DNA of 64,000 nt from Enterococcus mundtii (GTDB lineage Bacteria; Bacillota; Bacilli; Lactobacillales; Enterococcaceae): assembly GCF_003957375.1 (NCBI RefSeq), contig NZ_CP025473.1, positions 1,203,501-1,267,500 of the forward strand, in the 5' to 3' direction. A program made the position numbers and the translations under genes. The notes below the pieces were generated by a model. That model searched no databases. It saw nothing but the letters and a program-made list of their open reading frames with translations, and was not told where the DNA came from. Of the stretch, positions 1 through 64,000 are shown in pieces. The stretch's first letter is position 1. Every line of letters starts with the position of its first letter.

Positions 1-431
1 AAGTCATCGAAAATAAAGCTAACACTACCGGCTGAATGACCAGGTGTTGGAACGACTTCAAATGACATATTCCCAAGACGGTATTGTTTCATTTCAAATT
101 CATATTCCGCAGGAGAAACAATGATATTATCCATATCATCATGGCGACCAAGTCCTGAGAGATTCAAGATTGGATCTCCAAGCCATTCTTGTTCTATTGG
201 ACTGACATAGACAGGGATCTCATAGGTATTTCTCAACGCTTCGACAGCGCCAATGTGGTCGTAATGCGTATGCGTTAGTAAGATAGCGACAGGTTGTTGC
301 TGGATCTTCTTGATTTGTTCTTGGATCATTTCAGCGTCAGCTCCTGGATCAATGATCAGAAGCGCTTCGTCGTTGTAGACAAGGTAACAGTTTTCCTCGA
401 TTGTTCCAGTTTTTAATTGTAAAACATGCAT
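1..431 (-). CDS. MBL-fold metallo-hydrolase (glyoxalase II-like), C-terminus cut by window edge
   Basis: The reverse strand from 431 encodes a metallo-beta-lactamase-fold protein that runs off the left edge after about 143 residues. It begins MHVLQLKTGTIEENCYLV. The metal-binding THTHYDHIG motif lies near residue 58, and a later PTPGHSAGS segment supplies another conserved metal-ligand histidine. Short proteins of this type in Gram-positives hydrolyse thioesters such as S-lactoyl conjugates or act as general metallo-hydrolases; the exact substrate cannot be inferred. The start is set by GGAGG nine bases upstream of ATG. A second in-frame-looking ATG at 427 is in a different frame and was not used. 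Confidence 0.85.
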   Translation of the reverse strand, partial: MHVLQLKTGTIEENCYLVYNDEALLIIDPGADAEMIQEQIKKIQQQPVAILLTHTHYDHIGAVEALRNTYEIPVYVSPIEQEWLGDPILNLSGLGRHDDMDNIIVSPAEYEFEMKQYRLGNMSFEVVPTPGHSAGSVSFIFDD

Positions 432-665
432 AAAAGAAAACCTCCAACTTTTAAAAATTCTTTCTTCTATCGTTCGATATAAGTATAACGCAAATATGGA
501 TCAGAAACAAAAGTGTCTACTTTTATAACATCAGTTATCTGAATTGTCAGATTATATGAAAAGTGTTTAAAAATTTTAAACGGAAGAATAGAAAATTTTC
601 ATTGATTTTTCATTTACTCTTGTTACATTGAGTGTATCCAAAAATCCAAATTCTATATCCTATAT

Positions 666-698
666 CCCTGCTTATCCGAGCAGGGTGTTTTTGTTTTT
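666..698 (+). terminator. Orphan intrinsic terminator in the leader of the helicase gene
   Basis: CCCTGC (666-671) pairs with GCAGGG (680-685), followed by a T-rich tail. No gene precedes it on this strand, because the upstream gene is divergent. It therefore ends a leader or small RNA, or attenuates the helicase gene at 747. The rest of 432-746 is AT-rich and holds no gene I can support. Confidence 0.55.
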
Positions 699-746
699 TG
701 CGAAACGGTCTATTTTGCGGTACTCTAATACAAGAAGGAGGCGACC

Positions 747-3095
747 ATGGTGAAAAAATCTAAAATATCTGTCCGTCACTTAGTCGAGTTCATCTTGCGT
801 CGCGGAAGTATCGATAATCGAAAGAAAAGTAATCATACCGCCTTGGAAGGTGCAAAAATCCATCGCAAGCTCCAAAAAGAAGCAGGCGAAGAGTATCAAA
901 AAGAAGTGTTCTTACAAACCAGCGTACAGCTTGATCCTTATGAACTGATCGTTGAAGGACGAGCAGATGGTATCTTCAAAAAAGAGGGTGTGTACCACAT
1001 CGACGAAATTAAAACGTCGGAACCACGCTTTGAAGATTTAGAACCTGAACAAGTCGAATTGTTTTTTCATCAAGCAAGAGTGTACGCCTATATTTATAGT
1101 CAAGTAAACAACTTAGAGGAGATCAACCTCCAGCTAACCTATTATCAAACCACAGAAGAAGTGATCACACGGAAAGTGGAACATCAGACGAGAGAACAAC
1201 TGGAAGTGTTTTTTAAAAAACTGACCGAGGATTACCAAGAGTGGTTGATTTTTCAGGAAAATTGGCGCACGGTACGTAATGCCTCATTGATGGCACTAAA
1301 GTTTCCATACGAAGAGTATCGTAAAGGACAAAGGGAACTGGCAGTTGCTGCCTATAAAACGATCCGGACAAAACAAAAACTGTTCGCGGAAGCCCCCACT
1401 GGTACTGGAAAAACGATCTCTACATTATTCCCAGCCTTAAAGGCGATTGGAGAAGATGAAGGAGAACGTATTTTTTACCTAACCGCGAAAACTATTACGA
1501 GACAGGTGGCTGAAGATGCATTAGCAGCGTTAAAAGATGTTGGAGCTGAGACAAAAAGTGTGACCTTGACTGCGAAAGATAAGATTTGCTTCTTAGATGA
1601 GACAACGTGTAATCCGGACCAATGCCCTTATGCAAATGGCTATTATAATCGAATCAACGAGGGGTTATGGGATTTATTGAACCACGAAAACCAGATCACT
1701 CGTGAGGTGATTGAGAAATATGCGAAGAAACATACTTTATGTCCATTTGAACTCTCTTTAGATGTCAGCTTATGGTGTGACGTGATCATCGGAGATTACA
1801 ACTATCTTTTCGACCCAACGGTTTACTTGAGACGTTTTTTTGATGAAGAGAAAAATGAAGATCATCTTTTCTTGATCGATGAAGCACACAATTTAGTCAA
1901 TCGTTCAAGAGAAATGTATTCTGCTGAGTTATCTTATGGAAAAGCACGTAAAGTCTATGGAGAGATCCCGAAGGAATTTAAAAAACTACGTCGTCGATGG
2001 AATCGTCTTTTAAAAGCTTTTGATCAGATCCAAGAAATTGCTCTTGAAGAAGGGTGGAACTATCATCATCAAAAAGCCCCAGCAGATTCATTGATCAACG
2101 CAGGGTTTCAACTCGGCGAATTTATTCAAGAATGGTTGGCTGAATATCCTGAACATCCGATGCAAGAGCAAATTTTAGGATTTTATTTTGACTTGAATCA
2201 TTTTTTAAAAATCAGTGAATTCTATGACGATCACTATGAAACAACTGTAGAGAAAAGTTTCCATGATTTGATCGTGAAGCAATTTTGCATCGATCCTAGT
2301 TTATTTTTAGAACAATCGTTGAACAAAGGACGGAGTAGCCTTTTGTTTTCTGCGAGTTTTTCACCACTTTCTTATTATCAAGAAACAGTAGGGGGCAAAG
2401 AGAGTTTAGCGTATCGCTTACCTAGTCCATTCCCAATTGAGAATCAACAAGTACTTATAGCAAGTTATCTTGAAACGACGTATCGCAAAAGAGAGCAGAG
2501 TATGCCACGTTTAGTAGAAACGATTCAACGTTTCATTCAAGGGAAGACGGGCAATTATATGATTTTCTTTCCTTCCTATCAATATTTGGACCAAGTCGCC
2601 GAAGTGTTCAAAGAAACCTACCCTTCGACTCGCACACTTATCCAAGGAACCAAGTTGAATGAACAAGAACGAGAAGATTTCTTAGCAGAATTTATAGTCG
2701 AACCGCAAGAAACATTAGTAGGCTTTTGTGTACTTGGCGGCATTTTTTCAGAAGGAATCGATCTCCGCGGATCACGATTGATTGGTAGTATGATCGTTGG
2801 TGTGGGCTTACCACAAATGAATCATGAGCAAGAGTTGATCAAATCTTACTATGATGAAAAAGAACAGCTAGGTTTTGCTTATGCTTACCAGTTACCAGGA
2901 ATGAATAAAGTATTGCAAGCTGCTGGGCGAGTAATCAGAGATATGGAAGATCAAGGCATTGTGCTTTTAGCCGATCAACGCTTTGCTTCATCAAATTATC
3001 GTAAACTCTTCCCGCCACATTGGCACCAAGCAAAAGAAGTTCGAACAGTTGAGGCACTATCACAAACTATCCATCAGTTTTGGCAAGACCACTAA
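747..3095 (+). CDS. DinG/XPD-family ATP-dependent DNA helicase with N-terminal Cas4-like nuclease domain
   Basis: This 782-residue protein fuses two modules. Residues about 30-175 look like a PD-(D/E)XK nuclease of the Cas4/RecB type: GRADG with D74, then IDEIK with E87 and K89, then a Q-x3-YAY helix. Residues about 185-782 form a superfamily 2 helicase with Walker A APTGTGKT (216-223), DEAH (378-381) and QAAGRVIR near the C-terminus. Cysteines 281, 288, 293, 332 and 344 sit between Walker A and DEAH, where XPD/DinG enzymes bind a 4Fe-4S cluster. The likely role is 5'-3' unwinding of damaged or structured DNA. ATG follows AGGAGGCGACC. It is monocistronic, ending in a bidirectional terminator. 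Domain assignment is secure; the pathway is inferred. Confidence 0.88.
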   Translation: MVKKSKISVRHLVEFILRRGSIDNRKKSNHTALEGAKIHRKLQKEAGEEYQKEVFLQTSVQLDPYELIVEGRADGIFKKEGVYHIDEIKTSEPRFEDLEPEQVELFFHQARVYAYIYSQVNNLEEINLQLTYYQTTEEVITRKVEHQTREQLEVFFKKLTEDYQEWLIFQENWRTVRNASLMALKFPYEEYRKGQRELAVAAYKTIRTKQKLFAEAPTGTGKTISTLFPALKAIGEDEGERIFYLTAKTITRQVAEDALAALKDVGAETKSVTLTAKDKICFLDETTCNPDQCPYANGYYNRINEGLWDLLNHENQITREVIEKYAKKHTLCPFELSLDVSLWCDVIIGDYNYLFDPTVYLRRFFDEEKNEDHLFLIDEAHNLVNRSREMYSAELSYGKARKVYGEIPKEFKKLRRRWNRLLKAFDQIQEIALEEGWNYHHQKAPADSLINAGFQLGEFIQEWLAEYPEHPMQEQILGFYFDLNHFLKISEFYDDHYETTVEKSFHDLIVKQFCIDPSLFLEQSLNKGRSSLLFSASFSPLSYYQETVGGKESLAYRLPSPFPIENQQVLIASYLETTYRKREQSMPRLVETIQRFIQGKTGNYMIFFPSYQYLDQVAEVFKETYPSTRTLIQGTKLNEQEREDFLAEFIVEPQETLVGFCVLGGIFSEGIDLRGSRLIGSMIVGVGLPQMNHEQELIKSYYDEKEQLGFAYAYQLPGMNKVLQAAGRVIRDMEDQGIVLLADQRFASSNYRKLFPPHWHQAKEVRTVEALSQTIHQFWQDH

Positions 3096-3129
3096 AAAAG
3101 GACGAAGCAAAATGCTTGTCCTTTTTTAG
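3094..3129. terminator. Bidirectional terminator between helicase and yajQ genes
   Basis: AAAAAGGAC and GTCCTTTTTT arms enclose an AAGC/GCTT inner stem. T-runs occur on both strands and it serves the convergent genes ending at 3095 and 3154. Confidence 0.8.
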
Positions 3130-3153
3130 TGATATCTCAATAGTACCCATGAA

Positions 3154-3648
3154 CTAACGGTAGTTCGTAAATTGCAATTCGATCGGTAAGTCTAGTTTTC
3201 TTAAAAGTGCGATCACAGCTTGTAGATCATCGCGATTTTTACCAGTTACTCGGATCTGGTCTTCTTGGATCTGTGTTTTCACTTTTAGTTTTTCATTTTT
3301 GATCGCGGTCGTGATCTTCTTGCCATTATCGCGGTCGATTCCATTGACAAGATCAGCAGATTGGCGTGCTTTCCCACCTAAAGCGTGTTCCGTCTCAGAA
3401 AAGTGGATATTTTTGATTGGCACATTGCGTTTATTCAATTTTCCAAACAAAACATCTTTGATTTGTTCGATTTTAAATTCATCGTCACTTAGCACAACTA
3501 ATTTATTTGTATTCTCTAACTTGATCTCAACCGTTGAATCCTTGAAATCGAAACGGTTAGTTAATTCTTTCGTAGTTTGTTGGATTGCATTTTTTACTTC
3601 TTCAATAGATACTTCTGAAATGATATCAAAACTTGCATCTTTTGCCAT
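3154..3648 (-). CDS. yajQ: YajQ family cyclic-di-GMP/nucleotide-binding protein
   Basis: The 164-residue product starts [14 protein letters not shown] and matches the YajQ (UPF0234) family along its whole length, including the typical ending in ELQFTNYR. Family members bind nucleic acids or cyclic-di-GMP and have an RRM-like duplicated fold; the role in enterococci is undefined. The ATG at 3648 has GGAGG five bases upstream. An in-frame upstream ATG at 3666 overlaps that ribosome site and would add six residues not typical of the family. Confidence 0.9.
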
Positions 3649-3809
3649 AATGTCCTCCTCGTTCATTCGGTTTTCTTTTATTGTAGCATAGGCTTATTTT
3701 TTTGTGACATCTTTACTAAAATTCTTCTCATTTAAGTAGTCACTATTTTATTTTCTGGAAGAAACTGTTATTCTTACATTTGGAATAAACTTGAAAAGGA
3801 GAGGTGCTT

Positions 3810-4751
3810 GTGAGCAGATTCATGACTGTCTATCAAAGAAACGAAAATCTTAAGAAAATAGTGGTTATCTTGATGACCGGTTTGACTGCAGCGGTGGCAT
3901 TGAATTATTTTTTGATTCCAGCCAACGTCTTTTCTGCCGGAATGAACGGGATCGCCCAAATCATTGCTTCACTATTATCTGAATGGGTCCATATAGATGT
4001 CGATACTGGAACGTTTATTTTTCTATTGAATATTCCTGTATTTATACTAGGCTTTTTAAAAGTCGGAAAACGCGCAACTGTACTTAGTTTCATCAACGTT
4101 GTTTGTGTGTCAGTCATGACGACAGTTTTACCGACAGGACAGGTAACAGATAATATACTGATGAATGCATTAGTCGGTGGTGTTTTACTTGGCGTCGGTG
4201 TCGGTATTTCTCTTAAAATGGGATTTACGACTGGGGGAATGGACATCATTTCATTGGTTCTTTCTCAAACGACAGGGAAAACCGTAGGAAACTATATGCT
4301 GATTTTAAATGGCATTATCGTCGTAGCAGCTGGCTTCCTCTTTAATTGGGAAAGTGCTTTGTATACAATCATCTCGATCTATGCAATGACTCAAGTCATC
4401 GATGCGATCCATACGAGTCACCAAAAAGTGACCGCCATGATTGTCACTGTGAAACCTGAAGAAGTGACTGCTGAAATTGCGCAACGTATGGTTCGGGGGA
4501 TGACTCTCTTACCTTCAGTTGGTGGCTATTCAAAACGTGAAGGAAAAATGATCATGATGGTCATCACACGTTACGAAATGTATGATCTTGATCAAATCGT
4601 CCATGAGATCGACGAAGATGCGTTCATCAATATTTTACCAACGCATTCTGTTTTTGGTCGCTTTGCCAATGAGAACGAACAAAAAATGTATCGTTCAACA
4701 GGGGTTCTTCCTGAAATCAAACATGCATCTAAAAAGGCAAAAAGCAAATAA
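3810..4751 (+). CDS. YitT family membrane protein
   Basis: A 313-residue protein with five or six hydrophobic segments in residues about 15-200, followed by a soluble DUF2179 domain (residues about 220-300, GMTLLPSVGGYSKREGKMI). This is the standard YitT-family architecture. Members are integral membrane proteins of uncertain function. GTG at 3810 is preferred because AAGGAG lies eight bases upstream; the in-frame GTG at 3804 lies within the ribosome site. It is a single-gene unit. Confidence 0.85.
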   Translation: MSRFMTVYQRNENLKKIVVILMTGLTAAVALNYFLIPANVFSAGMNGIAQIIASLLSEWVHIDVDTGTFIFLLNIPVFILGFLKVGKRATVLSFINVVCVSVMTTVLPTGQVTDNILMNALVGGVLLGVGVGISLKMGFTTGGMDIISLVLSQTTGKTVGNYMLILNGIIVVAAGFLFNWESALYTIISIYAMTQVIDAIHTSHQKVTAMIVTVKPEEVTAEIAQRMVRGMTLLPSVGGYSKREGKMIMMVITRYEMYDLDQIVHEIDEDAFINILPTHSVFGRFANENEQKMYRSTGVLPEIKHASKKAKSK

Positions 4752-4785
4752 AAAAGGGATAGACAAACAAATCTACCCCCTTGTT

Positions 4786-4922
4786 TGTCACCGTTGAACC
4801 GAATAACTGGTGGAAAAAGAAGTAACTTCTTAGGAACTAAGAGGATCTATAAAAAAATTTGAAAAACAATTTGCGTAGCTGTTACCTTAGTTCTTGAGGT
4901 GAAACATTACTGTCAAGACTTC
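4786..4922 (+). repeat. Enterococcal-type intergenic hairpin repeat, copy A
   Basis: This copy contains ACCGAATAA near its left end, an AAGTAAC block, an AATTTGAAAAACAATTT loop core flanked by diverged arms, and a CATTACTGTC right end. The same order of blocks is found at 42024-42180 and, inverted, at 63561-63712. The arms of this copy are more degenerate than those of the others. Confidence 0.6.
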
Positions 4923-4999
4923 GCTTGCCAAATGAATATTTACAAACCCCTTAAAAAAAGGTATGATAAACAAAAATTGTGAGAAGGAGAATCCGAAGA

Positions 5000-5338
5000 A
5001 TGAGTGAACAAAAATGGTCTGCTGAAGAAGTAGATGAAATCAAAGAGCGAATTCTCACCGCGTTAGAAATGGTGATTGACCCAGAACTAGGAATCGATAT
5101 CGTGAACCTAGGTTTGATCTATGAAATCGAATTTGACCCTGAAAATGGAGATACCGTTGTTAAAATGACTTTGACAACGATGGGCTGTCCGTTAGCTGAT
5201 ATCTTGACTGAATCGATCCATGATGCACTAAAAGAAGTGCCAGAAGTGTCGAAAGCAGAAGTCAAATTAGTCTGGTATCCCGCTTGGACGACCGATAAAA
5301 TGAGTCGTTATGCACGAATTGCGCTTGGGATTCGTTAA
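5000..5338 (+). CDS. MIP18/DUF59 family metal-sulfur cluster assembly factor
   Basis: The 112-residue protein has the MIP18 (DUF59) signature: DPELGIDIVNLGLIYE around residue 26 and TTMGCPLADIL around residue 60, the latter with the conserved cysteine. Relatives (SufT, PaaD-like, yeast Cia2) help assemble or deliver iron-sulfur clusters. The ATG at 5000 follows AGAAGGAG at ten bases; an upstream GTG at 4979 lacks its own ribosome site. It is followed by a hairpin terminator. Confidence 0.88.
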   Translation: MSEQKWSAEEVDEIKERILTALEMVIDPELGIDIVNLGLIYEIEFDPENGDTVVKMTLTTMGCPLADILTESIHDALKEVPEVSKAEVKLVWYPAWTTDKMSRYARIALGIR

Positions 5339-5354
5339 AAATAGATAAATACTG

Positions 5355-5400
5355 AACTCTTTTATTAACTTTTAGGAAAAGTTAATAGGAGAGTTTCTTA
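5355..5400 (+). terminator. Intrinsic terminator after the MIP18-family gene
   Basis: AACTC...ATTAACTTTT pairs with AAAAGTTAAT...GAGTT and ends in TTTCTTATT. Confidence 0.65.
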
Positions 5401-5568
5401 TTATGCAAAATTTTATGTCGATGATTGGCTAGAAGATAGGTTATTTTGTGAAAAAGAGAGTAGCTTTCACTTATTTCAACTTAAAATATCCCACTGCTAT
5501 TTAGCACGTCTGGTAGGGGATTTACTATGGAAGGGTCTCAGTGAATAAAGAGACTTAAACATGAAATA

Positions 5569-5596
5569 ACCAATTATCTTTGAAAAGATAATTGGT
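5569..5596 (-). terminator. Hairpin downstream of the nucleotidyltransferase-like pseudogene
   Basis: ACCAATTATCTT pairs with AAGATAATTGGT. On the reverse strand it is followed by TTATTTC. The remaining DNA from 5400 to 5568 holds no gene I can support. Confidence 0.5.
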
Positions 5597-5617
5597 TGAA
5601 GGCTTCAGAATTTCTCA

Positions 5618-6121
5618 TTACTTATTCTTATTCAAGTACTTTTCCAAATACTCGATCTTTGCTAGATCCTTATGATTATTTTTCTCTGCACGGTAACTAT
5701 CTTTAGCAGAACGTTGATAGACTTTCAAATATTGTTCCGCTGTAGGTAAGTAAAAGGAACAGTCGTCGATCCTGATTAGAGAGAGTTCATTAAGTGGAAT
5801 ACCTGCAAAGCCGAGAAGACTGTCCATACTGCCAAACTGGATGGTATAAGAATCTTTTGCAAATTCATGTTCGTGTAAATCAACTAGCTGGTAATTCAAC
5901 GTTTCCATAATTTTCATGATGCTTTGCCAATTGTGCAAGAGATCTTTATCGGGTGCCTCCCAACCCCGTGGATCGCCAGGAAGATGGATGTCAATGTCTC
6001 TTGGTTGCCAGTCGATATCTGTTAAGTAAGACAAGCCTAATGAACCTAGTAGTAGCGGAGTGATCTGTTGCCTGTTTAATTTTTACGTGATCAATAAAAA
6101 CTCTTTGAAATAAAGTTCCAT
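5618..6121 (-). pseudogene. Nucleotidyltransferase-like protein gene broken near its 5' end by two indels
   Basis: The reverse strand encodes 138 open residues (LTDIDWQPRDIDIHLPGDPRGWEAP... to SKDSYRAEKNNHKDLAKIEYLEKYL; here SAKDSYRAEK) that look like a nucleotidyltransferase-fold family of lactobacilli and enterococci. The true start appears to be ATG 6121, with AAAGGAG upstream. That frame reads MELYFKEFLLIT and stops at TAA 6085-6083. A second frame over about 6090-6045 reads DHVKIKQATDHSATT, after which the original frame resumes as LGSLGLS. Two indels that together restore frame explain this. The remaining open reading has only a TTG at 6034 without a good ribosome site. The family identification is from memory and moderate. 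Confidence 0.65.
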
Positions 6122-6198
6122 GGATTTTCTCCTTTTCTTTGGTTGCATTTATTGTAACAAAGTGGATGTCTAATTTTCCATTTCATCCTGAAAACAAA

Positions 6199-6233
6199 AC
6201 TAGATTCTCACAAAAGTGAATCTAGTTTTTTTA
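6199..6233. terminator. Terminator-like hairpin in the 6122-6370 intergenic region
   Basis: ACTAGATT(C)TCAC pairs with GTGAATCTAGT, followed by seven Ts. The flanking genes are divergent, so it does not follow any gene seen here. No other feature is evident between 6122 and 6370. Confidence 0.5.
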
Positions 6234-6370
6234 TTTCTTGTATTTAAGAAGTGAAGTTGGTGAGCAACTATAAATTTGACTATAGGAGTTGTAAAAATTG
6301 AGTGTGAATGGCTTAGTTTTCCTATTTTTGGTACACTTGATTTACTATCAATCAGAAAGTTGGTGACAGA

Positions 6371-6859
6371 TTGAACCTAGAAGCACAAAAATATTGGGAA
6401 AACTTTTGCTTAAAAAATGGTGTATCACAAGCGTCATTATATGAAATTTTTGCTTTTGGAAATACGAAAGAACACGCAGATGAATTAGCAGATTTGGTAT
6501 TGGAAGGGAAGAAAACAGGGACAAGCTCAGGGTATGAGCTTTACCAAATGGATAACGAACCATTACCTAAAGTTGGTGACTACTCCGTCGTTGTGAATAG
6601 CTCTAAAGTACCGATAGGCATTATCCAGACTGTCGAAGTGGCAATCTTACCTTGGAAAGAAATCACCGAAGAACTGGCAGCTACAGAAGGTGAAGGCGAC
6701 TTATCTCTTATGTATTGGCAAAAAGGACATTACAATTATTTCAAACCTTACTATGAAGAACATGGACTATTGCTCAATGAAGAAACAAAAATCGTCTTTG
6801 AACGATTCCAACTTGTTGATCGATATTTGCCGAAAAAAGAGGAGACTAATGCATATTGA
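6371..6859 (+). CDS. ASCH domain-containing protein
   Basis: The 162-residue protein has an ASCH (PUA-like) fold across most of its length. Visible landmarks are FGNTKEHADELADLVLEGKKTGTSS, the GDYSVVVNSSKVPIGIIQT strand pair and GDLSLMYWQKGHYNYF. ASCH proteins are predicted RNA-binding or nucleobase-hydrolysing proteins; some members cleave modified cytidines. Translation starts at TTG 6371 with only a weak upstream ribosome site. The stop overlaps the start of the next gene by 11 bases, implying coupled translation with the acetyltransferase. Confidence 0.8.
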   Translation: MNLEAQKYWENFCLKNGVSQASLYEIFAFGNTKEHADELADLVLEGKKTGTSSGYELYQMDNEPLPKVGDYSVVVNSSKVPIGIIQTVEVAILPWKEITEELAATEGEGDLSLMYWQKGHYNYFKPYYEEHGLLLNEETKIVFERFQLVDRYLPKKEETNAY

Positions 6860-7307
6860 TTTAGTAGAAGAAGCAATAGAAAAGAAAAAAATCGTCCAAG
6901 AAGTCTTGAATGATTTGCCAGAATGGTTTGGCTTGCCAGATTCGGCACAAGAATACATCGAGAACTGCCAAAAATATCCGTTGTGGGTCTTGCAAGAAAC
7001 AAATGAATCAATAGGGTTTATCAGTTTAAAAGAAACAAGTAAAGCCACCGGTGAGATCTATTGTATGGGGATAAAAAAAGCCTATCATCATCGAGGATTA
7101 GGTAAGCGATTACTAGGTGAACTAGAATCCTATGCAAGAGAACATTACCTATTTTTACAAGTGAAAACGGTCGCCGAAGGGCATTATGCTATCTATGATC
7201 AGACGATTGGATTCTATCGAAGGATGGGTTTTGTTGAGCTAGAAGTGTTCCCAACCTTATGGGATGAATGGAATCCATGTTTGGTAATGCTAAAAAGTCT
7301 TAACTAA
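6849..7307 (+). CDS. GNAT family N-acetyltransferase
   Basis: The 152-residue product shows the GNAT acetyl-CoA-binding motif A, MGIKKAYHHRGLGKRLLGELESYA (G-x-G/A pattern near residues 75-95), followed by FYRRMGFVELEVFPTLWDEWNPCLVM, the usual C-terminal motif B. The substrate is unknown. ATG 6849 lies inside the end of the ASCH gene with GGAG just upstream, so the two are a translationally coupled pair. Confidence 0.85.
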   Translation: MHIDLVEEAIEKKKIVQEVLNDLPEWFGLPDSAQEYIENCQKYPLWVLQETNESIGFISLKETSKATGEIYCMGIKKAYHHRGLGKRLLGELESYAREHYLFLQVKTVAEGHYAIYDQTIGFYRRMGFVELEVFPTLWDEWNPCLVMLKSLN

Positions 7308-7323
7308 AAAAGAAAGCGAAGAT

Positions 7324-7514
7324 GGTACTCTCGCACATGACAGTTGTCGTTCGTGGTCGTAAGTGTTCGACAGAAGTCTTTACGGAGATCTTTTGAAATC
7401 ACTCCGGACCAACTTCGTCTTCTAGACCTCAAAATTGAAGAAGGACGTTCGCGGGTAGCAGTAGACATCCATGCGGGGAATCTAAATGTTCGTTTGAAGA
7501 GGTATGAAGAATAA
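7324..7514 (+). pseudogene. Possible coding remnant, unrecognised
   Basis: Two adjoining frames read like protein. MTVVVRGRKCSTEVF (from about 7336) ends at TGA 7394-7396. The next frame carries FEITPDQLRLLDLKIEEGRS and then RVAVDIHAGNLNVRLKRYEE to TAA 7512. Codon composition looks coding, but there is no ribosome site and no long frame. A single-base frameshift near 7390 would join them. I do not recognise the family. Confidence 0.3.
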
Positions 7515-7538
7515 CTATAAGCTTTCAGGAGTAATGGG

Positions 7539-7985
7539 ATGATAAAAAAAATGAAGAAACTAGACCAAGAGATAATGGACCAGCTACTAACTATATGGTT
7601 AACGACCAATATCAGGACACATGATTTTATTGATGAGAAATATTGGTATGAGAAAAAAGCGTTGATGAAAAAAGAATTGCCAAAAGCAGAAATTTATTAT
7701 TGTGAGATGAACAGTCAGATTGTTGGTTTTATGGGAATCGTAGATGCATCTTATTTAGCTGGCATTTTTGTAGAGTCAACATATCAAAATAGAAAAATCG
7801 GACAAAAATTGATTAAAGCTGCTAAAAAAGAAAAAGAACGAATAAGCTTGCATGTTTATGGTAAGAATAAAGGAGCAATAAGATTCTACTTTAGAAATGA
7901 CTTTAGAAAAGTGGATGAACAAATGGATGAATCGACGGGTGAGAAAGAATACCTCATGTTGTGGGAAAGAAATAGACAGATTTAA
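7539..7985 (+). CDS. GNAT family N-acetyltransferase
   Basis: The 148-residue protein has a recognisable acetyl-CoA pocket at AGIFVESTYQNRKIGQKLIKAAKK (about residues 70-95) and the C-terminal LHVYGKNKGAIRFYFRNDFRKV segment of small GNAT enzymes. It resembles the YiaC/PhnO-size class. It is not a paralogue of the acetyltransferase at 6849. ATG follows AGGAG by seven bases. It lies downstream of an apparent coding remnant and upstream of a degenerate regulator gene. Confidence 0.82.
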   Translation: MIKKMKKLDQEIMDQLLTIWLTTNIRTHDFIDEKYWYEKKALMKKELPKAEIYYCEMNSQIVGFMGIVDASYLAGIFVESTYQNRKIGQKLIKAAKKEKERISLHVYGKNKGAIRFYFRNDFRKVDEQMDESTGEKEYLMLWERNRQI

Positions 7986-8075
7986 TCACTACAAACTATG
8001 AGCAGTCTACTTACGCCTAGCTGTAAAAAACAAGATCAATCTTTGAAGGTGGATTTTGTTTTTTCTATTGGATTA

Positions 8076-8638
8076 CTAGCGATCAAGAAGTATAAAGGGC
8101 AGACTTGTGAGGAAAGCGATCACTCCACAAATGAGTCCAAACAAAATGACGATGCCTACTTTTTCGATCCGATTTCTGACCTTGTTTCTTTGTTTACCTA
8201 GAGGTGCTACTTCTTTGTTTTCCATGAATGCGACGATATCTTTGCAGGTTTTGATATTCTCTTGTTTTTTTAGTCCCTCAACTTTTATTGCGCCGTACAT
8301 GCTGGCGATCCAAAAGATCAAGGGAAGAGCTAATCACCAATTACCGGGTAAAAATCAGGATGGTCCTACTGAAATCAAGGTGAGAAGCATGAAACCTAGC
8401 ATGATCTTGGTATATTTGTTCAGTTCAGTAAGGGTAACATTTTCTTTCATCTTTTCTACATCTCCTTTGACTAATTCATCCAAAGAAACGTCAAATAGGA
8501 CACTCAGCAATAATAAATTATGAATATCAGGATAGCTACATTCATTCTCCCAGTTTGAAATCGTTTGTCTTGAAACATATCATTTTTCGGCTAATTCTTC
8601 TTGGGAGAAAGCTAGTTGTTTGCGATATTTAAGTCCAT
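8076..8638 (-). pseudogene. XRE-family regulator with C-terminal membrane segments, inactivated
   Basis: One reverse-strand frame reads KQLAFSQEELAEK, stop, YVSRQTISNWENECSYPDIH, then a linker with DELVKGDVEKM, then hydrophobic segments including ILFGLICGVIAFLTSLPFILL. This is a helix-turn-helix regulator joined to a membrane anchor. Three in-frame TGA codons interrupt it at 8582-8580, 8357-8355 and 8336-8334. The likely start, ATG 8638 with AAGGAG upstream, is in another frame and stops after eight codons. A start-proximal frameshift plus three nonsense changes mark a pseudogene. The region 8639-8880 contains short hairpins (near 8718-8747 and 8748-8768) but no gene. Confidence 0.75.
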
Positions 8639-8904
8639 AGTATCCGCTCCTTCTTATCTCAGTGTGATCGAAGAGGTCAAAATCGACGATCAAAGGTTTT
8701 TGTCATTGCCAGATTTAGCATGTAAAAAGTCTTTGACATGCTTTAAAATACTGTTTTATCAGTATTCTTGGTCATTTGTTATGTAAATGGCGGATCATCG
8801 CTTTATTAAAAACCGCACGTTTTTTTTGAATGAACTAACGATCCCTTGAATTTATGATATCATACACTTAATGCTGAAAGGATTAATGGATTGGAGGAAT
8901 GGTT

Positions 8905-9333
8905 TTGGAGAAGTCAACAAGTGTAGAAAAGAAGAAAGTTTATTTTTTATGTACAGGAAATTCTTGCAGAAGTCAGATCGCTGAAGGGTATGGCCACGAA
9001 TATCTGGAAGATCAATTTGAAGTTCGTAGCGCGGGAGTAGAGACACATGGATTAAATCCACGTGCAGTGAAAGTGATGGCAGAAGATGGCATCGATATTA
9101 CAAGTCAAACTTCAGACTTGATTGATCCAGATTATTTTAGCCATGCGGACTTGATCATTACGCTTTGCGGAGATGCGTTAGATAAATGTCCAGTGATTCC
9201 TGCTCATATCCGTCATGAACATTGGGATCTAGAAGATCCAGCAAAAGCTACTGGTACAGAAGAAGAGATTTTTGCTGAATTTAGAAAGACCCGCGAAATC
9301 ATCAAGAAAAAAATAAAGGATATGGCTAACTAA
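8905..9333 (+). CDS. arsC: Thioredoxin-coupled arsenate reductase
   Basis: The 142-residue enzyme reduces arsenate to arsenite using thioredoxin. The phosphatase-like P-loop C16-TGNSC-R22 and the pair C88/C95 have exactly the spacing of Cys10, Cys82 and Cys89 in staphylococcal plasmid pI258 ArsC. The start is set at TTG 8905, seven bases after GGAGG; ATG 8899 lies one base after that site. No arsR, arsB or other arsenic genes adjoin it, so it is a stand-alone gene. Confidence 0.88.
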
Positions 9334-9540
9334 GGAAAAAACGCCTGTCGATAATTAAGAATATGCATTATTTTTTTAGCAACGAAAATTCAATGGATGA
9401 TTGAATGGAAGAAAAAGATGCTTTTGCAATTGTCAGCGTACCAAAGTGAGTACCGCGAAATGACTTGCTCAAAAAAGCGTATAGTGATATGAGGTTCTCA
9501 GTCAAGACATGGAATGAAAACCGTTGAATCAAGTGGATAA

Positions 9541-9597
9541 AGACGAGTAATCATCTAGAATGTATATTCATTCTAGGATATTACTCGTCTTTTTTTT
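9541..9597 (+). terminator. Strong intrinsic terminator
   Basis: AGACGAGTAAT pairs with ATTACTCGTCT, with inner CTAGAATG/CATTCTAG arms and eight Ts after. It lies 200 bases beyond arsC. The intervening 9334-9540 holds no open frame of note. Confidence 0.75.
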
Positions 9598-9673
9598 GAA
9601 AATCAGGCATACTAGAATTATAGTTGGATTGGAAACGTTTTAAAACGAATGTATTTTTAATAAGGAGAAGAAG

Positions 9674-10228
9674 ATGAGACCAAAGTCAAAAGAGGAGTTA
9701 TTGATACTCGCAACTAAAAATTTTGAAAAATTGCAGCAGTTGATCGATTCCATACCTGTGGAACAAAGGGAAGCAATATTTGATTTTGAGGAAGTATTTC
9801 TTGAAAAAAGAAAAGAAGCACATTGGCGAAGAGATCAAACGATCAAAGACGTGTTGATCCATTTGTACGAGTGGCATTCTTTATTATTAAAATGGGTAAA
9901 AAGTAATCAATTGGGAGAAGCCGTATCTTTTTTGCCGGAACCCTATAATTGGCGAACGACAGCCGAGATGAATCGTGCCTTTACAAAAAAACATCAGTCT
10001 ACTACGTTACGGCAAGCGTCTGACTGGTTGAAGGAAAGCCATGCAGAAGTGATGTTACTGGCGAAAACCTTCGATGACGATCAACTGTTCCAAAAAAATC
10101 AGTATTCTTGGGTTGGGAATACAACGCTTGGCAGTTATTTCGTTTCTGCTACTTCGAGTCATTATGATTGGGCGATCAAAAAAATCAAACAAAGTCAAAA
10201 GCAGAAGCAAAAACAAAAGGGAAATTAG
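9674..10228 (+). CDS. ClbS/DfsB family four-helix-bundle protein
   Basis: This 184-residue protein matches the ClbS/DfsB (DUF1706) family, related to DinB four-helix bundles. Landmarks are RPKSKEELL at the N-terminus, RDQTIKDVLIHLYEWHSLLLKW near residue 57, EPYNWRTTAEMN and GNTTLGSYFVSATSSHYDWA. Characterised ClbS is a cyclopropane hydrolase protecting against colibactin; function here is not known. AAGGAG lies six bases upstream of ATG. The C-terminus is a lysine/glutamine-rich tail. Confidence 0.82.
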   Translation: MRPKSKEELLILATKNFEKLQQLIDSIPVEQREAIFDFEEVFLEKRKEAHWRRDQTIKDVLIHLYEWHSLLLKWVKSNQLGEAVSFLPEPYNWRTTAEMNRAFTKKHQSTTLRQASDWLKESHAEVMLLAKTFDDDQLFQKNQYSWVGNTTLGSYFVSATSSHYDWAIKKIKQSQKQKQKQKGN

Positions 10229-10241
10229 GTGAAACAAGAAC

Positions 10242-10277
10242 AAAAAAAATAGGAATCAATAAGATTCCCATTTTTTT
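10242..10277. terminator. Bidirectional terminator
   Basis: AAAAAT-GGAATC and GATTCC-ATTTTT arms lie between convergent genes ending at 10228 and 10291. Confidence 0.75.
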
Positions 10278-10290
10278 AAAATCGTTCTTT

Positions 10291-10920
10291 TTAGTACCAA
10301 CCGTTAGCTAACCAGAAAGCTTTGGCTGCATCCCAAGAGCCATAACGAGAAGCAACATATTGTTCTGCCACTCTTTCTTGATTGGCAGCAGAGTAGTCAC
10401 CGTTCAAGTAAGAAGAGTCTAATTGGTACCGGCCGATATAACGTCCGTTTGTTGCTGTATAAGAACCGCTAGATTCTTTTTGTGCGATCCATTCTTTGGC
10501 ATCGTTCGTACCAGTTGAAACAGCGACTTCAGTAGCTGGTGCTTGTTCTACAACTGGTGCTTGTTCTACTACAGGTGTTTCCACAACTGGTGCTTGTTCT
10601 ACTACAGGTGTTTCCACAACTGGAGCTGTTTCTTGAACAGGTTCCACAGGTGTTTGAGTAGCGACAGGAGCAGCTGCTTGCTCACCAGTAGGAATAGTTA
10701 ATTCTTGACCTGAAAAAATCAGGTGAATGTTTGAGATTGAGTTAGCTTCGGCAATTGTTTGGATCAATGAGTTGTCACCAACGTATTTTTGAGAAATCGT
10801 TGATAAAGTATCACCTGATTGAACAGTGTAGGCTTCGTCTGCGTGTGCAGAAGTACCCATAAATAATGCAGCGCCGGCGGCCAAAGTTGTTCCAAAAAGA
10901 ATAGTTTTAAGTGATTTCAT
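10291..10920 (-). CDS. Secreted LysM protein with transglycosylase-like C-terminal domain
   Basis: The 209-residue protein has a signal peptide (residues 1-27, cleavage after AHA), one LysM domain (about 30-77, YTVQSGDTLSTISQKY to GQELTIP), a proline/valine/glutamate linker of repeated PVVE(T/Q) units (about 85-130), and a C-terminal resuscitation/SLT-like domain (EWIAQKESSGSYTATNGRYIGRYQLD to the terminal GWY). The same layout occurs in Apf and SagA-neighbour type wall proteins of lactic acid bacteria. It is probably a peptidoglycan-binding wall-remodelling protein. ATG follows AAGGAGATCTTTC. A promoter and a WalR-like repeat lie upstream. Confidence 0.85.
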   Translation of the reverse strand: MKSLKTILFGTTLAAGAALFMGTSAHADEAYTVQSGDTLSTISQKYVGDNSLIQTIAEANSISNIHLIFSGQELTIPTGEQAAAPVATQTPVEPVQETAPVVETPVVEQAPVVETPVVEQAPVVEQAPATEVAVSTGTNDAKEWIAQKESSGSYTATNGRYIGRYQLDSSYLNGDYSAANQERVAEQYVASRYGSWDAAKAFWLANGWY

Positions 10921-10994
10921 GAAAGATCTCCTTCGTATTTTAGAAAGTTATTTTGATTAGCTGTTTTCGCTAACGAGTAATACTTTACCACGGG

Positions 10995-11023
10995 ATTATA
11001 TTTCATAGGTGAAAGATACGTAA
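10995..11023 (-). promoter_or_regulatory. Predicted sigma-A promoter of the LysM protein gene
   Basis: On the reverse strand TTACGT is separated by 17 bases from TATAAT (plus-strand 11018-11023 and 10995-11000). This gives a leader of roughly 70 bases before ATG 10920. Confidence 0.6.
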
Positions 11024-11048
11024 CAGTTTGTGACAAAGCTACCTTTTT

Positions 11049-11065
11049 TGTAACAAAAATGTGTT
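11049..11065 (+). promoter_or_regulatory. WalR-like direct repeat upstream of the LysM protein gene
   Basis: TGTAAC-AAAAA-TGTGTT approximates the WalR (YycF) consensus TGTWAH-N5-TGTWAH, with mismatches in the second half. It lies just upstream of the predicted -35 of the wall-protein gene. The remaining DNA to 11260 is AT-rich and without genes. Confidence 0.4.
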
Positions 11066-11260
11066 TAAATAATGTGCGTTTTAATTAGAAAAACATCATA
11101 AATGAAGAATTGTGCGCTTCTGACATTTGTTTTTTATTAGAAAGATTCAAAATAAAAAAATAGAAAATGCTCAATTTTAGATTGAGAAGCCGAGAAAAAG
11201 TGAATTTTTTATAAAATTTATACGAAGTGATAGAATAAAAGAAACAAGGAGATGGGATGG

Positions 11261-11695
11261 ATGACGAATATGTATAAAAAAATAATGGTGGCGATTGACG
11301 GTTCAGAAAAAGCAGAGAAAGCATTTAGCGAGGCTTTAGAATTAGCGAGAGATAACCAAGCAGAATTATTGATCGTTTCAATTATCAATAAAATCGATTT
11401 GACACATAGTGCCTATGCGTTCTCAAAAATCTATGCAGAAGAAAAACAAAAAATAGAAGTGGAACTGTTGAAGAGAATCAATGATGCCAAAGAATTTGGG
11501 ATTGAAACGATTCATGCAATTGTGGAGACCGGTGATCCAAGAACATTGATTGCGACTGTCTTACCAAAACAAGAGTCAATTGATCTTATCGTGATGGGGG
11601 CAACAGGTAAAGGCTCGATCCAACAAGCGTTAGTAGGGTCGACAGCTTCTTATGTGGTGACTCATGCGCCTTGTAATGTGTTGGTTGTTAAATAG
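11261..11695 (+). CDS. Universal stress protein, UspA family
   Basis: The 144-residue protein has the UspA fold: MYKKIMVAIDGSEKAEKAF at the N-terminus and the ATP-binding GATGKGSIQQALVGSTASYVVTHAPCNVLVV signature (G-x2-G-x9-G-S/T) at the C-terminus. It is a cytosolic stress-linked nucleotide-binding protein. ATG 11261 lies nine bases after AAGGAG; ATG 11252 abuts that site and is unlikely. A terminator follows. Confidence 0.88.
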   Translation: MTNMYKKIMVAIDGSEKAEKAFSEALELARDNQAELLIVSIINKIDLTHSAYAFSKIYAEEKQKIEVELLKRINDAKEFGIETIHAIVETGDPRTLIATVLPKQESIDLIVMGATGKGSIQQALVGSTASYVVTHAPCNVLVVK

Positions 11696-11711
11696 ATTCC
11701 GATTCCTGAGA

Positions 11712-11744
11712 AGCTACGTTGCTGATTTCCAACGTGGCTTTTTT
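11712..11744 (+). terminator. Intrinsic terminator after the universal stress gene
   Basis: GCTACGTTG pairs with CAACGTGGC, followed by TTTTTTG. Confidence 0.8.
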
Positions 11745-11768
11745 GTTCGTGAAGAGTAGTACTGGTAA

Positions 11769-12023
11769 CTAAGGATGTTTGTAAAGGTAATAAATCCATA
11801 AGATCAATATCGTTAATGAAATAATCAACCCTAATTCATGTGAAAGTAATTTTGGGGTGGGTTCCCAATGCCGAAGGGAAAATATTTTGTGGGAAAAATA
11901 AGCGACTGGTAAAAGTGTCAGCAATACGGAAAATTTTCGCTTCGTCCATTTCGTGTAGTAGATTGCTAAAGTTGTCATTAGAAAAAAAGGAACATAAAAA
12001 ACAAATTGTCCCAAAGTGTCCAT
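11769..12023 (-). CDS. Small hypothetical membrane protein
   Basis: An 84-residue protein with three hydrophobic segments at about residues 5-22, 33-45 and 65-81, split by a basic loop KWTKRK and a polar loop RHWEPTPKLLSHE. It belongs to no family I recognise. GGAGG lies ten bases upstream of ATG 12023, which supports translation. It is divergent from the gene at 12194. Confidence 0.55.
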   Translation of the reverse strand: MDTLGQFVFYVPFFLMTTLAIYYTKWTKRKFSVLLTLLPVAYFSHKIFSLRHWEPTPKLLSHELGLIISLTILILWIYYLYKHP

Positions 12024-12137
12024 ATAATATACGCCTCCGAGGAAAAAAGAAATCTATAATTAAAAATAACACTTTGTATGTTTGTGCACAAGAGGATATG
12101 TTGCAAAATTTCTTGTTTTTTAAATAAAGTTGTTTTT

Positions 12138-12166
12138 TTGATTCTTGATGTACTTATTGTTATAAT
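12138..12166 (+). promoter_or_regulatory. Predicted sigma-A promoter
   Basis: TTGATT, a 17-base spacer and TATAAT end 27 bases before the ATG at 12194. Confidence 0.65.
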
Positions 12167-12193
12167 TCTTTTAAAGAAAGGGTGTAGTATTTC

Positions 12194-12457
12194 ATGGACC
12201 AAGTGATATTAGAAGTTGATCTACATTTAGTAAACAATATCCGTATTTGCTATTATATTGTTAGTAATAGTGTGGAACCGCGAGTATTAATGAACAAAAT
12301 CGATGGTATTTTATCAAAAACGGATGTCCATCAATTTAACGATGGAGAAGAGAGTTACTACAGTATTCCAGTTGAAAAAGTGATTTATACGAAAGTGAAC
12401 GTGCGAAAAGACTTAGATACGAAAGAAATACATGCGCCGATATTCACTGAATATTGA
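12194..12457 (+). CDS. Hypothetical protein
   Basis: The 87-residue soluble protein (MDQVILEVDLHLVNNIRICYYIV) is rich in beta-strand-type residues, with no motif I recognise. It has a good promoter at 12138 and an AAAGGGTG ribosome site. The next small gene starts 22 bases later, so the two probably form one transcript ending at 12780. Confidence 0.6.
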   Translation: MDQVILEVDLHLVNNIRICYYIVSNSVEPRVLMNKIDGILSKTDVHQFNDGEESYYSIPVEKVIYTKVNVRKDLDTKEIHAPIFTEY

Positions 12458-12479
12458 AATAAGCTGGAGGCAATCAAAG

Positions 12480-12668
12480 ATGAATCCCTATGAACAAATG
12501 ATCCAAGAGTTGATGGATGGAAAAATCCAAAAAATAGAGGTCAAACGTGAGGAAGTCATGACTTTTCGTGAAGCGTGGTTAAAAATTGAGAATCGCAAAT
12601 TTGTTGTTGGAAAGGCCGAACTAAATGGTAATGTGACTTACCACTATGACCCAACTAGATTGTATTAA
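12480..12668 (+). CDS. Small hypothetical protein
   Basis: A 62-residue acidic/basic protein (MNPYEQMIQELMDGKIQKIEVKREEV) ending HYDPTRLY. ATG 12480 lies nine bases after GGAGG. An upstream in-frame ATG at 12432 overlaps the previous gene and lacks a site. It is likely co-transcribed with 12194-12457. Function unknown. Confidence 0.6.
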   Translation: MNPYEQMIQELMDGKIQKIEVKREEVMTFREAWLKIENRKFVVGKAELNGNVTYHYDPTRLY

Positions 12669-12740
12669 AAGTAGGTTTTGATAGAAGTGTGGTGATTTGG
12701 AGATCCATCGCTTATTTTTGAAACACAAGAAATCTCAACA

Positions 12741-12780
12741 AAAAATCCCCGACAATCCTTAATTGTTGAGGATTTTTTTG
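12741..12780 (+). terminator. Intrinsic terminator
   Basis: AAAAATCC-CGACAAT pairs with TTGTTG-GGATTTTTTT after the two small genes. Confidence 0.75.
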
Positions 12781-12830
12781 TTTCTAGATCATGACAGACT
12801 CGCTCTGATCATCCCTATAAAATATAAATT

Positions 12831-13016
12831 TTATTTGAATAGATTTTTGAATTTATCCGTTATTCCTTGAAAATCGACATTTTGGAGAAATTCTTGGGCT
12901 TTTTCTTTGTAAGGACCTAGTTGTTCTTTATGTTCTTCGAAAAATGTTTTGGCTTCAGTGAAATTGCCACTTTGGACTAGATCTTTGATTTTCTGAAATA
13001 TTTCTTCTTTATTCAT
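12831..13016 (-). CDS. Small hypothetical helical protein
   Basis: A 61-residue charged protein (MNKEEIFQKIKDLVQSGNFTEAKTFFEEHKEQLG), predicted mostly helical with a TPR-like feel, ending FKNLFK. The ATG at 13016 is chosen over ATG 13028 because AAAGGA abuts the latter. No family recognised. Confidence 0.55.
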   Translation of the reverse strand: MNKEEIFQKIKDLVQSGNFTEAKTFFEEHKEQLGPYKEKAQEFLQNVDFQGITDKFKNLFK

Positions 13017-13175
13017 AATGAAACCCATCCTTTCTTTCCTATTATAATAGCAAAAATCTATAAAATTTTGTAAAAATAACTTCTGTGCTAAAGTCCGATA
13101 AAAAACTCGATCTAGAGACGGATGAATGTGATTTTTTTTCAGGCTATACTCAAAGAGTAAAGAGGAGGTAGGAAA

Positions 13176-13547
13176 ATGAAAGTAATCAAAGTATTAGTAG
13201 GTGCCATTGTATTCAGTGGGTTGGCGTTATTTGGCTTGAAGTATTATACCCAAGGCGCTACCGGAGAATTACCAGCAGTTATAGACCAATTGAATCCGTT
13301 AGTCACTAAGGGAGAAGTGTATGTCAAAACAAAACAGCCTGATGAAGTCAATTCGTTTGGGACGGCAAAATATATCCAAAAGGCAGTTGATGCAAATGGC
13401 AACGAACGCGAGATTGAATTTAACGGATTATCTGTTTTAAAAAAAGATCGTTACTTGAGATTAACGAATAAAGGCGCTCATGTAGAAACATACGAAGAAG
13501 TTCCCAAAGAAGAGGTACCTAAAGAAGCATTAGCTATAATTGGTTGA
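13176..13547 (+). CDS. YxeA family protein
   Basis: A 123-residue exported protein of the YxeA (DUF1093) family. Residues 1-25 form a signal or anchor segment (VLVGAIVFSGLALFGLKYYTQG). The conserved part follows: YVKTKQPDE, FGTAKYIQKAVDANGNEREIEFNG and LRLTNKGAHVETYEEVPKEEVP. Function is unknown; members often occur near regulators or antimicrobial peptide genes. AGAGGAGGTAGGAAA precedes the ATG. It is monocistronic. Confidence 0.82.
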   Translation: MKVIKVLVGAIVFSGLALFGLKYYTQGATGELPAVIDQLNPLVTKGEVYVKTKQPDEVNSFGTAKYIQKAVDANGNEREIEFNGLSVLKKDRYLRLTNKGAHVETYEEVPKEEVPKEALAIIG

Positions 13548-13589
13548 TTTTATTTTTATTATGTAAATTAAATGTTGAATTAAAAAATA

Positions 13590-13643
13590 AGCCTAAGAAT
13601 TATTGATTAATAACTTAATCATTTGTTCTTAGGTCTATTTTAT
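13590..13643. terminator. Bidirectional hairpin between convergent genes
   Basis: CCTAAGAA pairs with TTCTTAGG around inner TGATTA/TAATCA arms, with T-rich flank TCTATTTTATTTT. Confidence 0.6.
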
Positions 13644-14062
13644 TTTCTCGCCATGCTCAATTTCAATTGATCGATCCGCCGTTCCAATTTTTTGATCAAT
13701 CCAGCAGGCAAGCCGATGATCTCAGCAGATGCCAAGACAGAAGAGAGCAACTGATATTCAAGTGTTTCAGCATCAATTTTACGATAGATGGTGGCTAGAC
13801 GTTCGATGTACTCAAAATGAGTATAGCCAGTTTGAATGATCAAAAATTTCAACAAATCAACGGCTTTCTCGTAGTCTTGCTCAGAATAATAAGCCAATGC
13901 TTGTCGATAAAGTTTGATTTCAAGTAAATCGAGAGAAGCAGGGCTGTATCGGTTCGTCCATTCATTGACTGACACTTTTTTTTGGATATTACCAGCAGTA
14001 TCACGGACGAAGATGATTGGGATTTCATTTGGATCCGCCTTTTTATGAATAAACCGTTCCAC
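13640..14062 (-). CDS. Hypothetical protein with TPR-like helices
   Basis: The 140-residue protein begins MERFIHKKADPNEIPIIFVRDTAG, with a short beta region, then a helical repeat-like part (ALAYYSEQDYEKAVDLLKFLIIQTGYTHFEYIERLATIYRKI) resembling one tetratricopeptide unit. GTG 14062 lies nine bases after AGGAG. It starts 59 bases upstream in transcription of nothing visible; the C39 peptidase gene follows separately on the same strand upstream. No function assigned. Confidence 0.6.
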   Translation of the reverse strand: MERFIHKKADPNEIPIIFVRDTAGNIQKKVSVNEWTNRYSPASLDLLEIKLYRQALAYYSEQDYEKAVDLLKFLIIQTGYTHFEYIERLATIYRKIDAETLEYQLLSSVLASAEIIGLPAGLIKKLERRIDQLKLSMARK

Positions 14063-14121
14063 AGATTCTTGCTCCTTCCTTTGATTGTTAGCTTGAGTAT
14101 AAGCTATTTTTCTAGGAAATA

Positions 14122-14871
14122 CTAGTTCTTTTCTAAAGTAAGCATTTGTCCGCCCATGGCAGTAAATACTTGCTCAAAATCGTCGATTGGTACTGCACGA
14201 TTTTTTATGCCATAAGGATCATTGACATAGATTGATTGATCATCGTAGCCAGTTACAACACAGGCATGGACTAATGGCGTGACTTGTACTTCACCGTTTG
14301 CAGTCGTCCAAGTCATGAAATCATTTTCTGTCGGCACTTGAAAATCGATTGTGACAGAAGTCCACACAGGTTTATCTTCTTTTAGTGCATTTTTGATGTC
14401 AGTCAAGCTTGCATCCGTTTGCGGTTCGGTATGATAATCGGTTTGCAGGATTTCTTGAGCTAACGTAGCGATTGGTGGAACATAGACACCCATTGCCCAG
14501 TCACCACCCCAAATCTCACCAACGAACCCTTCATTTGGATCGCCATGAGTGCCATCAGCATTGAAAACGGGGACATAATTTAATTCTTCGGCTAATTGAT
14601 TCTTGGTAGTTTCGTAGCCATAGAAGCGCAGCAACATCGATAAGGCAGTTACTTCACAGCCATTCTCTAGTGCAGGTTCATCGAATTGATTTTCAAGAGG
14701 TACGTCGAGTAGTACTTGTTTTTCTTCGGTTTTGATTGTTTGCTCTATGTTTTCCTCCGTTATTGATTTTTTATCTTCTAATTGTTTATTTGTAAAGTAA
14801 AAGACGCCTGAAAGCAATACTAGCGTTGCCCCGCCTAGTAGTAATCGTTTTTTACTTTTTTGTTTTGACAT
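14122..14871 (-). CDS. Exported C39-like cysteine peptidase family protein
   Basis: The 249-residue protein has an N-terminal membrane anchor (residues about 9-26, LLLGGATLVLLSGVFYF) and a peptidase C39_2 domain. The catalytic cysteine is in ENGCEVTALSMLLRFYGY, the histidine in PLVHACVVTGYDDQ, and the final polar residue in VNDPYG. Relatives are bacteriocin-processing-like papain-fold proteases that are usually stand-alone. ATG 14871 follows GGGGGAG at eight bases; the longer open frame upstream lacks a site. No bacteriocin genes adjoin it. Confidence 0.83.
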   Translation of the reverse strand: MSKQKSKKRLLLGGATLVLLSGVFYFTNKQLEDKKSITEENIEQTIKTEEKQVLLDVPLENQFDEPALENGCEVTALSMLLRFYGYETTKNQLAEELNYVPVFNADGTHGDPNEGFVGEIWGGDWAMGVYVPPIATLAQEILQTDYHTEPQTDASLTDIKNALKEDKPVWTSVTIDFQVPTENDFMTWTTANGEVQVTPLVHACVVTGYDDQSIYVNDPYGIKNRAVPIDDFEQVFTAMGGQMLTLEKN

Positions 14872-15142
14872 GAAAGACTCCCCCAGACTTCTTTCTATTA
14901 TAATTGTTTTTTTAAAAAAAACTACATGAATCTGCCTAGTCAAATGTAAAAAACAAAGAAAAACAGTCCCAAAAACGATTTTTTTATTATGTTTAGCTGT
15001 TAAAATTTGTGAAAACGAAAACAGTACGCTATAATGCGGATAGATCAAATAAGAGTTTGATCAAATCACCACTAACGAAACACACAGATAAAACGAAATG
15101 ATTTTCTGTGGCAAACTGTTTGAGTAGTTTAGGAGGATTTTG

Positions 15143-15340
15143 ATGACGGAAGAAATGATTAATTTAGGAGAACAATATTCATGTAGGCCCATTGGTTTTA
15201 CCAAATCAGTTGTTGGAGAAGTTGTTTCAAAAATGACGAATTGCGCCGTAGTCAAAGTTGCCCAATGCGCTATAGAAGATCAAGAATTATTAGAAGAAAA
15301 AGCTAGCATGGTAGTAGCTAAATATGATACATTTGAATAA
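15143..15340 (+). CDS. Small conserved-looking hypothetical protein
   Basis: A 65-residue cytosolic protein (MTEEMINLGEQYSCRPIGFTKSVVGEVVSKMTNCAVVKV) with three cysteines. ATG 15143 lies six bases after GGAGG, and a clean terminator follows, so it is very likely expressed. I do not recognise the family. Confidence 0.65.
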   Translation: MTEEMINLGEQYSCRPIGFTKSVVGEVVSKMTNCAVVKVAQCAIEDQELLEEKASMVVAKYDTFE

Positions 15341-15348
15341 GAAGATAT

Positions 15349-15386
15349 GGACATGCAACATCGAATGATCATGTTGCAGGTCCTTT
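15349..15386 (+). terminator. Intrinsic terminator
   Basis: GGAC-TGCAACAT pairs with ATGTTGCA-GTCC, followed by TTTT. Confidence 0.7.
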
Positions 15387-15396
15387 TAAGGTTATG

Positions 15397-15491
15397 AAAG
15401 GAGCATTGAACACTAAGGCATAAGACAGAAAAAACGAAAACACCTATTTCATTTTTGGGTTTTTTGGCTTATGACCGAAGTGCTGCTCCTT
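15397..15491. other. Long interrupted hairpin; candidate structured RNA or small palindromic element
   Basis: Nested arms occur in order: AAGGAGCA/TGCTCCTT (15398-15405 with 15484-15491), CACT/AGTG, CATAAG/CTTATG (15419-15424 with 15468-15473), AAAAAAC/GTTTTTT (15429-15435 with 15459-15465). It lies between a terminator and the gene at 15581. No protein is encoded. Confidence 0.5.
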
Positions 15492-15580
15492 GAATACCGT
15501 TTGTTCAGTTAGAGGGGACATGATTTACCCCTTTGATTTTCTAGTTTCAAGAGTTGAAAATAAAGGTGTGGATCGATAAG

Positions 15581-16069
15581 ATGGTTTCCTTTTTTACAAT
15601 AGTTCTTTTTTTATTTGTCATCGTCATGTGCTTATTTCTATGGCTTGTACGACGAGAGATCGTTTATAAAACGGTTCGGAATCGCTGGGTCTATTTAGTT
15701 GTTCCGTTCCTTGCTGTACTGGTTCTATGGTATACAGTGGTCAGTCAACCAACCACTGATGAGTTAGTGAAAGGCATCTTGGCTTCTCTTGTGTTATTGA
15801 GTTTCTTGTTAGATAGTCGAGGACTTACTACAGAAGGGCTAGTTTTGAACAGCTTTGACCGTCGTGGAGTGCCATATTCTGAAATCAACAAAGTCGTTCT
15901 TTACCAACCAAAAGATTCGAAAGAAGTCAAAATGAATTTTTTCCGGAACGGTTGGCGTGGCCCGCTATTGAAATTTTCTGTCTCATTAGAAGAATTGATT
16001 CCTTTTTTAGCAAAACACTTAAATGATGATGCAGAACTTGATATCATGATTGAGCATGAGGATGAATGA
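15581..16069 (+). CDS. Hypothetical membrane protein
   Basis: A 162-residue protein with hydrophobic segments at about residues 3-22, 38-55 and 65-80, followed by a soluble PH-like C-terminal half (LTTEGLVLNSFDRRGVPYSEINKVVLYQP). This layout is common among bacterial membrane-anchored PH-domain proteins of unknown role. ATG 15581 has AAAGGTG upstream at about ten bases; TTG 15554 would add nine residues. Confidence 0.65.
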   Translation: MVSFFTIVLFLFVIVMCLFLWLVRREIVYKTVRNRWVYLVVPFLAVLVLWYTVVSQPTTDELVKGILASLVLLSFLLDSRGLTTEGLVLNSFDRRGVPYSEINKVVLYQPKDSKEVKMNFFRNGWRGPLLKFSVSLEELIPFLAKHLNDDAELDIMIEHEDE

Positions 16070-16083
16070 TCCATTGAAATGAC

Positions 16084-16127
16084 AAAAAGACAGCTCCTTC
16101 TTTTAGTAGAAGGAGCTGTCTTTTTGT
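16084..16127. terminator. Bidirectional terminator
   Basis: AAAAAGACAGCTCCTTCT pairs with AGAAGGAGCTGTCTTTTT between convergent genes. Confidence 0.9.
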
Positions 16128-16137
16128 ATTAGCAGAA

Positions 16138-16734
16138 TTAGCCAAACACGCGGAAACGATCGGCATCGTTCATATATTCTTTTTCGCCAGCTGGAGATTC
16201 AGGTGAACCAAAGACTAATTGTGCACGTAATTTCCAGTTTGCAGGAATCGACCATTCTTTTGCGACAGCTTCATCGATCACTGGATTGTAATGTTGTAGG
16301 TTTGCACCTAAACCTTCTTCGCTTAATGCCACCCAAGTATTGGCTGTAGCAATACCATTTGATTGTTCTGACCAATCAGGGAAGTTATCTGCATATAATG
16401 CAAATTGCTCTTGCAAGTTTTTGATCACATCTGTGTCTTTGAAGAACAAGACAGTACCATAACCTTTTTTGAAACTAGCTAATTTGTTTTGAGTATTTGG
16501 GAAAGCATCAGCAGGTGTCAGTGGACGTAAAGCTTCTTCTGTCATTTCCCATAATTTTTCATGTGCATCGCCAAATAAGATTACTGCACGTGTTGATTGC
16601 GCATTGAAAGCAGTAGGGCTTTCTTTGATTGCTTCTTGGATCAATGTTGTTAATTCTTCATTTGATTGTGATACGTTACGGCCTAGATCATAGATCGAAC
16701 GGCGGTTTTTTAAGATATTTGTAAATTCAGTCAT
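16138..16734 (-). CDS. Nitroreductase family protein (FMN-dependent)
   Basis: The 198-residue flavoprotein starts MTEFTNILKNRRSIYDLGRNV, the FMN-phosphate-binding RRS region of nitroreductases. ESPTAFNAQSTRAVIL and SEEGLGANLQHYNP complete the family pattern. It probably reduces nitro or quinone substrates with NAD(P)H. AAGGAG precedes the ATG by nine bases. The upstream gap to the transporter (16735-17106) is AT-rich, with no gene. Confidence 0.87.
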   Translation of the reverse strand: MTEFTNILKNRRSIYDLGRNVSQSNEELTTLIQEAIKESPTAFNAQSTRAVILFGDAHEKLWEMTEEALRPLTPADAFPNTQNKLASFKKGYGTVLFFKDTDVIKNLQEQFALYADNFPDWSEQSNGIATANTWVALSEEGLGANLQHYNPVIDEAVAKEWSIPANWKLRAQLVFGSPESPAGEKEYMNDADRFRVFG

Positions 16735-17106
16735 AGATTAGTTCTCCTTTAATTCGCTTTTCTGCGTTTTTTTCTTGATGACAAAACGAAGTATATCATC
16801 TTACAAAAAGTAAGTAAAACAAAATGCTCAACAAAATGTACGAATAGAAAAAAGATGTTCTTTTACATAAAAAATTCGTTGCGAGACCGTTTACATACTG
16901 AATATACCGACATTTAAGCTTTATGATATGAAGTAGACCATATAATTATTAAAAATAACTTATGTTTTTTCTTATCGTTTTCCCATTAAATTTTTGTTGT
17001 ATTTATAGAAAATAAGTATATATTTCTTAAATAAATATTTTTACACGGATTTTCGGTAAATATGTGTATTATTTTCTGAAAATTAAAAGAATTGGGGTAT
17101 GGGAAT

Positions 17107-18570
17107 ATGGAAAAACAAGACAAAGGGTTCTTCGGTCAGCCGAAGGGATTGTCTACATTGTTCTTCACAGAGATGTGGGAACGATTCAGTTATTATGGTA
17201 TGCGTGCCTTACTGATCTATTATATGTACGACACGGTAGCAAATGGAGGCCTTGGTTTACCTCGTGCCACAGCGTTGTCAATCATGTCAATCTACGGTTC
17301 GTTGATTTATATGTCGAGTATCGTAGGCGGCTGGTTTTCAGATCGTGTGTTAGGAGCCAAAAAAACCGTCTTTATTGGTGGGGTCTTCATCATGATCGGT
17401 CATGTTGTTTTGGCATTGCCGTTTGGTGTCTCCACTTTATTTATCTCGATGGCGTTGATCATCATCGGTACAGCTTTCTTAAAACCAAACGTTTCGGGAA
17501 TGGTCGGGCATTTATATACGAAAACCGATTTACGAAGAGATGCAGGATTTTCGATCTTTTATATGGGTGTCAATTTAGGCGCATTGCTCGCGCCGTTGAT
17601 CGTCGGTACGATTGGTCAAGAGTATAACTACCATTTAGGTTTCTCATTAGCTGCTATCGGTATGTTCTTCGGGTTATTGCAATATGTGATCCAAGGACGT
17701 AAGACATTGGATGGAGTGGGTATGACACCTCCAAATCCTTTGACACAAGGCGAACGTAAAGGATTTATCCGTAATGTTGTGATCGCCTTGATCGTATTTG
17801 CTATTATTTTTGGTGGAGCGCAACTGACGGGACATTTGACGATCGATTTTTTTGTTAATACGATCAGTGTCTTAGGAATCGTTTTACCACTCTATTACTT
17901 TATCAAAATGTTGACGTCAAAAGATGTTTCAGTGGAAGAAAAACCACGCGTATGGGCATATATCCCGTTATTCTTAGCAGCAATCATCTTTTGGTCATTG
18001 CAAGAACAAGGGTCATCGATCCTTGCCCTATTTGCAAGTGAACGAACACAATCGACCTTGATGGGGGTTCCGATCCAAGCAAGTTGGTATCAATCATTAA
18101 ACCCGATTTTCATCTTTATTTTGACACCTGTGTTCGTTACTTTATGGACACGTTTAGGTAAACGTCAACCATCAACCGTAGTGAAATTCTCTCTAGGTTT
18201 ATTATTTGCCGGATTGTCCTATCTGTTATTGATGTTGCCGGGGATGTTATATGGAACAGCTGGAAAAGTCAGTCCACTTTGGCTGATCGGTAGCTTTTTC
18301 ATCATCGTGATTGCTGAACTTTGCTTATCACCTGTCGGCCTATCAGTGACGACGAAATTGGCGCCTAGGGCCTTTGAATCGCAAACGATTGCGATCTGGT
18401 TCTTAGCAGATGCTTCTTCCCAAGCCATCAATGCACAAATTGCTCGTTTCTATACACCAGGCACTGAATCTGCCTACTTTGGGATTATTGGTGTCGTTGC
18501 GATCGTCGGTGCAGTGATTTTATTTGCAATCAAAGAACCAATCAAAAAATTAATGGGTTCGATCCACTGA
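17107..18570 (+). CDS. dtpT: Peptide MFS transporter, POT/DtpT family (di/tripeptide:H+ symporter)
   Basis: The 487-residue integral membrane protein carries the POT-family proton-coupling motif EMWERFSYYGMR in the first helix (about residues 23-34) and FYMGVNLGALLAP, the PTR2 signature, near residue 160. About twelve to fourteen hydrophobic segments are visible. It imports di- and tripeptides using the proton gradient, as DtpT of lactococci. ATG 17107 is preferred to the TTG 15 bases upstream because MEKQDKGFFGQPKGLSTLFF is the normal N-terminus; the ribosome site is weak (GGGG). Confidence 0.9.
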   Translation: MEKQDKGFFGQPKGLSTLFFTEMWERFSYYGMRALLIYYMYDTVANGGLGLPRATALSIMSIYGSLIYMSSIVGGWFSDRVLGAKKTVFIGGVFIMIGHVVLALPFGVSTLFISMALIIIGTAFLKPNVSGMVGHLYTKTDLRRDAGFSIFYMGVNLGALLAPLIVGTIGQEYNYHLGFSLAAIGMFFGLLQYVIQGRKTLDGVGMTPPNPLTQGERKGFIRNVVIALIVFAIIFGGAQLTGHLTIDFFVNTISVLGIVLPLYYFIKMLTSKDVSVEEKPRVWAYIPLFLAAIIFWSLQEQGSSILALFASERTQSTLMGVPIQASWYQSLNPIFIFILTPVFVTLWTRLGKRQPSTVVKFSLGLLFAGLSYLLLMLPGMLYGTAGKVSPLWLIGSFFIIVIAELCLSPVGLSVTTKLAPRAFESQTIAIWFLADASSQAINAQIARFYTPGTESAYFGIIGVVAIVGAVILFAIKEPIKKLMGSIH

Positions 18571-18588
18571 TTGGATCTACATCATTTG

Positions 18589-18624
18589 TCGGAGAGGACA
18601 GTCGTCCTGCTCCGGCTTTTTTTA
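18589..18624 (+). terminator. Intrinsic terminator after dtpT
   Basis: CGGAG-GGAC pairs with GTCC-CTCCG, followed by seven Ts. Confidence 0.8.
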
Positions 18625-18647
18625 TTTCCAAAATTTAAACGATAATA

Positions 18648-18677
18648 GAACAAATGTTCAGCTATCTTTGTTATAAT
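18648..18677 (+). promoter_or_regulatory. LexA (SOS) box over the rexBA promoter
   Basis: GAACAAATGTTC at 18648-18659 fits the Gram-positive LexA core GAAC-N4-GTTC perfectly. A TATAAT -10 lies at 18672-18677, so the box covers the -35 position (about 18649-18654). The start codon of rexB follows at 18714. LexA repression and SOS induction of rexBA are inferred. Confidence 0.7.
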
Positions 18678-18713
18678 GAAGAGGTATATCAACCAGGAAA
18701 AGGAGGCAATAAG

Positions 18714-21700
18714 GTGTCGTTACAATTTATTTTAGGTAATGGTCAAAAAGACCACCGCAAAGCACTAATCGATGAAGCCGCCGCTTGGCTTGACAAAGAT
18801 GAAGACAATCAAGTATTTTTCCTTGTACCTAACTATAATAAATTTGAACAAGAGCAAGAATTACTCGCTGAGATGCGCAAAAAAAGCGGAAAAAACTCAT
18901 TTAGCACAACCAACATGCAAGTATTCAGTTTCTATCGTTTGGCTTGGTACTTGTTGCAACAAACTACGTTACTGACAGGTAGTGAATTGACCGAATCTGG
19001 TTCAGCGATGATCCTCCGCCAAATCTTAGAAAAAAAACAAGAAGAGTTAACGATATTTCGTGGAGAAATCCGCAAAAAAGGGTTTATCCGTCAGTTACAA
19101 GAGATATATAGCGAACTACAAGTCGGAAAAATTTCCCCTGTTGATCTGTTAACTTCTGTGCCAGGAGAATCACCAAAAGAAGAAGATCGACAATTGAAAA
19201 TGAAGGATCTACAGCTGATTTTCTCTGCATTCGAAGAGGAATTAGTCCAACGCGCCCTACAATCTGAAGATGTCCTGACAGTGTTAGCGAATTATATGGC
19301 GACGCAAGATTATCATAAGATCAAGTTCTTAGTGAGTGGTTTCGCTCGGATCAATGCCCAAGAGTACCAATTGCTGCAAAAAATGATGGAAAAAGGGCAT
19401 CTTGTGGTCGATTTGCTATTGGATCGTCCTTACAAATCCGATCTACCAGATCCATTGACGTTGTTTTTCAATACAGGGAAAGTCTATTTCCAACTACTCA
19501 ACGCAGCAAGAGAACTGAACGTCCCTGTATCTGTCGATCATTATGCACCGAATCGGAAAAATCAAAATGAACTTCAAACATTACAACAAATGTGGGAAGA
19601 GACTTCCAGCCAGCAAAAAAGCCAACCTGTGAAACTTGGCGCGCAAGAGACATTACATTTGTGGGAGGCGGAGAATCCAACGGAAGAAGTTCGCCAATTA
19701 GCGGTGGAGATCCGTCGTTTGGTCAGTCAAGAAGGGTTTCGCTATCGAGATATCCAAGTATTGACGAAGGATATGACGCTTTATGGCAATTTATTGCGAC
19801 CAATTTTCCAAGAGATGGCGATCCCTTTTTATTTAGATGAAGAGCAACTGATGGAAAACCATCCATTGATTGAATGGATCAACAGCTTGTTTGCCTTAGA
19901 TCGTTACCAATACCGCCTAAACGATATCATGCGTTTCTTCAAGACGGAGTTGACGATCGGTATCCCAGCGGAAGAGCTCGATCTGGCTACTTGGCAAGTA
20001 CTTAGAAATCAATTCCGCACGAATTTAGATATCACTGAAAACGTAGCACTAGCGTACAACTATCAAGGGAATTATTGGCTTCGCGAAAAAGATTGGCAAT
20101 TTGTTGCCTATGATTTTGAAGCAGAACAGCTAGAAGACGTCAAACAACTAGAAGAGCAATCAAATACGATCCGGAGACTTTTTCGCGACATAGTGCCGGT
20201 GTTTCTGAAGAACATCAAAAAATGCCAAACAGGGCAAGAAGCAGTCACTTTGTTTTATCGCTTCTTGATCGAAAGCGGCGTACAACAACAATTGCTTTTT
20301 TGGCGAGACCAAGAAGTGGCGCGTGGGGGGTTAGCTGCGGCTAGAAACCATGAGCAAACTTGGGGTGCTTTGATGGATCTTTTGGACGAGTATTCATTAA
20401 TTTACGGAGAAACAGCATTCGACTGGTCATTATTTCAAGAGATCATCACGAGTGGTCTAGAAAATCTCAGCTATGGGAAGATTCCTACGGCAATCGATCA
20501 AGTGAGGATCAACCGATTGGAACTTGTACGTGCCAATCAAGCAAAAGTAGCATTTGCGGTCGGCTTGAATGACCAAGTGTTTCCAGATCGCCATGAAACT
20601 AAAGGTTTATTATCGAGTGAAGAACGTGAAGCGTTGAATCAAGGGTTAGGCGAGGATCAGTTTTTATTCGATCCAGCAAAAGAAAGTATGTCTTTCGAAC
20701 CTTTCCAAGCATATTTAGTGTTTGTTTCGGGAACGGAACGTTTGTACTTGAGCTACGCGCAAAGCTATGATACCAATCGTTTGAAAATGTCTCCGTATTT
20801 GAAACGAGTCGTTGACTACTTAGGTGTTCCAGTCGAGCCAAAATGCCAATTGCAATTGACGAGTAAGCCAGATTGTTATGTTGGCACTTATCGTAGCGGG
20901 ATCAATACGATCAATCGGGTCTATCGTTTAGCAAAAGAAGCCAAACAGGCAGTACCACTTTATTGGCAACAACTGAAAGAGTTAGTTCTGCGTTCGGATC
21001 AACGAAATTTTGCATTGACGATTTTTGAAAGTCAAGATCATCTGAATGTACCAGTTTCCTTATCAGATGAGATGGCAGAAGCCCTTTATGGCAAAGAAAT
21101 CTACACGTCGATCTCACGAATGGAAAACTTTTATAACTGTGAATATAAATACTTTGTCCAGTTTGGCTTGAAGCTGAAAGAACGTAATATATATGGACTG
21201 ACACCAGCTGCCACTGGAGACTTTTATCATGAATCATTGGATCGCTTCTTCAAATTGCTGTTCTCGAATCAACTGTCACTTGTGGCAATGTCGGAGAAGG
21301 AGCGACAAGAATTTACTGAAAAAGTCTTACAAGAAGTATTTGGTGAATTACGCTTTGAGATTTTAGATAGCTCTGCCCGCATGAACTATATTCGTTACCA
21401 ATTAGGGCAAACGATCCAAAAAGTGGCTTGGGCGTTACAAAAACAAAGTAAGAATACAGGCATGAAACCATTACAGACAGAGATTTTATTCGGACAGATT
21501 GCTGGCGCACAAGGAATCCCAGGTTTGGAAATACCTTTAGACAAAGGCGGGAAACTCCACGTTCGTGGAAAAATCGATCGCATCGATGTGGCAACTGAAC
21601 AAAGTGATACGTGGTTAAGTGTAGTCGATTATAAATCAAGTGGCCGTTCCTTTGACGTGACAGAGGCATATTATGGGATGGCGATGCAACTTTTGACCTA

Positions 21701-22244
21701 CCTCGATGTTGCGTTGATGGATGCTGTACGTTTAACAGGTAAGGCAGCAGTCAAACCGGCAGGCTCTTATTATTTACATGTGCATAATCCAGTACTGACG
21801 GATACGAATAATGTGGAGAAAAACACGTTGAAGAAATTCAGCTATGATGGCGTTTTTGTCGATGATCCAGGCTTATTAGAAGTACTCGATCATTCATTGG
21901 AAGCGAAAGAAAGCTCACTGATCTATCCAGTGAAGAAAAATGCCAAAGACGAGTTACAAAAAGGCAGTTATAGCAAAGAAAAATTCTATACAGAAGAAGA
22001 ACTTCAATTATTCATGAACCATAATCGTGAGAATATGCGTTTAGCTGGGGAAGCAATCACCTCAGGGGAGATCAAACTGAATCCGGCTTACAAAGATAAA
22101 CAACGAATTGCTTGTGAGCATTGTCCGTTCAGAAGTATTTGTACGTTTGATGTCATGCTCAAAGAAAATAATTATCATCGTTTAGAAAAGCTGGATAAAG
22201 ATGAAGCATTGCGAAGAATACTAAAAAGGAGTGAAGACGAGTGA
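18714..22244 (+). CDS. rexB: ATP-dependent nuclease subunit B (RexB/AddB)
   Basis: The 1176-residue protein is the RexB/AddB partner of the AddAB-type helicase-nuclease that processes double-strand breaks for RecA. The C-terminal RecB-like nuclease carries VVDYKSSG with the catalytic Asp and Lys (about residue 970). The iron-sulfur cluster cysteines are visible as FYNCEYKYF (about residue 807) and CEHCPFRSIC near the end. The N-terminal half is the degenerate helicase fold. GTG 18714 lies seven bases after AGGAGG; a longer frame begins within the promoter. It overlaps rexA by four bases, so translation is coupled. Confidence 0.93.
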   Translation: MSLQFILGNGQKDHRKALIDEAAAWLDKDEDNQVFFLVPNYNKFEQEQELLAEMRKKSGKNSFSTTNMQVFSFYRLAWYLLQQTTLLTGSELTESGSAMILRQILEKKQEELTIFRGEIRKKGFIRQLQEIYSELQVGKISPVDLLTSVPGESPKEEDRQLKMKDLQLIFSAFEEELVQRALQSEDVLTVLANYMATQDYHKIKFLVSGFARINAQEYQLLQKMMEKGHLVVDLLLDRPYKSDLPDPLTLFFNTGKVYFQLLNAARELNVPVSVDHYAPNRKNQNELQTLQQMWEETSSQQKSQPVKLGAQETLHLWEAENPTEEVRQLAVEIRRLVSQEGFRYRDIQVLTKDMTLYGNLLRPIFQEMAIPFYLDEEQLMENHPLIEWINSLFALDRYQYRLNDIMRFFKTELTIGIPAEELDLATWQVLRNQFRTNLDITENVALAYNYQGNYWLREKDWQFVAYDFEAEQLEDVKQLEEQSNTIRRLFRDIVPVFLKNIKKCQTGQEAVTLFYRFLIESGVQQQLLFWRDQEVARGGLAAARNHEQTWGALMDLLDEYSLIYGETAFDWSLFQEIITSGLENLSYGKIPTAIDQVRINRLELVRANQAKVAFAVGLNDQVFPDRHETKGLLSSEEREALNQGLGEDQFLFDPAKESMSFEPFQAYLVFVSGTERLYLSYAQSYDTNRLKMSPYLKRVVDYLGVPVEPKCQLQLTSKPDCYVGTYRSGINTINRVYRLAKEAKQAVPLYWQQLKELVLRSDQRNFALTIFESQDHLNVPVSLSDEMAEALYGKEIYTSISRMENFYNCEYKYFVQFGLKLKERNIYGLTPAATGDFYHESLDRFFKLLFSNQLSLVAMSEKERQEFTEKVLQEVFGELRFEILDSSARMNYIRYQLGQTIQKVAWALQKQSKNTGMKPLQTEILFGQIAGAQGIPGLEIPLDKGGKLHVRGKIDRIDVATEQSDTWLSVVDYKSSGRSFDVTEAYYGMAMQLLTYLDVALMDAVRLTGKAAVKPAGSYYLHVHNPVLTDTNNVEKNTLKKFSYDGVFVDDPGLLEVLDHSLEAKESSLIYPVKKNAKDELQKGSYSKEKFYTEEELQLFMNHNRENMRLAGEAITSGEIKLNPAYKDKQRIACEHCPFRSICTFDVMLKENNYHRLEKLDKDEALRRILKRSEDE

Positions 22245-25200
22245 CATCAATTCCTTTAAAACCGGAAAATGAACGTTTCACCGATGAACAATGGCAAGCG
22301 ATTTTTGACAAGGGCGACAATCTGCTTGTTTCGGCTTCTGCCGGCTCAGGTAAGACGACTGTTTTAGTCCGCCGAGTAATCGAAAAGTTAAAAATGGGTG
22401 TCAACATTGATGAGTTATTGATCGTGACCTTTACAGAAGCGGCAGCAAGAGAAATGAAGGAACGGATCCAAGTAGCCTTGCAAGAAGCAGTGAATAGTGA
22501 AAGTGATCCAGTTTGGCAAAAACACTTTACGAAACAGCTCGTATTACTACCTACCGCCAATATCTCGACACTCCATGCGTTTTGTTTAACGGTGATCCGA
22601 AAATATTACTATTTGATCGATATCGATCCAGTCTTTCGGATGCTGACGGATGAAACGGAAACAATCTTGATGAAAGAAGATGTCTGGGATGAGATCAGAG
22701 AACAACTTTATGCAGAAAATCGCGAAACTTTTTTCCAGCTGACGATGAATTTTTCAAATGATCGCTCAGATGATGGTTTGACTAGCCTCGTGTTTTCTCT
22801 CTATGATTTTGCCAGAGCGAACCCTGATCCGTTGGCTTGGTTGAATCGTTTACCAGAAGCATATCGGCTAGAAGAGGGATTAGCAGCTTCTGCATTGTAC
22901 CAAGAACAAATCCGACCGCTCGTCTTGGCTGATTTACTTCATTGTACGCAGCTATACGAAGAAATGGTCGTTTTGGCACAAGAAGAAGGACTTGAAAAGA
23001 TGTTTGATCAAGTCTCACAAGAACAAGCGAGTATCCAACAAATCTATGAACGTTTCCTGGGTGATGAGTTGGACGAAGCTTACCAAGCCTTAGAAAACCT
23101 GACGTTTTCGACCTTCAAAAGCAGTCGGAAAGCAGAGTTGAAAGAGCGTTCTGCTGAAGTAAAAACCTTGAGAGACCGTGCTAAAAACATCTTACAACAA
23201 ATTGGCAAAAGCTACTTCTCGGTTTCACCTACACAAATTGAAGAGTTGAGCCAAAAAGCGTTCCCCCTCGTGGAACAAATGACCGAAGTCACTAAGCTTT
23301 TCATGGAAGGCTTCAGTGCGCGCAAACGTGAAAAAGGCGTGCTAGATTTCAATGATCTGGAACACTTGGCGTTACAAATATTGACGAAACAAACAGAGGA
23401 AGAGTGGCTACCAAGTGAAGCATCGGATTATTATCGCAAAAAGTTTAAAGAAGTCATGGTCGACGAGTACCAAGATGTCAATCAATTGCAAGAAGAATTG
23501 CTCTATTGGGTCAGAGAGCCAGATGAGGAGAGAGGCAATCTCTTTATGGTGGGAGATGTCAAACAGTCGATCTACTCCTTCCGTTTAGCAGATCCAACTC
23601 TATTTATCAATAAATATGAGAAATTCTCGGAAGAAAAAGGGGGACGACGAATCGTCTTAGCTGAGAATTTCCGTTCACGGCAAGAAGTCTTAGCGTTTAC
23701 TAATTTGATTTTTGAACAGCTGATGGACCCAGCAGTTGGACAAATCGCTTATGATGAAGCGGCTCGGCTAGTTCTAGGTTTTTCTGGGTTTCCAGAAAAT
23801 GAACGATTTGCACCAGAAGTCTTGATCTATGAAAAGGAACAAGAAACGACAGAAATCGAGTTGCCGATGGACGAGATGTTGGAAGACAAAACAGAAGGGG
23901 AACTCTTGATGACTGGTTTGAAAATCCGTGAATTGATCGATTCAAAATTCATGATCTACGACAAAAAAAGTCAAGAAGAGCGCCCGATCGAATTCAAAGA
24001 TATCGTGTTATTGACACCAACGAAGAAAAATAATTTGACGATTTTAGAAGTATTCAAAACGTTTGATATTCCGTTGGAACTCAATGATGCCCAAAATTAT
24101 TTCCAAGCGACAGAAATCAGGATCATGATTTCATTGCTCCAATTGATCGACAACCCTTATCAGGATATCCCATTAGCTTCAGTGTTACGTTCACCAGTCG
24201 TGGGCTTGATCGAACCAGAGTTAGCACGTATCCGATTAGCCGATAAGGCGCATACTTACTATGATGCAGTCTTAGCTTATCAAAATAATAACCAAGATGA
24301 ATTAGCGGCTAAATTGCTTCATTTCAATGAGCAACTGGAACAATGGCGAGAGTTAGCGCGTCGTTCTTCGATCACAGACTTATTATGGGAAATCTATTAC
24401 CAAACAGGGTATTTAGAATATGTCGTTGGGTTGCCAGCTGGTGCACAACGTCAAGCGAATTTGTATGCGTTAGTGGATCGTGCCAAAGCATATGAACAAA
24501 GTTCGTTTCGTGGTCTCTATCAGTTTGTACGATTTATTGAGAAAATGCAGGAGAAAGACAAAGACTTGGCGGAACCAGTGATTGCTTCTAGTGACAATGC
24601 CGTTCGTGTCATGACCATCCATGCAAGTAAAGGATTAGAGTTCCCCATCGTTTTCTTATTAGATATGACGAAGCAATTCAATCTGCAAGACTTGAAAAAT
24701 CGTTATGCCTTCGAAGAAAAACTAGGTGCGGGCGTGCGCTACATGGAGCCAGACACGCGGGTCTTGTTTGACACATTGCCTTATCAAGCCATCAAATTAG
24801 CCAAACAGAAGAAATTGCTTTCCGAAGAAATGCGTAAATTATACGTAGGACTGACTAGAGCAGAGCAAAAATTGTTTATTGTTGGTTCGTACAAAAGCAA
24901 AGAAGACACGTTCAAAGCCTGGTCAGAAGCAAATGAGCAAACGGATGTAGTGTTAGATCCGGTGATTCGCCTGAAAAGTTCGAGTAGCTTGATGAATTGG
25001 ATCGGGTACAGCTTGATCCGTCATCCTAAAATGACCGAATATTTTCCAGAAGTCACGCCTTTACCACAACTGAAAAATTCATCGGGAGATTTTACGATCA
25101 CCTGGATGGATCAACAAGAGATTTTAACACAACGCCAAGCATTGACAGTCAAAGGAGAGCAAGCTGAAGAACAAAAAGGAGATCTAACCCCATTAACGAC

Positions 25201-25960
25201 CGAACTACAAGCACGTTTAGCCTTCAGTTATCCTTATGAGGCTTCTGCACAAACAACGAGTTATCAATCAGTTTCTGAGATCAAACGGTTATTTGAAGAT
25301 CCAGACGACTCTCCAGAGGCACGTTTGACTTGGGAAAGCAGTGATAAAAAAGCCTTTGCCAAGCCTTTCAGGTATACGCAAGACCAATTAGCTGAACCAC
25401 GCTTTGTACAAAAAGAGCGCAAAGTTTCTGCCACAGCTGTTGGGACAGCGACACATTTTCTGTTACAAGTCCTCCCATTGGAACAGTTGACGAAAGAAAG
25501 CATCGAAAAAGAACTAACGACCCTTGTAAAAAAACGTTTAGTCGATGAACAAGTAGCGAAACGTGTACCAATTGATTCCATCGTATGGTTTTATGAATCT
25601 ACCCTTGGCCAATCACTGATCAAACATCCAGAAAAAGTGAAACGCGAACAACCATTTTCAATGCTTCTACAAGCAGAAAAGGTATTTGATCACTACCCGA
25701 ATGAAGACGATGAATTATTGATCCATGGGATCGTCGATGGATATCTTGATTTGGGGGAGTACGTGCAGCTTTATGATTTCAAGACTGATTTTATTTTACA
25801 TCCTGAAAACCCAGAGGAAATCACGAAGGTCATCAGCAAATACCGCGGGCAATTGAACTTATACCAACGTGCATTGAGTGAAGCGTTGAATAAACCCATT
25901 CAGGATGTCTTTTTGGTTTTGTTGCAGGCGAAGAAAATAATAAATCTTAATAAACAATAA
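22241..25960 (+). CDS. rexA: ATP-dependent helicase/nuclease subunit A (RexA/AddA)
   Basis: The 1239-residue UvrD/Rep-type helicase-nuclease has Walker A SASAGSGKTTVLVRR (about residue 31), motif II VDEYQDVNQLQ (about residue 407), VMTIHASKGLEFPIVF (motif V, about residue 791) and LYVGLTRAEQKL (motif VI). The C-terminal PD-(D/E)XK nuclease shows GIVDGYLDL and LYDFKTDF. Together with RexB it resects DNA ends to recombination hotspots. The GTG start lies in the GTGA overlap with rexB. The operon ends here; an HxlR regulator follows with its own promoter. Confidence 0.93.
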   Translation: MTSIPLKPENERFTDEQWQAIFDKGDNLLVSASAGSGKTTVLVRRVIEKLKMGVNIDELLIVTFTEAAAREMKERIQVALQEAVNSESDPVWQKHFTKQLVLLPTANISTLHAFCLTVIRKYYYLIDIDPVFRMLTDETETILMKEDVWDEIREQLYAENRETFFQLTMNFSNDRSDDGLTSLVFSLYDFARANPDPLAWLNRLPEAYRLEEGLAASALYQEQIRPLVLADLLHCTQLYEEMVVLAQEEGLEKMFDQVSQEQASIQQIYERFLGDELDEAYQALENLTFSTFKSSRKAELKERSAEVKTLRDRAKNILQQIGKSYFSVSPTQIEELSQKAFPLVEQMTEVTKLFMEGFSARKREKGVLDFNDLEHLALQILTKQTEEEWLPSEASDYYRKKFKEVMVDEYQDVNQLQEELLYWVREPDEERGNLFMVGDVKQSIYSFRLADPTLFINKYEKFSEEKGGRRIVLAENFRSRQEVLAFTNLIFEQLMDPAVGQIAYDEAARLVLGFSGFPENERFAPEVLIYEKEQETTEIELPMDEMLEDKTEGELLMTGLKIRELIDSKFMIYDKKSQEERPIEFKDIVLLTPTKKNNLTILEVFKTFDIPLELNDAQNYFQATEIRIMISLLQLIDNPYQDIPLASVLRSPVVGLIEPELARIRLADKAHTYYDAVLAYQNNNQDELAAKLLHFNEQLEQWRELARRSSITDLLWEIYYQTGYLEYVVGLPAGAQRQANLYALVDRAKAYEQSSFRGLYQFVRFIEKMQEKDKDLAEPVIASSDNAVRVMTIHASKGLEFPIVFLLDMTKQFNLQDLKNRYAFEEKLGAGVRYMEPDTRVLFDTLPYQAIKLAKQKKLLSEEMRKLYVGLTRAEQKLFIVGSYKSKEDTFKAWSEANEQTDVVLDPVIRLKSSSSLMNWIGYSLIRHPKMTEYFPEVTPLPQLKNSSGDFTITWMDQQEILTQRQALTVKGEQAEEQKGDLTPLTTELQARLAFSYPYEASAQTTSYQSVSEIKRLFEDPDDSPEARLTWESSDKKAFAKPFRYTQDQLAEPRFVQKERKVSATAVGTATHFLLQVLPLEQLTKESIEKELTTLVKKRLVDEQVAKRVPIDSIVWFYESTLGQSLIKHPEKVKREQPFSMLLQAEKVFDHYPNEDDELLIHGIVDGYLDLGEYVQLYDFKTDFILHPENPEEITKVISKYRGQLNLYQRALSEALNKPIQDVFLVLLQAKKIINLNKQ

Positions 25961-25976
25961 GAAGTGAGCAAACTGG

Positions 25977-26005
25977 ACTTACACTTTGTAAGTAATATGC
26001 TATAC
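25977..26005 (+). promoter_or_regulatory. Palindrome and promoter of the HxlR regulator gene
   Basis: CTTAC-ACTTT-GTAAG forms an inverted repeat just upstream of a TATACT -10. Its position suits autoregulation by the HxlR protein, which is inferred. Confidence 0.4.
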
Positions 26006-26026
26006 TCTTAAAAAGAGGTGAGTAAG

Positions 26027-26368
26027 ATGGAGCTAACACAGACAGAATTCATTCTATGTCCCAAATTTGAAAAAACATTCTCGATTTTAGGGAAAAAATG
26101 GAATGGATTGATTATCGATGTATTACTCGAAAATGGTCCGCAGCGCTTTGTTGATCTCTCTGCAAAAATCCCGATGGTCAGTGACCGTGTCTTGGTCGAA
26201 CGATTAAAAGAGCTTGAAAAAGAAAAGATCGTTACCCGTAATTTTTCGTGTAATGAATCCAGTCGTTCGGAATATATGCTGACAGAAAAAGGGGCAGATC
26301 TACAAAAAGCGATGGTCCAGTTGCAGCTTTGGAGTGAGAAATGGGTCACACCCGAAGAATGCAGTTGA
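26027..26368 (+). CDS. HxlR-type winged-helix transcriptional regulator
   Basis: The 113-residue protein matches the HxlR/MarR-like family: CPKFEKTFSILGKKWNGLIIDVLLENG, RFVDLSAKIPMVSDRVLVERLKELEKEKIVTR and YMLTEKGADLQKAM. Cysteine 11 sits where YodB, HypR and related sensors have their redox cysteine, so quinone or electrophile sensing is possible. ATG 26027 lies six bases after GAGGTG. The regulated target is not evident; no oxidoreductase adjoins it. Confidence 0.87.
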   Translation: MELTQTEFILCPKFEKTFSILGKKWNGLIIDVLLENGPQRFVDLSAKIPMVSDRVLVERLKELEKEKIVTRNFSCNESSRSEYMLTEKGADLQKAMVQLQLWSEKWVTPEECS

Positions 26369-26399
26369 TTTTGCATCAAAAATCTTGTACACTAGTTTT

Positions 26400-26655
26400 T
26401 AGTTGAATAGACAAAAAGAATGTTGACGAAAAAGAGTAGTTTGGCTAAACCAGTATAGGGAGATCTGTCATGGACTGAAAGCAGATCCTGTGTTTGAAAA
26501 ATGAAGTTCACTTTCCGAGTTCGTCTGAGAGATTTTTCAGACCGGCAGTATGTCTGTCGTTATTAAAATGAGTGTACGATCTCGTTGGGATCGTAAATTA
26601 GGATGGTAACGCGAAGACCTCGTTCCTTGATAGGAATGAGGTCTTTTTTTTAGTT
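26400..26655 (+). promoter_or_regulatory. T-box leader (tRNA-Phe) of pheST
   Basis: The leader contains the T-box core AATTAGGATGGTAACGCG (26596-26613) followed by a terminator hairpin GACCTCGTTCC/GGAATGAGGTC with eight Ts (26616-26650). A specifier-like TTC (Phe) occurs at 26507-26509 in a loop context. Uncharged tRNA-Phe should favour the antiterminator and expression of pheS and pheT. Confidence 0.92.
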
Positions 26656-26676
26656 GAATTTAAAGGAGGAAATCGC

Positions 26677-27720
26677 ATGTCTTTACAAGCACAACTCGAA
26701 AGCTTGAAAGAAGCAACGATCATCAAGATCAAGCAGGCGCAGGATTTGAAAGAACTAAATCAAATCCGTGTCGAAACATTAGGGAAAAAAGGACCGATCA
26801 CTGAGGTCTTACGTGGAATGAAAGATCTAAGTGCCGAAGAGCGTCCGAAAGTGGGAAGCTTTGCCAATGAGATCCGTGATCTATTGACACAAGAAATCGA
26901 AGAAAGAAAAGCAGTCTTGGAAACCGCTGCAATGAATGAAGCATTAGAGAAAGAAACAATCGATGTCACGCTGCCAGGTAGCTCAGTCAAACAAGGTACA
27001 CGCCATATCTTGACGCAGATCATGGAAGAAATCGAAGATATTTTTGTCGGCATGGGGTATCAAATCGTTGAAGGATATGAAGTCGAGTCAGACCACTATA
27101 ACTTTGAACGAATGAATTTACCAAAAGACCATCCGGCACGTGATATGCAAGATACTTTCTATATCTCAGAAGAAATCTTGATCCGTACGCATACGTCGCC
27201 TGTCCAAGCACGTACCATGGAAAAACATGATTTTTCAAAAGGTGCGCTACGCATGATCTCACCAGGAAAAGTTTTCCGACGTGATACTGATGATGCAACA
27301 CACAGCCATCAATTCCATCAAATCGAAGGATTGGTGATCGACAAGAACGTGACGATGGGTGATCTAAAAGGAACACTTGAAGTCGTGATGAAGAAAATGT
27401 TTGGTGAAGATCGCCAAATCCGTTTACGCCCAAGCTACTTCCCATTTACAGAACCATCTGTTGAAGTCGATGTCAGCTGTTTCAAATGCGGTGGTTCAGG
27501 CTGTAACGTCTGCAAACACACAGGTTGGATCGAGATCTTAGGTGCTGGTATGGTTCATCCAAATGTCTTGGAAATGTCAGGGATCGATCCTGAAGAATAC
27601 TCCGGATTTGCTTTTGGACTTGGCCCAGATCGTGTCGCAATGTTACGTTATGGGGTCAACGATATTCGTAATTTCTATCAAAATGACTTGCGCTTCTTAA
27701 GTCAGTTCAAGGGGGAGTAA
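26677..27720 (+). CDS. pheS: Phenylalanyl-tRNA synthetase alpha subunit
   Basis: The 347-residue class II synthetase subunit has an N-terminal coiled-coil (residues about 1-90) and the catalytic core. Motif 2 is [23 protein letters not shown] (about residue 206). The zinc-like cysteine cluster [17 protein letters not shown] and motif 3 region [16 protein letters not shown] complete it. With PheT it forms the alpha2beta2 enzyme. AAAGGAGG precedes the ATG by seven bases. It is controlled by the T-box leader upstream. Confidence 0.97.
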
Positions 27721-27724
27721 AAGA

Positions 27725-30145
27725 ATGTTAGTATCATATAAATGGCTGAATCAATACGTTGATTTATCACATGTGACACCGCAAGAACTTGCAGACAAAA
27801 TGTCAGTTACAGGAATCGAAGTCGAAGGTGTAACAGTACCTGAAGAAGGCTTGAAGAAAATCGTTGTCGGAGAAGTGAAGGAATGTATTCCACATCCTGA
27901 TTCGGATCATCTATCGATCTGTCAAGTCGACATCGGCGAAGAAGAATTATCACAAATCGTTTGTGGCGCACCAAATGTCAAAGCAGGAATCAAAGTCATC
28001 GTGGCTTTACCAAATTCACGGATTGCGGGCAATGTCAAAATCAAAAAAGGCAAGATGCGTGGACAAGTCTCGAATGGGATGATCTGTGCCTTACAAGAAA
28101 TCGGTTATTCTGACAGCGTCGTACCGAAAGAATATTCAGAAGGTATCTACTATTTGCCACAAGAAGCGGTCAATGGAGAACCAGTCTTTTCTTATCTAGA
28201 TATGGACGATGCCATCATCGAACTATCGATCACACCTAACCGTGCCGATGCGTTATCAATGAGAGGTGTGGCATATGAAGTTGGCGCGATCTACCGCCAA
28301 AAACCAACATTCAATGATGAAAAGTTAGTAGAAGTTGAACGTAAAGCTTCAGAAAAAATTGCGGTAAAAGTAGAAGATGAAGAATTGGTACCAGCATACC
28401 AAATCCGCATCATTGAAAACGTCAAGATCCAACCGAGTCCACAATGGCTACAAAATATCTTGATGAATGAAGGAATCCGACCAATCAATAACGTTGTTGA
28501 TATCAAAAACTATATCTTATTATTGTTCGGTCAACCGTTACATGCATTTGACTATGATAAGTTAGGTTCAGAAGAAATTGTGGTGCGTCATGCAGCAGAA
28601 GAAGAGAACATCGTGACGTTGGATGGTGAAACGCGCACATTGACCTCAGAAGACTTAGTTATCACCAATGGGCAAGTGCCAGTCGCCTTAGCTGGAGTAA
28701 TGGGCGGACAAGACTCAGAGATTACGGAAACAACGACAACCGTTGCGTTAGAATCCGCTTTATTCGATCCCATCTCGATTCGCCGCACAGCAAAACGTTT
28801 CAATTTACGTAGTGAATCATCTGCGCGCTTTGAAAAAGGCATCAATAAAGGAACCGTCGGTAAAGCAAGCGATGTTGCAGCGGCGATGATCGTTGCTTTA
28901 GCAGGAGGAGAAGTGTTACAAGGAGCGGTCAAAGGTTCTGAGTATCAAGCAAAAGAAGTCAAAGTACAGATCACATTGAACCGCATCAACCAGTACCTTG
29001 GCACAACCTTAAATGTCACTGAAGTAAGTGAGATCTTTGAAGCGTTAGGATTCGGCTATCAAGTCGATGGAGAAACTTATACTGTTGTTGTACCTCCAAG
29101 ACGTTGGGATATCCAGATCGAAGCAGACATCATTGAAGAAGTGGCACGTATTTATGGGTATGATCGTTTACCTTCAACGTTACCAAGCGGCGAAACAGTT
29201 GCAGGTAGTTTGACACAAGAACAAGCGACAACCCGAAAGATCCGTACATTACTTGAAGGCAGTGGTCTAACTGAAGCCATCAGTTATGCATTGACAACGG
29301 AAGATAAATCACGTCAATTCGCTTTGAAAGAAACAGCCATCACTCGCTTGGATTGGCCGATGAGTGAAGACCGTTCTGTCTTACGTATGAACCTGATCAG
29401 TGGACTATTGGATAACGTCCAATATAACACGGCACGTAAAAATGCAGATGTCGCATTTTATGAAGTAGGTCGCGTCTTCTATCAAGAAAACAATCCATTG
29501 ACTCATCTACCACAAGAAGTCACTCACGTAGCTCTTGCGGTGTCTGGCGCATGGGAAGAGAAAAGTTGGCAAAGTAAGCCACAAGCGGTTGATTTCTTTA
29601 CAGTAAAAGGAATATTAGAAAATGTATTCGAACACCTTTCCATCAAAGAGGAAATCAGTTATCAAGCGTTGACAACGATTGATGAACTTCATCCCGGTCG
29701 AACGGCGGCCATTTATTTAGGGGAAACAATGATCGGGTTTGTTGGTCAAGTGCATCCTATGACTGCTAAAGCTTACGATATTCCAGAAACGTATGTGGCA
29801 GAGTTTGATTTAGCCACAGTCGTGGAAGCATCACAAAAAGGCATCACTTTCCGATCAGTCACAAAATTCCCAAGTGTGACGCGTGACATTGCCATGTTAG
29901 TAGCTGAACAAGTGACGAACCATGAGATCGTTCGCACGATCCAAGCAGCTGCTGGCCGATTCTTGACAAATGTTGAACTATTCGATGTCTATCAAGGAGC
30001 AAATATTGAAGCAGGGCATAAATCAGTCGCCTATACGTTAAGCTTTGAAAATCCCGAAGCAACGTTGACAGATGAAGAAATCAACCAAGCAATGAGCAAG
30101 GTTGAAAAGGCGTTGACAGAAACAGTCGATGCAAGTATTCGTTAA
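27725..30145 (+). CDS. pheT: Phenylalanyl-tRNA synthetase beta subunit
   Basis: The 806-residue subunit shows the tRNA-binding OB domain (about 40-155, [22 protein letters not shown]), the B3/B4 editing domain (about 210-385, with [10 protein letters not shown]), the B5 domain (about 405-480), the class II-like core, and the C-terminal FDX-ACB anticodon-binding domain ([14 protein letters not shown] onward). Length is normal. It begins four bases after the pheS stop, with GGGGG as ribosome site. Confidence 0.97.
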
Positions 30146-30161
30146 ACCTTAATAATAGAAG

Positions 30162-30209
30162 AAAAAACTGGAACAAAAATCATTCAATGATTTTTGTTCC
30201 AGTTTTTTT
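30162..30209. terminator. Bidirectional terminator between pheT and trpS
   Basis: Long perfect arms AAAACTGGAACAAAAATCATT and their complement flank CAATG, with T-runs on both strands. Confidence 0.9.
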
Positions 30210-30215
30210 GTGTGA

Positions 30216-31229
30216 TTACTGATTGAAATAATTGATGCCCATTGCCGCTTTCACTTCAGAAAGTGTGGCTGCCGCAACTTTAGCGGCTTCTTCGCTACCA
30301 TGATGTAAGATATCCATCACGGCTTGTGGGTCTTTCGCCAATTCTTCACGACGAGCGCGGATCGGTGCGAACTCTGCTTCTAATACATCGATCAAGTAAC
30401 GCTTGATTTTCACGTCACCGAGTCCACCACGACGATAGTGGGCTTTCATCTCTTCGATTGCTTCTTTGTCTGTACCAAAAACATCTAAGTAAGTAAAGAC
30501 CATATTGCCTTCGACTTGTCCTGGATCTTGGACATGGATGTGATTTGGATCAGTATACATACGCATCACTTTTTTCTGTAAAACATCCGCAGGGTCAGAA
30601 ATGTAGATGCCATTTCCTAATGATTTACTCATTTTTCCGTTACCATCGATCCCAGGTAAACGACCCATTCCTTTAGGTGGGAAGACGCCTTTTGGTTCAA
30701 CTAGTACTTCTCCATAAGTGTGATTGAAACTTTGGACGATCTCTTGCGTTTGTTCCAACATTGGTTTTTGGTCTTCACCAACTGGCACTAGATTCGCTTT
30801 GAACGCAGTGATGTCAGCAGCCTGTGAAACAGGGTAGATAAAAAATCCTGTGGGGACACTTTCGCCAAATTTCTTTTGCTCGATCTCCGTTTTAACAGTC
30901 GGGTTACGACGCACACGACCAACACTTACTAAGTTTAAGTAATACATTGTCAACTCAGCTAATTCAGGAATTTGCGACTGGATAAACAATGTTGATTTGG
31001 CAGGATCTAAACCAACCGATAAGTAATCTAAAGCAACTTCTAATACATTGGAAGACACTTTTTCAGGGTCTTTCGCATTGTCAGTCAAGGCTTGCATATC
31101 TGCGATCATTACGAACAACTGATTGTTCTCATCCGCTTGCATTTCTACACGTTTTTTCAAAGACCCGACATAATGGCCTAAGTGTAGTTTGCCAGTAGGA
31201 CGGTCTCCTGTTAAAATAATATTTTTCAA
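30216..31229 (-). CDS. trpS: Tryptophanyl-tRNA synthetase
   Basis: The 337-residue class I enzyme charges tRNA-Trp. [17 protein letters not shown] near the N-terminus contains the HIGH-type HLGH motif, and GKMSKSLGN near residue 198 is KMSKS. AGGTGTTCTTTTTTG precedes the ATG. No T-box motif was seen in 31230-31400, which contains only AT-rich DNA and the divergent ABC promoter. Confidence 0.96.
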
Positions 31230-31393
31230 AAAAGAACACCTCTTTGTAATTTCTAAGACTAATACTTAATATCTTACCGTTTTTTTGCAGAATTAACAAC
31301 AGGATAAACCGAAAATCATTGAAAAAATCAGTTAGGAAATCGTTATTTATACAAATGGTAAAAGAAAACGCACAAAGGAATTTTCTTGGAAAC

Positions 31394-31423
31394 TTTACAA
31401 GTTGCTTCGCTTTCGGATATAAT
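31394..31423 (+). promoter_or_regulatory. Predicted promoter of the amino-acid ABC operon
   Basis: TTTACA, an 18-base spacer and TATAAT precede the first gene by 59 bases. Confidence 0.6.
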
Positions 31424-31482
31424 GTGTTCTATTATATATCTTTAAATGAAATCTTACTAAATAATAATGGGAGTGTAATGTT

Positions 31483-32220
31483 ATGACAATGATTAAATTT
31501 GATAGCGTGGAAAAGTATTACGGTAAATTCCATGCGTTGAAAAACATCAATCTTGAGTTTGAAAAAGGGGAAGTTGTCGTTGTCATTGGTCCATCAGGAT
31601 CAGGAAAAAGTACGATGCTTCGCTGTATCAACGGCTTGGAAACAATCACTTCAGGAAAGCTTTTGATCAATGATGTCGATATTCGCGATAAAAACACAAA
31701 ATTGACGGAGATTAGAAAAAATGTCGGAATGGTCTTTCAACATTTTAATCTTTACCCCAATAAAACAGTTTTAGAAAACATCACACTGGCACCAATCAAA
31801 GTATTAAAACAAGATGAGGCAACTGCTGTAAAAAATGCGGAAAAGTTTTTAAAGACAGTCAATATGCTAGATAAAAAAGATTCCTATCCTTCCATGTTAT
31901 CTGGTGGACAACAACAGCGTGTAGCGATTGCTCGCGGCTTAGCGATGAATCCCGAAATGCTGTTATTTGACGAGCCAACATCTGCCTTGGACCCAGAGAT
32001 GATCGGTGATGTATTGGACGTAATGAAAAAATTGGCAAGAGATGGCATGTCAATGATCGTGGTCACACACGAAATGGGCTTTGCGAAAGAAGTGGCAGAT
32101 CGTGTCATTTTTATGGCGGATGGACAAGTATTAGAAGATAGTCGCGATGTACGCAATTTCTTCGATGATCCAAAAGAAGAACGTGCAAAACAATTTATCA
32201 GTAAAGTAATCAATCATTGA
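31483..32220 (+). CDS. Polar amino-acid ABC transporter, ATP-binding subunit
   Basis: The 245-residue ATPase has Walker [10 protein letters not shown] (about residue 34), Q-loop FQHFNLYP, signature [14 protein letters not shown], Walker [15 protein letters not shown] and the switch histidine in THEMGF. It belongs to the GlnQ/GltL class. GGGAG lies nine bases before ATG. It leads a four-gene operon ending at 34380; import of glutamate, glutamine or aspartate is likely but not resolved. Confidence 0.93.
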
Positions 32221-32233
32221 TAGGAGGAACGAT

Positions 32234-33049
32234 ATGCGTAAGACAACATTCACTCGTTTATTATTTCTTTTTGGGCTAGTATTTCTAGTATTGAGCGGCT
32301 GTAAAGGTAGCAGTTTGGCAGAAAAAGATATTTTGACTCGTAGTAAAGAAACGAACGAGATCATTTGGGGTGTCAAATACGATACACGATTGTTTGGGAT
32401 GATGGATATCGAAAGCCGTACCGTTCAAGGGTTTGATATCGATATCGCCAAAGCAATCACGAAGAAGATTTTAGGAGAGGACGGAAAAGCAGAGTTTGTC
32501 GAAGTCACTTCTAAAACAAGAATCCCATTATTAAAAAATGGGAATATCGATGCAATCATTGCGACGATGACGATTACCGAAGAACGTAAAAAGCAAGTCG
32601 ATTTCTCTTCAGTTTATTTTGACGCTGGACAATCATTGCTCGTTAAAAAGGGTAGTCCCATCAAAAGTGTGGAGGATTTAAACGCTGAAACGACTGTTCT
32701 AGCGGTAAAAGGTTCGACTTCAGCTGCCAACATCAGAGAACATGCACCTGATGCGCGGATCTTGGAGTTAGAGAACTATGCAGAAGCATTTACTGCCTTA
32801 CAATCGGGGCAAGGTGATGCCATGACGACAGACAATGCGATCTTACTCGGAATGGCAGCGGAGAACCCTAGCTATGAATTAGCAGGAGGAACATTTACCG
32901 AAGAGCCTTATGGTATTGCAATCAACAAAGGACAAGAAAATTTCTTAGATGCAGTCAACCAAGCTTTAGCAGAAATGGTTGAAGACGGCACCTATGATAA
33001 GATTTATGAAAAATGGTTCCCAGATACGACTCAGGGAAAAATTGATTAA
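32234..33049 (+). CDS. Amino-acid ABC transporter substrate-binding lipoprotein
   Basis: The 271-residue lipoprotein has a signal peptide ending in lipobox VLSGC (Cys about 23) and the type II periplasmic-binding fold: TRLFGMMDIESRTVQGFDIDIAKAI, TMTITEERKKQVDFSSVYFDAGQSLLV and NKGQENFLDAVNQALAEMVEDGTYDKIYEKWFP. It would capture a polar amino acid outside the membrane for the adjacent permeases. AGGAGG lies seven bases upstream of ATG. Confidence 0.92.
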   Translation: MRKTTFTRLLFLFGLVFLVLSGCKGSSLAEKDILTRSKETNEIIWGVKYDTRLFGMMDIESRTVQGFDIDIAKAITKKILGEDGKAEFVEVTSKTRIPLLKNGNIDAIIATMTITEERKKQVDFSSVYFDAGQSLLVKKGSPIKSVEDLNAETTVLAVKGSTSAANIREHAPDARILELENYAEAFTALQSGQGDAMTTDNAILLGMAAENPSYELAGGTFTEEPYGIAINKGQENFLDAVNQALAEMVEDGTYDKIYEKWFPDTTQGKID

Positions 33050-33061
33050 GGAGGGAATACA

Positions 33062-33709
33062 ATGAGTGAATTGATACAAACTTATGGGTCAGCCTTCCTT
33101 GATGGATTTAAAGTAACGATCCTATCAAGTGTCTTGGCACTTTTCTTCAGTTTGATCATCGGAACGTTGATGGCGATTTTTCAATTGTCACACAATAAAT
33201 GGATACGTGGTATTGCGAAAGCCTATGTTGAATTTTTTAGGAATATCCCGTTATTGATCATCGTGATGTTCTTCTATGTCGTATTACCACTTTATTGGAT
33301 CAGCTTTGACGGTTTTCAAGCAGGAACGATCGGGCTGACGATCTATACTTCCGCTTTTATTGCAGAAACCGTTCGTTCTGGCATCCAAACTGTGCCAAAA
33401 GGTCAAATGGAGGCTGGTCTTTCATCGGGGTTTACTTATTCAGAAACAATGCGTTACATTGTATTGCCACAGGCATTTAAAATCGTTATCCCACCATTAG
33501 GCAATCAATTTATCAATTTGGTCAAAAACTCATCGATTTTAGCAATTGTCGCTGGTTTGGATATCATGTATCAAGGGGATTTGATTGCCAGTGAAACCTT
33601 CAACACGTTTGATACCTATATCATCGTGGGTTTATTTTACTTGATTATTACCTTACCATTGTCTTATTTGATGGTTTATCTTGAGAAAAAATGGGCAGTT
33701 CGTTCATAG
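33062..33709 (+). CDS. Amino-acid ABC transporter permease 1
   Basis: A 215-residue inner-membrane permease with about five hydrophobic helices. The EAA loop VPKGQMEAGLSSGFTYSETMRYIVLPQAFK (about residues 112-140) docks on the ATPase. It pairs with the next permease as a heterodimer, typical of glutamate/glutamine importers. GGAGG lies before ATG. Confidence 0.92.
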   Translation: MSELIQTYGSAFLDGFKVTILSSVLALFFSLIIGTLMAIFQLSHNKWIRGIAKAYVEFFRNIPLLIIVMFFYVVLPLYWISFDGFQAGTIGLTIYTSAFIAETVRSGIQTVPKGQMEAGLSSGFTYSETMRYIVLPQAFKIVIPPLGNQFINLVKNSSILAIVAGLDIMYQGDLIASETFNTFDTYIIVGLFYLIITLPLSYLMVYLEKKWAVRS

Positions 33710-33723
33710 AAAGGAGAATATCA

Positions 33724-34380
33724 ATGGATTTTAGTGGTGCATTTTCATGGATGAATATTCGCTTTTTACTGGAAGGACTAAAAGTAACGATCGAAGTTTC
33801 GCTCTTCTCCATCATTTTTAGTTTTCTAATCGGTGGGTTGACAGGTGTTCTTCGTTTTGCGAGTATTCCTTATTTATCAAAAATAGTAGGTTTGATTATC
33901 GACATCATTCGTAATCTGCCATTATTGCTGATCATCTTTTTCACTTATTTTGCTTTGCCGCAAATCGGTATACAAATGAACATCTTTTGGTCAGCAGTTG
34001 CAGCATTGACGATTTTTGAATCTGCCATGTTATCAGAGATTTTCCGTGCAGGTTTGAATGCTGTGCCGAAAGGTCAGATGGAAGCAGGGCTTTCCACGGG
34101 GTTAAGCTATGTGGAAACGATGCGTACGATCATCATGCCGCAAGCATTCAAGTCAATGATCCCTGCTATCGTTAGTCAGTTGATCTCGTTGATCAAAGAC
34201 ACTTCTTTAGCGGTGATCATCTCGTTGCCAGAATTGACACACCAAGCGCGAATCGTCTATGGTCAAAATACCAATTATGTCTTACCAATGTTCGTTATGA
34301 TGACATTCATGTATTTTGTCGTATGTTACGCACTTTCTTTACTTTCTTCTTACTTAGAAAGAAGAAAGTATAGTTATTAG
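33724..34380 (+). CDS. Amino-acid ABC transporter permease 2
   Basis: A 218-residue permease with EAA motif VPKGQMEAGLSTGLSYVETMRTIIMPQAFK, nearly a copy of that in the preceding permease. ATG 33724 is selected with AAAGGAG eight bases upstream; the longer open frame from 33691 overlaps the previous gene. It closes the operon. Confidence 0.92.
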   Translation: MDFSGAFSWMNIRFLLEGLKVTIEVSLFSIIFSFLIGGLTGVLRFASIPYLSKIVGLIIDIIRNLPLLLIIFFTYFALPQIGIQMNIFWSAVAALTIFESAMLSEIFRAGLNAVPKGQMEAGLSTGLSYVETMRTIIMPQAFKSMIPAIVSQLISLIKDTSLAVIISLPELTHQARIVYGQNTNYVLPMFVMMTFMYFVVCYALSLLSSYLERRKYSY

Positions 34381-34408
34381 TAGAAAAAATCGTATTTTAA
34401 ATGGGAAT

Positions 34409-34460
34409 TAAGAAGGAATCCACGAATTTTTTTAAAAAATTTTTTGTGGATTCCTTCTTA
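34409..34460. terminator. Long palindromic bidirectional terminator
   Basis: TAAGAAGGAATCCAC pairs perfectly with GTGGATTCCTTCTTA around an A/T loop. It separates the ABC operon from racE. The rest to 34600 shows no gene. Confidence 0.65.
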
Positions 34461-34600
34461 CATTATCCAAAAATTTCATCGGGACACGTGTTGGGTCGTC
34501 ATATGGGAAAAGAGCAGGAAAGCAGATTGTAGGACTTGATAAATCACGTCAAAAAGTCCACAATATAGAAGGTAGAATTTTTTGAAAAAGGATGATTCGA

Positions 34601-35418
34601 TTGACAGATAAACGTCCGATCGGTTTTATTGATTCAGGGGTTGGCGGTCTTACAGTCGTCAAAGAAGCATTGAAGCAATTGCCGAATGAAAACATATTAT
34701 ACGTTGGCGATACCGCGCGCTGTCCATATGGACCAAGACCAGCAGAGCAAGTGATCGCTTATACATGGGAAATGACGAATTATTTAGTTGAAAAAGGCAT
34801 AAAGATGCTTGTGATTGCCTGTAATACGGCAACTGCGGTCGCATTAGAAGAAATCAAAGCAACACTCTCGATTCCAGTGATCGGTGTGATTTTGCCAGGA
34901 ACGAGAGCGGCAGTCAAACAAACGAAAAATCACCGAGTAGGGGTGATTGGAACAATTGGAACCGTCAAAAGTGCCGCTTACGAAACAGCCTTGCTAGATA
35001 AAGCACCCGAACTGAAAGTCACTAGCTTGGCGTGTCCAAAGTTTGTGTCAGTCGTAGAAAGTAAAGAATACCGATCATCAGTCGCGAAAAAAATCGTGGC
35101 CCAAACTTTAGCTCCATTAGAAGTAAAAGGGATCGACACCTTGATTCTAGGTTGCACCCATTATCCGCTCCTTCGCCCGATCATTCAGAATGTTATGGGG
35201 ATAAAGTCATGCTGATCGATTCAGGAGCAGAAACGATTGGCGAAGTTTCAATGTTACTTGACTATTTTGAAATCAGTAATTCACCACAAAATGGCCGAAC
35301 GCTTTGTCAGTTTTATACGACAGGATCAGCTAAAATGTTCCATGAGATTGCCCAAGATTGGTTAGGATTAAAAGAACTGATCGTTGAATCGATTGATTTA
35401 GGAGGAAAAGAGCAATGA
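34601..35418 (+). pseudogene. racE: Glutamate racemase gene, frameshifted in this sequence
   Basis: The first frame (34601-35215) encodes [17 protein letters not shown], the catalytic cysteine regions [10 protein letters not shown] and [11 protein letters not shown], and then ends GIKSC at TGA 35213. The next frame continues exactly as expected: [23 protein letters not shown] to 35418. Adding one G to the GGGG at 35197-35200 restores a normal 272-residue racemase that makes D-glutamate for peptidoglycan. As this enzyme is usually essential, a sequencing error or recent mutation is likely. TTG 34601 is chosen because AGG lies nine bases upstream, while ATG 34592 abuts it. Last codons overlap rph. 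Confidence 0.85.
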
Positions 35419-36770
35419 TGCGTCATGACGGAAGAAATGTCCAAGATTTACGTAAAATCACGATTGAAACAAATGTGCTGAAACATCCAGAAGGATCAGT
35501 TTTGATCAGCTTTGGCGATACGAAAGTGATTTGTGCGGCAACGGTTGAAGAGACAGTCCCCCCGTTTTTAAAAGGGACTGGTAAAGGATGGGTGACAGCA
35601 GAATACAGTATGTTGCCTCGCGCCACGAATACGAGAAATCGTCGTGAAAGTAGCAAAGGTAAGTTAAGTGGACGGACGATGGAGATTCAACGTTTGATCG
35701 GTCGTTCGTTGCGTACGGTCATCGATCTCGAGAAACTTGGTGAACGCAGTATCATCGTTGATTGTGACGTGATCCAAGCAGACGGTGGCACTCGAACAGC
35801 AAGTATTACCGGTGCATTTGTGGCTTTAAAATTAGCAATCGAAAAATTATTACAGACAAAAGTGTTAACGAATGATCCAATCAAAGAACATTTAGCCGCT
35901 ATCAGTGTAGGGATTTTAGCTGATGGGACATGTGTGACTGATTTGGATTATCACGAAGACGTTGCAGCGGAAGTCGATATGAACTTAGTGATGACGGAAT
36001 CGGGCAAATTTGTGGAAATCCAAGGGACAGGCGAAGAAGCTGCCTTTGATGGTGAACAATTGAACGAAATGCTTGTTTATGGCAAAACAGCGATCGAATC
36101 ACTGATCTTTGAACAAAAAAATGTTTTGTTGAGTGAATGGTCAGACCCTGCGCCTGAACCGACAGAAAAAACGATTGTGATTGCTACTCGAAACGCAGGC
36201 AAAGCAGAAGAATTCCGTACCTTATTTGCGAAGGAAGGCTATACAGTCAAAACATTGTTTGATTATCCTGAGATACCTGATGTCGAAGAAACAGGTACCA
36301 CATTCGAAGAAAACGCCCGATTAAAAGCAGAAACGATTGCTCAAGTATTGAATCAGCCAGTATTGGCGGATGACTCTGGCCTGAAAGTCGATGCGTTAGG
36401 TGGCAGACCAGGAGTTTATTCTGCCCGTTTTGCTGGCGAACATAAGAGTGATGCGGCAAATAACGCAAAACTGCTTTTTGAATTAACCGATGTAGCTGAT
36501 GAAGAACGCACCGCACAATTTCATTGTACGTTGGTTTTTGCTGAACCAAATAAAGAAAGTTTAGTAGTGGAAGCAGAGTGGCCTGGACGAATTGGTCGGA
36601 TACCTAAAGGCGAAAATGGCTTTGGCTATGACCCGTTGTTCATTCCTGATGGGTACACTCAAACAGCGGCAGAAATCTCAAGTGAAGAAAAAAATAACCA
36701 CAGTCACCGAGGCTTGGCCATGGCAAAACTAAGCCAAGTTTGGCAGGCTTGGTTGGAAGGAGTGGAGTAG
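35415..36770 (+). CDS. rph-rdgB: Fused RNase PH and XTP/dITP diphosphatase
   Basis: One 451-residue chain joins two enzymes. Residues 1-240 are ribonuclease PH ([80 protein letters not shown]), which trims tRNA 3' ends with phosphate. Residues about 255-450 are an RdgB/HAM1 diphosphatase ([52 protein letters not shown]) that removes ITP, dITP and XTP. A short linker with [10 protein letters not shown] joins them. The ATG overlaps the racE stop. The fusion is known in some lactobacilli and enterococci. Confidence 0.94.
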
Positions 36771-37283
36771 ATGCGTTATTTAGTCGTTAGTGACAATCAT
36801 GGGGATCGAGCAATCATCAAAGAATTACTGACCCAATACCAAAATCAAGTTGATTATTTTTTTCATTGCGGTGATTCAGAACTTGACGCAACAGATGAAG
36901 TTTGGGAAACCTATCACGGTGTACAAGGCAATTGTGATTTCGGTACAGACTTTGAGACCAAACGAGTTGTAGATACTGGGCTTGATCGGGTATATATGAC
37001 CCACGGCCATTTATCGAATGTCCGCTTTGGTTTGACTCAGTTAGCCCTTGAAGCAAAAGAGCAACAAGCAACGATTGCTCTTTTTGGTCACACCCATCAA
37101 CTAGGGTGTGAATTTGAAGAAGGTATCTTGTTCTTGAATCCAGGAAGCATTTCCCAACCTCGAGGAATGATCCAAATCCCAGCTTACGCAATCATTGAGA
37201 GTACGAAAGAGACACTTGCTGTCCAATACTATAATCGATCGCACAAAAAAATCGATAACATGGCATTTGAATATAAACGCTGA
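36771..37283 (+). CDS. YfcE/MJ0936-type metallophosphodiesterase
   Basis: The 170-residue calcineurin-like phosphoesterase carries the metal ligands SDNHGD (about residue 7), HCGDSELD, GNCDF, THGH and FGHTHQLG in family order. Substrate is likely a phosphodiester or nucleotide. Translation starts directly after the rph-rdgB stop, with GGAGTGGAG as site, so it is co-translated. Confidence 0.9.
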   Translation: MRYLVVSDNHGDRAIIKELLTQYQNQVDYFFHCGDSELDATDEVWETYHGVQGNCDFGTDFETKRVVDTGLDRVYMTHGHLSNVRFGLTQLALEAKEQQATIALFGHTHQLGCEFEEGILFLNPGSISQPRGMIQIPAYAIIESTKETLAVQYYNRSHKKIDNMAFEYKR

Positions 37284-37389
37284 CAAACAAACTCTAATTT
37301 TTGCTAAAAAAAGAAATGTTTGTATAGATTTTGCATCCGTTTTCGGTAAAATAGAGATATTGAAAGAATTTGAAATGGAGGGCCAATAC

Positions 37390-37896
37390 ATGATTGGACC
37401 AATTGTAAGAGAGTTATTACTACAAAATCAAGAGACATTTTTGGTTCCAGCAGAAAACGTGGCAAATGTTATGTATCAACATCCGTTATCGCATGGACTA
37501 TTAGTTTTATCGAAAGTTGGCTACACTAAAATCCCTGTCTTAGGGAAAGATGATCGCTTTGTTGGTCTAGTCAGTCTGTCGAATGTTGTCAATAAGATGA
37601 TGGACCTACAAACAATCAGTATGGAACCATTAGAAGGCCTAACAGTTGCTGATGTAATGGAAACCGATGTACCAACCATTGATGAAAATTGGGAACTAGA
37701 AGAAGTTCTTCATCTACTAGTGGATGCTTCGTTCTTGCCAGTTGTCACAGAGGATAAAGTGTTCAAAGGAATCATCACACGAAAAGAGTTATTGAAAGCA
37801 GTTAATTACATGGTACACGAATTAGAACGTCAAAATATTGTATCACCTAAAATAGATGTAGATGATTTAAGAGAAAGAATCGATATCGTTAGTTAA
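37390..37896 (+). CDS. cbpB: CBS domain protein CbpB (YkuL-like), probable c-di-AMP binding
   Basis: The 168-residue protein has two CBS domains (about residues 20-75 and 80-135; GLLVLSKVGYTKIPVLGKDDRFVGLVSLSN and VADVMETDVPTIDENWELEEVLHLLVDASFLPVV). Listeria CbpB binds c-di-AMP and influences Rel, and YkuL is its Bacillus relative. ATG 37390 lies seven bases after GGAGGG. The longer frame starting at 37195 lies in the preceding gene. It lies 106 bases beyond the phosphodiesterase and ends in a strong terminator. Confidence 0.82.
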   Translation: MIGPIVRELLLQNQETFLVPAENVANVMYQHPLSHGLLVLSKVGYTKIPVLGKDDRFVGLVSLSNVVNKMMDLQTISMEPLEGLTVADVMETDVPTIDENWELEEVLHLLVDASFLPVVTEDKVFKGIITRKELLKAVNYMVHELERQNIVSPKIDVDDLRERIDIVS

Positions 37897-37940
37897 AGGT
37901 AATTGATCCTACTCACAAAATATAAAGACATAAAACAAAC

Positions 37941-37995
37941 GAAGCGACGTCCAAAAGTTAGATTATATTTCTAACTTTTGGATGTCGCTTCATTT
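37941..37995. terminator. Strong hairpin terminator after cbpB
   Basis: GAAGCGAC-TCCAAAAGTTAG pairs with CTAACTTTTGGA-GTCGCTTC. Confidence 0.75.
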
Positions 37996-38091
37996 GAAGT
38001 ATTAAGGAATGGCACGAGTGGTAATCAAGTTTGTCCTGGGAATCAAATACTTTAGTCATTTTAGACATTTTTCTAATGACTAAAAAAAGAG

Positions 38092-38155
38092 GTCAAACCT
38101 AAACACTTCTGTCCATTCGGTTTTAGGTGGTAGGAGAGGGCTAATGTCCCACTCC
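38092..38155 (-). repeat. Truncated copy of the intergenic hairpin repeat (copy D)
   Basis: TAAACACTTCTGTCC and CATTCGGTTTTAGGTGG are the two ends of the repeat family, here joined with the hairpin body missing, plus flanking matter GGCTAATGTCCCACTCCC similar to the outer part of copy B. Confidence 0.5.
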
Positions 38156-38175
38156 CGGCGTATACACTACATAAA

Positions 38176-39093
38176 CTATTTCAATACGATTGGTGTATTT
38201 GGGATGCTGTAACCGGCAGCTGTCAGTTCTTTGACATATGAACTCAAAAATTCTTCTTTCAATTCGAACTGTTTACCATTTAAAACGTAACAGATCGTCC
38301 GAATCGCAAAGTTGCTGTTGCCGATATCGACCAATCCAAAGATCGATGGCTCAGTTTGTAATTCCTCTTCGTATTTTACAGCTAACGTTTCATTAACTTT
38401 TTGAATGATCTCATAGATCTTATCATAGCCTTCTTCCGGAACGATACGAATATCAAGAACGACTTGCATATTGGAACGAGACAGGTTACTGATCGTTGTG
38501 ATACTACGGTTTGGAATGAAATGAACGGTACCGTCAACACCTTTGAGTTGCAGTGTCCGGATACCAACGGATACCACGGTTCCTTCGATGGTAAGATTCG
38601 TTAATTTGACATAGTCGCCAACGTCCATTTGTTGTTCCATGATGATAAAGAAGCCAGTGATCACATCACTCATAAAGCCTTGTGCCCCTAAACCTATGGC
38701 TACTCCGGCAATCCCTGCTCCGGCTAATAGTGAACCAATCGGCACACCGATCACGGATAGGATGGCATAAATAAAGAAAAAGCCAATCGTATAATTGAAA
38801 ATGGTATTTAAAAGACTTTGTAATGTTTTTAAGCGGCTACCGTTAAGAACGGTTTTTTTTGAATATTGTTTAAAAGATTTGTCGATCAAGTATTTACCGA
38901 TTCGATTGATGAGTCCAAAAAGAATAATCAAAAAAATAAGGAATAATCCTTTTTGGATCATTGTAGAAAAAATCCCATCCCAATCAATATTATTCCAAAA
39001 ACGTTGGAATGCATTGAGTTGACTAACCGCTTGATCAGTCAAATTTTCTCCAGTTGAGCTTGTTGTTTCTGCTGTTGCAATGAATGAAAACAT
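38176..39093 (-). CDS. mscS: Small-conductance mechanosensitive channel, MscS family
   Basis: The 305-residue membrane protein has an N-terminal helix (about 43-65), a second and third helix with the glycine/alanine pore pattern LLAGAGIAGVAIGLGAQGFMSDVITGFFIIMEQQMDVGDYVKL (about residues 135-178), then the beta domain with VVSVGIRTLQLKGVDGTVHFIPNRSI. It releases solutes on hypo-osmotic shock. AAAGGGG precedes ATG by five bases. Confidence 0.92.
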   Translation of the reverse strand: MFSFIATAETTSSTGENLTDQAVSQLNAFQRFWNNIDWDGIFSTMIQKGLFLIFLIILFGLINRIGKYLIDKSFKQYSKKTVLNGSRLKTLQSLLNTIFNYTIGFFFIYAILSVIGVPIGSLLAGAGIAGVAIGLGAQGFMSDVITGFFIIMEQQMDVGDYVKLTNLTIEGTVVSVGIRTLQLKGVDGTVHFIPNRSITTISNLSRSNMQVVLDIRIVPEEGYDKIYEIIQKVNETLAVKYEEELQTEPSIFGLVDIGNSNFAIRTICYVLNGKQFELKEEFLSSYVKELTAAGYSIPNTPIVLK

Positions 39094-39263
39094 AAAATCC
39101 CCTTTCTAATTAGTCTCTTTTGTATTGTAACAAGAACAGCATAAAAATCAAAATAAATCATAAAATAAGTCCGAGGTGAGAATTGCAATAACAAGTGGTT
39201 AAAATAAACGATGACAAATGGGAGAGATAGTGCTAAAATATTTCAAAACTGACGATTGGTGGT

Positions 39264-40283
39264 ATGAACATGCAAATAGATTGGGATAACTTAGGATTTT
39301 CTTACATCAAAACACCTTGGCGCTTCGTTACCAAATGGAGAGATGGCGAGTGGGGAAAAGGCGAATTGACCGAGGATAATTATCTGTCACTCCATGAAGG
39401 ATCGCCCGCACTTCACTATGGCCAACAGTGCTTTGAAGGATTAAAAGCTTATCGTAGAAAAGATGGAAAGGTCAATTTATTCCGTCCAGAGCAAAACAGT
39501 CGTCGCTTGAACCAGAGTGCCAGACGTTTATTGATGCCCATGGTTCCAGAAAAAATGTTTGTTGATGCAGTAAAAGAAGTCGTAAAGGCAAATGAAGCCT
39601 TTGTGCCACCTTATGGTTCAGGCGCAACGTTGTATTTACGTCCTTTCCTGATCGGGGTTGGAGAAAACATTGGTGTTCATCCAGCGCCTGAGTATTTGTT
39701 TGTTGTTTTCTGTACGCCTGTAGGAGCCTATTTCAAAGGTGGATTGAAACCAACGAACTTTATCGTTTCTGACTATGACCGAGCGGCACCTAATGGAACA
39801 GGAGCTGCCAAAGTAGGAGGTAACTACGCAGCAAGTCTATTACCAGGGACTGAAGCGAAAGAATTAAATTATTCAGATTGCGTTTACCTAGATCCAGCGA
39901 CGCACACAAAAATTGAAGAAGTCGGCGCGGCGAATTTCTTTGGTATCACTAAAGACAACCAGTTCATCACACCGCAATCGCCTTCGATTTTACCAAGTAT
40001 TACGAAGTATTCCTTGTTGCAGATTGCGGAAGAACGTTTAGGGCTTAAAGCAGTTGAGGGAGACATCTACATCGATCAACTTGATCAATTTGCAGAAGCA
40101 GGTGCGTGTGGAACCGCAGCGGTGATTTCACCGATTGGTGGAATCTACTATAAAAATGATTTACATGTCTTTTACAGTGAGACAGAAGTAGGACCAGTAA
40201 CTAAGCGTTTATATGAAGAATTGACGGGTATCCAGTTTGGGGATATCGAAGCACCAGAAGGTTGGATCGAAGTCGTCGAATAA
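39264..40283 (+). CDS. ilvE: Branched-chain amino-acid aminotransferase
   Basis: The 339-residue fold-type IV PLP enzyme transaminates leucine, isoleucine and valine. [47 protein letters not shown], the PLP lysine in [13 protein letters not shown] and [12 protein letters not shown] are typical. ATG 39264 has GGTGGT upstream; the next Met two codons on is possible. It is monocistronic. Confidence 0.95.
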
Positions 40284-40307
40284 TGACTGGCTTTAAAAAT
40301 AACTACA

Positions 40308-40344
40308 AAAAAATCAGCTCTCACGTTGGAGGGCTGATTTTTTA
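40308..40344. terminator. Bidirectional terminator between ilvE and fabI
   Basis: AAAAATCAGC and GCTGATTTTTT arms lie between convergent genes. Confidence 0.8.
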
Positions 40345-40349
40345 TTGGA

Positions 40350-41105
40350 TCAAGATAAGTGAACACCTTTATCTACGTAAATGATATCACCGATGATCCC
40401 GCTAGATAGGGGGCTGATCAAGAAAGCACAAGTATTTCCGACTTCTTCGATCGTCACACCTTGTTGATCGGGGGTGCGTGATTCGGATAACTCGATCAAT
40501 TTTTGGTAATCCTTCACACCAGTAACTGCTAACGTTTTGATCGCACCAGCAGAGATCCCATTGACACGGATTCCTTTAGGTGAGAATTCAGCGGCTAAGT
40601 AGCGAATGGCAGCTTCTAGTGAAGCTTTTGCGATTCCCATCATATTATAATTAGGGATCGCTCGTTGTGAACCAAGATAAGACATACTTACGATGCCGCT
40701 GTTGGGAGCTAAGTATTTTTGGGCATACTTCGATACAGCGATCAATGAATAGCTGCTGATGTCTTGTGCTAATTGATAACCCTCTCTTGAAATATCAGAA
40801 ACGTTACCTGAAAGCTCTTCTTTGTTGGCATAAGCAACAGCATGGACCAAACCATGGATTTCACCGGCATATTCACCAATCGTATCCATCGCTTTTTCGA
40901 TGCTCTCATCGCTAGCAACATCACACTCTACAGTGAAGGCATCTTCACCGACTAATTTGACTAGCGATTTTTTCATACGTTCATTTTGGTACGTATAGAT
41001 GATCTCAGCGCCTTGTTGCATCATTGCTTCCGCACAACCCCAAGCAATACTGCGTTTATTCGCAACACCCATGATCACGATTTTTTTTCCTTCTAAAAAA
41101 GACAT
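40350..41105 (-). CDS. fabI: Enoyl-ACP reductase (NADH), FabI
   Basis: The 251-residue short-chain-type reductase performs the last step of fatty-acid elongation and is the triclosan target class. KIVIMGVANKRSIAWGCAEAM binds NAD, and the catalytic Tyr/Lys pair appears in YNMMGIAK (Y-x6-K, about residues 155-162). RVNGISAGAIKTLAV follows. ATG 41105 has GGAG eight bases upstream; the extended frame covers the promoter. A FabT-like box overlaps its -35. Confidence 0.95.
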   Translation of the reverse strand: MSFLEGKKIVIMGVANKRSIAWGCAEAMMQQGAEIIYTYQNERMKKSLVKLVGEDAFTVECDVASDESIEKAMDTIGEYAGEIHGLVHAVAYANKEELSGNVSDISREGYQLAQDISSYSLIAVSKYAQKYLAPNSGIVSMSYLGSQRAIPNYNMMGIAKASLEAAIRYLAAEFSPKGIRVNGISAGAIKTLAVTGVKDYQKLIELSESRTPDQQGVTIEEVGNTCAFLISPLSSGIIGDIIYVDKGVHLS

Positions 41106-41182
41106 ATAGACACTCCTTTGATTCAATAAAAGTTTTGTTTGACGATAATATAAGTGCAAAAAAAATAACTTCTTGATTTCTT

Positions 41183-41212
41183 ATTATTCAGTAAAATGCT
41201 TTGATTGTCAAA
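41183..41212 (-). promoter_or_regulatory. fabI promoter with FabT-type operator
   Basis: On the reverse strand TTGACA is 17 bases from AATAAT. TTTGATTGTCAAA (41200-41212) overlaps the -35 and fits the FabT inverted repeat TTTGA-N3-TCAAA. FabT repression is inferred. Confidence 0.65.
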
Positions 41213-41260
41213 CTATTTTTTTGAGGAATAAAAAATGATTGCCAAATAATCAAGAATATG

Positions 41261-41281
41261 ATACTTTGATAATCAAAGTAT
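41261..41281 (+). promoter_or_regulatory. FabT-type operator upstream of fabZ
   Basis: A perfect inverted repeat with ten-base arms (ATACTTTGAT and complement) around one central A lies 36 bases before ATG 41317. Its core TTTGATAATCAAA matches FabT operators known in streptococci and enterococci. Confidence 0.7.
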
Positions 41282-41316
41282 TGATTACGGCAATTGCCCG
41301 AAAGAAGGAGTAAACT

Positions 41317-41757
41317 ATGTCATACGCATTATCAGCAACGGAAGTAATGGATCTTATTCCAAACCGTTACCCAATTTGTTACATCGATTACGTGGATTCG
41401 ATCGATTCAGGAAAGAAAATCATTGCAACAAAAAATGTAACGATCAATGAAGATTTTTTCCAAGGGCATTTCCCTGACAATCCTGTCATGCCCGGAGCGT
41501 TGATCCTAGAAACCCTTGCACAAGCAGGTTCGATCTTGATTTTAAAATCAGAAGAGTTCCTAGGGAAACGTGCGTATATCGGTGGGATCAACAAAGCAAA
41601 ATTCCGCCAAAAAGTCGTTCCTGGGGATGTGATGAAGTGTCATTTTGAGATCATCAAAATGAAAGGACCTGTAGGGACTGCGATTTCTGAAGCTTTTGTT
41701 GACGATAAAAAAGTGTGTGAATGTGAATTTACATTTATCGTCAATGAGCAAGCATAA
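41317..41757 (+). CDS. fabZ: 3-hydroxyacyl-ACP dehydratase, FabZ/FabN type
   Basis: The 146-residue hot-dog-fold enzyme has the catalytic His in FQGHFPDNPVMPGALILETLAQAGSI (about residue 50) with the helix glutamate. It dehydrates hydroxyacyl-ACP. In E. faecalis a similar enzyme beside fabI, FabN, also isomerises the double bond to start unsaturated chains; sequence inspection alone cannot separate the two. No fabO partner adjoins it here. GAAGGAG precedes ATG. Confidence 0.9.
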   Translation: MSYALSATEVMDLIPNRYPICYIDYVDSIDSGKKIIATKNVTINEDFFQGHFPDNPVMPGALILETLAQAGSILILKSEEFLGKRAYIGGINKAKFRQKVVPGDVMKCHFEIIKMKGPVGTAISEAFVDDKKVCECEFTFIVNEQA

Positions 41758-41848
41758 AGATAAAAATAAATTTTAGGAACCCATAGATAGGTTCTAAAAA
41801 TAGCAATAGATATGGCAATTGGGGAGCGGAAAGTAGCTTTCCGCAAAA

Positions 41849-41897
41849 AAGAATCATCTTCTGAATAGTTTTCTATTCTTGGATGATCTTTTTTTGT
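41849..41897 (+). terminator. Intrinsic terminator after fabZ
   Basis: AATCATC...GAATAG pairs with CTATTC...GATGATC then seven Ts. Smaller hairpins (41776-41799 and 41826-41844) precede it. Otherwise 41758-42023 has no gene. Confidence 0.65.
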
Positions 41898-42023
41898 CTA
41901 TTTAAGACTATTTTCAAAATGTTAAGTTTTACTAAAGGTGAAAATGAAAACAACTATTTTTTAGCGAAAATATAAAAAATAGTTGAAAGCCCCAGCCATC
42001 AAAAGTTTTTTTAGTAAAAATGG

Positions 42024-42180
42024 AAGTAGGACATTCGTTCACCCTCACCCACCTATAACCGAATAAACGGCGGGAACAAAAGTAACCTCTTCGAAAAATA
42101 AGGCGCCATCCACAAAATTTGAAAAATAATTTTCGTGGATGGCACCTTATTTCTCGAGGCTGAACACTTCTGTCCCGACC
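42024..42180 (+). repeat. Intergenic hairpin repeat, copy B (best preserved)
   Basis: Blocks in order: GGACATTCG, ACCGAATAAACGGCGGG, AAAAGTAAC, AATAAGGCGCCATCCAC, AAAATTTGAAAAATAATTTT, GTGGATGGCACCTTATT, then GAACACTTCTGTCCCGAC. The GCCATCCAC/GTGGATGGC arms form a stable stem. Copy C is the same element inverted. Confidence 0.75.
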
Positions 42181-42218
42181 TTTTTTGATGTTTCAGTAGA
42201 AAGTGATCAAATATGTGT

Positions 42219-42971
42219 TTATTTTGCTTCCTGTAAGATATTGATTTTTTCGATCTTCACATCTTCTTTTGGCTTATCTGAGCTATCTGTTTCGACAGCA
42301 GCGATCGCGTCAACAACGTCCATTCCTTCAACGACTTGACCAAAGACCGTATATTCACCATCTAAACTAGGGTAGCCGCCGTTTTTATAGGCGTCAATAA
42401 TGGCTTGTGGGTAATCATCTTTCAATAAACCATCATGCATATCATCAGAGTTTTGTACGATGAAGAATTGGCTACCATTACTATTAGGGTCTTGTGTACG
42501 AGCCATTGAAAGGGCGCCGCGGATGTTATAAAGTTGGTTTGAGATCTCCGTTTCAAAACCTTCTCCCCAAATACTTTCTCCACCAGTTCCGTTTCCTTCA
42601 GGATCGCCACCTTGGATCATAAAGTCTTGGATGACACGATGGAAAGTGACGCCATCGTAGTAGCCATCTTTGGCATGAGTCATAAAATTCTCTACAGCTT
42701 TTGGTGCAAGCTCTGGGAATAATTTGATCTTGATCGTTCCTTTGGTTGTGACCATTTCAACTAGATCTTCATTATCAGCGACTTCTGTATTCAATTGAGG
42801 TAACTCTAAAGAATTTAAATCAATGCTCTCTACAGTGCTAGTCTCTGTTATTTTTTCTGTAGATTCTTTCGTACTTGAAGAGGCGGTATCTGAACCGTTC
42901 GACGTACAACCAGCTGCAAATAATAGCGTTGCAGTCATACTCATAGTTAAAAATAATTTTTTGTGTTTCAT
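42219..42971 (-). CDS. Peptidyl-prolyl isomerase lipoprotein (cyclophilin type)
   Basis: The 250-residue exported lipoprotein has lipobox FAAGC (Cys about 22), a serine/threonine-rich spacer, and a cyclophilin domain (about 70-245) with FHRVIQDFMIQGGDPEGNGTGGES, ARTQDPNSNGSQFFIV and YTVFGQVVEGMDVVDAI. It probably aids folding of secreted proteins. ATG 42971 follows AAAGGA; the longer open frame crosses the divergent promoter. Confidence 0.93.
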   Translation of the reverse strand: MKHKKLFLTMSMTATLLFAAGCTSNGSDTASSSTKESTEKITETSTVESIDLNSLELPQLNTEVADNEDLVEMVTTKGTIKIKLFPELAPKAVENFMTHAKDGYYDGVTFHRVIQDFMIQGGDPEGNGTGGESIWGEGFETEISNQLYNIRGALSMARTQDPNSNGSQFFIVQNSDDMHDGLLKDDYPQAIIDAYKNGGYPSLDGEYTVFGQVVEGMDVVDAIAAVETDSSDKPKEDVKIEKINILQEAK

Positions 42972-43157
42972 AAGTAATTCCTTTCTTTTTTTGTTCGTTG
43001 TTATCTTTAATGATAGCAAATTATCAGATAAATACCTACACTTTTTCGAACAATAAGCGAAATTATTTAATAAATAGCAAAAGGTGTAGACCATTTGAAA
43101 GCGATTTGTTATAATGTAAGTGGATACAAAAACGCACATCCAGGAGGGTATCAACAC

Positions 43158-44249
43158 ATGGGAAAATTAGGAATTTCAATTTATCCAGAACGTTCAACGT
43201 TTGAAAAGGACAAAGAATATTTAGATTTAGCACATAAATACGGATTTAAACGTGTATTCACAAGTTTATTACAAATTGCAGACGATAAAGAAAAAGTCTT
43301 AGCAGACTTTAAAAAGGTAGTCGATTATGCCAATCAATTAGAGATGGAAGTCATGGTGGATATCAACCCAGCATTATTTGAACAATTAGAGATCACTTAT
43401 GATGATCTATCGTTCTTTGATGAGATGGGGGCTGACGGCATTCGTCTTGATATTGGATTTACTGGAGCTGAAGAAGCAAAAATGACTCGAAATCCATACA
43501 ATATCAAAATCGAGATCAATATGAGTTCAGGCACGAATTATGTTGACAATATCATGAGCTATTCGCCGAACACAGATAACTTACTAGGTTCACATAACTT
43601 TTACCCTCATCGTTATTCTGGTCTAGGATATGATCACTTTGTCGCTTGTTCAGAGAAATTCCGCAAATATAATTTGAATACGATGGCATTCGTAAATTCA
43701 CAAACAGCCGACTTTGGCCCATGGCCGACGCAAGACGGACTTTGTTCACTAGAAGACCATCGTGATCTTGAAATCGCGACGCAAGTCAAACACTTGATGT
43801 TGACAGGTTTGATTGATGATATCTCAGTAGGAAATGCTTATGCGAGTGAAGAGGAATTGCGCGCAATGTCTGAATCCTTCTTTGCAAGTTATCCTACATT
43901 AAAAGTGGATGTAGCAGAAGATATCACAGAAGATGAACGTATTTGTCTATTCGATAATCTTCATAGTTATCGTGGGGATCGCTCAGAGTATATTTTGCGT
44001 TCAACGATGACACGCATCTATTACAAAGACAAACCATTCCCAGCGCATAATACGAAAGATATGACCCGTGGGGATGTGTTGATCGATAACGTTGGTTATG
44101 GTCAATATAAAGGCGAAACACAAATTGCTTTAAAAGAAATGAAAAATGATGGACGAGTGAATGTCGTCGGACGTATCTCAGACGATGAGTTATTCTTACT
44201 TGATTTCTTGAAACCATGGTCAAACTTCAAGTTGATCGAAAGTAAATAA
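43158..44249 (+). CDS. mupG: MupG family protein (DUF871), probable 6-phospho-N-acetylmuramidase
   Basis: The 363-residue protein starts MGKLGISIYPERSTFEKDKEYLDLAHKYGF and continues as a TIM barrel (GADGIRLDIGFTGAEEAKMT, NIKIEINMSSGTNYVDNIM, NFYPHRYSGLGYDHF) with a C-terminal cyclophilin-like domain from about residue 250. Staphylococcal MupG cleaves 6-phospho-MurNAc-GlcNAc during wall recycling. No PTS or MurQ gene adjoins it. ATG 43158 lies nine bases after GGAGGG; TATAAT lies upstream at about 43112. Confidence 0.88.
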   Translation: MGKLGISIYPERSTFEKDKEYLDLAHKYGFKRVFTSLLQIADDKEKVLADFKKVVDYANQLEMEVMVDINPALFEQLEITYDDLSFFDEMGADGIRLDIGFTGAEEAKMTRNPYNIKIEINMSSGTNYVDNIMSYSPNTDNLLGSHNFYPHRYSGLGYDHFVACSEKFRKYNLNTMAFVNSQTADFGPWPTQDGLCSLEDHRDLEIATQVKHLMLTGLIDDISVGNAYASEEELRAMSESFFASYPTLKVDVAEDITEDERICLFDNLHSYRGDRSEYILRSTMTRIYYKDKPFPAHNTKDMTRGDVLIDNVGYGQYKGETQIALKEMKNDGRVNVVGRISDDELFLLDFLKPWSNFKLIESK

Positions 44250-44266
44250 TTGTACAATTAAATATT

Positions 44267-44309
44267 GAAAAGACCTGTAAAGCTCTGATCGCTTTGCGGG
44301 TCTTTTTAA
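44267..44309 (+). terminator. Intrinsic terminator after mupG
   Basis: AAAAGACC-AAAGC pairs with GCTTT-GGTCTTTTT. Confidence 0.8.
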
Positions 44310-44404
44310 TGACGATTATTATTTATTCTAGATTGCATCACACGTCCTCTTTGTTTATACTGATTTTAGACAGTACATCAATGTAAAAGCAAGGAAGGTA
44401 TAAG

Positions 44405-45337
44405 ATGAAACTTTGGATCAAAATTTTAATCGGTGTGACATTACTCGTGACAGTCGTATTAGTCTTTGCGGGCAATTATTTTTATAACTATGCCGTTGTT
44501 CCTTCAGAAAAAGACTTTTTAGAAGGCGATACTCCTGGCACAACAAAAACAAATGAAGAATCGAGTGCACAATCTTGGTTTGCGAATCCTGACAATCGTA
44601 AAGAGTGGCAACAGACATCTACGGATGGGTTGAAGCTATCAGCCATTTATCTACCAGCAACAGACAGTCATAAGACGGCGATTGTGGCTCATGGATATAT
44701 GGGCAATGCAGAAACGATGGCAAATTACGCAAAGATGTTCCATGATCTTGGCTATAACGTATTAGTACCTGATGCGCGTGGACACGGAAAAAGTGAAGGG
44801 GATTATATCGGTTTTGGCTGGCACGAACGGAAAGATTATGTGAAATGGATCGATCAAGTGCTTGAAACAAACGGTCAATCGGAAGAAATCGTTCTATACG
44901 GTATTAGTATGGGGGCAGCGACTGTGATGATGACTAGCGGAGAATCACTGCCTACAAATGTTAAAGCGATCATCGAAGATTGCGGTTATTCCTCTGTTAA
45001 CGAAGAATTGGCTTATCAGCTCAATGAATTATTTAGCTTACCACCGTTTCCACTGATCCAAGTAACCAGCTTGATGACAAAAATCAGAGCCGGCTATTTC
45101 TTTGGGGAAGCTGATGCGATCAAACAATTAGAAAAAAACCAATTACCTATGCTGTTTATCCATGGGGATGCGGATACATTTGTTCCTTACGAAATGTTGG
45201 ACAAAGTCTACCAAGCGACGAACGGACCAAAAGAAAAATATATCGTCCCAGGAGCAGAGCATGCCAAAGCATATTCGATCGATCCTGAGAATTATCAAAA
45301 GACTGTAAGTAGTTTCCTAGAAAAATATGTAAAATAA
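44405..45337 (+). CDS. Membrane-anchored alpha/beta hydrolase
   Basis: The 310-residue protein has an N-terminal membrane segment (residues 3-29) and an alpha/beta-hydrolase domain outside. Motifs: HGYMGNAETM (oxyanion region), PDARGHGKSEGDYIGFGW, nucleophile elbow YGISMGAATV (Ser about 182), Asp in HGDADTFVP and His in AEHAKAY. It resembles the YcjY/Bem46 class of esterases; substrate unknown. AAGGAAGG precedes ATG. Monocistronic. Confidence 0.88.
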   Translation: MKLWIKILIGVTLLVTVVLVFAGNYFYNYAVVPSEKDFLEGDTPGTTKTNEESSAQSWFANPDNRKEWQQTSTDGLKLSAIYLPATDSHKTAIVAHGYMGNAETMANYAKMFHDLGYNVLVPDARGHGKSEGDYIGFGWHERKDYVKWIDQVLETNGQSEEIVLYGISMGAATVMMTSGESLPTNVKAIIEDCGYSSVNEELAYQLNELFSLPPFPLIQVTSLMTKIRAGYFFGEADAIKQLEKNQLPMLFIHGDADTFVPYEMLDKVYQATNGPKEKYIVPGAEHAKAYSIDPENYQKTVSSFLEKYVK

Positions 45338-45339
45338 CT

Positions 45340-45410
45340 GTTGTGACCAAAGTGTTTCTTAAAGAACTTTAAGAACTTTCTTGAAACTTTTGGTCACAAC
45401 GTTTTATTTT
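45340..45410 (+). terminator. Hairpin terminator after the hydrolase gene
   Basis: GTTGTGACCAAA pairs with TTTGGTCACAAC around an A/T-rich inner stem, then TTTTATTTT. Confidence 0.7.
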
Positions 45411-45588
45411 GTCTCCATTCGTTCTTGCAGTAAAATAAAGAAAGAGTCAGGAATTTCCGTGAAACTTTCAGTTTAATGATGGACAAACGGGCCATTCACC
45501 GATAAAATAGACAGGACTTGTGTTTATTGTGGAAATTCAGGTAGTCAGTATAGTTAGAATAGATAAAAGGAAATAGGAGGACGATAAT

Positions 45589-46902
45589 ATGTCCATGTTT
45601 TTAGATCAAGTAACAATCGACGTGAAGGCTGGTAAAGGCGGAGACGGGATGGTTGCGTTTCGTAGAGAAAAATATGTACCTGATGGAGGACCGGCTGGTG
45701 GTGACGGCGGTCAAGGAGGCGATGTGATCTTAGTCGTTGATGAAGGCTTACGCACGTTGATGGACTTCCGTTTCAACCGGCACTTTAAGGCTCAGCCCGG
45801 TGAAAATGGCATGAGTAAAGGAATGCATGGACGTGGTTCTGATGATACGTATGTCAAAGTTCCTCAAGGAACAACTGTACGTGATGCAGAAACAGGGGCA
45901 CTCTTAGGAGATTTGATTGAAGATGGCCAGACTTTAGTAGTAGCAAAAGGTGGCCGCGGCGGTCGCGGAAATATTCGTTTTGCTTCTCCAAGAAACCCTG
46001 CGCCGGAAATTGCTGAAAACGGCGAACCCGGGCAAGAACGTAAAATCGAATTAGAATTAAAAGTACTAGCAGACGTAGGTCTCGTAGGCTTTCCTTCTGT
46101 TGGGAAATCGACCTTGCTTTCTGTGATCTCTTCGGCAAGACCAAAAATCGGGGCGTATCACTTTACTACCCTTGTGCCAAATCTAGGAATGGTCACTACA
46201 AGTGACGGACGTAGTTTTGCGGCGGCGGATCTTCCCGGACTGATCGAAGGAGCTTCACAAGGCGTCGGATTAGGCACACAGTTTTTACGTCATATCGAGC
46301 GTACTCGTGTCATTTTGCATGTGATCGATATGAGTGGAATGGAAGGGCGCGATCCTTACGAAGATTACTTGGCGATCAACCATGAGTTGTCTTCTCATAA
46401 CTTGCGCTTGTTAGAGCGTCCACAGATCATTGTAGCAAATAAGATGGATATGCCGGATGCAGAAGAAAATCTAGTGAAATTCAAAGAACAACTAAATAAA
46501 AACAAAGAAGATGAATTTGCCGATGACATCCCAGTATTCCCGATTTCTGGCGTGACTCGTAAAGGACTGGATGCCTTACTGAATGCGACAGCCGATCTGT
46601 TGGAAGTAACACCAGAATTCCCATTATACGAGGAAGAAATCGAAGAAGAAACCGTTCATTATGGCTTCAATCCAGAAGGTCCTGAATTTACGATCGATCG
46701 TGAACCAGATGCGACATGGGTATTGTCAGGTGAGAAAATCGAGAAGTTGTTCCAAATGACTAACTTTGACCACGATGAAACGGTGATGCGTTTTGCTCGC
46801 CAATTACGTGGGATGGGTGTCGATGAAGCCTTGCGTGCCAGAGGTGCAAAAGATGGTGACTTGGTGCGTATTGGTGAGTTTGAGTTTGAATTTGTCGAAT
46901 AA
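45589..46902 (+). CDS. obgE: GTPase ObgE/CgtA
   Basis: The 437-residue GTPase has the glycine-rich Obg fold (residues 1-158; [29 protein letters not shown]), the G domain (G1 GFPSVGKST about 168, G3 [10 protein letters not shown]4 NKMD) and a C-terminal OCT domain (about 355-430). It acts in 50S ribosome assembly and stress control. ATG 45589 follows AGGAGG by nine bases; the ATG two codons on is also possible. Confidence 0.96.
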
Positions 46903-47046
46903 TATTAGATACACCACATATTTAAGTGACTAGATAGCCGTTCAGTTCCAAGTAATAAGGCAAAATTTGAGAAAATAATCATTCATTTTTTTGGGGTTTG
47001 ACTTACTCTCTTAGGAGCTGGCTTTCGTAGAACCTTTATTGGATTT

Positions 47047-47079
47047 AAGGAGTTGACGAATGTCAAACTCCTTTTTTTG
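47047..47079 (+). terminator. Intrinsic terminator upstream of the DUF1269 gene
   Basis: AAGGAGTTGAC pairs with GTCAAACTCCTT, then seven Ts. It ends transcription from obgE or an unseen leader. The preceding 46903-47046 holds no gene. Confidence 0.75.
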
Positions 47080-47166
47080 TACACTGCGTTATTTTTTAAA
47101 GGTTTTCTCTTTTATTTTTGTTTATTCCAAGGTACACTAAAAGAAAATGAGAAAGAGGCGATCTCC

Positions 47167-47754
47167 ATGAGCAAACGAGTGATCATATTGAATTTTGAGT
47201 TAGAAAGTCAAGCTTACCAAGCATTTTCCGAAATCAAGAAGCTTCACATGACGAGAGCGATCAAAGGCGAACAAATGGCGGTCATCAGCCATCAGTCTAA
47301 TGGCGCCCATCAATTCAAAATCGAAGACTTCTTAGATTTTACCGGGAACAATAAATCCTCTAAAGGTGGTCTGATCGGAATGCTAGTTGGCGTTTTAGGT
47401 GGCCCATTAGGGATCTTGCTAGGATGGTTTGCGGGCGGAATGATTGGTGCGAGCCAAGATGCCAAGGAAATCAAAGATGCACAGACAGTGTTTGATTTTG
47501 TCGGAAATAAGATCGGCGAAGGCGCAACAGGTCTGATCTTGATCGCAGAAGAAGAGGACAACCGACCATTGAACCAACTTGTGATGATGGAATTAGGTGG
47601 AGAAATCACTCGATTGGATTATGAAGAAGTAGAACAAGATGTTCATGATGCAACTGAGGTAGAAAAACATGCAAAAGAAACAGCACAGAAAAATTGGGAT
47701 GAAAAGCACAAAAAGCCAACCGATAGCTCAGAGGATACTACGCCTTCTGAATAA
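47167..47754 (+). CDS. DUF1269 family membrane protein
   Basis: The 195-residue protein matches DUF1269: VIILNFELESQAYQAFSEIKKL, then a glycine-rich hairpin segment GGLIGMLVGVLGGPLGILLGWFAGGMIGAS (about 63-92), then EGATGLILIAEEED and an acidic tail. The central stretch likely inserts in the membrane. Function unknown, with stress links suspected. ATG 47167 follows GAGG; the longer frame runs through the terminator. Confidence 0.78.
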   Translation: MSKRVIILNFELESQAYQAFSEIKKLHMTRAIKGEQMAVISHQSNGAHQFKIEDFLDFTGNNKSSKGGLIGMLVGVLGGPLGILLGWFAGGMIGASQDAKEIKDAQTVFDFVGNKIGEGATGLILIAEEEDNRPLNQLVMMELGGEITRLDYEEVEQDVHDATEVEKHAKETAQKNWDEKHKKPTDSSEDTTPSE

Positions 47755-47905
47755 CGATAAAAAGAATGGATGTAAGAATAGTGGTACTTATTCACTCTTT
47801 TCATTTATAGGGACAGTCTTCTAAAAATTATCCTGCGAATTTCAGTTGATTGTCGGCTGATTTTACCCTAGAATTAATAAGAATGAATAGAAAGTTAGGT
47901 AAATT

Positions 47906-48847
47906 ATGGAACTAGAATTTTTAGGTACAGGCGCAGGGGTTCCTGCTAAACATCGAAATGTCTCAAGTATCGCATTGAAACTTTTGGACGAGCGAAATGA
48001 GATTTGGTTGTTTGATTGTGGGGAAGGCACGCAAATGCAGATTCTACGAACAAATATCCGTCCAAGAAAAATAGCAAAAATATTTATTACTCATCTTCAT
48101 GGGGATCATATTTTTGGCTTGCCAGGTTTAATCAGTAGTCGCTCTTTTCAGGGTGGCGAAACACCATTAGAAATCTATGGCCCTAAAGGAACGGAAGCAT
48201 TTGTACGCAATGCGCTAACGATTTCTCAAACAAAACTAGGTTATCCCCTTGTTTTTAATGATTTATCAGAAGATCAAGCCATTTTTGAGGATGCACACTT
48301 TTCTGTGTATGCAAAAAAATTAAGCCATGGCATCGATAGCTACGGATATCGGATCGTTGAGCATGATCATAAAGGCGAATTACAAGTGGATAAGCTTAAA
48401 GAACTGAATATTCCAGCTGGTCCCATCTATGGAAAACTAAAAAAAGGGGAGACGGTCCAATTAGACAATGGCCAGCTCATCAATGGACGTGATTTTGTCG
48501 GCCCAGATAAAAAAGGTCGAATCGTGACCATTTTAGGGGATACCCGAAAAACAACCAATTCTGTTATATTAGCAAAAAACGCAGATGTTTTGGTGCATGA
48601 AAGTACCTTTAATAAAAACGAGGCAAGAATGGCCCATAATTATTTCCATTCGACGACTCATCAAGCCGCAGAAGTGGCAAAAGAAGCAAATGTCCAAAGA
48701 TTATTACTGACCCATATCAGTGCGAGATATCTAGGGAAAGCAACACAAGAACTTGAGCAAGAAGCACAAGAAATCTTTCCAAATACAAAAGTCATGAAAG
48801 ATTTTGAGGTTGTGGATGTTCCGTTTCAAGAGGAGGAAAAAAGTTGA
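47906..48847 (+). CDS. rnz: Ribonuclease Z
   Basis: The 313-residue beta-lactamase-fold tRNA 3' endonuclease shows [20 protein letters not shown], the zinc motif [12 protein letters not shown] (about 63-74), LGDTRKT, and [16 protein letters not shown] with late ligands. It removes 3' trailers from tRNAs. It starts the rnz-SDR-lapA unit. GTTAGGTAAATT precedes ATG, a weak site. Confidence 0.95.
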
Positions 48848-49632
48848 ATTTAGAAAATAAAGTCGTTTTAGTCACTGGTGGCTCTGGTGGTTTAGGTGCA
48901 CAAATCTGTTATGAAGCAGCAAAACAAGGGGCAATCGTTGTCACGTGTGCTAGAAGAATCCAACAAATCGGCGAAGTGAAGGCGGTTTGTCAAGAATTAA
49001 GTGGAAAACCAGCATACGCGTTTCAACTAGATGTTAGTAATCCTGACAGCGTAGATGAATTGTACGACAAGGTGATGACTGAGGTCGGTCGTGTCGATAT
49101 TTTAGTCAATAATGCTGGATTTGGCATCTTTGAGGATTTCTTATCCTTTGACTTAGGAAAAGCCTACGATATGTTCGAAGTCAATGTCTTAGGGATGATG
49201 GTATTGACACAAAAATTTGCGATCGATATGGCAGAAAGACGTCAGGGACATATCATCAATGTGGCATCTATGGCAGGAAAAATGGCGACAGCTAAATCTA
49301 CGATCTATTCCGCTACTAAATTTGCTGTTTTGGGCTTTTCAAATGCGTTACGTTTAGAGTTGAAGCCTCTAGGAGTCGCGGTCACAACGGTAAATCCCGG
49401 ACCAATCGAAACGGAATTTTTTGATAAGGCTGATCCAAGTGGTAGTTATTTGGAAAAAGTCGGTCACTTAGTTTTGGATTCAACTAAATTAGCACAAACG
49501 ATCGTGCGAGCGATGAAACATCCTAAACGTGAGATCAATCAGCCGGTGTTGTTAGAAATCGCGTCTAAATTTTATGCACTTTTCCCAACCATTGGGGATT
49601 ATTTTGCAGGTGGAATTTTTAATAAAAAGTAG
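48844..49632 (+). CDS. Short-chain dehydrogenase/reductase
   Basis: The 262-residue NAD(P)-dependent oxidoreductase has [10 protein letters not shown] (dinucleotide site, about 12-21), NNAGFG and the catalytic YSATK motif (about 157-161). It resembles YqjQ of Bacillus, which also lies beside rnz. Substrate unknown. TTG start overlaps the rnz stop and has GGAGG upstream. Confidence 0.9.
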
Positions 49633-49641
49633 GTGAAGTAA

Positions 49642-50076
49642 ATGAAAAAGCAAGGTAGTGTGATCGTTGGTTTTTTACTTGTACTTGTTATTGTCGTGTT
49701 CGCTGTATTGAACAATCAAAATGTTCCTGTAAGCTTTGGATTTGCTTCTTTTAATGCGCCATTGATTCTAGTGATCATTGGTTCAGCATTGATTGGTGCA
49801 TTGATTGTATTTTTAACAGCCTTTACAACATTATGGCAACAGAAAAAACAATTAAAACAATTAACAAAAGAATTAGCAGAGAACCAAGCAGATATCCAAA
49901 AGAAAATCGAAGAGGCGACAGAAGAACAACAAAGACAATTTCGAAATGAACGTGCGGAACTTGAAGCGGCCTATCAAGCAGAATTACAAGCAAAGCAAAT
50001 ACAGATCGAACAAATGCAAACACCTTCTGAATCACCTTCTCAAACACCAAAGCAAAGTGTTAATTACTTTGATTAA
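49642..50076 (+). CDS. LapA-domain (DUF1049) membrane protein
   Basis: The 144-residue protein has two hydrophobic helices (about 7-25 and 40-62) with the LapA hallmark LNNQNVPVSFGF between them, then a long coiled coil (about 68-125) rich in Gln/Glu/Lys. E. coli LapA works with LapB in lipopolysaccharide control; the role in Gram-positives is unclear. It is nine bases after the dehydrogenase. Confidence 0.83.
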   Translation: MKKQGSVIVGFLLVLVIVVFAVLNNQNVPVSFGFASFNAPLILVIIGSALIGALIVFLTAFTTLWQQKKQLKQLTKELAENQADIQKKIEEATEEQQRQFRNERAELEAAYQAELQAKQIQIEQMQTPSESPSQTPKQSVNYFD

Positions 50077-50178
50077 TCAAAGATCACTGTTGATTTTCTA
50101 AAAAGCAAATAAAAGAAAGTGATAGAAATCACTATCTTAGGAATTATTAGAGGATTTTTTATCCAATTTCTAGCAGGC

Positions 50179-50226
50179 AACCAAAGTGGGCAAACGAATC
50201 TGTTATGTCTACTTTGGTTTCTTTTA
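50179..50226 (+). terminator. Intrinsic terminator after the rnz unit
   Basis: AACCAAAGT pairs with ACTTTGGTT, followed by TCTTTT. Confidence 0.65.
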
Positions 50227-50310
50227 GTTGGATATGTCAAAATCTATTCTTCTGAAATTCTTTTTTTTAGAGAAGACGTTTGCTATAATGACTAAGTTAG
50301 GGGTGAGCAT

Positions 50311-52608
50311 GTGAGACGAGCGAATTTTGATTGGAAGGTCAATGAAACAACACCTTCTGAATCTTTTATCCAAATAATCAAACAGCAGCAATTGTCTCCT
50401 TTGATCGGTCAATTACTGTGGCAAAGAGGATACCGAGAGGAAGAAAGTATCCATCAGTTTTTACATCCAAAAGAACAAAAACTCTATGATCCTTATTTGA
50501 TGTTTGACATGGACAAGGCAATCAGCCGAATCCAAGAAGCGGTGATCAGCGGCGAGCAGATCTTAGTTTATGGAGATTATGATGCAGATGGTATCACCAG
50601 TGCGACCGTCATGAAAGAAACGTTAGAGTTGCTAGGTGCCCAAGTGGAAGTCTTTTTACCTAATCGATTTGAACATGGGTATGGACCTAATCTAACCGTT
50701 TATCAAGAAAAAATAGCCGCAGGTACCCAATTGATCGTGACTGTCGATAATGGTGTAGCTGGGCATGAAGCAATTGTTTATGCACAACAGCAGGGAGTAG
50801 ATGTGATCGTGACAGATCATCATGAGTTGCCTAGTGAATTACCGGCGGCTTATGCAATCATCCATCCCCGCCATCCACGAGGCAATTATCCTTTTGGAGA
50901 ATTAGCAGGTGTCGGTGTCGCATTTAAAGTAGCGACCGCTTTGTTGGAAGAACCACCAGCAGAATTTTTAGATTTAGTCGCAATTGGCACAATCGCTGAC
51001 CTTGTCTCTATGACCGATGAGAATCGGACGCTAGTGGCGTTAGGCTTAGAGGCAATTCGTCATACCGAGCGAGTAGGCTTACAGGCGCTGTTTGCGAAAA
51101 GTAGTGTACGTGCGAATGAAGCGGATGAAACGATGATCGGTTTTTCGATTGCGCCGCGCTTGAATGCCATCGGCCGGATGGGAGACCCTAATCCAGCGGT
51201 TGAATTACTAGCCACATTCGATGAAAGTCAAGCTCAGACGTTAGCCGAGCAGCTACAAACGGTCAATGAAGAACGTAAAGCGATCGTTGAGCAAATCACC
51301 TCAGAAGCATTGGCGATGATCAATGAAGAGAACCAGATCCATTTATTAGCACATCCTGGTTGGCATGAAGGTGTACTAGGGATCGTCGCAGGAAAAATCA
51401 TGAACAAAACAGGAAAACCAACAATCGTTCTAGATATCAAAGACCAGTCTGTTGCAAAAGGATCAGGTCGAAGTATCGAAGCGTTGAATCTTTTCGATAT
51501 GCTGAATGAGATGCGTGAATTGTTTACATTTTTTGGCGGCCATCATGCAGCAGTCGGATTAACAATGCCAACGGAAAATATCCCTCAGTTACAAGACCGG
51601 ATGAATGCTTATATAGAAGAAAAGCAAATCGACTTGTCCAAAGGTCCTGTGTTGGCGATCGATGAAATCGTCTCCCCAAAAGATGTAACGGTCGAACAAA
51701 TCGCCACATTGAAATTACTGGCACCATTCGGAACAGATAATCCTGTACCTAACTTTTTATTCAAACAGGTTGCTGTCCAAAATGTGAAACGAATCGGCTC
51801 GAACCAACAGCACTTGAAGCTCTCTTTAATAGATGAAGATAGTCAATTAGATGCTGTCGCGTTTGGTTTTGGCCCTCAAGAAAACGAATTTGTAGACGAT
51901 TCACTTGATATTGTAGGACAATTATCGATCAATGAATGGAATGGGCGCAAAAAACCGCAGCTGATGATTTCTGACTTTGAAGTAGAAGGATTGCAAGTAT
52001 TTGATTGGCGAGCGAAACGTTACCGAACACTAGCAAATGACATCGAAAGTCCGTTCTATTTAGCGTTTGATGAAGCATCGATCAAAGAACTAAATGAGTC
52101 GATACAAAAACACATCATTCGTTGGACAGATAAAGAAATGATTCAATCATGGATTCAGGAAAATGAACCAAACGCATTAGTCGTGATCGATTGTCCAACG
52201 GATTTGACCGACTTGAAAGAGATCTTATCATTTGGCTCCTTTAGCCGAGTTTACTTTTTAGGTATTTCTGTTGATGAAGCATACTTGAACGGTGTAGGAA
52301 CAAGAGAACAATATGCTCGACTCTTCAAACTGATCCATGCGCAAGAACGGATCGATATCCGACATAAATTAGGTGCAATGGCCAATTATTTAAAAATTCC
52401 ACAAAAATTATTAATTTTTATGATACAGGTGTTTTTTGAGTTGAAGTTTGTTACAATAAACAATGGTGTTTTGGAGAAAGTCGCAGATCCGGCGAGTCAT
52501 CCATTGACTGCAAGTGACCGCTATCAGGAGCGATTAAAAAAAATCAAGTCAGAGGAATTCTTACTATTAAGTGACATTCCCACAATAAAAGAATGGTTAA
52601 CAACCTAG
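50311..52608 (+). CDS. recJ: Single-stranded-DNA exonuclease RecJ
   Basis: The 765-residue 5'-3' exonuclease has DHH motif I YGDYDADGITSATVM (about 88), motif III TDHHELP (about 170), DHHA1 with GRSIEALNLF and FFGGHHAAVGL (about 405-412), an OB-fold, and a firmicute-specific C-terminal domain. It acts in recombination and mismatch repair. GTG follows GGGGTGAGC closely. It is 13 bases upstream of apt, an order common in firmicutes. Confidence 0.95.
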   Translation: MRRANFDWKVNETTPSESFIQIIKQQQLSPLIGQLLWQRGYREEESIHQFLHPKEQKLYDPYLMFDMDKAISRIQEAVISGEQILVYGDYDADGITSATVMKETLELLGAQVEVFLPNRFEHGYGPNLTVYQEKIAAGTQLIVTVDNGVAGHEAIVYAQQQGVDVIVTDHHELPSELPAAYAIIHPRHPRGNYPFGELAGVGVAFKVATALLEEPPAEFLDLVAIGTIADLVSMTDENRTLVALGLEAIRHTERVGLQALFAKSSVRANEADETMIGFSIAPRLNAIGRMGDPNPAVELLATFDESQAQTLAEQLQTVNEERKAIVEQITSEALAMINEENQIHLLAHPGWHEGVLGIVAGKIMNKTGKPTIVLDIKDQSVAKGSGRSIEALNLFDMLNEMRELFTFFGGHHAAVGLTMPTENIPQLQDRMNAYIEEKQIDLSKGPVLAIDEIVSPKDVTVEQIATLKLLAPFGTDNPVPNFLFKQVAVQNVKRIGSNQQHLKLSLIDEDSQLDAVAFGFGPQENEFVDDSLDIVGQLSINEWNGRKKPQLMISDFEVEGLQVFDWRAKRYRTLANDIESPFYLAFDEASIKELNESIQKHIIRWTDKEMIQSWIQENEPNALVVIDCPTDLTDLKEILSFGSFSRVYFLGISVDEAYLNGVGTREQYARLFKLIHAQERIDIRHKLGAMANYLKIPQKLLIFMIQVFFELKFVTINNGVLEKVADPASHPLTASDRYQERLKKIKSEEFLLLSDIPTIKEWLTT

Positions 52609-52621
52609 GAGGAAACAATAA

Positions 52622-53134
52622 GTGGATTTAAAAAATTATATTGCCAGTATTCCTGACTATCCGTCAAAAGGAATTATATTTAGAGATATCTCGCCATTGA
52701 TGGCTGATGGAGACGCTTATCGTGAAGCAACGAAGCAAATCGTTGATTATGCGAAAGAAAAACGTATCGATATGGTCGTTGGACCAGAAGCACGTGGATT
52801 TATCGTAGGTTGTCCAGTGGCTTACGAATTAGGCGTGGGCTTTGCTCCTGTTCGTAAAAAAGGAAAATTACCTCGTGAAACGATCGAAGTCACTTACGGA
52901 CTTGAATACGGTACAGATACCTTGACGCTGCACAAAGATGCAATTCAACCAGGACAAAGAGTCTTGATCTGTGATGATTTATTAGCAACAGGTGGAACAA
53001 TCAAAGCAACGATCGAATTGATCGAAGAACTTGGCGGAGTTGTTGTGGGTTGTGCCTTTTTGATCGAGTTGATGGACTTGCATGGTCGTGACAAAATCGA
53101 AGGCTACGACATGATTACCTTGATGGAGTATTAA
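52622..53134 (+). CDS. apt: Adenine phosphoribosyltransferase
   Basis: The 170-residue purine salvage enzyme makes AMP from adenine and [51 protein letters not shown] and the PRPP loop [16 protein letters not shown] (about 121-136) are diagnostic. GTG lies nine bases after AGGAGG. Co-transcribed with recJ. Confidence 0.96.
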
Positions 53135-53157
53135 TCAAATAAAATATTGAACAGAAA

Positions 53158-53202
53158 CCCCCCTTCCACAAACGGATGAATCGTTTGCGGAAGGGGATTT
53201 TC
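53158..53202 (+). terminator. Intrinsic terminator after apt
   Basis: CCCCTTCC-CAAACG pairs with CGTTTG-GGAAGGGG then ATTTTCG. Confidence 0.75.
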
Positions 53203-53338
53203 GTTGGATGAGTAGCCTCAATTTATTGATGGAACAATTGAGTGCAAGGAGTAGGTAGTCAGTTTGTCGTTAAAAAAAGCAAACGAGCGATCATCGTTTG
53301 CTTGGACGGAATTTTCATAGAAGCGATCTTATTTACTT

Positions 53339-53557
53339 TTACGAGTGCCTGGAGCTGTAATAGGTTTCGTGATAGAAGGAGTCTTCATGGGATTGACGAC
53401 GTTGTGATTGACGGTATTTTTTTTCATCCCACAACATAAACCACAATGTAAACAAAGGAACAAAAACCAACAATGCTGTACGTAGACCAAAATTACCAAT
53501 AATAATACCTAAAAACAAAACGATCAATACTAAACCAAAACGTCTCATTGATTTCAT
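53339..53557 (-). CDS. Small membrane protein under a double LexA operator; candidate SOS-induced division inhibitor
   Basis: The 72-residue protein starts MKSMRRFGLVLIVLF and has hydrophobic stretches at about 7-21 and 26-43, then a 29-residue polar tail rich in Arg, His, Ser, Gln and Tyr. There is no LysM domain. ATG 53557 has GAGGTG six bases upstream. Its promoter contains two perfect LexA boxes. It lies directly beyond lexA, but behind lexA's terminator, so it is a separate SOS unit. YneA (Bacillus) and SosA (Staphylococcus) are SOS-induced membrane inhibitors of division near lexA; this protein resembles them in size, topology and setting, not in recognisable sequence. Function is inferred only. 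Confidence 0.72.
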   Translation of the reverse strand: MKSMRRFGLVLIVLFLGIIIGNFGLRTALLVFVPLFTLWFMLWDEKKYRQSQRRQSHEDSFYHETYYSSRHS

Positions 53558-53580
53558 GATTTTCACCTCTTTATAGAATG

Positions 53581-53630
53581 CGAACAAAAGTTCGTACCGT
53601 TAGTATACGAACTTTTGTTCGGTTTGTAAA
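53581..53630 (-). promoter_or_regulatory. SOS promoter with two perfect LexA boxes
   Basis: On the reverse strand TTTACA (53630-53625), 17 bases, TATACT (53607-53602). CGAACAAAAGTTCG occurs twice: at 53608-53621 (reverse strand), filling the spacer, and at 53581-53594 just after the start region. Centres are 27 bp apart. Both match GAAC-N4-GTTC perfectly, including C/G flanks. Confidence 0.85.
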
Positions 53631-53663
53631 GAGGGAAGTTCAAAAAGAACAAAGATATCTACT

Positions 53664-53707
53664 AAAAAGAGGAAAAGACGAGCTTGAGATCGTGATCTCA
53701 AGCTCGT
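53664..53707 (-). terminator. Terminator of lexA
   Basis: ACGAGCTTGAGATC pairs with GATCTCAAGCTCGT; on the reverse strand CTTTTCCTCTTTTT follows. Confidence 0.8.
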
Positions 53708-53735
53708 AGATAAATAACTGAATTTTCTTTTCTTA

Positions 53736-54359
53736 TCAATAAATATGACTACGGTACAGACCAACGACACGACCTAAGATCGACACCTCATCTAAAATGA
53801 TCGGTTCCAGTAAATCATTCTCGGGTTGCAAACGGAAATGATCTCTTTCTTTATAGAACCGTTTGCAAGTTGCTTCGTCTTCTGCAGTCATCGCAATCAC
53901 GATATCACCATTTTGTGCAGTTTCTTGTTTGCGGACAATGACATTATCGCCATCCAATATCCCAGCATTGATCATACTTTCTCCTCGGATCGTCAACATG
54001 AACAGACTGCCTTCTTCTGAGGAAAGGTTTGGTGGGACTGGAAAGAAGTCAGAAGCTTCTTCGACAGCTAGTATCGGCTCTCCGGCAGTAACAACGCCGA
54101 GAACAGGGATCGTCGTTGGGCGAATCCCAATTTTTGATAATCCTTGTTGCGTCAATTCGATTGCACGTGGTTTCGTAGGGTCTCTTTGAATAAAGCCTTT
54201 TTTCTCTAATCGGGCAAGATGACCATGGACTGTCGATGTTGAAGAAAGCTGAACAGCTTCTCCGATCTCACGGACAGTCGGTGGATAGCCTTTTTGGGTC
54301 ACTTGTTCGTGAATATATCTTAAGACTTCGATTTGTCTTGTTTCAGTTTGTCGGGCCAC
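53736..54359 (-). CDS. lexA: LexA repressor
   Basis: The 207-residue SOS repressor has an N-terminal winged helix ([51 protein letters not shown]), the self-cleavage Ala-Gly in VVTAGEP (about residues 93-94), catalytic Ser in [10 protein letters not shown] (about 129) and Lys in [11 protein letters not shown] region's upstream [14 protein letters not shown] (about 168). GTG 54359 follows AAGGTG by six bases; an in-frame GTG at 54368 overlaps that site. It is divergent from ynzC and self-regulated. Confidence 0.95.
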
Positions 54360-54389
54360 AAGGTACACCTTCTTTCACTTGATAACTAA

Positions 54390-54429
54390 ATAGTACCATA
54401 GAAAACACTTGATTTCAAACAAATGTTCG
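54390..54429 (-). promoter_or_regulatory. lexA promoter with near-consensus LexA box
   Basis: On the reverse strand TTGAAA, 17 bases, TACTAT. CGAACATTTGTTTG (54429-54416) overlaps the -35 and differs from GAAC-N4-GTTC at one position. Autoregulation is inferred. Confidence 0.7.
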
Positions 54430-54510
54430 CATTAAAGACTATTGATGTAGTTGTTTTTTTTTCATTTTTTATATAAGATGTAGGAGAAGCAAAAGCGAGG
54501 AGGAATAGTT

Positions 54511-54762
54511 GTGTTATCGCCTGAAAAAATCGAACGTATCAATCAGTTAGCTAAAAAGAAAAAAGCAGAAGGATTGACACCAGCTGAAGTCAAAGAGCAA
54601 AAGGAATTACGAGAAGCATATCTGACAGCCTTTCGTTCTGGCATGAGACATCATATTGAAGGGATGAAAGTGGTTGATCCCGATGGAAATGATGTCACAC
54701 CAGATAAATTGAAAGAAATCCAGAAGAAAAAAGGCCTCCACGACCGAAATAGCAAGTTTTAG
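54511..54762 (+). CDS. ynzC: YnzC (DUF896) family protein
   Basis: The 83-residue helical protein ([41 protein letters not shown], then [16 protein letters not shown]) is a clear DUF896 member. In Bacillus ynzC lies in the SOS operon with yneA and yneB beside lexA and before tkt. Here yneA and yneB are absent, and ynzC directly faces lexA. GTG follows GAGGAGG. No LexA box overlaps its likely promoter core. Confidence 0.9.
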
Positions 54763-54860
54763 TAAAAAAAACTAAAAGTCGTTGCTTTTTTAGAGGAGAT
54801 ACTATAAAATTAGAAGTAGAAATATAGGTAAAAAAAACCTAAATTACAGGAGGGGTTACA

Positions 54861-56855
54861 TTGTTTGATAAAATTGATCAGCTTGGTGTGAATACGATCC
54901 GTACATTGAGTGTCGATGCAGTACAAAAAGCAAATTCAGGACATCCGGGGTTACCAATGGGTGCCGCGCCAATGGCTTATGCCCTTTGGACGAAACACTT
55001 GAAAGTGAATCCGAAAACTTCTAAAAACTGGGCAGACCGTGACCGTTTTGTCTTATCGGCAGGACATGGTTCAGCGATGTTGTACAGCTTGTTGCACTTA
55101 GCAGGGTACCAAGTAACGATTGATGACTTGAAACAATTCCGTCAATGGGATTCAAAAACACCAGGACACCCTGAGGTCAACCATACGGACGGCGTCGAAG
55201 CAACGACTGGTCCTTTAGGTCAGGGGATCGCGATGGCTGTGGGGATGGCGATGGCAGAAGCGCATCTAGCAGCGACCTATAACAAAGATCAGTTCAACGT
55301 CGTTGATCATTATACGTATGCGTTATGTGGTGATGGCGACCTGATGGAAGGTGTGTCTCAAGAAGCAAGTTCGATGGCTGGTCATATGAAATTAGGGAAA
55401 TTAATCGTTTTATACGATTCAAACGATATTTCTTTAGACGGACCAACCTCAAAAGCCTTCACTGAAAATGTTGGCGCACGCTATGAAGCTTATGGTTGGC
55501 AACATATCTTGGTCAAAGACGGCAATGATTTAGAAGCCATCTCAAAAGCTATCGAAGAAGCGAAAGCCGAAACAGACAAACCGACATTGATCGAAGTGAA
55601 AACGGTCATCGGATTTGGTGCACCAAACCAAGGAACTTCTGCAGTCCATGGCGCACCACTTGGCTTAGAAGGCATTCAAAAAGCCAAAGAGATCTATGGT
55701 TGGGAATACCCTGACTTTACCGTACCAGAAGAAGTGGCGGGACGCTTCCGTCAAACGATGGTTGAAGAAGGCGAAAAAGCTGAAAATGCTTGGCGTGAGC
55801 TGTTCGCAGCATACAAAGCAGCGTATCCAGAATTAGCCCAACAATTTGAAGATGCCTTTGCTGGGAAATTACCAGAGAATTGGGATGCAGAACTTCCAAC
55901 GTATGACGAAGGTGAAAGTCAAGCAAGTCGTGTCTCAAGTAAAGAAGTCATCCAAGAATTATCAAAAGCGATCCCAAGCTTCTGGGGTGGTTCTGCCGAT
56001 CTATCTGGATCAAACAATACGATGGTCACAGCAGACAAAGACTTCACGCCTGAACACTATGAAGGCCGCAACATTTGGTTTGGTGTTCGTGAGTTTGCGA
56101 TGGCATCAGCGATGAACGGGATCCAATTGCATGGCGGTACCCGGATCTATGGAGGAACATTCTTTGTCTTTGTCGATTATTTGCGACCAGCTGTGCGTTT
56201 AGCAGCGATCCAAAACACGCCAGTCATTTATGTCTTGACCCATGACTCTGTGGCAGTAGGTGAAGATGGCCCGACACATGAGCCAGTGGAACAATTGGCT
56301 TCGGTTAGAAGTATGCCAGGTGTCCATGTCTTACGTCCGGCGGACGGGAACGAAACTCGTGCAGCGTGGAAAGTTGCGATGGAATCCACAGATACACCAA
56401 CGATCTTAGTCTTGAGTCGTCAAAATCTACCAGTTCTTCCATCAACGAAAGAAGTGGCAGATGATATGGTTAAAAAAGGTGCCTATGTCTTGTCACCAGC
56501 TAAAGGGGAACAACCAGAAGGAATCTTGATCGCGACAGGTTCAGAAGTGGATCTAGCTGTCAAAGCGCAAAAAGTATTGGCGGAACAAGGAAAAGATGTT
56601 TCAGTGGTTTCTATGCCAAGTTTTGATTTGTTTGAAGAACAATCCGCGGAATATCAAGAAAGTGTTTTGCCAAAAGCAGTGACGAAGCGTGTTGCGATTG
56701 AAGCAGCTGCTTCATTTGGATGGGAACGTTATGTAGGAATCGAAGGTCAAACGATTACGATCGATCACTTTGGTGCTTCTGCTCCTGGAAACAAAATACT
56801 TGAAGAATTTGGTTTTACAGTAGATAATGTAGTCAACGTCTTCAATCAATTATAG
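54861..56855 (+). CDS. tkt: Transketolase
   Basis: The 664-residue thiamine-diphosphate enzyme of the pentose phosphate pathway has [18 protein letters not shown], the TPP motif [38 protein letters not shown] (about 153-190), [14 protein letters not shown] and [18 protein letters not shown]. Length is usual. TTG start lies after AGGAGGGG. It is 98 bases beyond ynzC, the same order as in Bacillus. Confidence 0.97.
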
Positions 56856-56875
56856 ACAAATACTGAAAGCAGTTC

Positions 56876-56925
56876 GATTGGAGTGCTTGGAGATTTTTTC
56901 CAAGCCTCCAATTTTCTATTTTTTT
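56876..56925 (+). terminator. Intrinsic terminator after tkt
   Basis: ATTGGAG-GCTTGGA pairs with TCCAAGC-CTCCAAT then a T-rich run. Confidence 0.85.
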
Positions 56926-56978
56926 AGGTATAAATTAGTAAAAAGGGATAATTGTCGTTACTTTTGTGTTACTTTTTG

Positions 56979-56995
56979 ATTACGTTGAGATTACA
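56979..56995 (-). promoter_or_regulatory. WalR-like direct repeat upstream of the GH73/LysM gene
   Basis: On the reverse strand TGTAAT-CTCAA-CGTAAT differs from TGTWAH-N5-TGTWAH in one base. It lies 25 bases upstream of the predicted -35. Confidence 0.45.
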
Positions 56996-57019
56996 AAAAG
57001 TAAATAATTGAAGATTCGT

Positions 57020-57048
57020 TTGAGTTTCAATAAAATAAAACGTATAAT
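57020..57048 (+). promoter_or_regulatory. Predicted promoter of the GH73/LysM gene
   Basis: TTGAGT, a 17-base spacer and TATAAT. Confidence 0.6.
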
Positions 57049-57112
57049 TTAAATGATTAAGTTTCGTTTAAGAGGAAGTTTTATTTACTGTTTCATTTGA
57101 GGAGGAATTTGA

Positions 57113-57982
57113 ATGCAAGAGCTGAGAACCCGTAGCGCTCGACACCATAGGCCCAAAAGGAAAATGACCATCAATAAAAAAGCCATTGCACCTTTAGTGG
57201 GGACAAGCCTATTAGTTGGGCCAATGTTGGTCACAGCAACACCACAAACTGTACGTGCGGATGAATTAGATGTCGCATCTTCTGCCGATCCGCAAGCATT
57301 TATCAATCAAATCGGATGGGCTGCTTCTGAAGTTGCAGCAAGCAATGACTTATATGCATCTGTCATGATTGCACAAGCATTACTTGAAAGTGCGTATGGT
57401 ACATCTGGATTATCAAGTGCACCATATTACAACTTATTTGGAGTCAAAGGTAGCGCAGGTCAATCTGTGGTATATATGAATACGCAAGAATATTTGAATG
57501 GTCAATGGGTTACGATGAACGAACCTTTCCGTCGCTATTCATCTTATTGGGAGTCATTCCAAGATCATGCGAATGTTTTACGTTCTACTAGTTTTTCGAC
57601 AGGCGATTATCATTATTCAGGTGTATGGAAAAGTAATACAACCAGCTATTATGATGCAACAGCTTATTTAACTGGACGTTATGCAACAGATCCTAATTAC
57701 GCATACAAATTAAATGAATTGATCAGCACATATAATCTGACTCGCTTTGATACACCATCAACTGGTTCAACGACAACTAGTACGACAAGTACCACAACGA
57801 CTAGTACGACAACCTCTACAACGACTACGACAAGTAGTAACCAAACTTATACTGTCGTCTCTGGAGATACACTTTGGGATATTGCTCAAAAATTCGGTAT
57901 GTCCGTTGATGATCTGATGGCAAAAAATGGCATGACGATGTCAAATTATTCATTATTGGTTGGACAAGAAATCAATGTCTAA
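57113..57982 (+). CDS. Secreted GH73 N-acetylglucosaminidase with C-terminal LysM
   Basis: The 289-residue protein has a long basic N-region and signal peptide (cleavage near VRA-DEL, about residue 50), a glycoside hydrolase 73 domain (about 60-215; SVMIAQALLESAYGTSGL with the catalytic Glu, YYNLFGVKG), a Thr/Ser-only linker (about 220-243) and one LysM (about 245-288). It cleaves peptidoglycan glycan strands, as in cell separation. GGAGG lies nine bases before ATG. Promoter and WalR-like box upstream. Confidence 0.92.
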   Translation: MQELRTRSARHHRPKRKMTINKKAIAPLVGTSLLVGPMLVTATPQTVRADELDVASSADPQAFINQIGWAASEVAASNDLYASVMIAQALLESAYGTSGLSSAPYYNLFGVKGSAGQSVVYMNTQEYLNGQWVTMNEPFRRYSSYWESFQDHANVLRSTSFSTGDYHYSGVWKSNTTSYYDATAYLTGRYATDPNYAYKLNELISTYNLTRFDTPSTGSTTTSTTSTTTTSTTTSTTTTTSSNQTYTVVSGDTLWDIAQKFGMSVDDLMAKNGMTMSNYSLLVGQEINV

Positions 57983-57998
57983 CTTTATATCAACTTAA

Positions 57999-58035
57999 AA
58001 ATAGAGGCATATCATAAGATGTGTCTCTATTTTTT
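57999..58035 (+). terminator. Intrinsic terminator
   Basis: AAATAGAG-CA pairs with TG-CTCTATTTTTT. Confidence 0.7.
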
Positions 58036-58115
58036 GCTTCTCCAGTAAGAATCACTCGCAGAAGTACCTCTTTTGTATTATGATTAATAGAGAAGCAAAT
58101 GAAGGGGGAAAAAAT

Positions 58116-59045
58116 ATGACACAGAAGATTTATCAGTCGATTACAGAATTGATCGGTAAAACACCTATCGTTCGATTAAATAAGATAGTTCCAGAAGGAG
58201 CTGCGGATGTTTTTGTTAAATTGGAATTCTTCAATCCAGGTGGAAGCGTGAAAGACCGTATTGCCTTGAATATGATTGAAAAAGCAGAGCATGATGGGAT
58301 ATTGAAACCGGGTGATACGATCATTGAACCAACTTCAGGGAACACTGGTATTGGTTTAGCGATGGTCGGTGTAGCAAGAGGATATCATGTGAAACTTGTC
58401 ATGCCTGAAACGATGAGTATCGAGCGTCGCTTATTGATGAAGGGCTACGGAGCAGAACTAATTTTAACTCCAGGAACAGAAGGTATCAGTGGTTCAATCA
58501 AAGAAGCAAAACGGCTGGCTGAAGAAAATGGTTATTTCTTGCCTCTGCAATTTGAAAACCCAGCTAATCCATTAGTTCATGAAAAAACGACTGGTCCAGA
58601 AATCCAAGCGGCATTTGGTGTGAATGGGCTGGATGCGTTTGTCGCAGGAATCGGTACTGGTGGAACGATCACCGGTGCGGGACACGAATTAAAACGGATC
58701 AATCCAACACTTAAGATCGTTGGAGTTGAACCAGCCGAATCTGCCGTTTTAGAAGGAAAAGAACCTGGTCCACACAAAATCCAAGGCATCGGGACAGGGT
58801 TTGTCCCTGATACGTTAGATACGAATGTATATGATCAAGTCTTATCAGTATCTAGTGAGCAAGCAATGATCACAGCTCGCCGTATGGGGCAAGAAGAAGG
58901 AATCTTAGTGGGTGTTTCAGGTGGAGCCGCAGTTGAAGCTGCGCTTAATGTAGCTAAAGAACTAGGAGCTGGAAAAAAAGTTCTTGCGATTATTCCTGAT
59001 AATGGAGAACGTTATTTGTCTACTCCTTTGTATCAGGATATGTAA
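58116..59045 (+). CDS. cysK: Cysteine synthase A (O-acetylserine sulfhydrylase)
   Basis: The 309-residue PLP enzyme forms cysteine from O-acetylserine and sulfide. The PLP lysine is in [12 protein letters not shown] (about residue 41), the substrate loop in [13 protein letters not shown], and the phosphate loop in [15 protein letters not shown] 58116 follows GGGGGAA; the longer frame starts upstream without a site. No cysE or T-box is adjacent. Confidence 0.94.
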
Positions 59046-59227
59046 GTCTACGTGAAACTCTGAATAAAAAGTGTGAAATAATGGTGAAACATCTGTTATT
59101 TTACACTTTTTTTGCATAAAATAGGCTAAATTATAAAATTCTTTTCTTTTTCTTTCCGTAATATGTAGATTTAAAAAAATAAAAATAGTATGATAATTAA
59201 AGAACAATAAGGTGGGGTTTTGTTTAT

Positions 59228-59653
59228 ATGGAAAATAAAAAAGTAGCAGCGGCGATCGAGCAACTGAAAAAAGAAAATATTCGGATTACGCCGCAAAGAT
59301 ACGCAGTTTTAGAGTATCTGATCGAGCATCGTTCGCATCCAACTGCAGATGAAATCTACAAGGCACTTGAGCATCGCTTTCCTAATATGAGTGTTGCTAC
59401 AGTTTACAATAATTTACGATTGTTCACATCGATCGGGTTTGTTCAAGAAATGAAATATGGTGATGCATCAAGCCGATTTGATTTTAGTTCACAAAGACAT
59501 TATCATGTGATTTGCCAAAATTGCGAGACGATCGTTGATTTTCATTATCCTGGGCTAGAAGATATTGAAATGGCGGCGGGGCGCTTAACTGATTTTGAAA
59601 TCCATGATCATCGTTTAGAATTATATGGGCTATGTCCGAATTGCAAAAAATAA
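59228..59653 (+). CDS. perR: PerR-type peroxide-responsive Fur family repressor
   Basis: The 141-residue regulator has the Fur winged helix (RITPQRYAVLEYLIEHRSHPTADEIYKAL, SVATVYNNLRLF), the metal-sensing RFDF...RHYH ligands, zinc CQNC and CPNC pairs, and Asp in TIVDFHYP where PerR carries Asp104 and Fur carries Glu. This supports PerR over Fur or Zur. GGTGGGG precedes ATG by about eight to ten bases. No clear PerR box was found at its own promoter. Confidence 0.87.
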   Translation: MENKKVAAAIEQLKKENIRITPQRYAVLEYLIEHRSHPTADEIYKALEHRFPNMSVATVYNNLRLFTSIGFVQEMKYGDASSRFDFSSQRHYHVICQNCETIVDFHYPGLEDIEMAAGRLTDFEIHDHRLELYGLCPNCKK

Positions 59654-59670
59654 ATCGTGCGAACATCTGA

Positions 59671-59709
59671 AACATCGATAAGGTCAAATGACTTTGCTGA
59701 TGTTTTTTT
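59671..59709 (+). terminator. Intrinsic terminator after perR
   Basis: AACATC-TAAGGTCA pairs with TGACTTT-GATGTT, followed by eight Ts. Between 59710 and 60039 there is no gene, only the palindrome and nox promoter. Confidence 0.7.
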
Positions 59710-59946
59710 TGTGTTTCATTTTGTGTTTCATTTGTGTCGTTTAGAAAAACATAACATAACTACCCCAGTGAAACTAAGAAGGGAGTACACTGATAGTTTT
59801 AAGAAAGGCGCAAATATTTATGCAATTTTTTATGTGATTTCGTATTCATTCACAAGCGCAGAGGCTTTAGTTTAAAAGTTCACAAAAAGAATGTTTATTT
59901 ATCAGTGTTTTAAATTGGAAATGCGCAAAATATGATAAGTAAGCAT

Positions 59947-59960
59947 TTGTGAATTCACAA
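59947..59960. promoter_or_regulatory. Perfect palindrome upstream of nox
   Basis: TTGTGAATTCACAA lies 80 bases before nox. It carries the half-site of Rex (TTGTGAA-N4-TTCACAA) but with no spacer, and also recalls CRP/FNR-type sites. A regulator cannot be assigned. Confidence 0.35.
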
Positions 59961-60039
59961 GCATAAAACTGTTGGATACGTTTTAATTTTGCTATAGTAA
60001 AAATTGTCAAAGGACAAATCGTTTATCGGAGGGACACAC

Positions 60040-61392
60040 ATGAAAGTAGTAGTAATTGGCTGTACCCATGCAGGAACAGCAGCAGTAAAAAGTATCTTAA
60101 AAAACAACCCAGAAGCAGATGTTACAGTTTATGAACGTAACGACAATGTTTCATTTTTATCTTGTGGGATCGCATTGTATGTTGGAGGCGTCGTGAAAGA
60201 CCCAGCAGGCTTGTTCTATTCAAACCCTGAAGAGTTAGCTTCGTTAGGTGCGAAAGTGAAAATGGAACATGATGTCACTGATGTTGACACTGAAAACAAA
60301 CAAGTCACAGCAAAAGATTTAAAAACTGGAGAAACTGAAACAGTTTCTTATGACAAATTAGTAATGACTACTGGTTCATGGCCAATCATTCCGCCAATCA
60401 AAGGGATCGAATCTGAAAATATTCTTTTATGTAAAAACTATAACCAAGCAAACGAAATCATTGCTAAAGCAGAAGAGGCGAAGAAAGTAGTGATCGTTGG
60501 TGGTGGTTATATTGGGATCGAATTAGTTGAAGCGTTTGTCGAATCTGGCAAAGAAGTGACATTGATCGATGGTTTAGATCGTATCTTGAATAAATATCTT
60601 GATAAACCATTTACGGATGTATTAGAAAAAGAATTGGTCGATCGTGGAGTTACTTTAGCTTTAGGTGAAAACGTTTCTGAGTTCATTCCAGATGAGAATG
60701 GTAAAGTAAAACAAGTAACTACAGCTAGCCAAACATTTGATGCGGATATGGTTATTTTGTGCGTTGGTTTCAGACCAAATACAAAATTAGTGGAAGGTAA
60801 AGTGGAAACATTGCCAAACGGCGCAATCAAAGTAAATGAGTACATGCAAACAAGCAATCCAGATATTTTTGCAGCGGGCGATTCAGCAGTTGTCAATTAT
60901 AACCCAAGTGGTACGCAAAACTATATTCCTTTAGCAACAAATGCAGTCCGTCAAGGATTGTTAGTAGGAAACAATTTAACAGAGCAAAAAATGGCTTATC
61001 GTGGAACACAAGGAACTTCTGGTTTGTACTTATTCGGTTGGACGATCGGTTCAACAGGTGTAACAACAGAAAGTGCCCCAATGAATAACTTGGATGTCCA
61101 AGCAACACTATTTGAAGATAACTATCGTCCAGAATTCATGCCAACGACTGAAAAAGTCATGATGGAATTAGTATATGAAAAAGGAACAAATCGTATCGTA
61201 GGCGCACAATTCATGTCTAAATACGACATCACTCAATCTGCTAATACGATGTCATTAGCGGTTCAAAATAAAATGACTGTTGAAGACTTAGCTCTTTCTG
61301 ACTTCTTCTTCCAACCTCATTTTGACCGTCCTTGGAACTACTTGAATCTTCTTGCACAAGCAGCTCTAGGAGAAATCGAGACCGCTCAATAA
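60040..61392 (+). CDS. nox: H2O-forming NADH oxidase (FAD, Cys42)
   Basis: The 450-residue flavoprotein reduces O2 to water with NADH, regenerating NAD+. FAD motif VVIGCTHAGTAAV at the N-terminus, redox-active Cys42 in SFLSCGIALYVGG, NAD motif VVIVGGGYIGIELVEAF (about 152) and FAAGDSAVVNY match enterococcal Nox. Coenzyme A disulfide reductases are close relatives. ATG 60040 is six bases after GGAGGG. Confidence 0.93.
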   Translation: MKVVVIGCTHAGTAAVKSILKNNPEADVTVYERNDNVSFLSCGIALYVGGVVKDPAGLFYSNPEELASLGAKVKMEHDVTDVDTENKQVTAKDLKTGETETVSYDKLVMTTGSWPIIPPIKGIESENILLCKNYNQANEIIAKAEEAKKVVIVGGGYIGIELVEAFVESGKEVTLIDGLDRILNKYLDKPFTDVLEKELVDRGVTLALGENVSEFIPDENGKVKQVTTASQTFDADMVILCVGFRPNTKLVEGKVETLPNGAIKVNEYMQTSNPDIFAAGDSAVVNYNPSGTQNYIPLATNAVRQGLLVGNNLTEQKMAYRGTQGTSGLYLFGWTIGSTGVTTESAPMNNLDVQATLFEDNYRPEFMPTTEKVMMELVYEKGTNRIVGAQFMSKYDITQSANTMSLAVQNKMTVEDLALSDFFFQPHFDRPWNYLNLLAQAALGEIETAQ

Positions 61393-61412
61393 TTTGTCAA
61401 AGCGTCATAGAA

Positions 61413-61457
61413 GAACCATCAGGAAGCAATATTGTTTCCTGATGGTTCTATTTTTTT
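61413..61457 (+). terminator. Intrinsic terminator after nox
   Basis: GAACCATCAGGAA pairs with TTCCTGATGGTTC then a T-run. Confidence 0.85.
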
Positions 61458-61653
61458 GGAACTCAACTGGCTATTTAAAGGTCAAAATTGTTTATTGACA
61501 CTTTTTGTTTTATTTCTCACGAGACAGGAATGGTTTGTTGCAGACTTCACCAGTTGCAATTAGTTGTTTTCCTTTGTTTTTTTTGTCAAAATAATAGATG
61601 TAATTAATTTCCAACAAAGCAGATGTAGTAAGTTGGACTAGAGGAGGATCATT

Positions 61654-61944
61654 ATGGAAAAAGAATATTTTGTACAACAGGATAATTTTATTGAAGATTA
61701 CAAAAAAGTGACAGGGAATGAAACGATCGATATCGATTCTTTAGCAGAAGAAGTGATCAATCAATTAAATGAAACTCAAGCAGAAGAATTCGTTTTATCT
61801 GGAGATGAGACAAAAGATGGTGAGGACCATCAATTCCCGTTTAGTCGACGGATCTATACCGATGAAAATGATGGAACATTGAATACAGAGTATACGTATG
61901 AAGGACAACCATACGAGCTACGAACGGATGACGAAGGACAATAA
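61654..61944 (+). CDS. Acidic hypothetical protein
   Basis: A 96-residue strongly acidic soluble protein (MEKEYFVQQDNFIEDYKKVTGNETIDIDSL), ending in beta-type YTYEGQPYELRTDDEGQ. AGAGGAGG lies eight bases upstream of ATG. No family recognised. It has its own terminator. Confidence 0.62.
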   Translation: MEKEYFVQQDNFIEDYKKVTGNETIDIDSLAEEVINQLNETQAEEFVLSGDETKDGEDHQFPFSRRIYTDENDGTLNTEYTYEGQPYELRTDDEGQ

Positions 61945-61978
61945 TAAACGTTCTATCGAGCGTGAGCGTCATTCTCTA

Positions 61979-62049
61979 AGCTGCTTGTAGATTAGATATG
62001 AGACCTTTTTAAAGAGGAGAGCATATGCTAATACAAGCAGGCTTTTTTT
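61979..62049 (+). terminator. Large hairpin terminator
   Basis: AGCTGCTTGTA-ATTAG pairs with CTAAT-CAAGCAGGCT around a 40-base loop, then seven Ts. Confidence 0.6.
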
Positions 62050-62179
62050 AGTATACATATATTCCGAAAAGTGAAAAATAAATATAAAAACCACTAAAAC
62101 ATTTTAAAAAAATTCAAATAATCCTTTCTTGCTTCAATTCTTGTTTTTACGTATACTAATTTTAAAGAGAGGGATAATA

Positions 62180-62884
62180 ATGTTGAATTTAGAAAACTAT
62201 TTAAAAGCTGGTCAAACGATCGTTTCCAATCTTTTGCTGAAAAATTATCATCGTATCGGCCTACAAGCAGATGAATTTTTATTTATATTACAGTTGCATA
62301 TGGCACAATCAGAAGGAGATTCATTCCCGGATCTGATGAATATTTCCCAGAATATGGGTGTCAAGCAAGAAAAAGTTTTTCAAATTTTGAATCGATTGGT
62401 CAGTGGTCATTTCATAGCAATCGAAACTACACTTATTGATGGACGTAAAGCGGATCGCTATGATTTGACACCAACTTATGTGCATTTAGAAAGATTATTA
62501 GAAAAAGACTCTCTAAAGCAAGAAGAAGAAGTCCAAGAAAAAACGACACGTTCAGTCTATCAATTATTTGAACAAGAGTTTGGACGTCCGTTATCCTCTA
62601 TTGAATTTCAACGGATCGGACAGTGGTTGGAAGAGGACCATTATCATCCTGAGATTTTGAAACTAGCTTTACGGGAGGCTGTATTGAACCAAGCGTATAG
62701 TTTCAATTATATCGACCGTATCTTATTATCTTGGGAACGGAAAAATTTAAAAACCAAACAGCAAGTAGAAGAAGATCAAAAACGCAGAAAGCAGCAACTG
62801 CTTCAAAAAGAAATCGACCAGCCAGTCCAACAAGAAGAGTTGCCAAAAGTATCATTAAAGAATTGGCTGGAAGAATGGGAGTAA
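62180..62884 (+). CDS. dnaD: DnaD-domain primosome protein
   Basis: The 234-residue protein has the N-terminal winged-helix DDBH1 region (residues about 1-100) and the C-terminal DDBH2/DnaB_2 domain (FEQEFGRPLSSIEFQRIGQWLEEDHYHPEILKLALREAV, about 125-195), with YIDRILLSWERKNL. It helps load the replicative helicase in firmicutes. ATG 62180 follows AGAGAGGG; a longer frame starts at 62129 without a site. nth follows by one base, the usual dnaD-nth order. Confidence 0.92.
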   Translation: MLNLENYLKAGQTIVSNLLLKNYHRIGLQADEFLFILQLHMAQSEGDSFPDLMNISQNMGVKQEKVFQILNRLVSGHFIAIETTLIDGRKADRYDLTPTYVHLERLLEKDSLKQEEEVQEKTTRSVYQLFEQEFGRPLSSIEFQRIGQWLEEDHYHPEILKLALREAVLNQAYSFNYIDRILLSWERKNLKTKQQVEEDQKRRKQQLLQKEIDQPVQQEELPKVSLKNWLEEWE

Positions 62885-62885
62885 T

Positions 62886-63551
62886 ATGTTAGGTAAACAA
62901 CGTACAATGGAAGCTTTTGAGAAAATGTATGAGATGTTTCCAGAAGCGCATGGAGAATTACAACATAAGAATCCTTATGAATTATTGATTGCAGTCATTT
63001 TAAGTGCACAAGCGACAGATGTTTCGGTCAATAAGGCAACACCTGCTCTATTTGAAGCTTTTCCAACTCCTGAGGCGTTAGCTAAAGCCCCACTAGAAGA
63101 GATCATTCCTAAAATAAAAACAATTGGATTGTATCGGAATAAAGCGAAAAACATTAAAGCATGCGCGCAACAGCTGATTGATCATTTTGGAGGACAGGTC
63201 CCTCAGACAAGAGAAGAGTTGGTCTCGTTACCTGGTGTGGGTAGAAAAACAGCAAATGTGGTGCTTGGGGATGCATTTGGGGTGCCAGCCATAGCAGTTG
63301 ATACTCACGTAGAACGTGTGACGAAACGACTAAGGATCTGTAAATTGGATGCGTCAGTACAAGAAGTTGAACAAACATTGATGAAAAAGGTGCCAGAAAG
63401 TTTATGGGTAAAAACGCATCATACATTGATTTTCTTTGGACGGTATCATTGTACTGCTAGAAGTCCCCGTTGTGAGGTATGTCCTTTACTGGATATGTGC
63501 CAGGATGGAAAAATGCGCATGAAAAATCCTACGAACAAACGTTTAAAATAA
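62886..63551 (+). CDS. nth: Endonuclease III
   Basis: The 221-residue base-excision glycosylase/lyase acts on oxidised pyrimidines. The helix-hairpin-helix LPGVGRKTANVV holds the catalytic Lys (about 119), the Asp is in VDTHVERVTKRL (about 138), and the 4Fe-4S cysteines are C-x6-C-x2-C-x5-C in YHCTARSPRCEVCPLLDMC. It is co-transcribed with dnaD. No gene is seen from 63552 to the window end. Confidence 0.95.
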   Translation: MLGKQRTMEAFEKMYEMFPEAHGELQHKNPYELLIAVILSAQATDVSVNKATPALFEAFPTPEALAKAPLEEIIPKIKTIGLYRNKAKNIKACAQQLIDHFGGQVPQTREELVSLPGVGRKTANVVLGDAFGVPAIAVDTHVERVTKRLRICKLDASVQEVEQTLMKKVPESLWVKTHHTLIFFGRYHCTARSPRCEVCPLLDMCQDGKMRMKNPTNKRLK

Positions 63552-63560
63552 GAAAGAAAA

Positions 63561-63712
63561 GATCAGAACAGAAGTGTTTAGCATCGATTAATAAGGCACT
63601 CTTCACGAAAATTGTTTTTCAAATTTTTGTGGAAAGTGCCTTATTTTTAAAGTAGTTACTTTTATTCCTACCATTCATTCGGTTTTAGAATATGCCAGCG
63701 GACGAAAATCTC
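63561..63712 (-). repeat. Intergenic hairpin repeat, copy C (inverted)
   Basis: Read on the reverse strand it contains AAAACCGAATGAATGG, AAAAGTAACTAC, AATAAGGCACTTTCCAC, the AAAATTTGAAAAACAATTTT core, GTGCCTTATT and AAACACTTCTGTTC, the same block order as copy B. Confidence 0.7.
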
Positions 63713-63956
63713 GCTCCTTTTTTTTAAAGAAAAAGGGATGGAGAAAGGTTACTTGAAAGAAAGAGGATAAATAATTATTTATAACATTACAAGCAAATTT
63801 GCCAAATAATACAAACAAGAATAAACAATGATACATTATTATAAAAATTAAACAAATTAGTTATTTTATTATAATCTTTATTGGGGATATACATATTAAA
63901 ATCAAGAAATTATAACATGTTTAATTTATTTATTTTATTTAAAGTATGTTATATTT

Positions 63957-64000
63957 TTGATTTTTAAAAAAATTTTCTGTTAAAATTTAATTATAGAGGA
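63957..64000 (+). promoter_or_regulatory. Putative promoter and ribosome site of a gene beyond the window
   Basis: TTGATT, an 18-base spacer and TAAAAT are followed by GAGGA at the last bases. The preceding 63713-63956 is very AT-rich and holds no gene. Confidence 0.4.

Follow-up and report, generated by a model that had tools for sequence, protein, structure and literature searches.

The gene at 53557-53339 (minus strand) of the window, the whole 64-kb stretch of DNA that was analysed, encodes a 72-residue membrane protein (MKSMRRFGLVLIVLFLGIIIGNFGLRTALLVFVPLFTLWFMLWDEKKYRQSQRRQSHEDSFYHETYYSSRHS) that probably serves as the effector of the SOS checkpoint in Enterococcus and Vagococcus. We infer a division-halting role from its LexA boxes, its place, a distribution complementary to that of YneA, and the precedent of Gram-positive division inhibitors. 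Three features of the functional class of SOS-controlled small membrane division inhibitors were found here: a LexA operator at the promoter (by sequence), a gene near lexA, and a small membrane protein (by prediction). The same role as YneA and SosA is plausible; the same mechanism is not implied. The gene is a specific, testable candidate, present in almost all genomes of two families, and its regulatory signature lends itself to scanning. Among the literature matches listed, judged by titles and abstract openings and with most subscription journals outside the scope, we found no description of an enterococcal SOS division inhibitor or of this gene.

Promoter, operators and locus

The features of the locus are collected in Table 1. 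The gene appears to form a single transcription unit between two terminator-like hairpins, the stronger of which is on the lexA side. Its promoter is the best of five of this kind within the window (shuffles give 3.0), and the two LexA boxes, one in the spacer and one just downstream, start 27 bp apart (53608 and 53581). The original prediction had named this promoter, both boxes, a membrane protein with two hydrophobic stretches and a polar tail, a terminator separating the gene from lexA, and ynzC and tkt still beside lexA. All of these were recovered; the hydrophobic region is predicted as two helices, and the presumed tkt ORF is the next one beyond the DUF896 gene that adjoins lexA.

Table 1. 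Coordinates of the 72-residue gene, its control elements and its neighbours in the window
Feature	Position	Strand	Remarks
CDS, 72-residue membrane protein, two predicted helices	53339..53557	-	start codon ATG at 53557; 72 codons; range includes the stop, at 53339
Ribosome-binding site AGAGGTG	53564..53570	-	read from sequence; graded good
Sigma-A-type promoter TTTACA-17-TATACT	53602..53630	-	10/12 matches
LexA box 1, inside -35/-10 spacer	53608..53621	.	perfect palindrome CGAACN4GTTCG
LexA box 2, near expected transcription start	53581..53594	.	perfect palindrome CGAACN4GTTCG
Terminator-like hairpin between lexA and the 72-residue gene	53678..53707	-	-20.2 kcal/mol, z -5.8
Terminator-like hairpin and T run 3' of the 72-residue gene	53277..53303	-	z -1.5, modest
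lexA	53736..54368	-	TIGR00498, 227.7 bits vs cut-off 110.95
LexA box of lexA promoter, CGAACATTTGTTTG	54416..54429	.	
ynzC-type gene (DUF896)	54511..54762	+	PF05979, PRK02539
Presumed transketolase gene tkt	54861..56855	+	ORF; locus marker, used as synteny probe
Presumed apt-type gene, flanking the 72-residue gene on the side away from lexA	52622..53134	+	ORF; used as synteny probe

We asked how far these operators stand out from chance. The genome that holds the window comprises 2.83 Mb in two contigs and contains the perfect palindrome CGAACN4GTTCG at three places. Two of them front the 72-residue gene. The third fronts a paralogue (C1:1107614-1107823; L002 1501-1716), 62% identical to the 72-residue protein and present in 3 of the 15 genomes of the genus, which has a second LexA box with one mismatch 27 bp from the perfect one. 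The lexA promoter and a gene on the second contig that reads as UmuC-like both carry CGAACN4GTTTG. The count of boxes in the window is not unusual, with three occurrences of GAACN4GTTC (mean 1.2; 8 of 100 shuffles reach 3). Because the pattern with one mismatch allowed is not specific genome-wide (50 places versus 61 for the reversed control), the box analysis was restricted to perfect palindromes and conserved pairs. A chance origin of the pair was rejected: a pair within 150 bp was seen in none of 5100 base shuffles of upstream regions and in none of 3523 flanking windows. What goes beyond chance is the pair and its conservation, not the box count in the window.

The positions of two boxes elsewhere in this genome were noted. 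The second contig is 58 kb long, perhaps a plasmid, and its LexA box (C2:28485-28498, L011) is at the start of the UmuC-like polymerase gene. A LexA-like box at C1:1104546-1104559 (L006), 3 kb from the paralogue, sits 137 bp inside a 233-codon ORF of unknown function.

Conservation of the pair was assessed at two sets of loci, counting boxes within 150 bp and allowing up to two mismatches per box. The first set holds 51 loci, one of them a paralogue (L052), and the second 51 further non-prophage loci, 27 from the Vagococcus family and 24 from Enterococcaceae; two genomes are counted in both sets (L125 = L076, L127 = L088). Twin boxes lie ahead of 50 of the 51 first-set loci. In 47 they fall within 150 bp, at a spacing of exactly 27 bp in every case, and in three (L083, L084 and L087) the pair is further upstream, ahead of a longer leader, still spaced by 27 bp. 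The second set has the pair at 48 of 51 loci, with a spacing of 26-35 bp (30 at 27), and a single box at the other three. Across Enterococcus and Vagococcus the operators are conserved in sequence, position and spacing, which supports the original prediction. At the sole first-set locus without boxes (L080, Enterococcus sp. CSURQ0835, near 5001), the gene begins 28 nt after the lexA stop and may therefore be co-transcribed from the lexA promoter, perhaps as a natural operon fusion. In E. viikkiensis (L083, 4764-4990) and E. devriesei (L087, 4762-4990), the lengthened leader between twin boxes and gene contains two copies of a 72-73 nt sequence at a distance of 155-156 bp.

The operators do not depend on proximity to lexA, which adjoins the gene in 35 of 51 first-set and 45 of 51 second-set loci. 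The 16 first-set loci where it does not adjoin are the paralogue, two loci with cut flanks (L067, L076), and 13 of the E. moraviensis kind, in which apt adjoins the gene and the 5 kb read (a shorter stretch in L074, near a contig end) contains no lexA. The same apt-linked arrangement, with lexA not beside the gene, is found in G015 (L151), which we took to be E. faecalis-like from its 94% match to phage phiFL2A, and a few loci of the Vagococcus family also have lexA away from the gene. Three genomes without adjacency (G015, G072 and G078) were tested, and lexA was found elsewhere in each. The boxes are retained at all of these loci, indicating that they are the gene's own and not a spill-over from the lexA promoter. 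Sequence alone could offer no better case for SOS control.

The protein and the spread of its family

The 72-residue protein shares 99% identity with an Enterococcus mundtii protein, from which we take the source to be E. mundtii or a near relative. It has a hydrophobic stretch at residues 8-42 with K/R on both sides. Because these residues both precede and follow the stretch, the positive-inside rule suggests that both ends of the protein are cytoplasmic, in a two-helix hairpin. An AlphaFold2 model of modest confidence (mean pLDDT 74.6, pTM 0.44) places helices at residues 2-20 and 25-70. Members of the family are 57-90 residues long, phage-type copies included, and share one plan. The N-terminus is basic; the hydrophobic stretch that comes next is interrupted by G-x2-G and extends to about residue 43; the motif W-x3-WD follows, and the polar tail is about 14-46 residues long. 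The first acidic pair after residue 30, used to mark where the hydrophobic region ends, starts at residue 44 in 105 of 111 members (nine phage-type copies included). W39, W43 and D44 are invariant in all 24 rows of alignment A2; W-x3-WD is relaxed in some copies from the Vagococcus family and from phages.

No Pfam or NCBIfam family matched the 72-residue protein at cut-off; MFS_1, YxzE, DUF2897, CcmI and PP0621 were rejected, their matches being below the curated cut-offs. The best Pfam match among the A2 members is again MFS_1 (E 1.4e-4, 11 members). It was set aside as generic membrane-helix resemblance, as were PDB matches to transporter chains (best E 0.011) and one PADLOC model that 2 of 24 members matched at a best E of 0.01. 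The protein does match phrog_1270, a family of unknown function, at E 2e-8, as do all 24 A2 members (best E 1.5e-9).

The spread of the family was followed in 105 genomes of Enterococcaceae and 29 of a second family. The latter contains Vagococcus, as two of its genomes encode proteins identical to the V. salmoninarum and V. acidifermentans ones; NCBI classes Vagococcus within Enterococcaceae. Matches were found in all 15 genomes of the genus, in 101 of the 105 Enterococcaceae and in 28 of the 29 Vagococcus-family genomes, one of which (G247) has only fragments with stops. In the order sample, 98 of 395 genomes match, 70 from Enterococcaceae and 28 from the Vagococcus family. In the class sample of 398 Bacilli genomes, 9 match, all from these two families, with no match outside them, and a plasmid search gave no match. 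dN/dS is 0.03-0.12 in eight orthologue pairs (one calculated on the first 40 codons) and 0.44 against the paralogue (first 60 codons), values that point to purifying selection on the orthologues. The five genomes without a family match (4 of 105 and 1 of 29) all keep lexA. Four have no boxed gene in the roughly 1.5 kb downstream of lexA; the fifth, G066, is a 76% complete genome whose contig stops some 70 bp beyond lexA. In such genomes the role is therefore dispensable or otherwise filled, which counts against an SOS effector.

A small protein with two predicted hydrophobic helices and a strong LexA box signature could also be a membrane-active peptide. TisB, a small membrane peptide induced in the SOS response, is the precedent: a protein of this kind would insert into the membrane and lower the membrane potential, leading to growth arrest or persistence, and would not act on the divisome. 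We consider this unlikely. The hairpin protein differs from TisB-type peptides in its conserved polar motif and tail, which suggest a binding partner, and an Rfam scan of 52600-55000 gave no match, so no known antitoxin RNA lies there. Near-universal conservation of the kind seen here, together with the low dN/dS among orthologues, also speaks against it, as such conservation is unusual for type I toxins.

Known SOS inhibitors and a proposed mechanism

The gene for YneA lies between lexA and ynzC. Here the gap between these two genes is about 140 bp, leaving no room for yneA, and the model NF010723 / PRK14125, which we take to be that of YneA, has ten matches in this genome, all below the cut-off of 60 bits (best 38.6 bits, in longer frames). 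B. subtilis is the one control genome above this cut-off. The absence of yneA from the locus, part of the original prediction, is thus upheld, and the claim of an unrelated sequence is supported: the 72 residues gave no match to NF010723 or LysM up to E 10. Across the order, NF010723 is above cut-off in 35 of 395 genomes, all of one family (f7), probably Listeriaceae, and at E 1e-10 it has no match in any Enterococcaceae or Vagococcus-family genome of this sample. No genome is shared between these 35 and the 98 with the hairpin family, the two order samples of 395 being apparently the same genomes. YneA and the hairpin family are distributed complementarily within the order.

Known SOS division inhibitors of Gram-positive bacteria are commonly encoded near lexA and mostly share little sequence; YneA and SosA, among others, cross the membrane once and have their C-terminus outside the cell (PMC6851548). 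YneA combines its single segment with an extracellular LysM domain (PMC13396833, PMC6051672, PMC6851548). Its target is FtsW, and low-confidence models put ChiZ, SosA and SidA on FtsW as well (PMC13396833). SosA has 77 residues, a single membrane segment and a C-terminus placed outside by fusions, and its gene is divergent from lexA (PMC6851548).

The hairpin protein resembles YneA of Bacillus and Listeria in being a small, LexA-controlled membrane protein from the lexA neighbourhood. It differs in having two predicted helices and no LysM match where YneA has one segment and LysM, in the lack of a match to the YneA model, and in the position of its gene on the other side of lexA instead of between lexA and ynzC. 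With SosA of Staphylococcus it shares small size, LexA control, a place beside lexA, the lack of LysM and no clear relation to YneA. However, its gene is downstream of lexA on the same strand, whereas that of SosA is divergent, and its ends are predicted to be cytoplasmic (helices 2-20 and 25-70); it is set apart from SosA by this predicted topology and by the description of SosA. SidA and DidA of Caulobacter are likewise small membrane proteins and halt division when DNA is damaged, but they are proteobacterial and bind FtsW/FtsN. ChiZ and DivS are single-segment inhibitors, unlike the predicted two-helix hairpin. We therefore file the protein under neither YneA nor SosA, because the YneA model, LysM and the position of yneA do not fit it and its predicted topology is not that of SosA; its regulation is like theirs, and its role probably is too.

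Upon DNA damage, RecA drives the self-cleavage of LexA. Before this, bound LexA would block polymerase at the promoter spacer and near the transcription start; cleavage would free both operators, giving strong induction of the gene. The protein would then insert as a hairpin with its basic N-terminus and polar tail both in the cytoplasm, and W-x3-WD, at the inner membrane face, could grip a membrane component of the division machinery. Going by what is shown for YneA and modelled for SosA, the first candidate targets would be FtsW and the proteins that partner it. Septation would wait until repair is done. If action at the cytoplasmic face is true, it would be a different way to stop division, as the active parts of YneA and SosA are outside.

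Several points weigh against a checkpoint effector. The absence of YneA leaves room for another division inhibitor, and membrane-active peptides of the TisB type, which have other functions, are also SOS-induced. The predicted topology is unlike that of the single-segment YneA, SosA, ChiZ and DivS, and the relaxation of W-x3-WD in some Vagococcus-family and phage copies likewise counts against it.

Phage relatives

Ten copies away from lexA, L028, L173 and L180 among them, were taken as phage-type, and none has boxes within 150 bp. For the other seven (L172, L175, L176, L177, L178, L179 and L181), 20 neighbouring proteins were scanned. On the upstream side, each of the seven has phage repressors or antirepressors, other regulators, or phage metalloproteases. 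RecE, RecT, primase or replication initiators lie downstream in five (L172, L175, L177, L178 and L181); L176 is followed by a protein of unknown function, and the scan of L179 covered no downstream protein. Relatives of the L177 copy were found in E. faecalis phages phiFL1-3 and SEsuP-1 (11 records; a twelfth is chromosomal). The match in phiFL2A is in two pieces between a Rha-like regulator and the RecE/RecT genes, mostly ahead of the annotated gp12. A phage search with the L028 copy returned nothing. The early-region position, seen in five of the seven copies and alike in phiFL2A, points to host takeover and not lysis.

These relatives raise the question of whether the chromosomal gene is a domesticated phage membrane protein that serves prophage biology, through exclusion, induction timing or shielding of the host membrane while the prophage is induced. 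The match of all 24 A2 members to phrog_1270, the boxless copies with phage genes around the seven examined, and the phiFL relatives are consistent with such an origin. We judge it quite unlikely, since the main copy sits at the largely conserved lexA/apt locus, has LexA boxes of its own and is near-universal in two families, whereas the phage-type copies are diverged (25-33% identity in the nine compared) and scattered. The match to phrog_1270 is one of sequence family; the ten phage-type copies differ in their lack of LexA boxes, the annotated ones lying among phage genes. A tree of 47 copies, from chromosomes and phages, did not resolve which way transfer between host and phage went (too few columns, long phage branches).

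The lexA neighbourhood and the LexA boxes would also suit a protein that regulates the SOS response, such as a membrane partner for a protease clearing LexA or RecA-dependent products. Such a role is very improbable: lexA does not adjoin the gene in the E. moraviensis group or in the E. faecalis-like genome, and the analysis turned up no pointer to a protease. A holin-like or lysis accessory protein, which could likewise be a small membrane protein with two predicted helices, is extremely unlikely, as the match of 2 of 24 members to a holin PHROG (best E 0.096) is at noise level and the examined phage relatives are near early genes and not by endolysin genes.

For the checkpoint effector, the phage copies suggest an extension. 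Phages would carry diverged early-region copies probably to stop host division during induction. We tentatively propose that in enterococci and vagococci the family represents an undescribed class of DNA-damage checkpoint protein, a cytoplasm-facing hairpin under a doubled LexA operator that would stop the divisome from inside, and that temperate phages infecting these hosts share the family for early host takeover. We keep this proposal tentative because the early-region position holds for five of the seven phage-type copies examined and some copies depart from W-x3-WD. If true, the phage copies would link the checkpoint and host takeover.

Two wastewater records were rejected as phages carrying the chromosomal-type gene and left out of the phage count. 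OR847331.1 (L198) carries lexA, ynzC, tkt and apt, and OR846632.1 (L197) carries apt; both look like pieces of Enterococcus chromosome.
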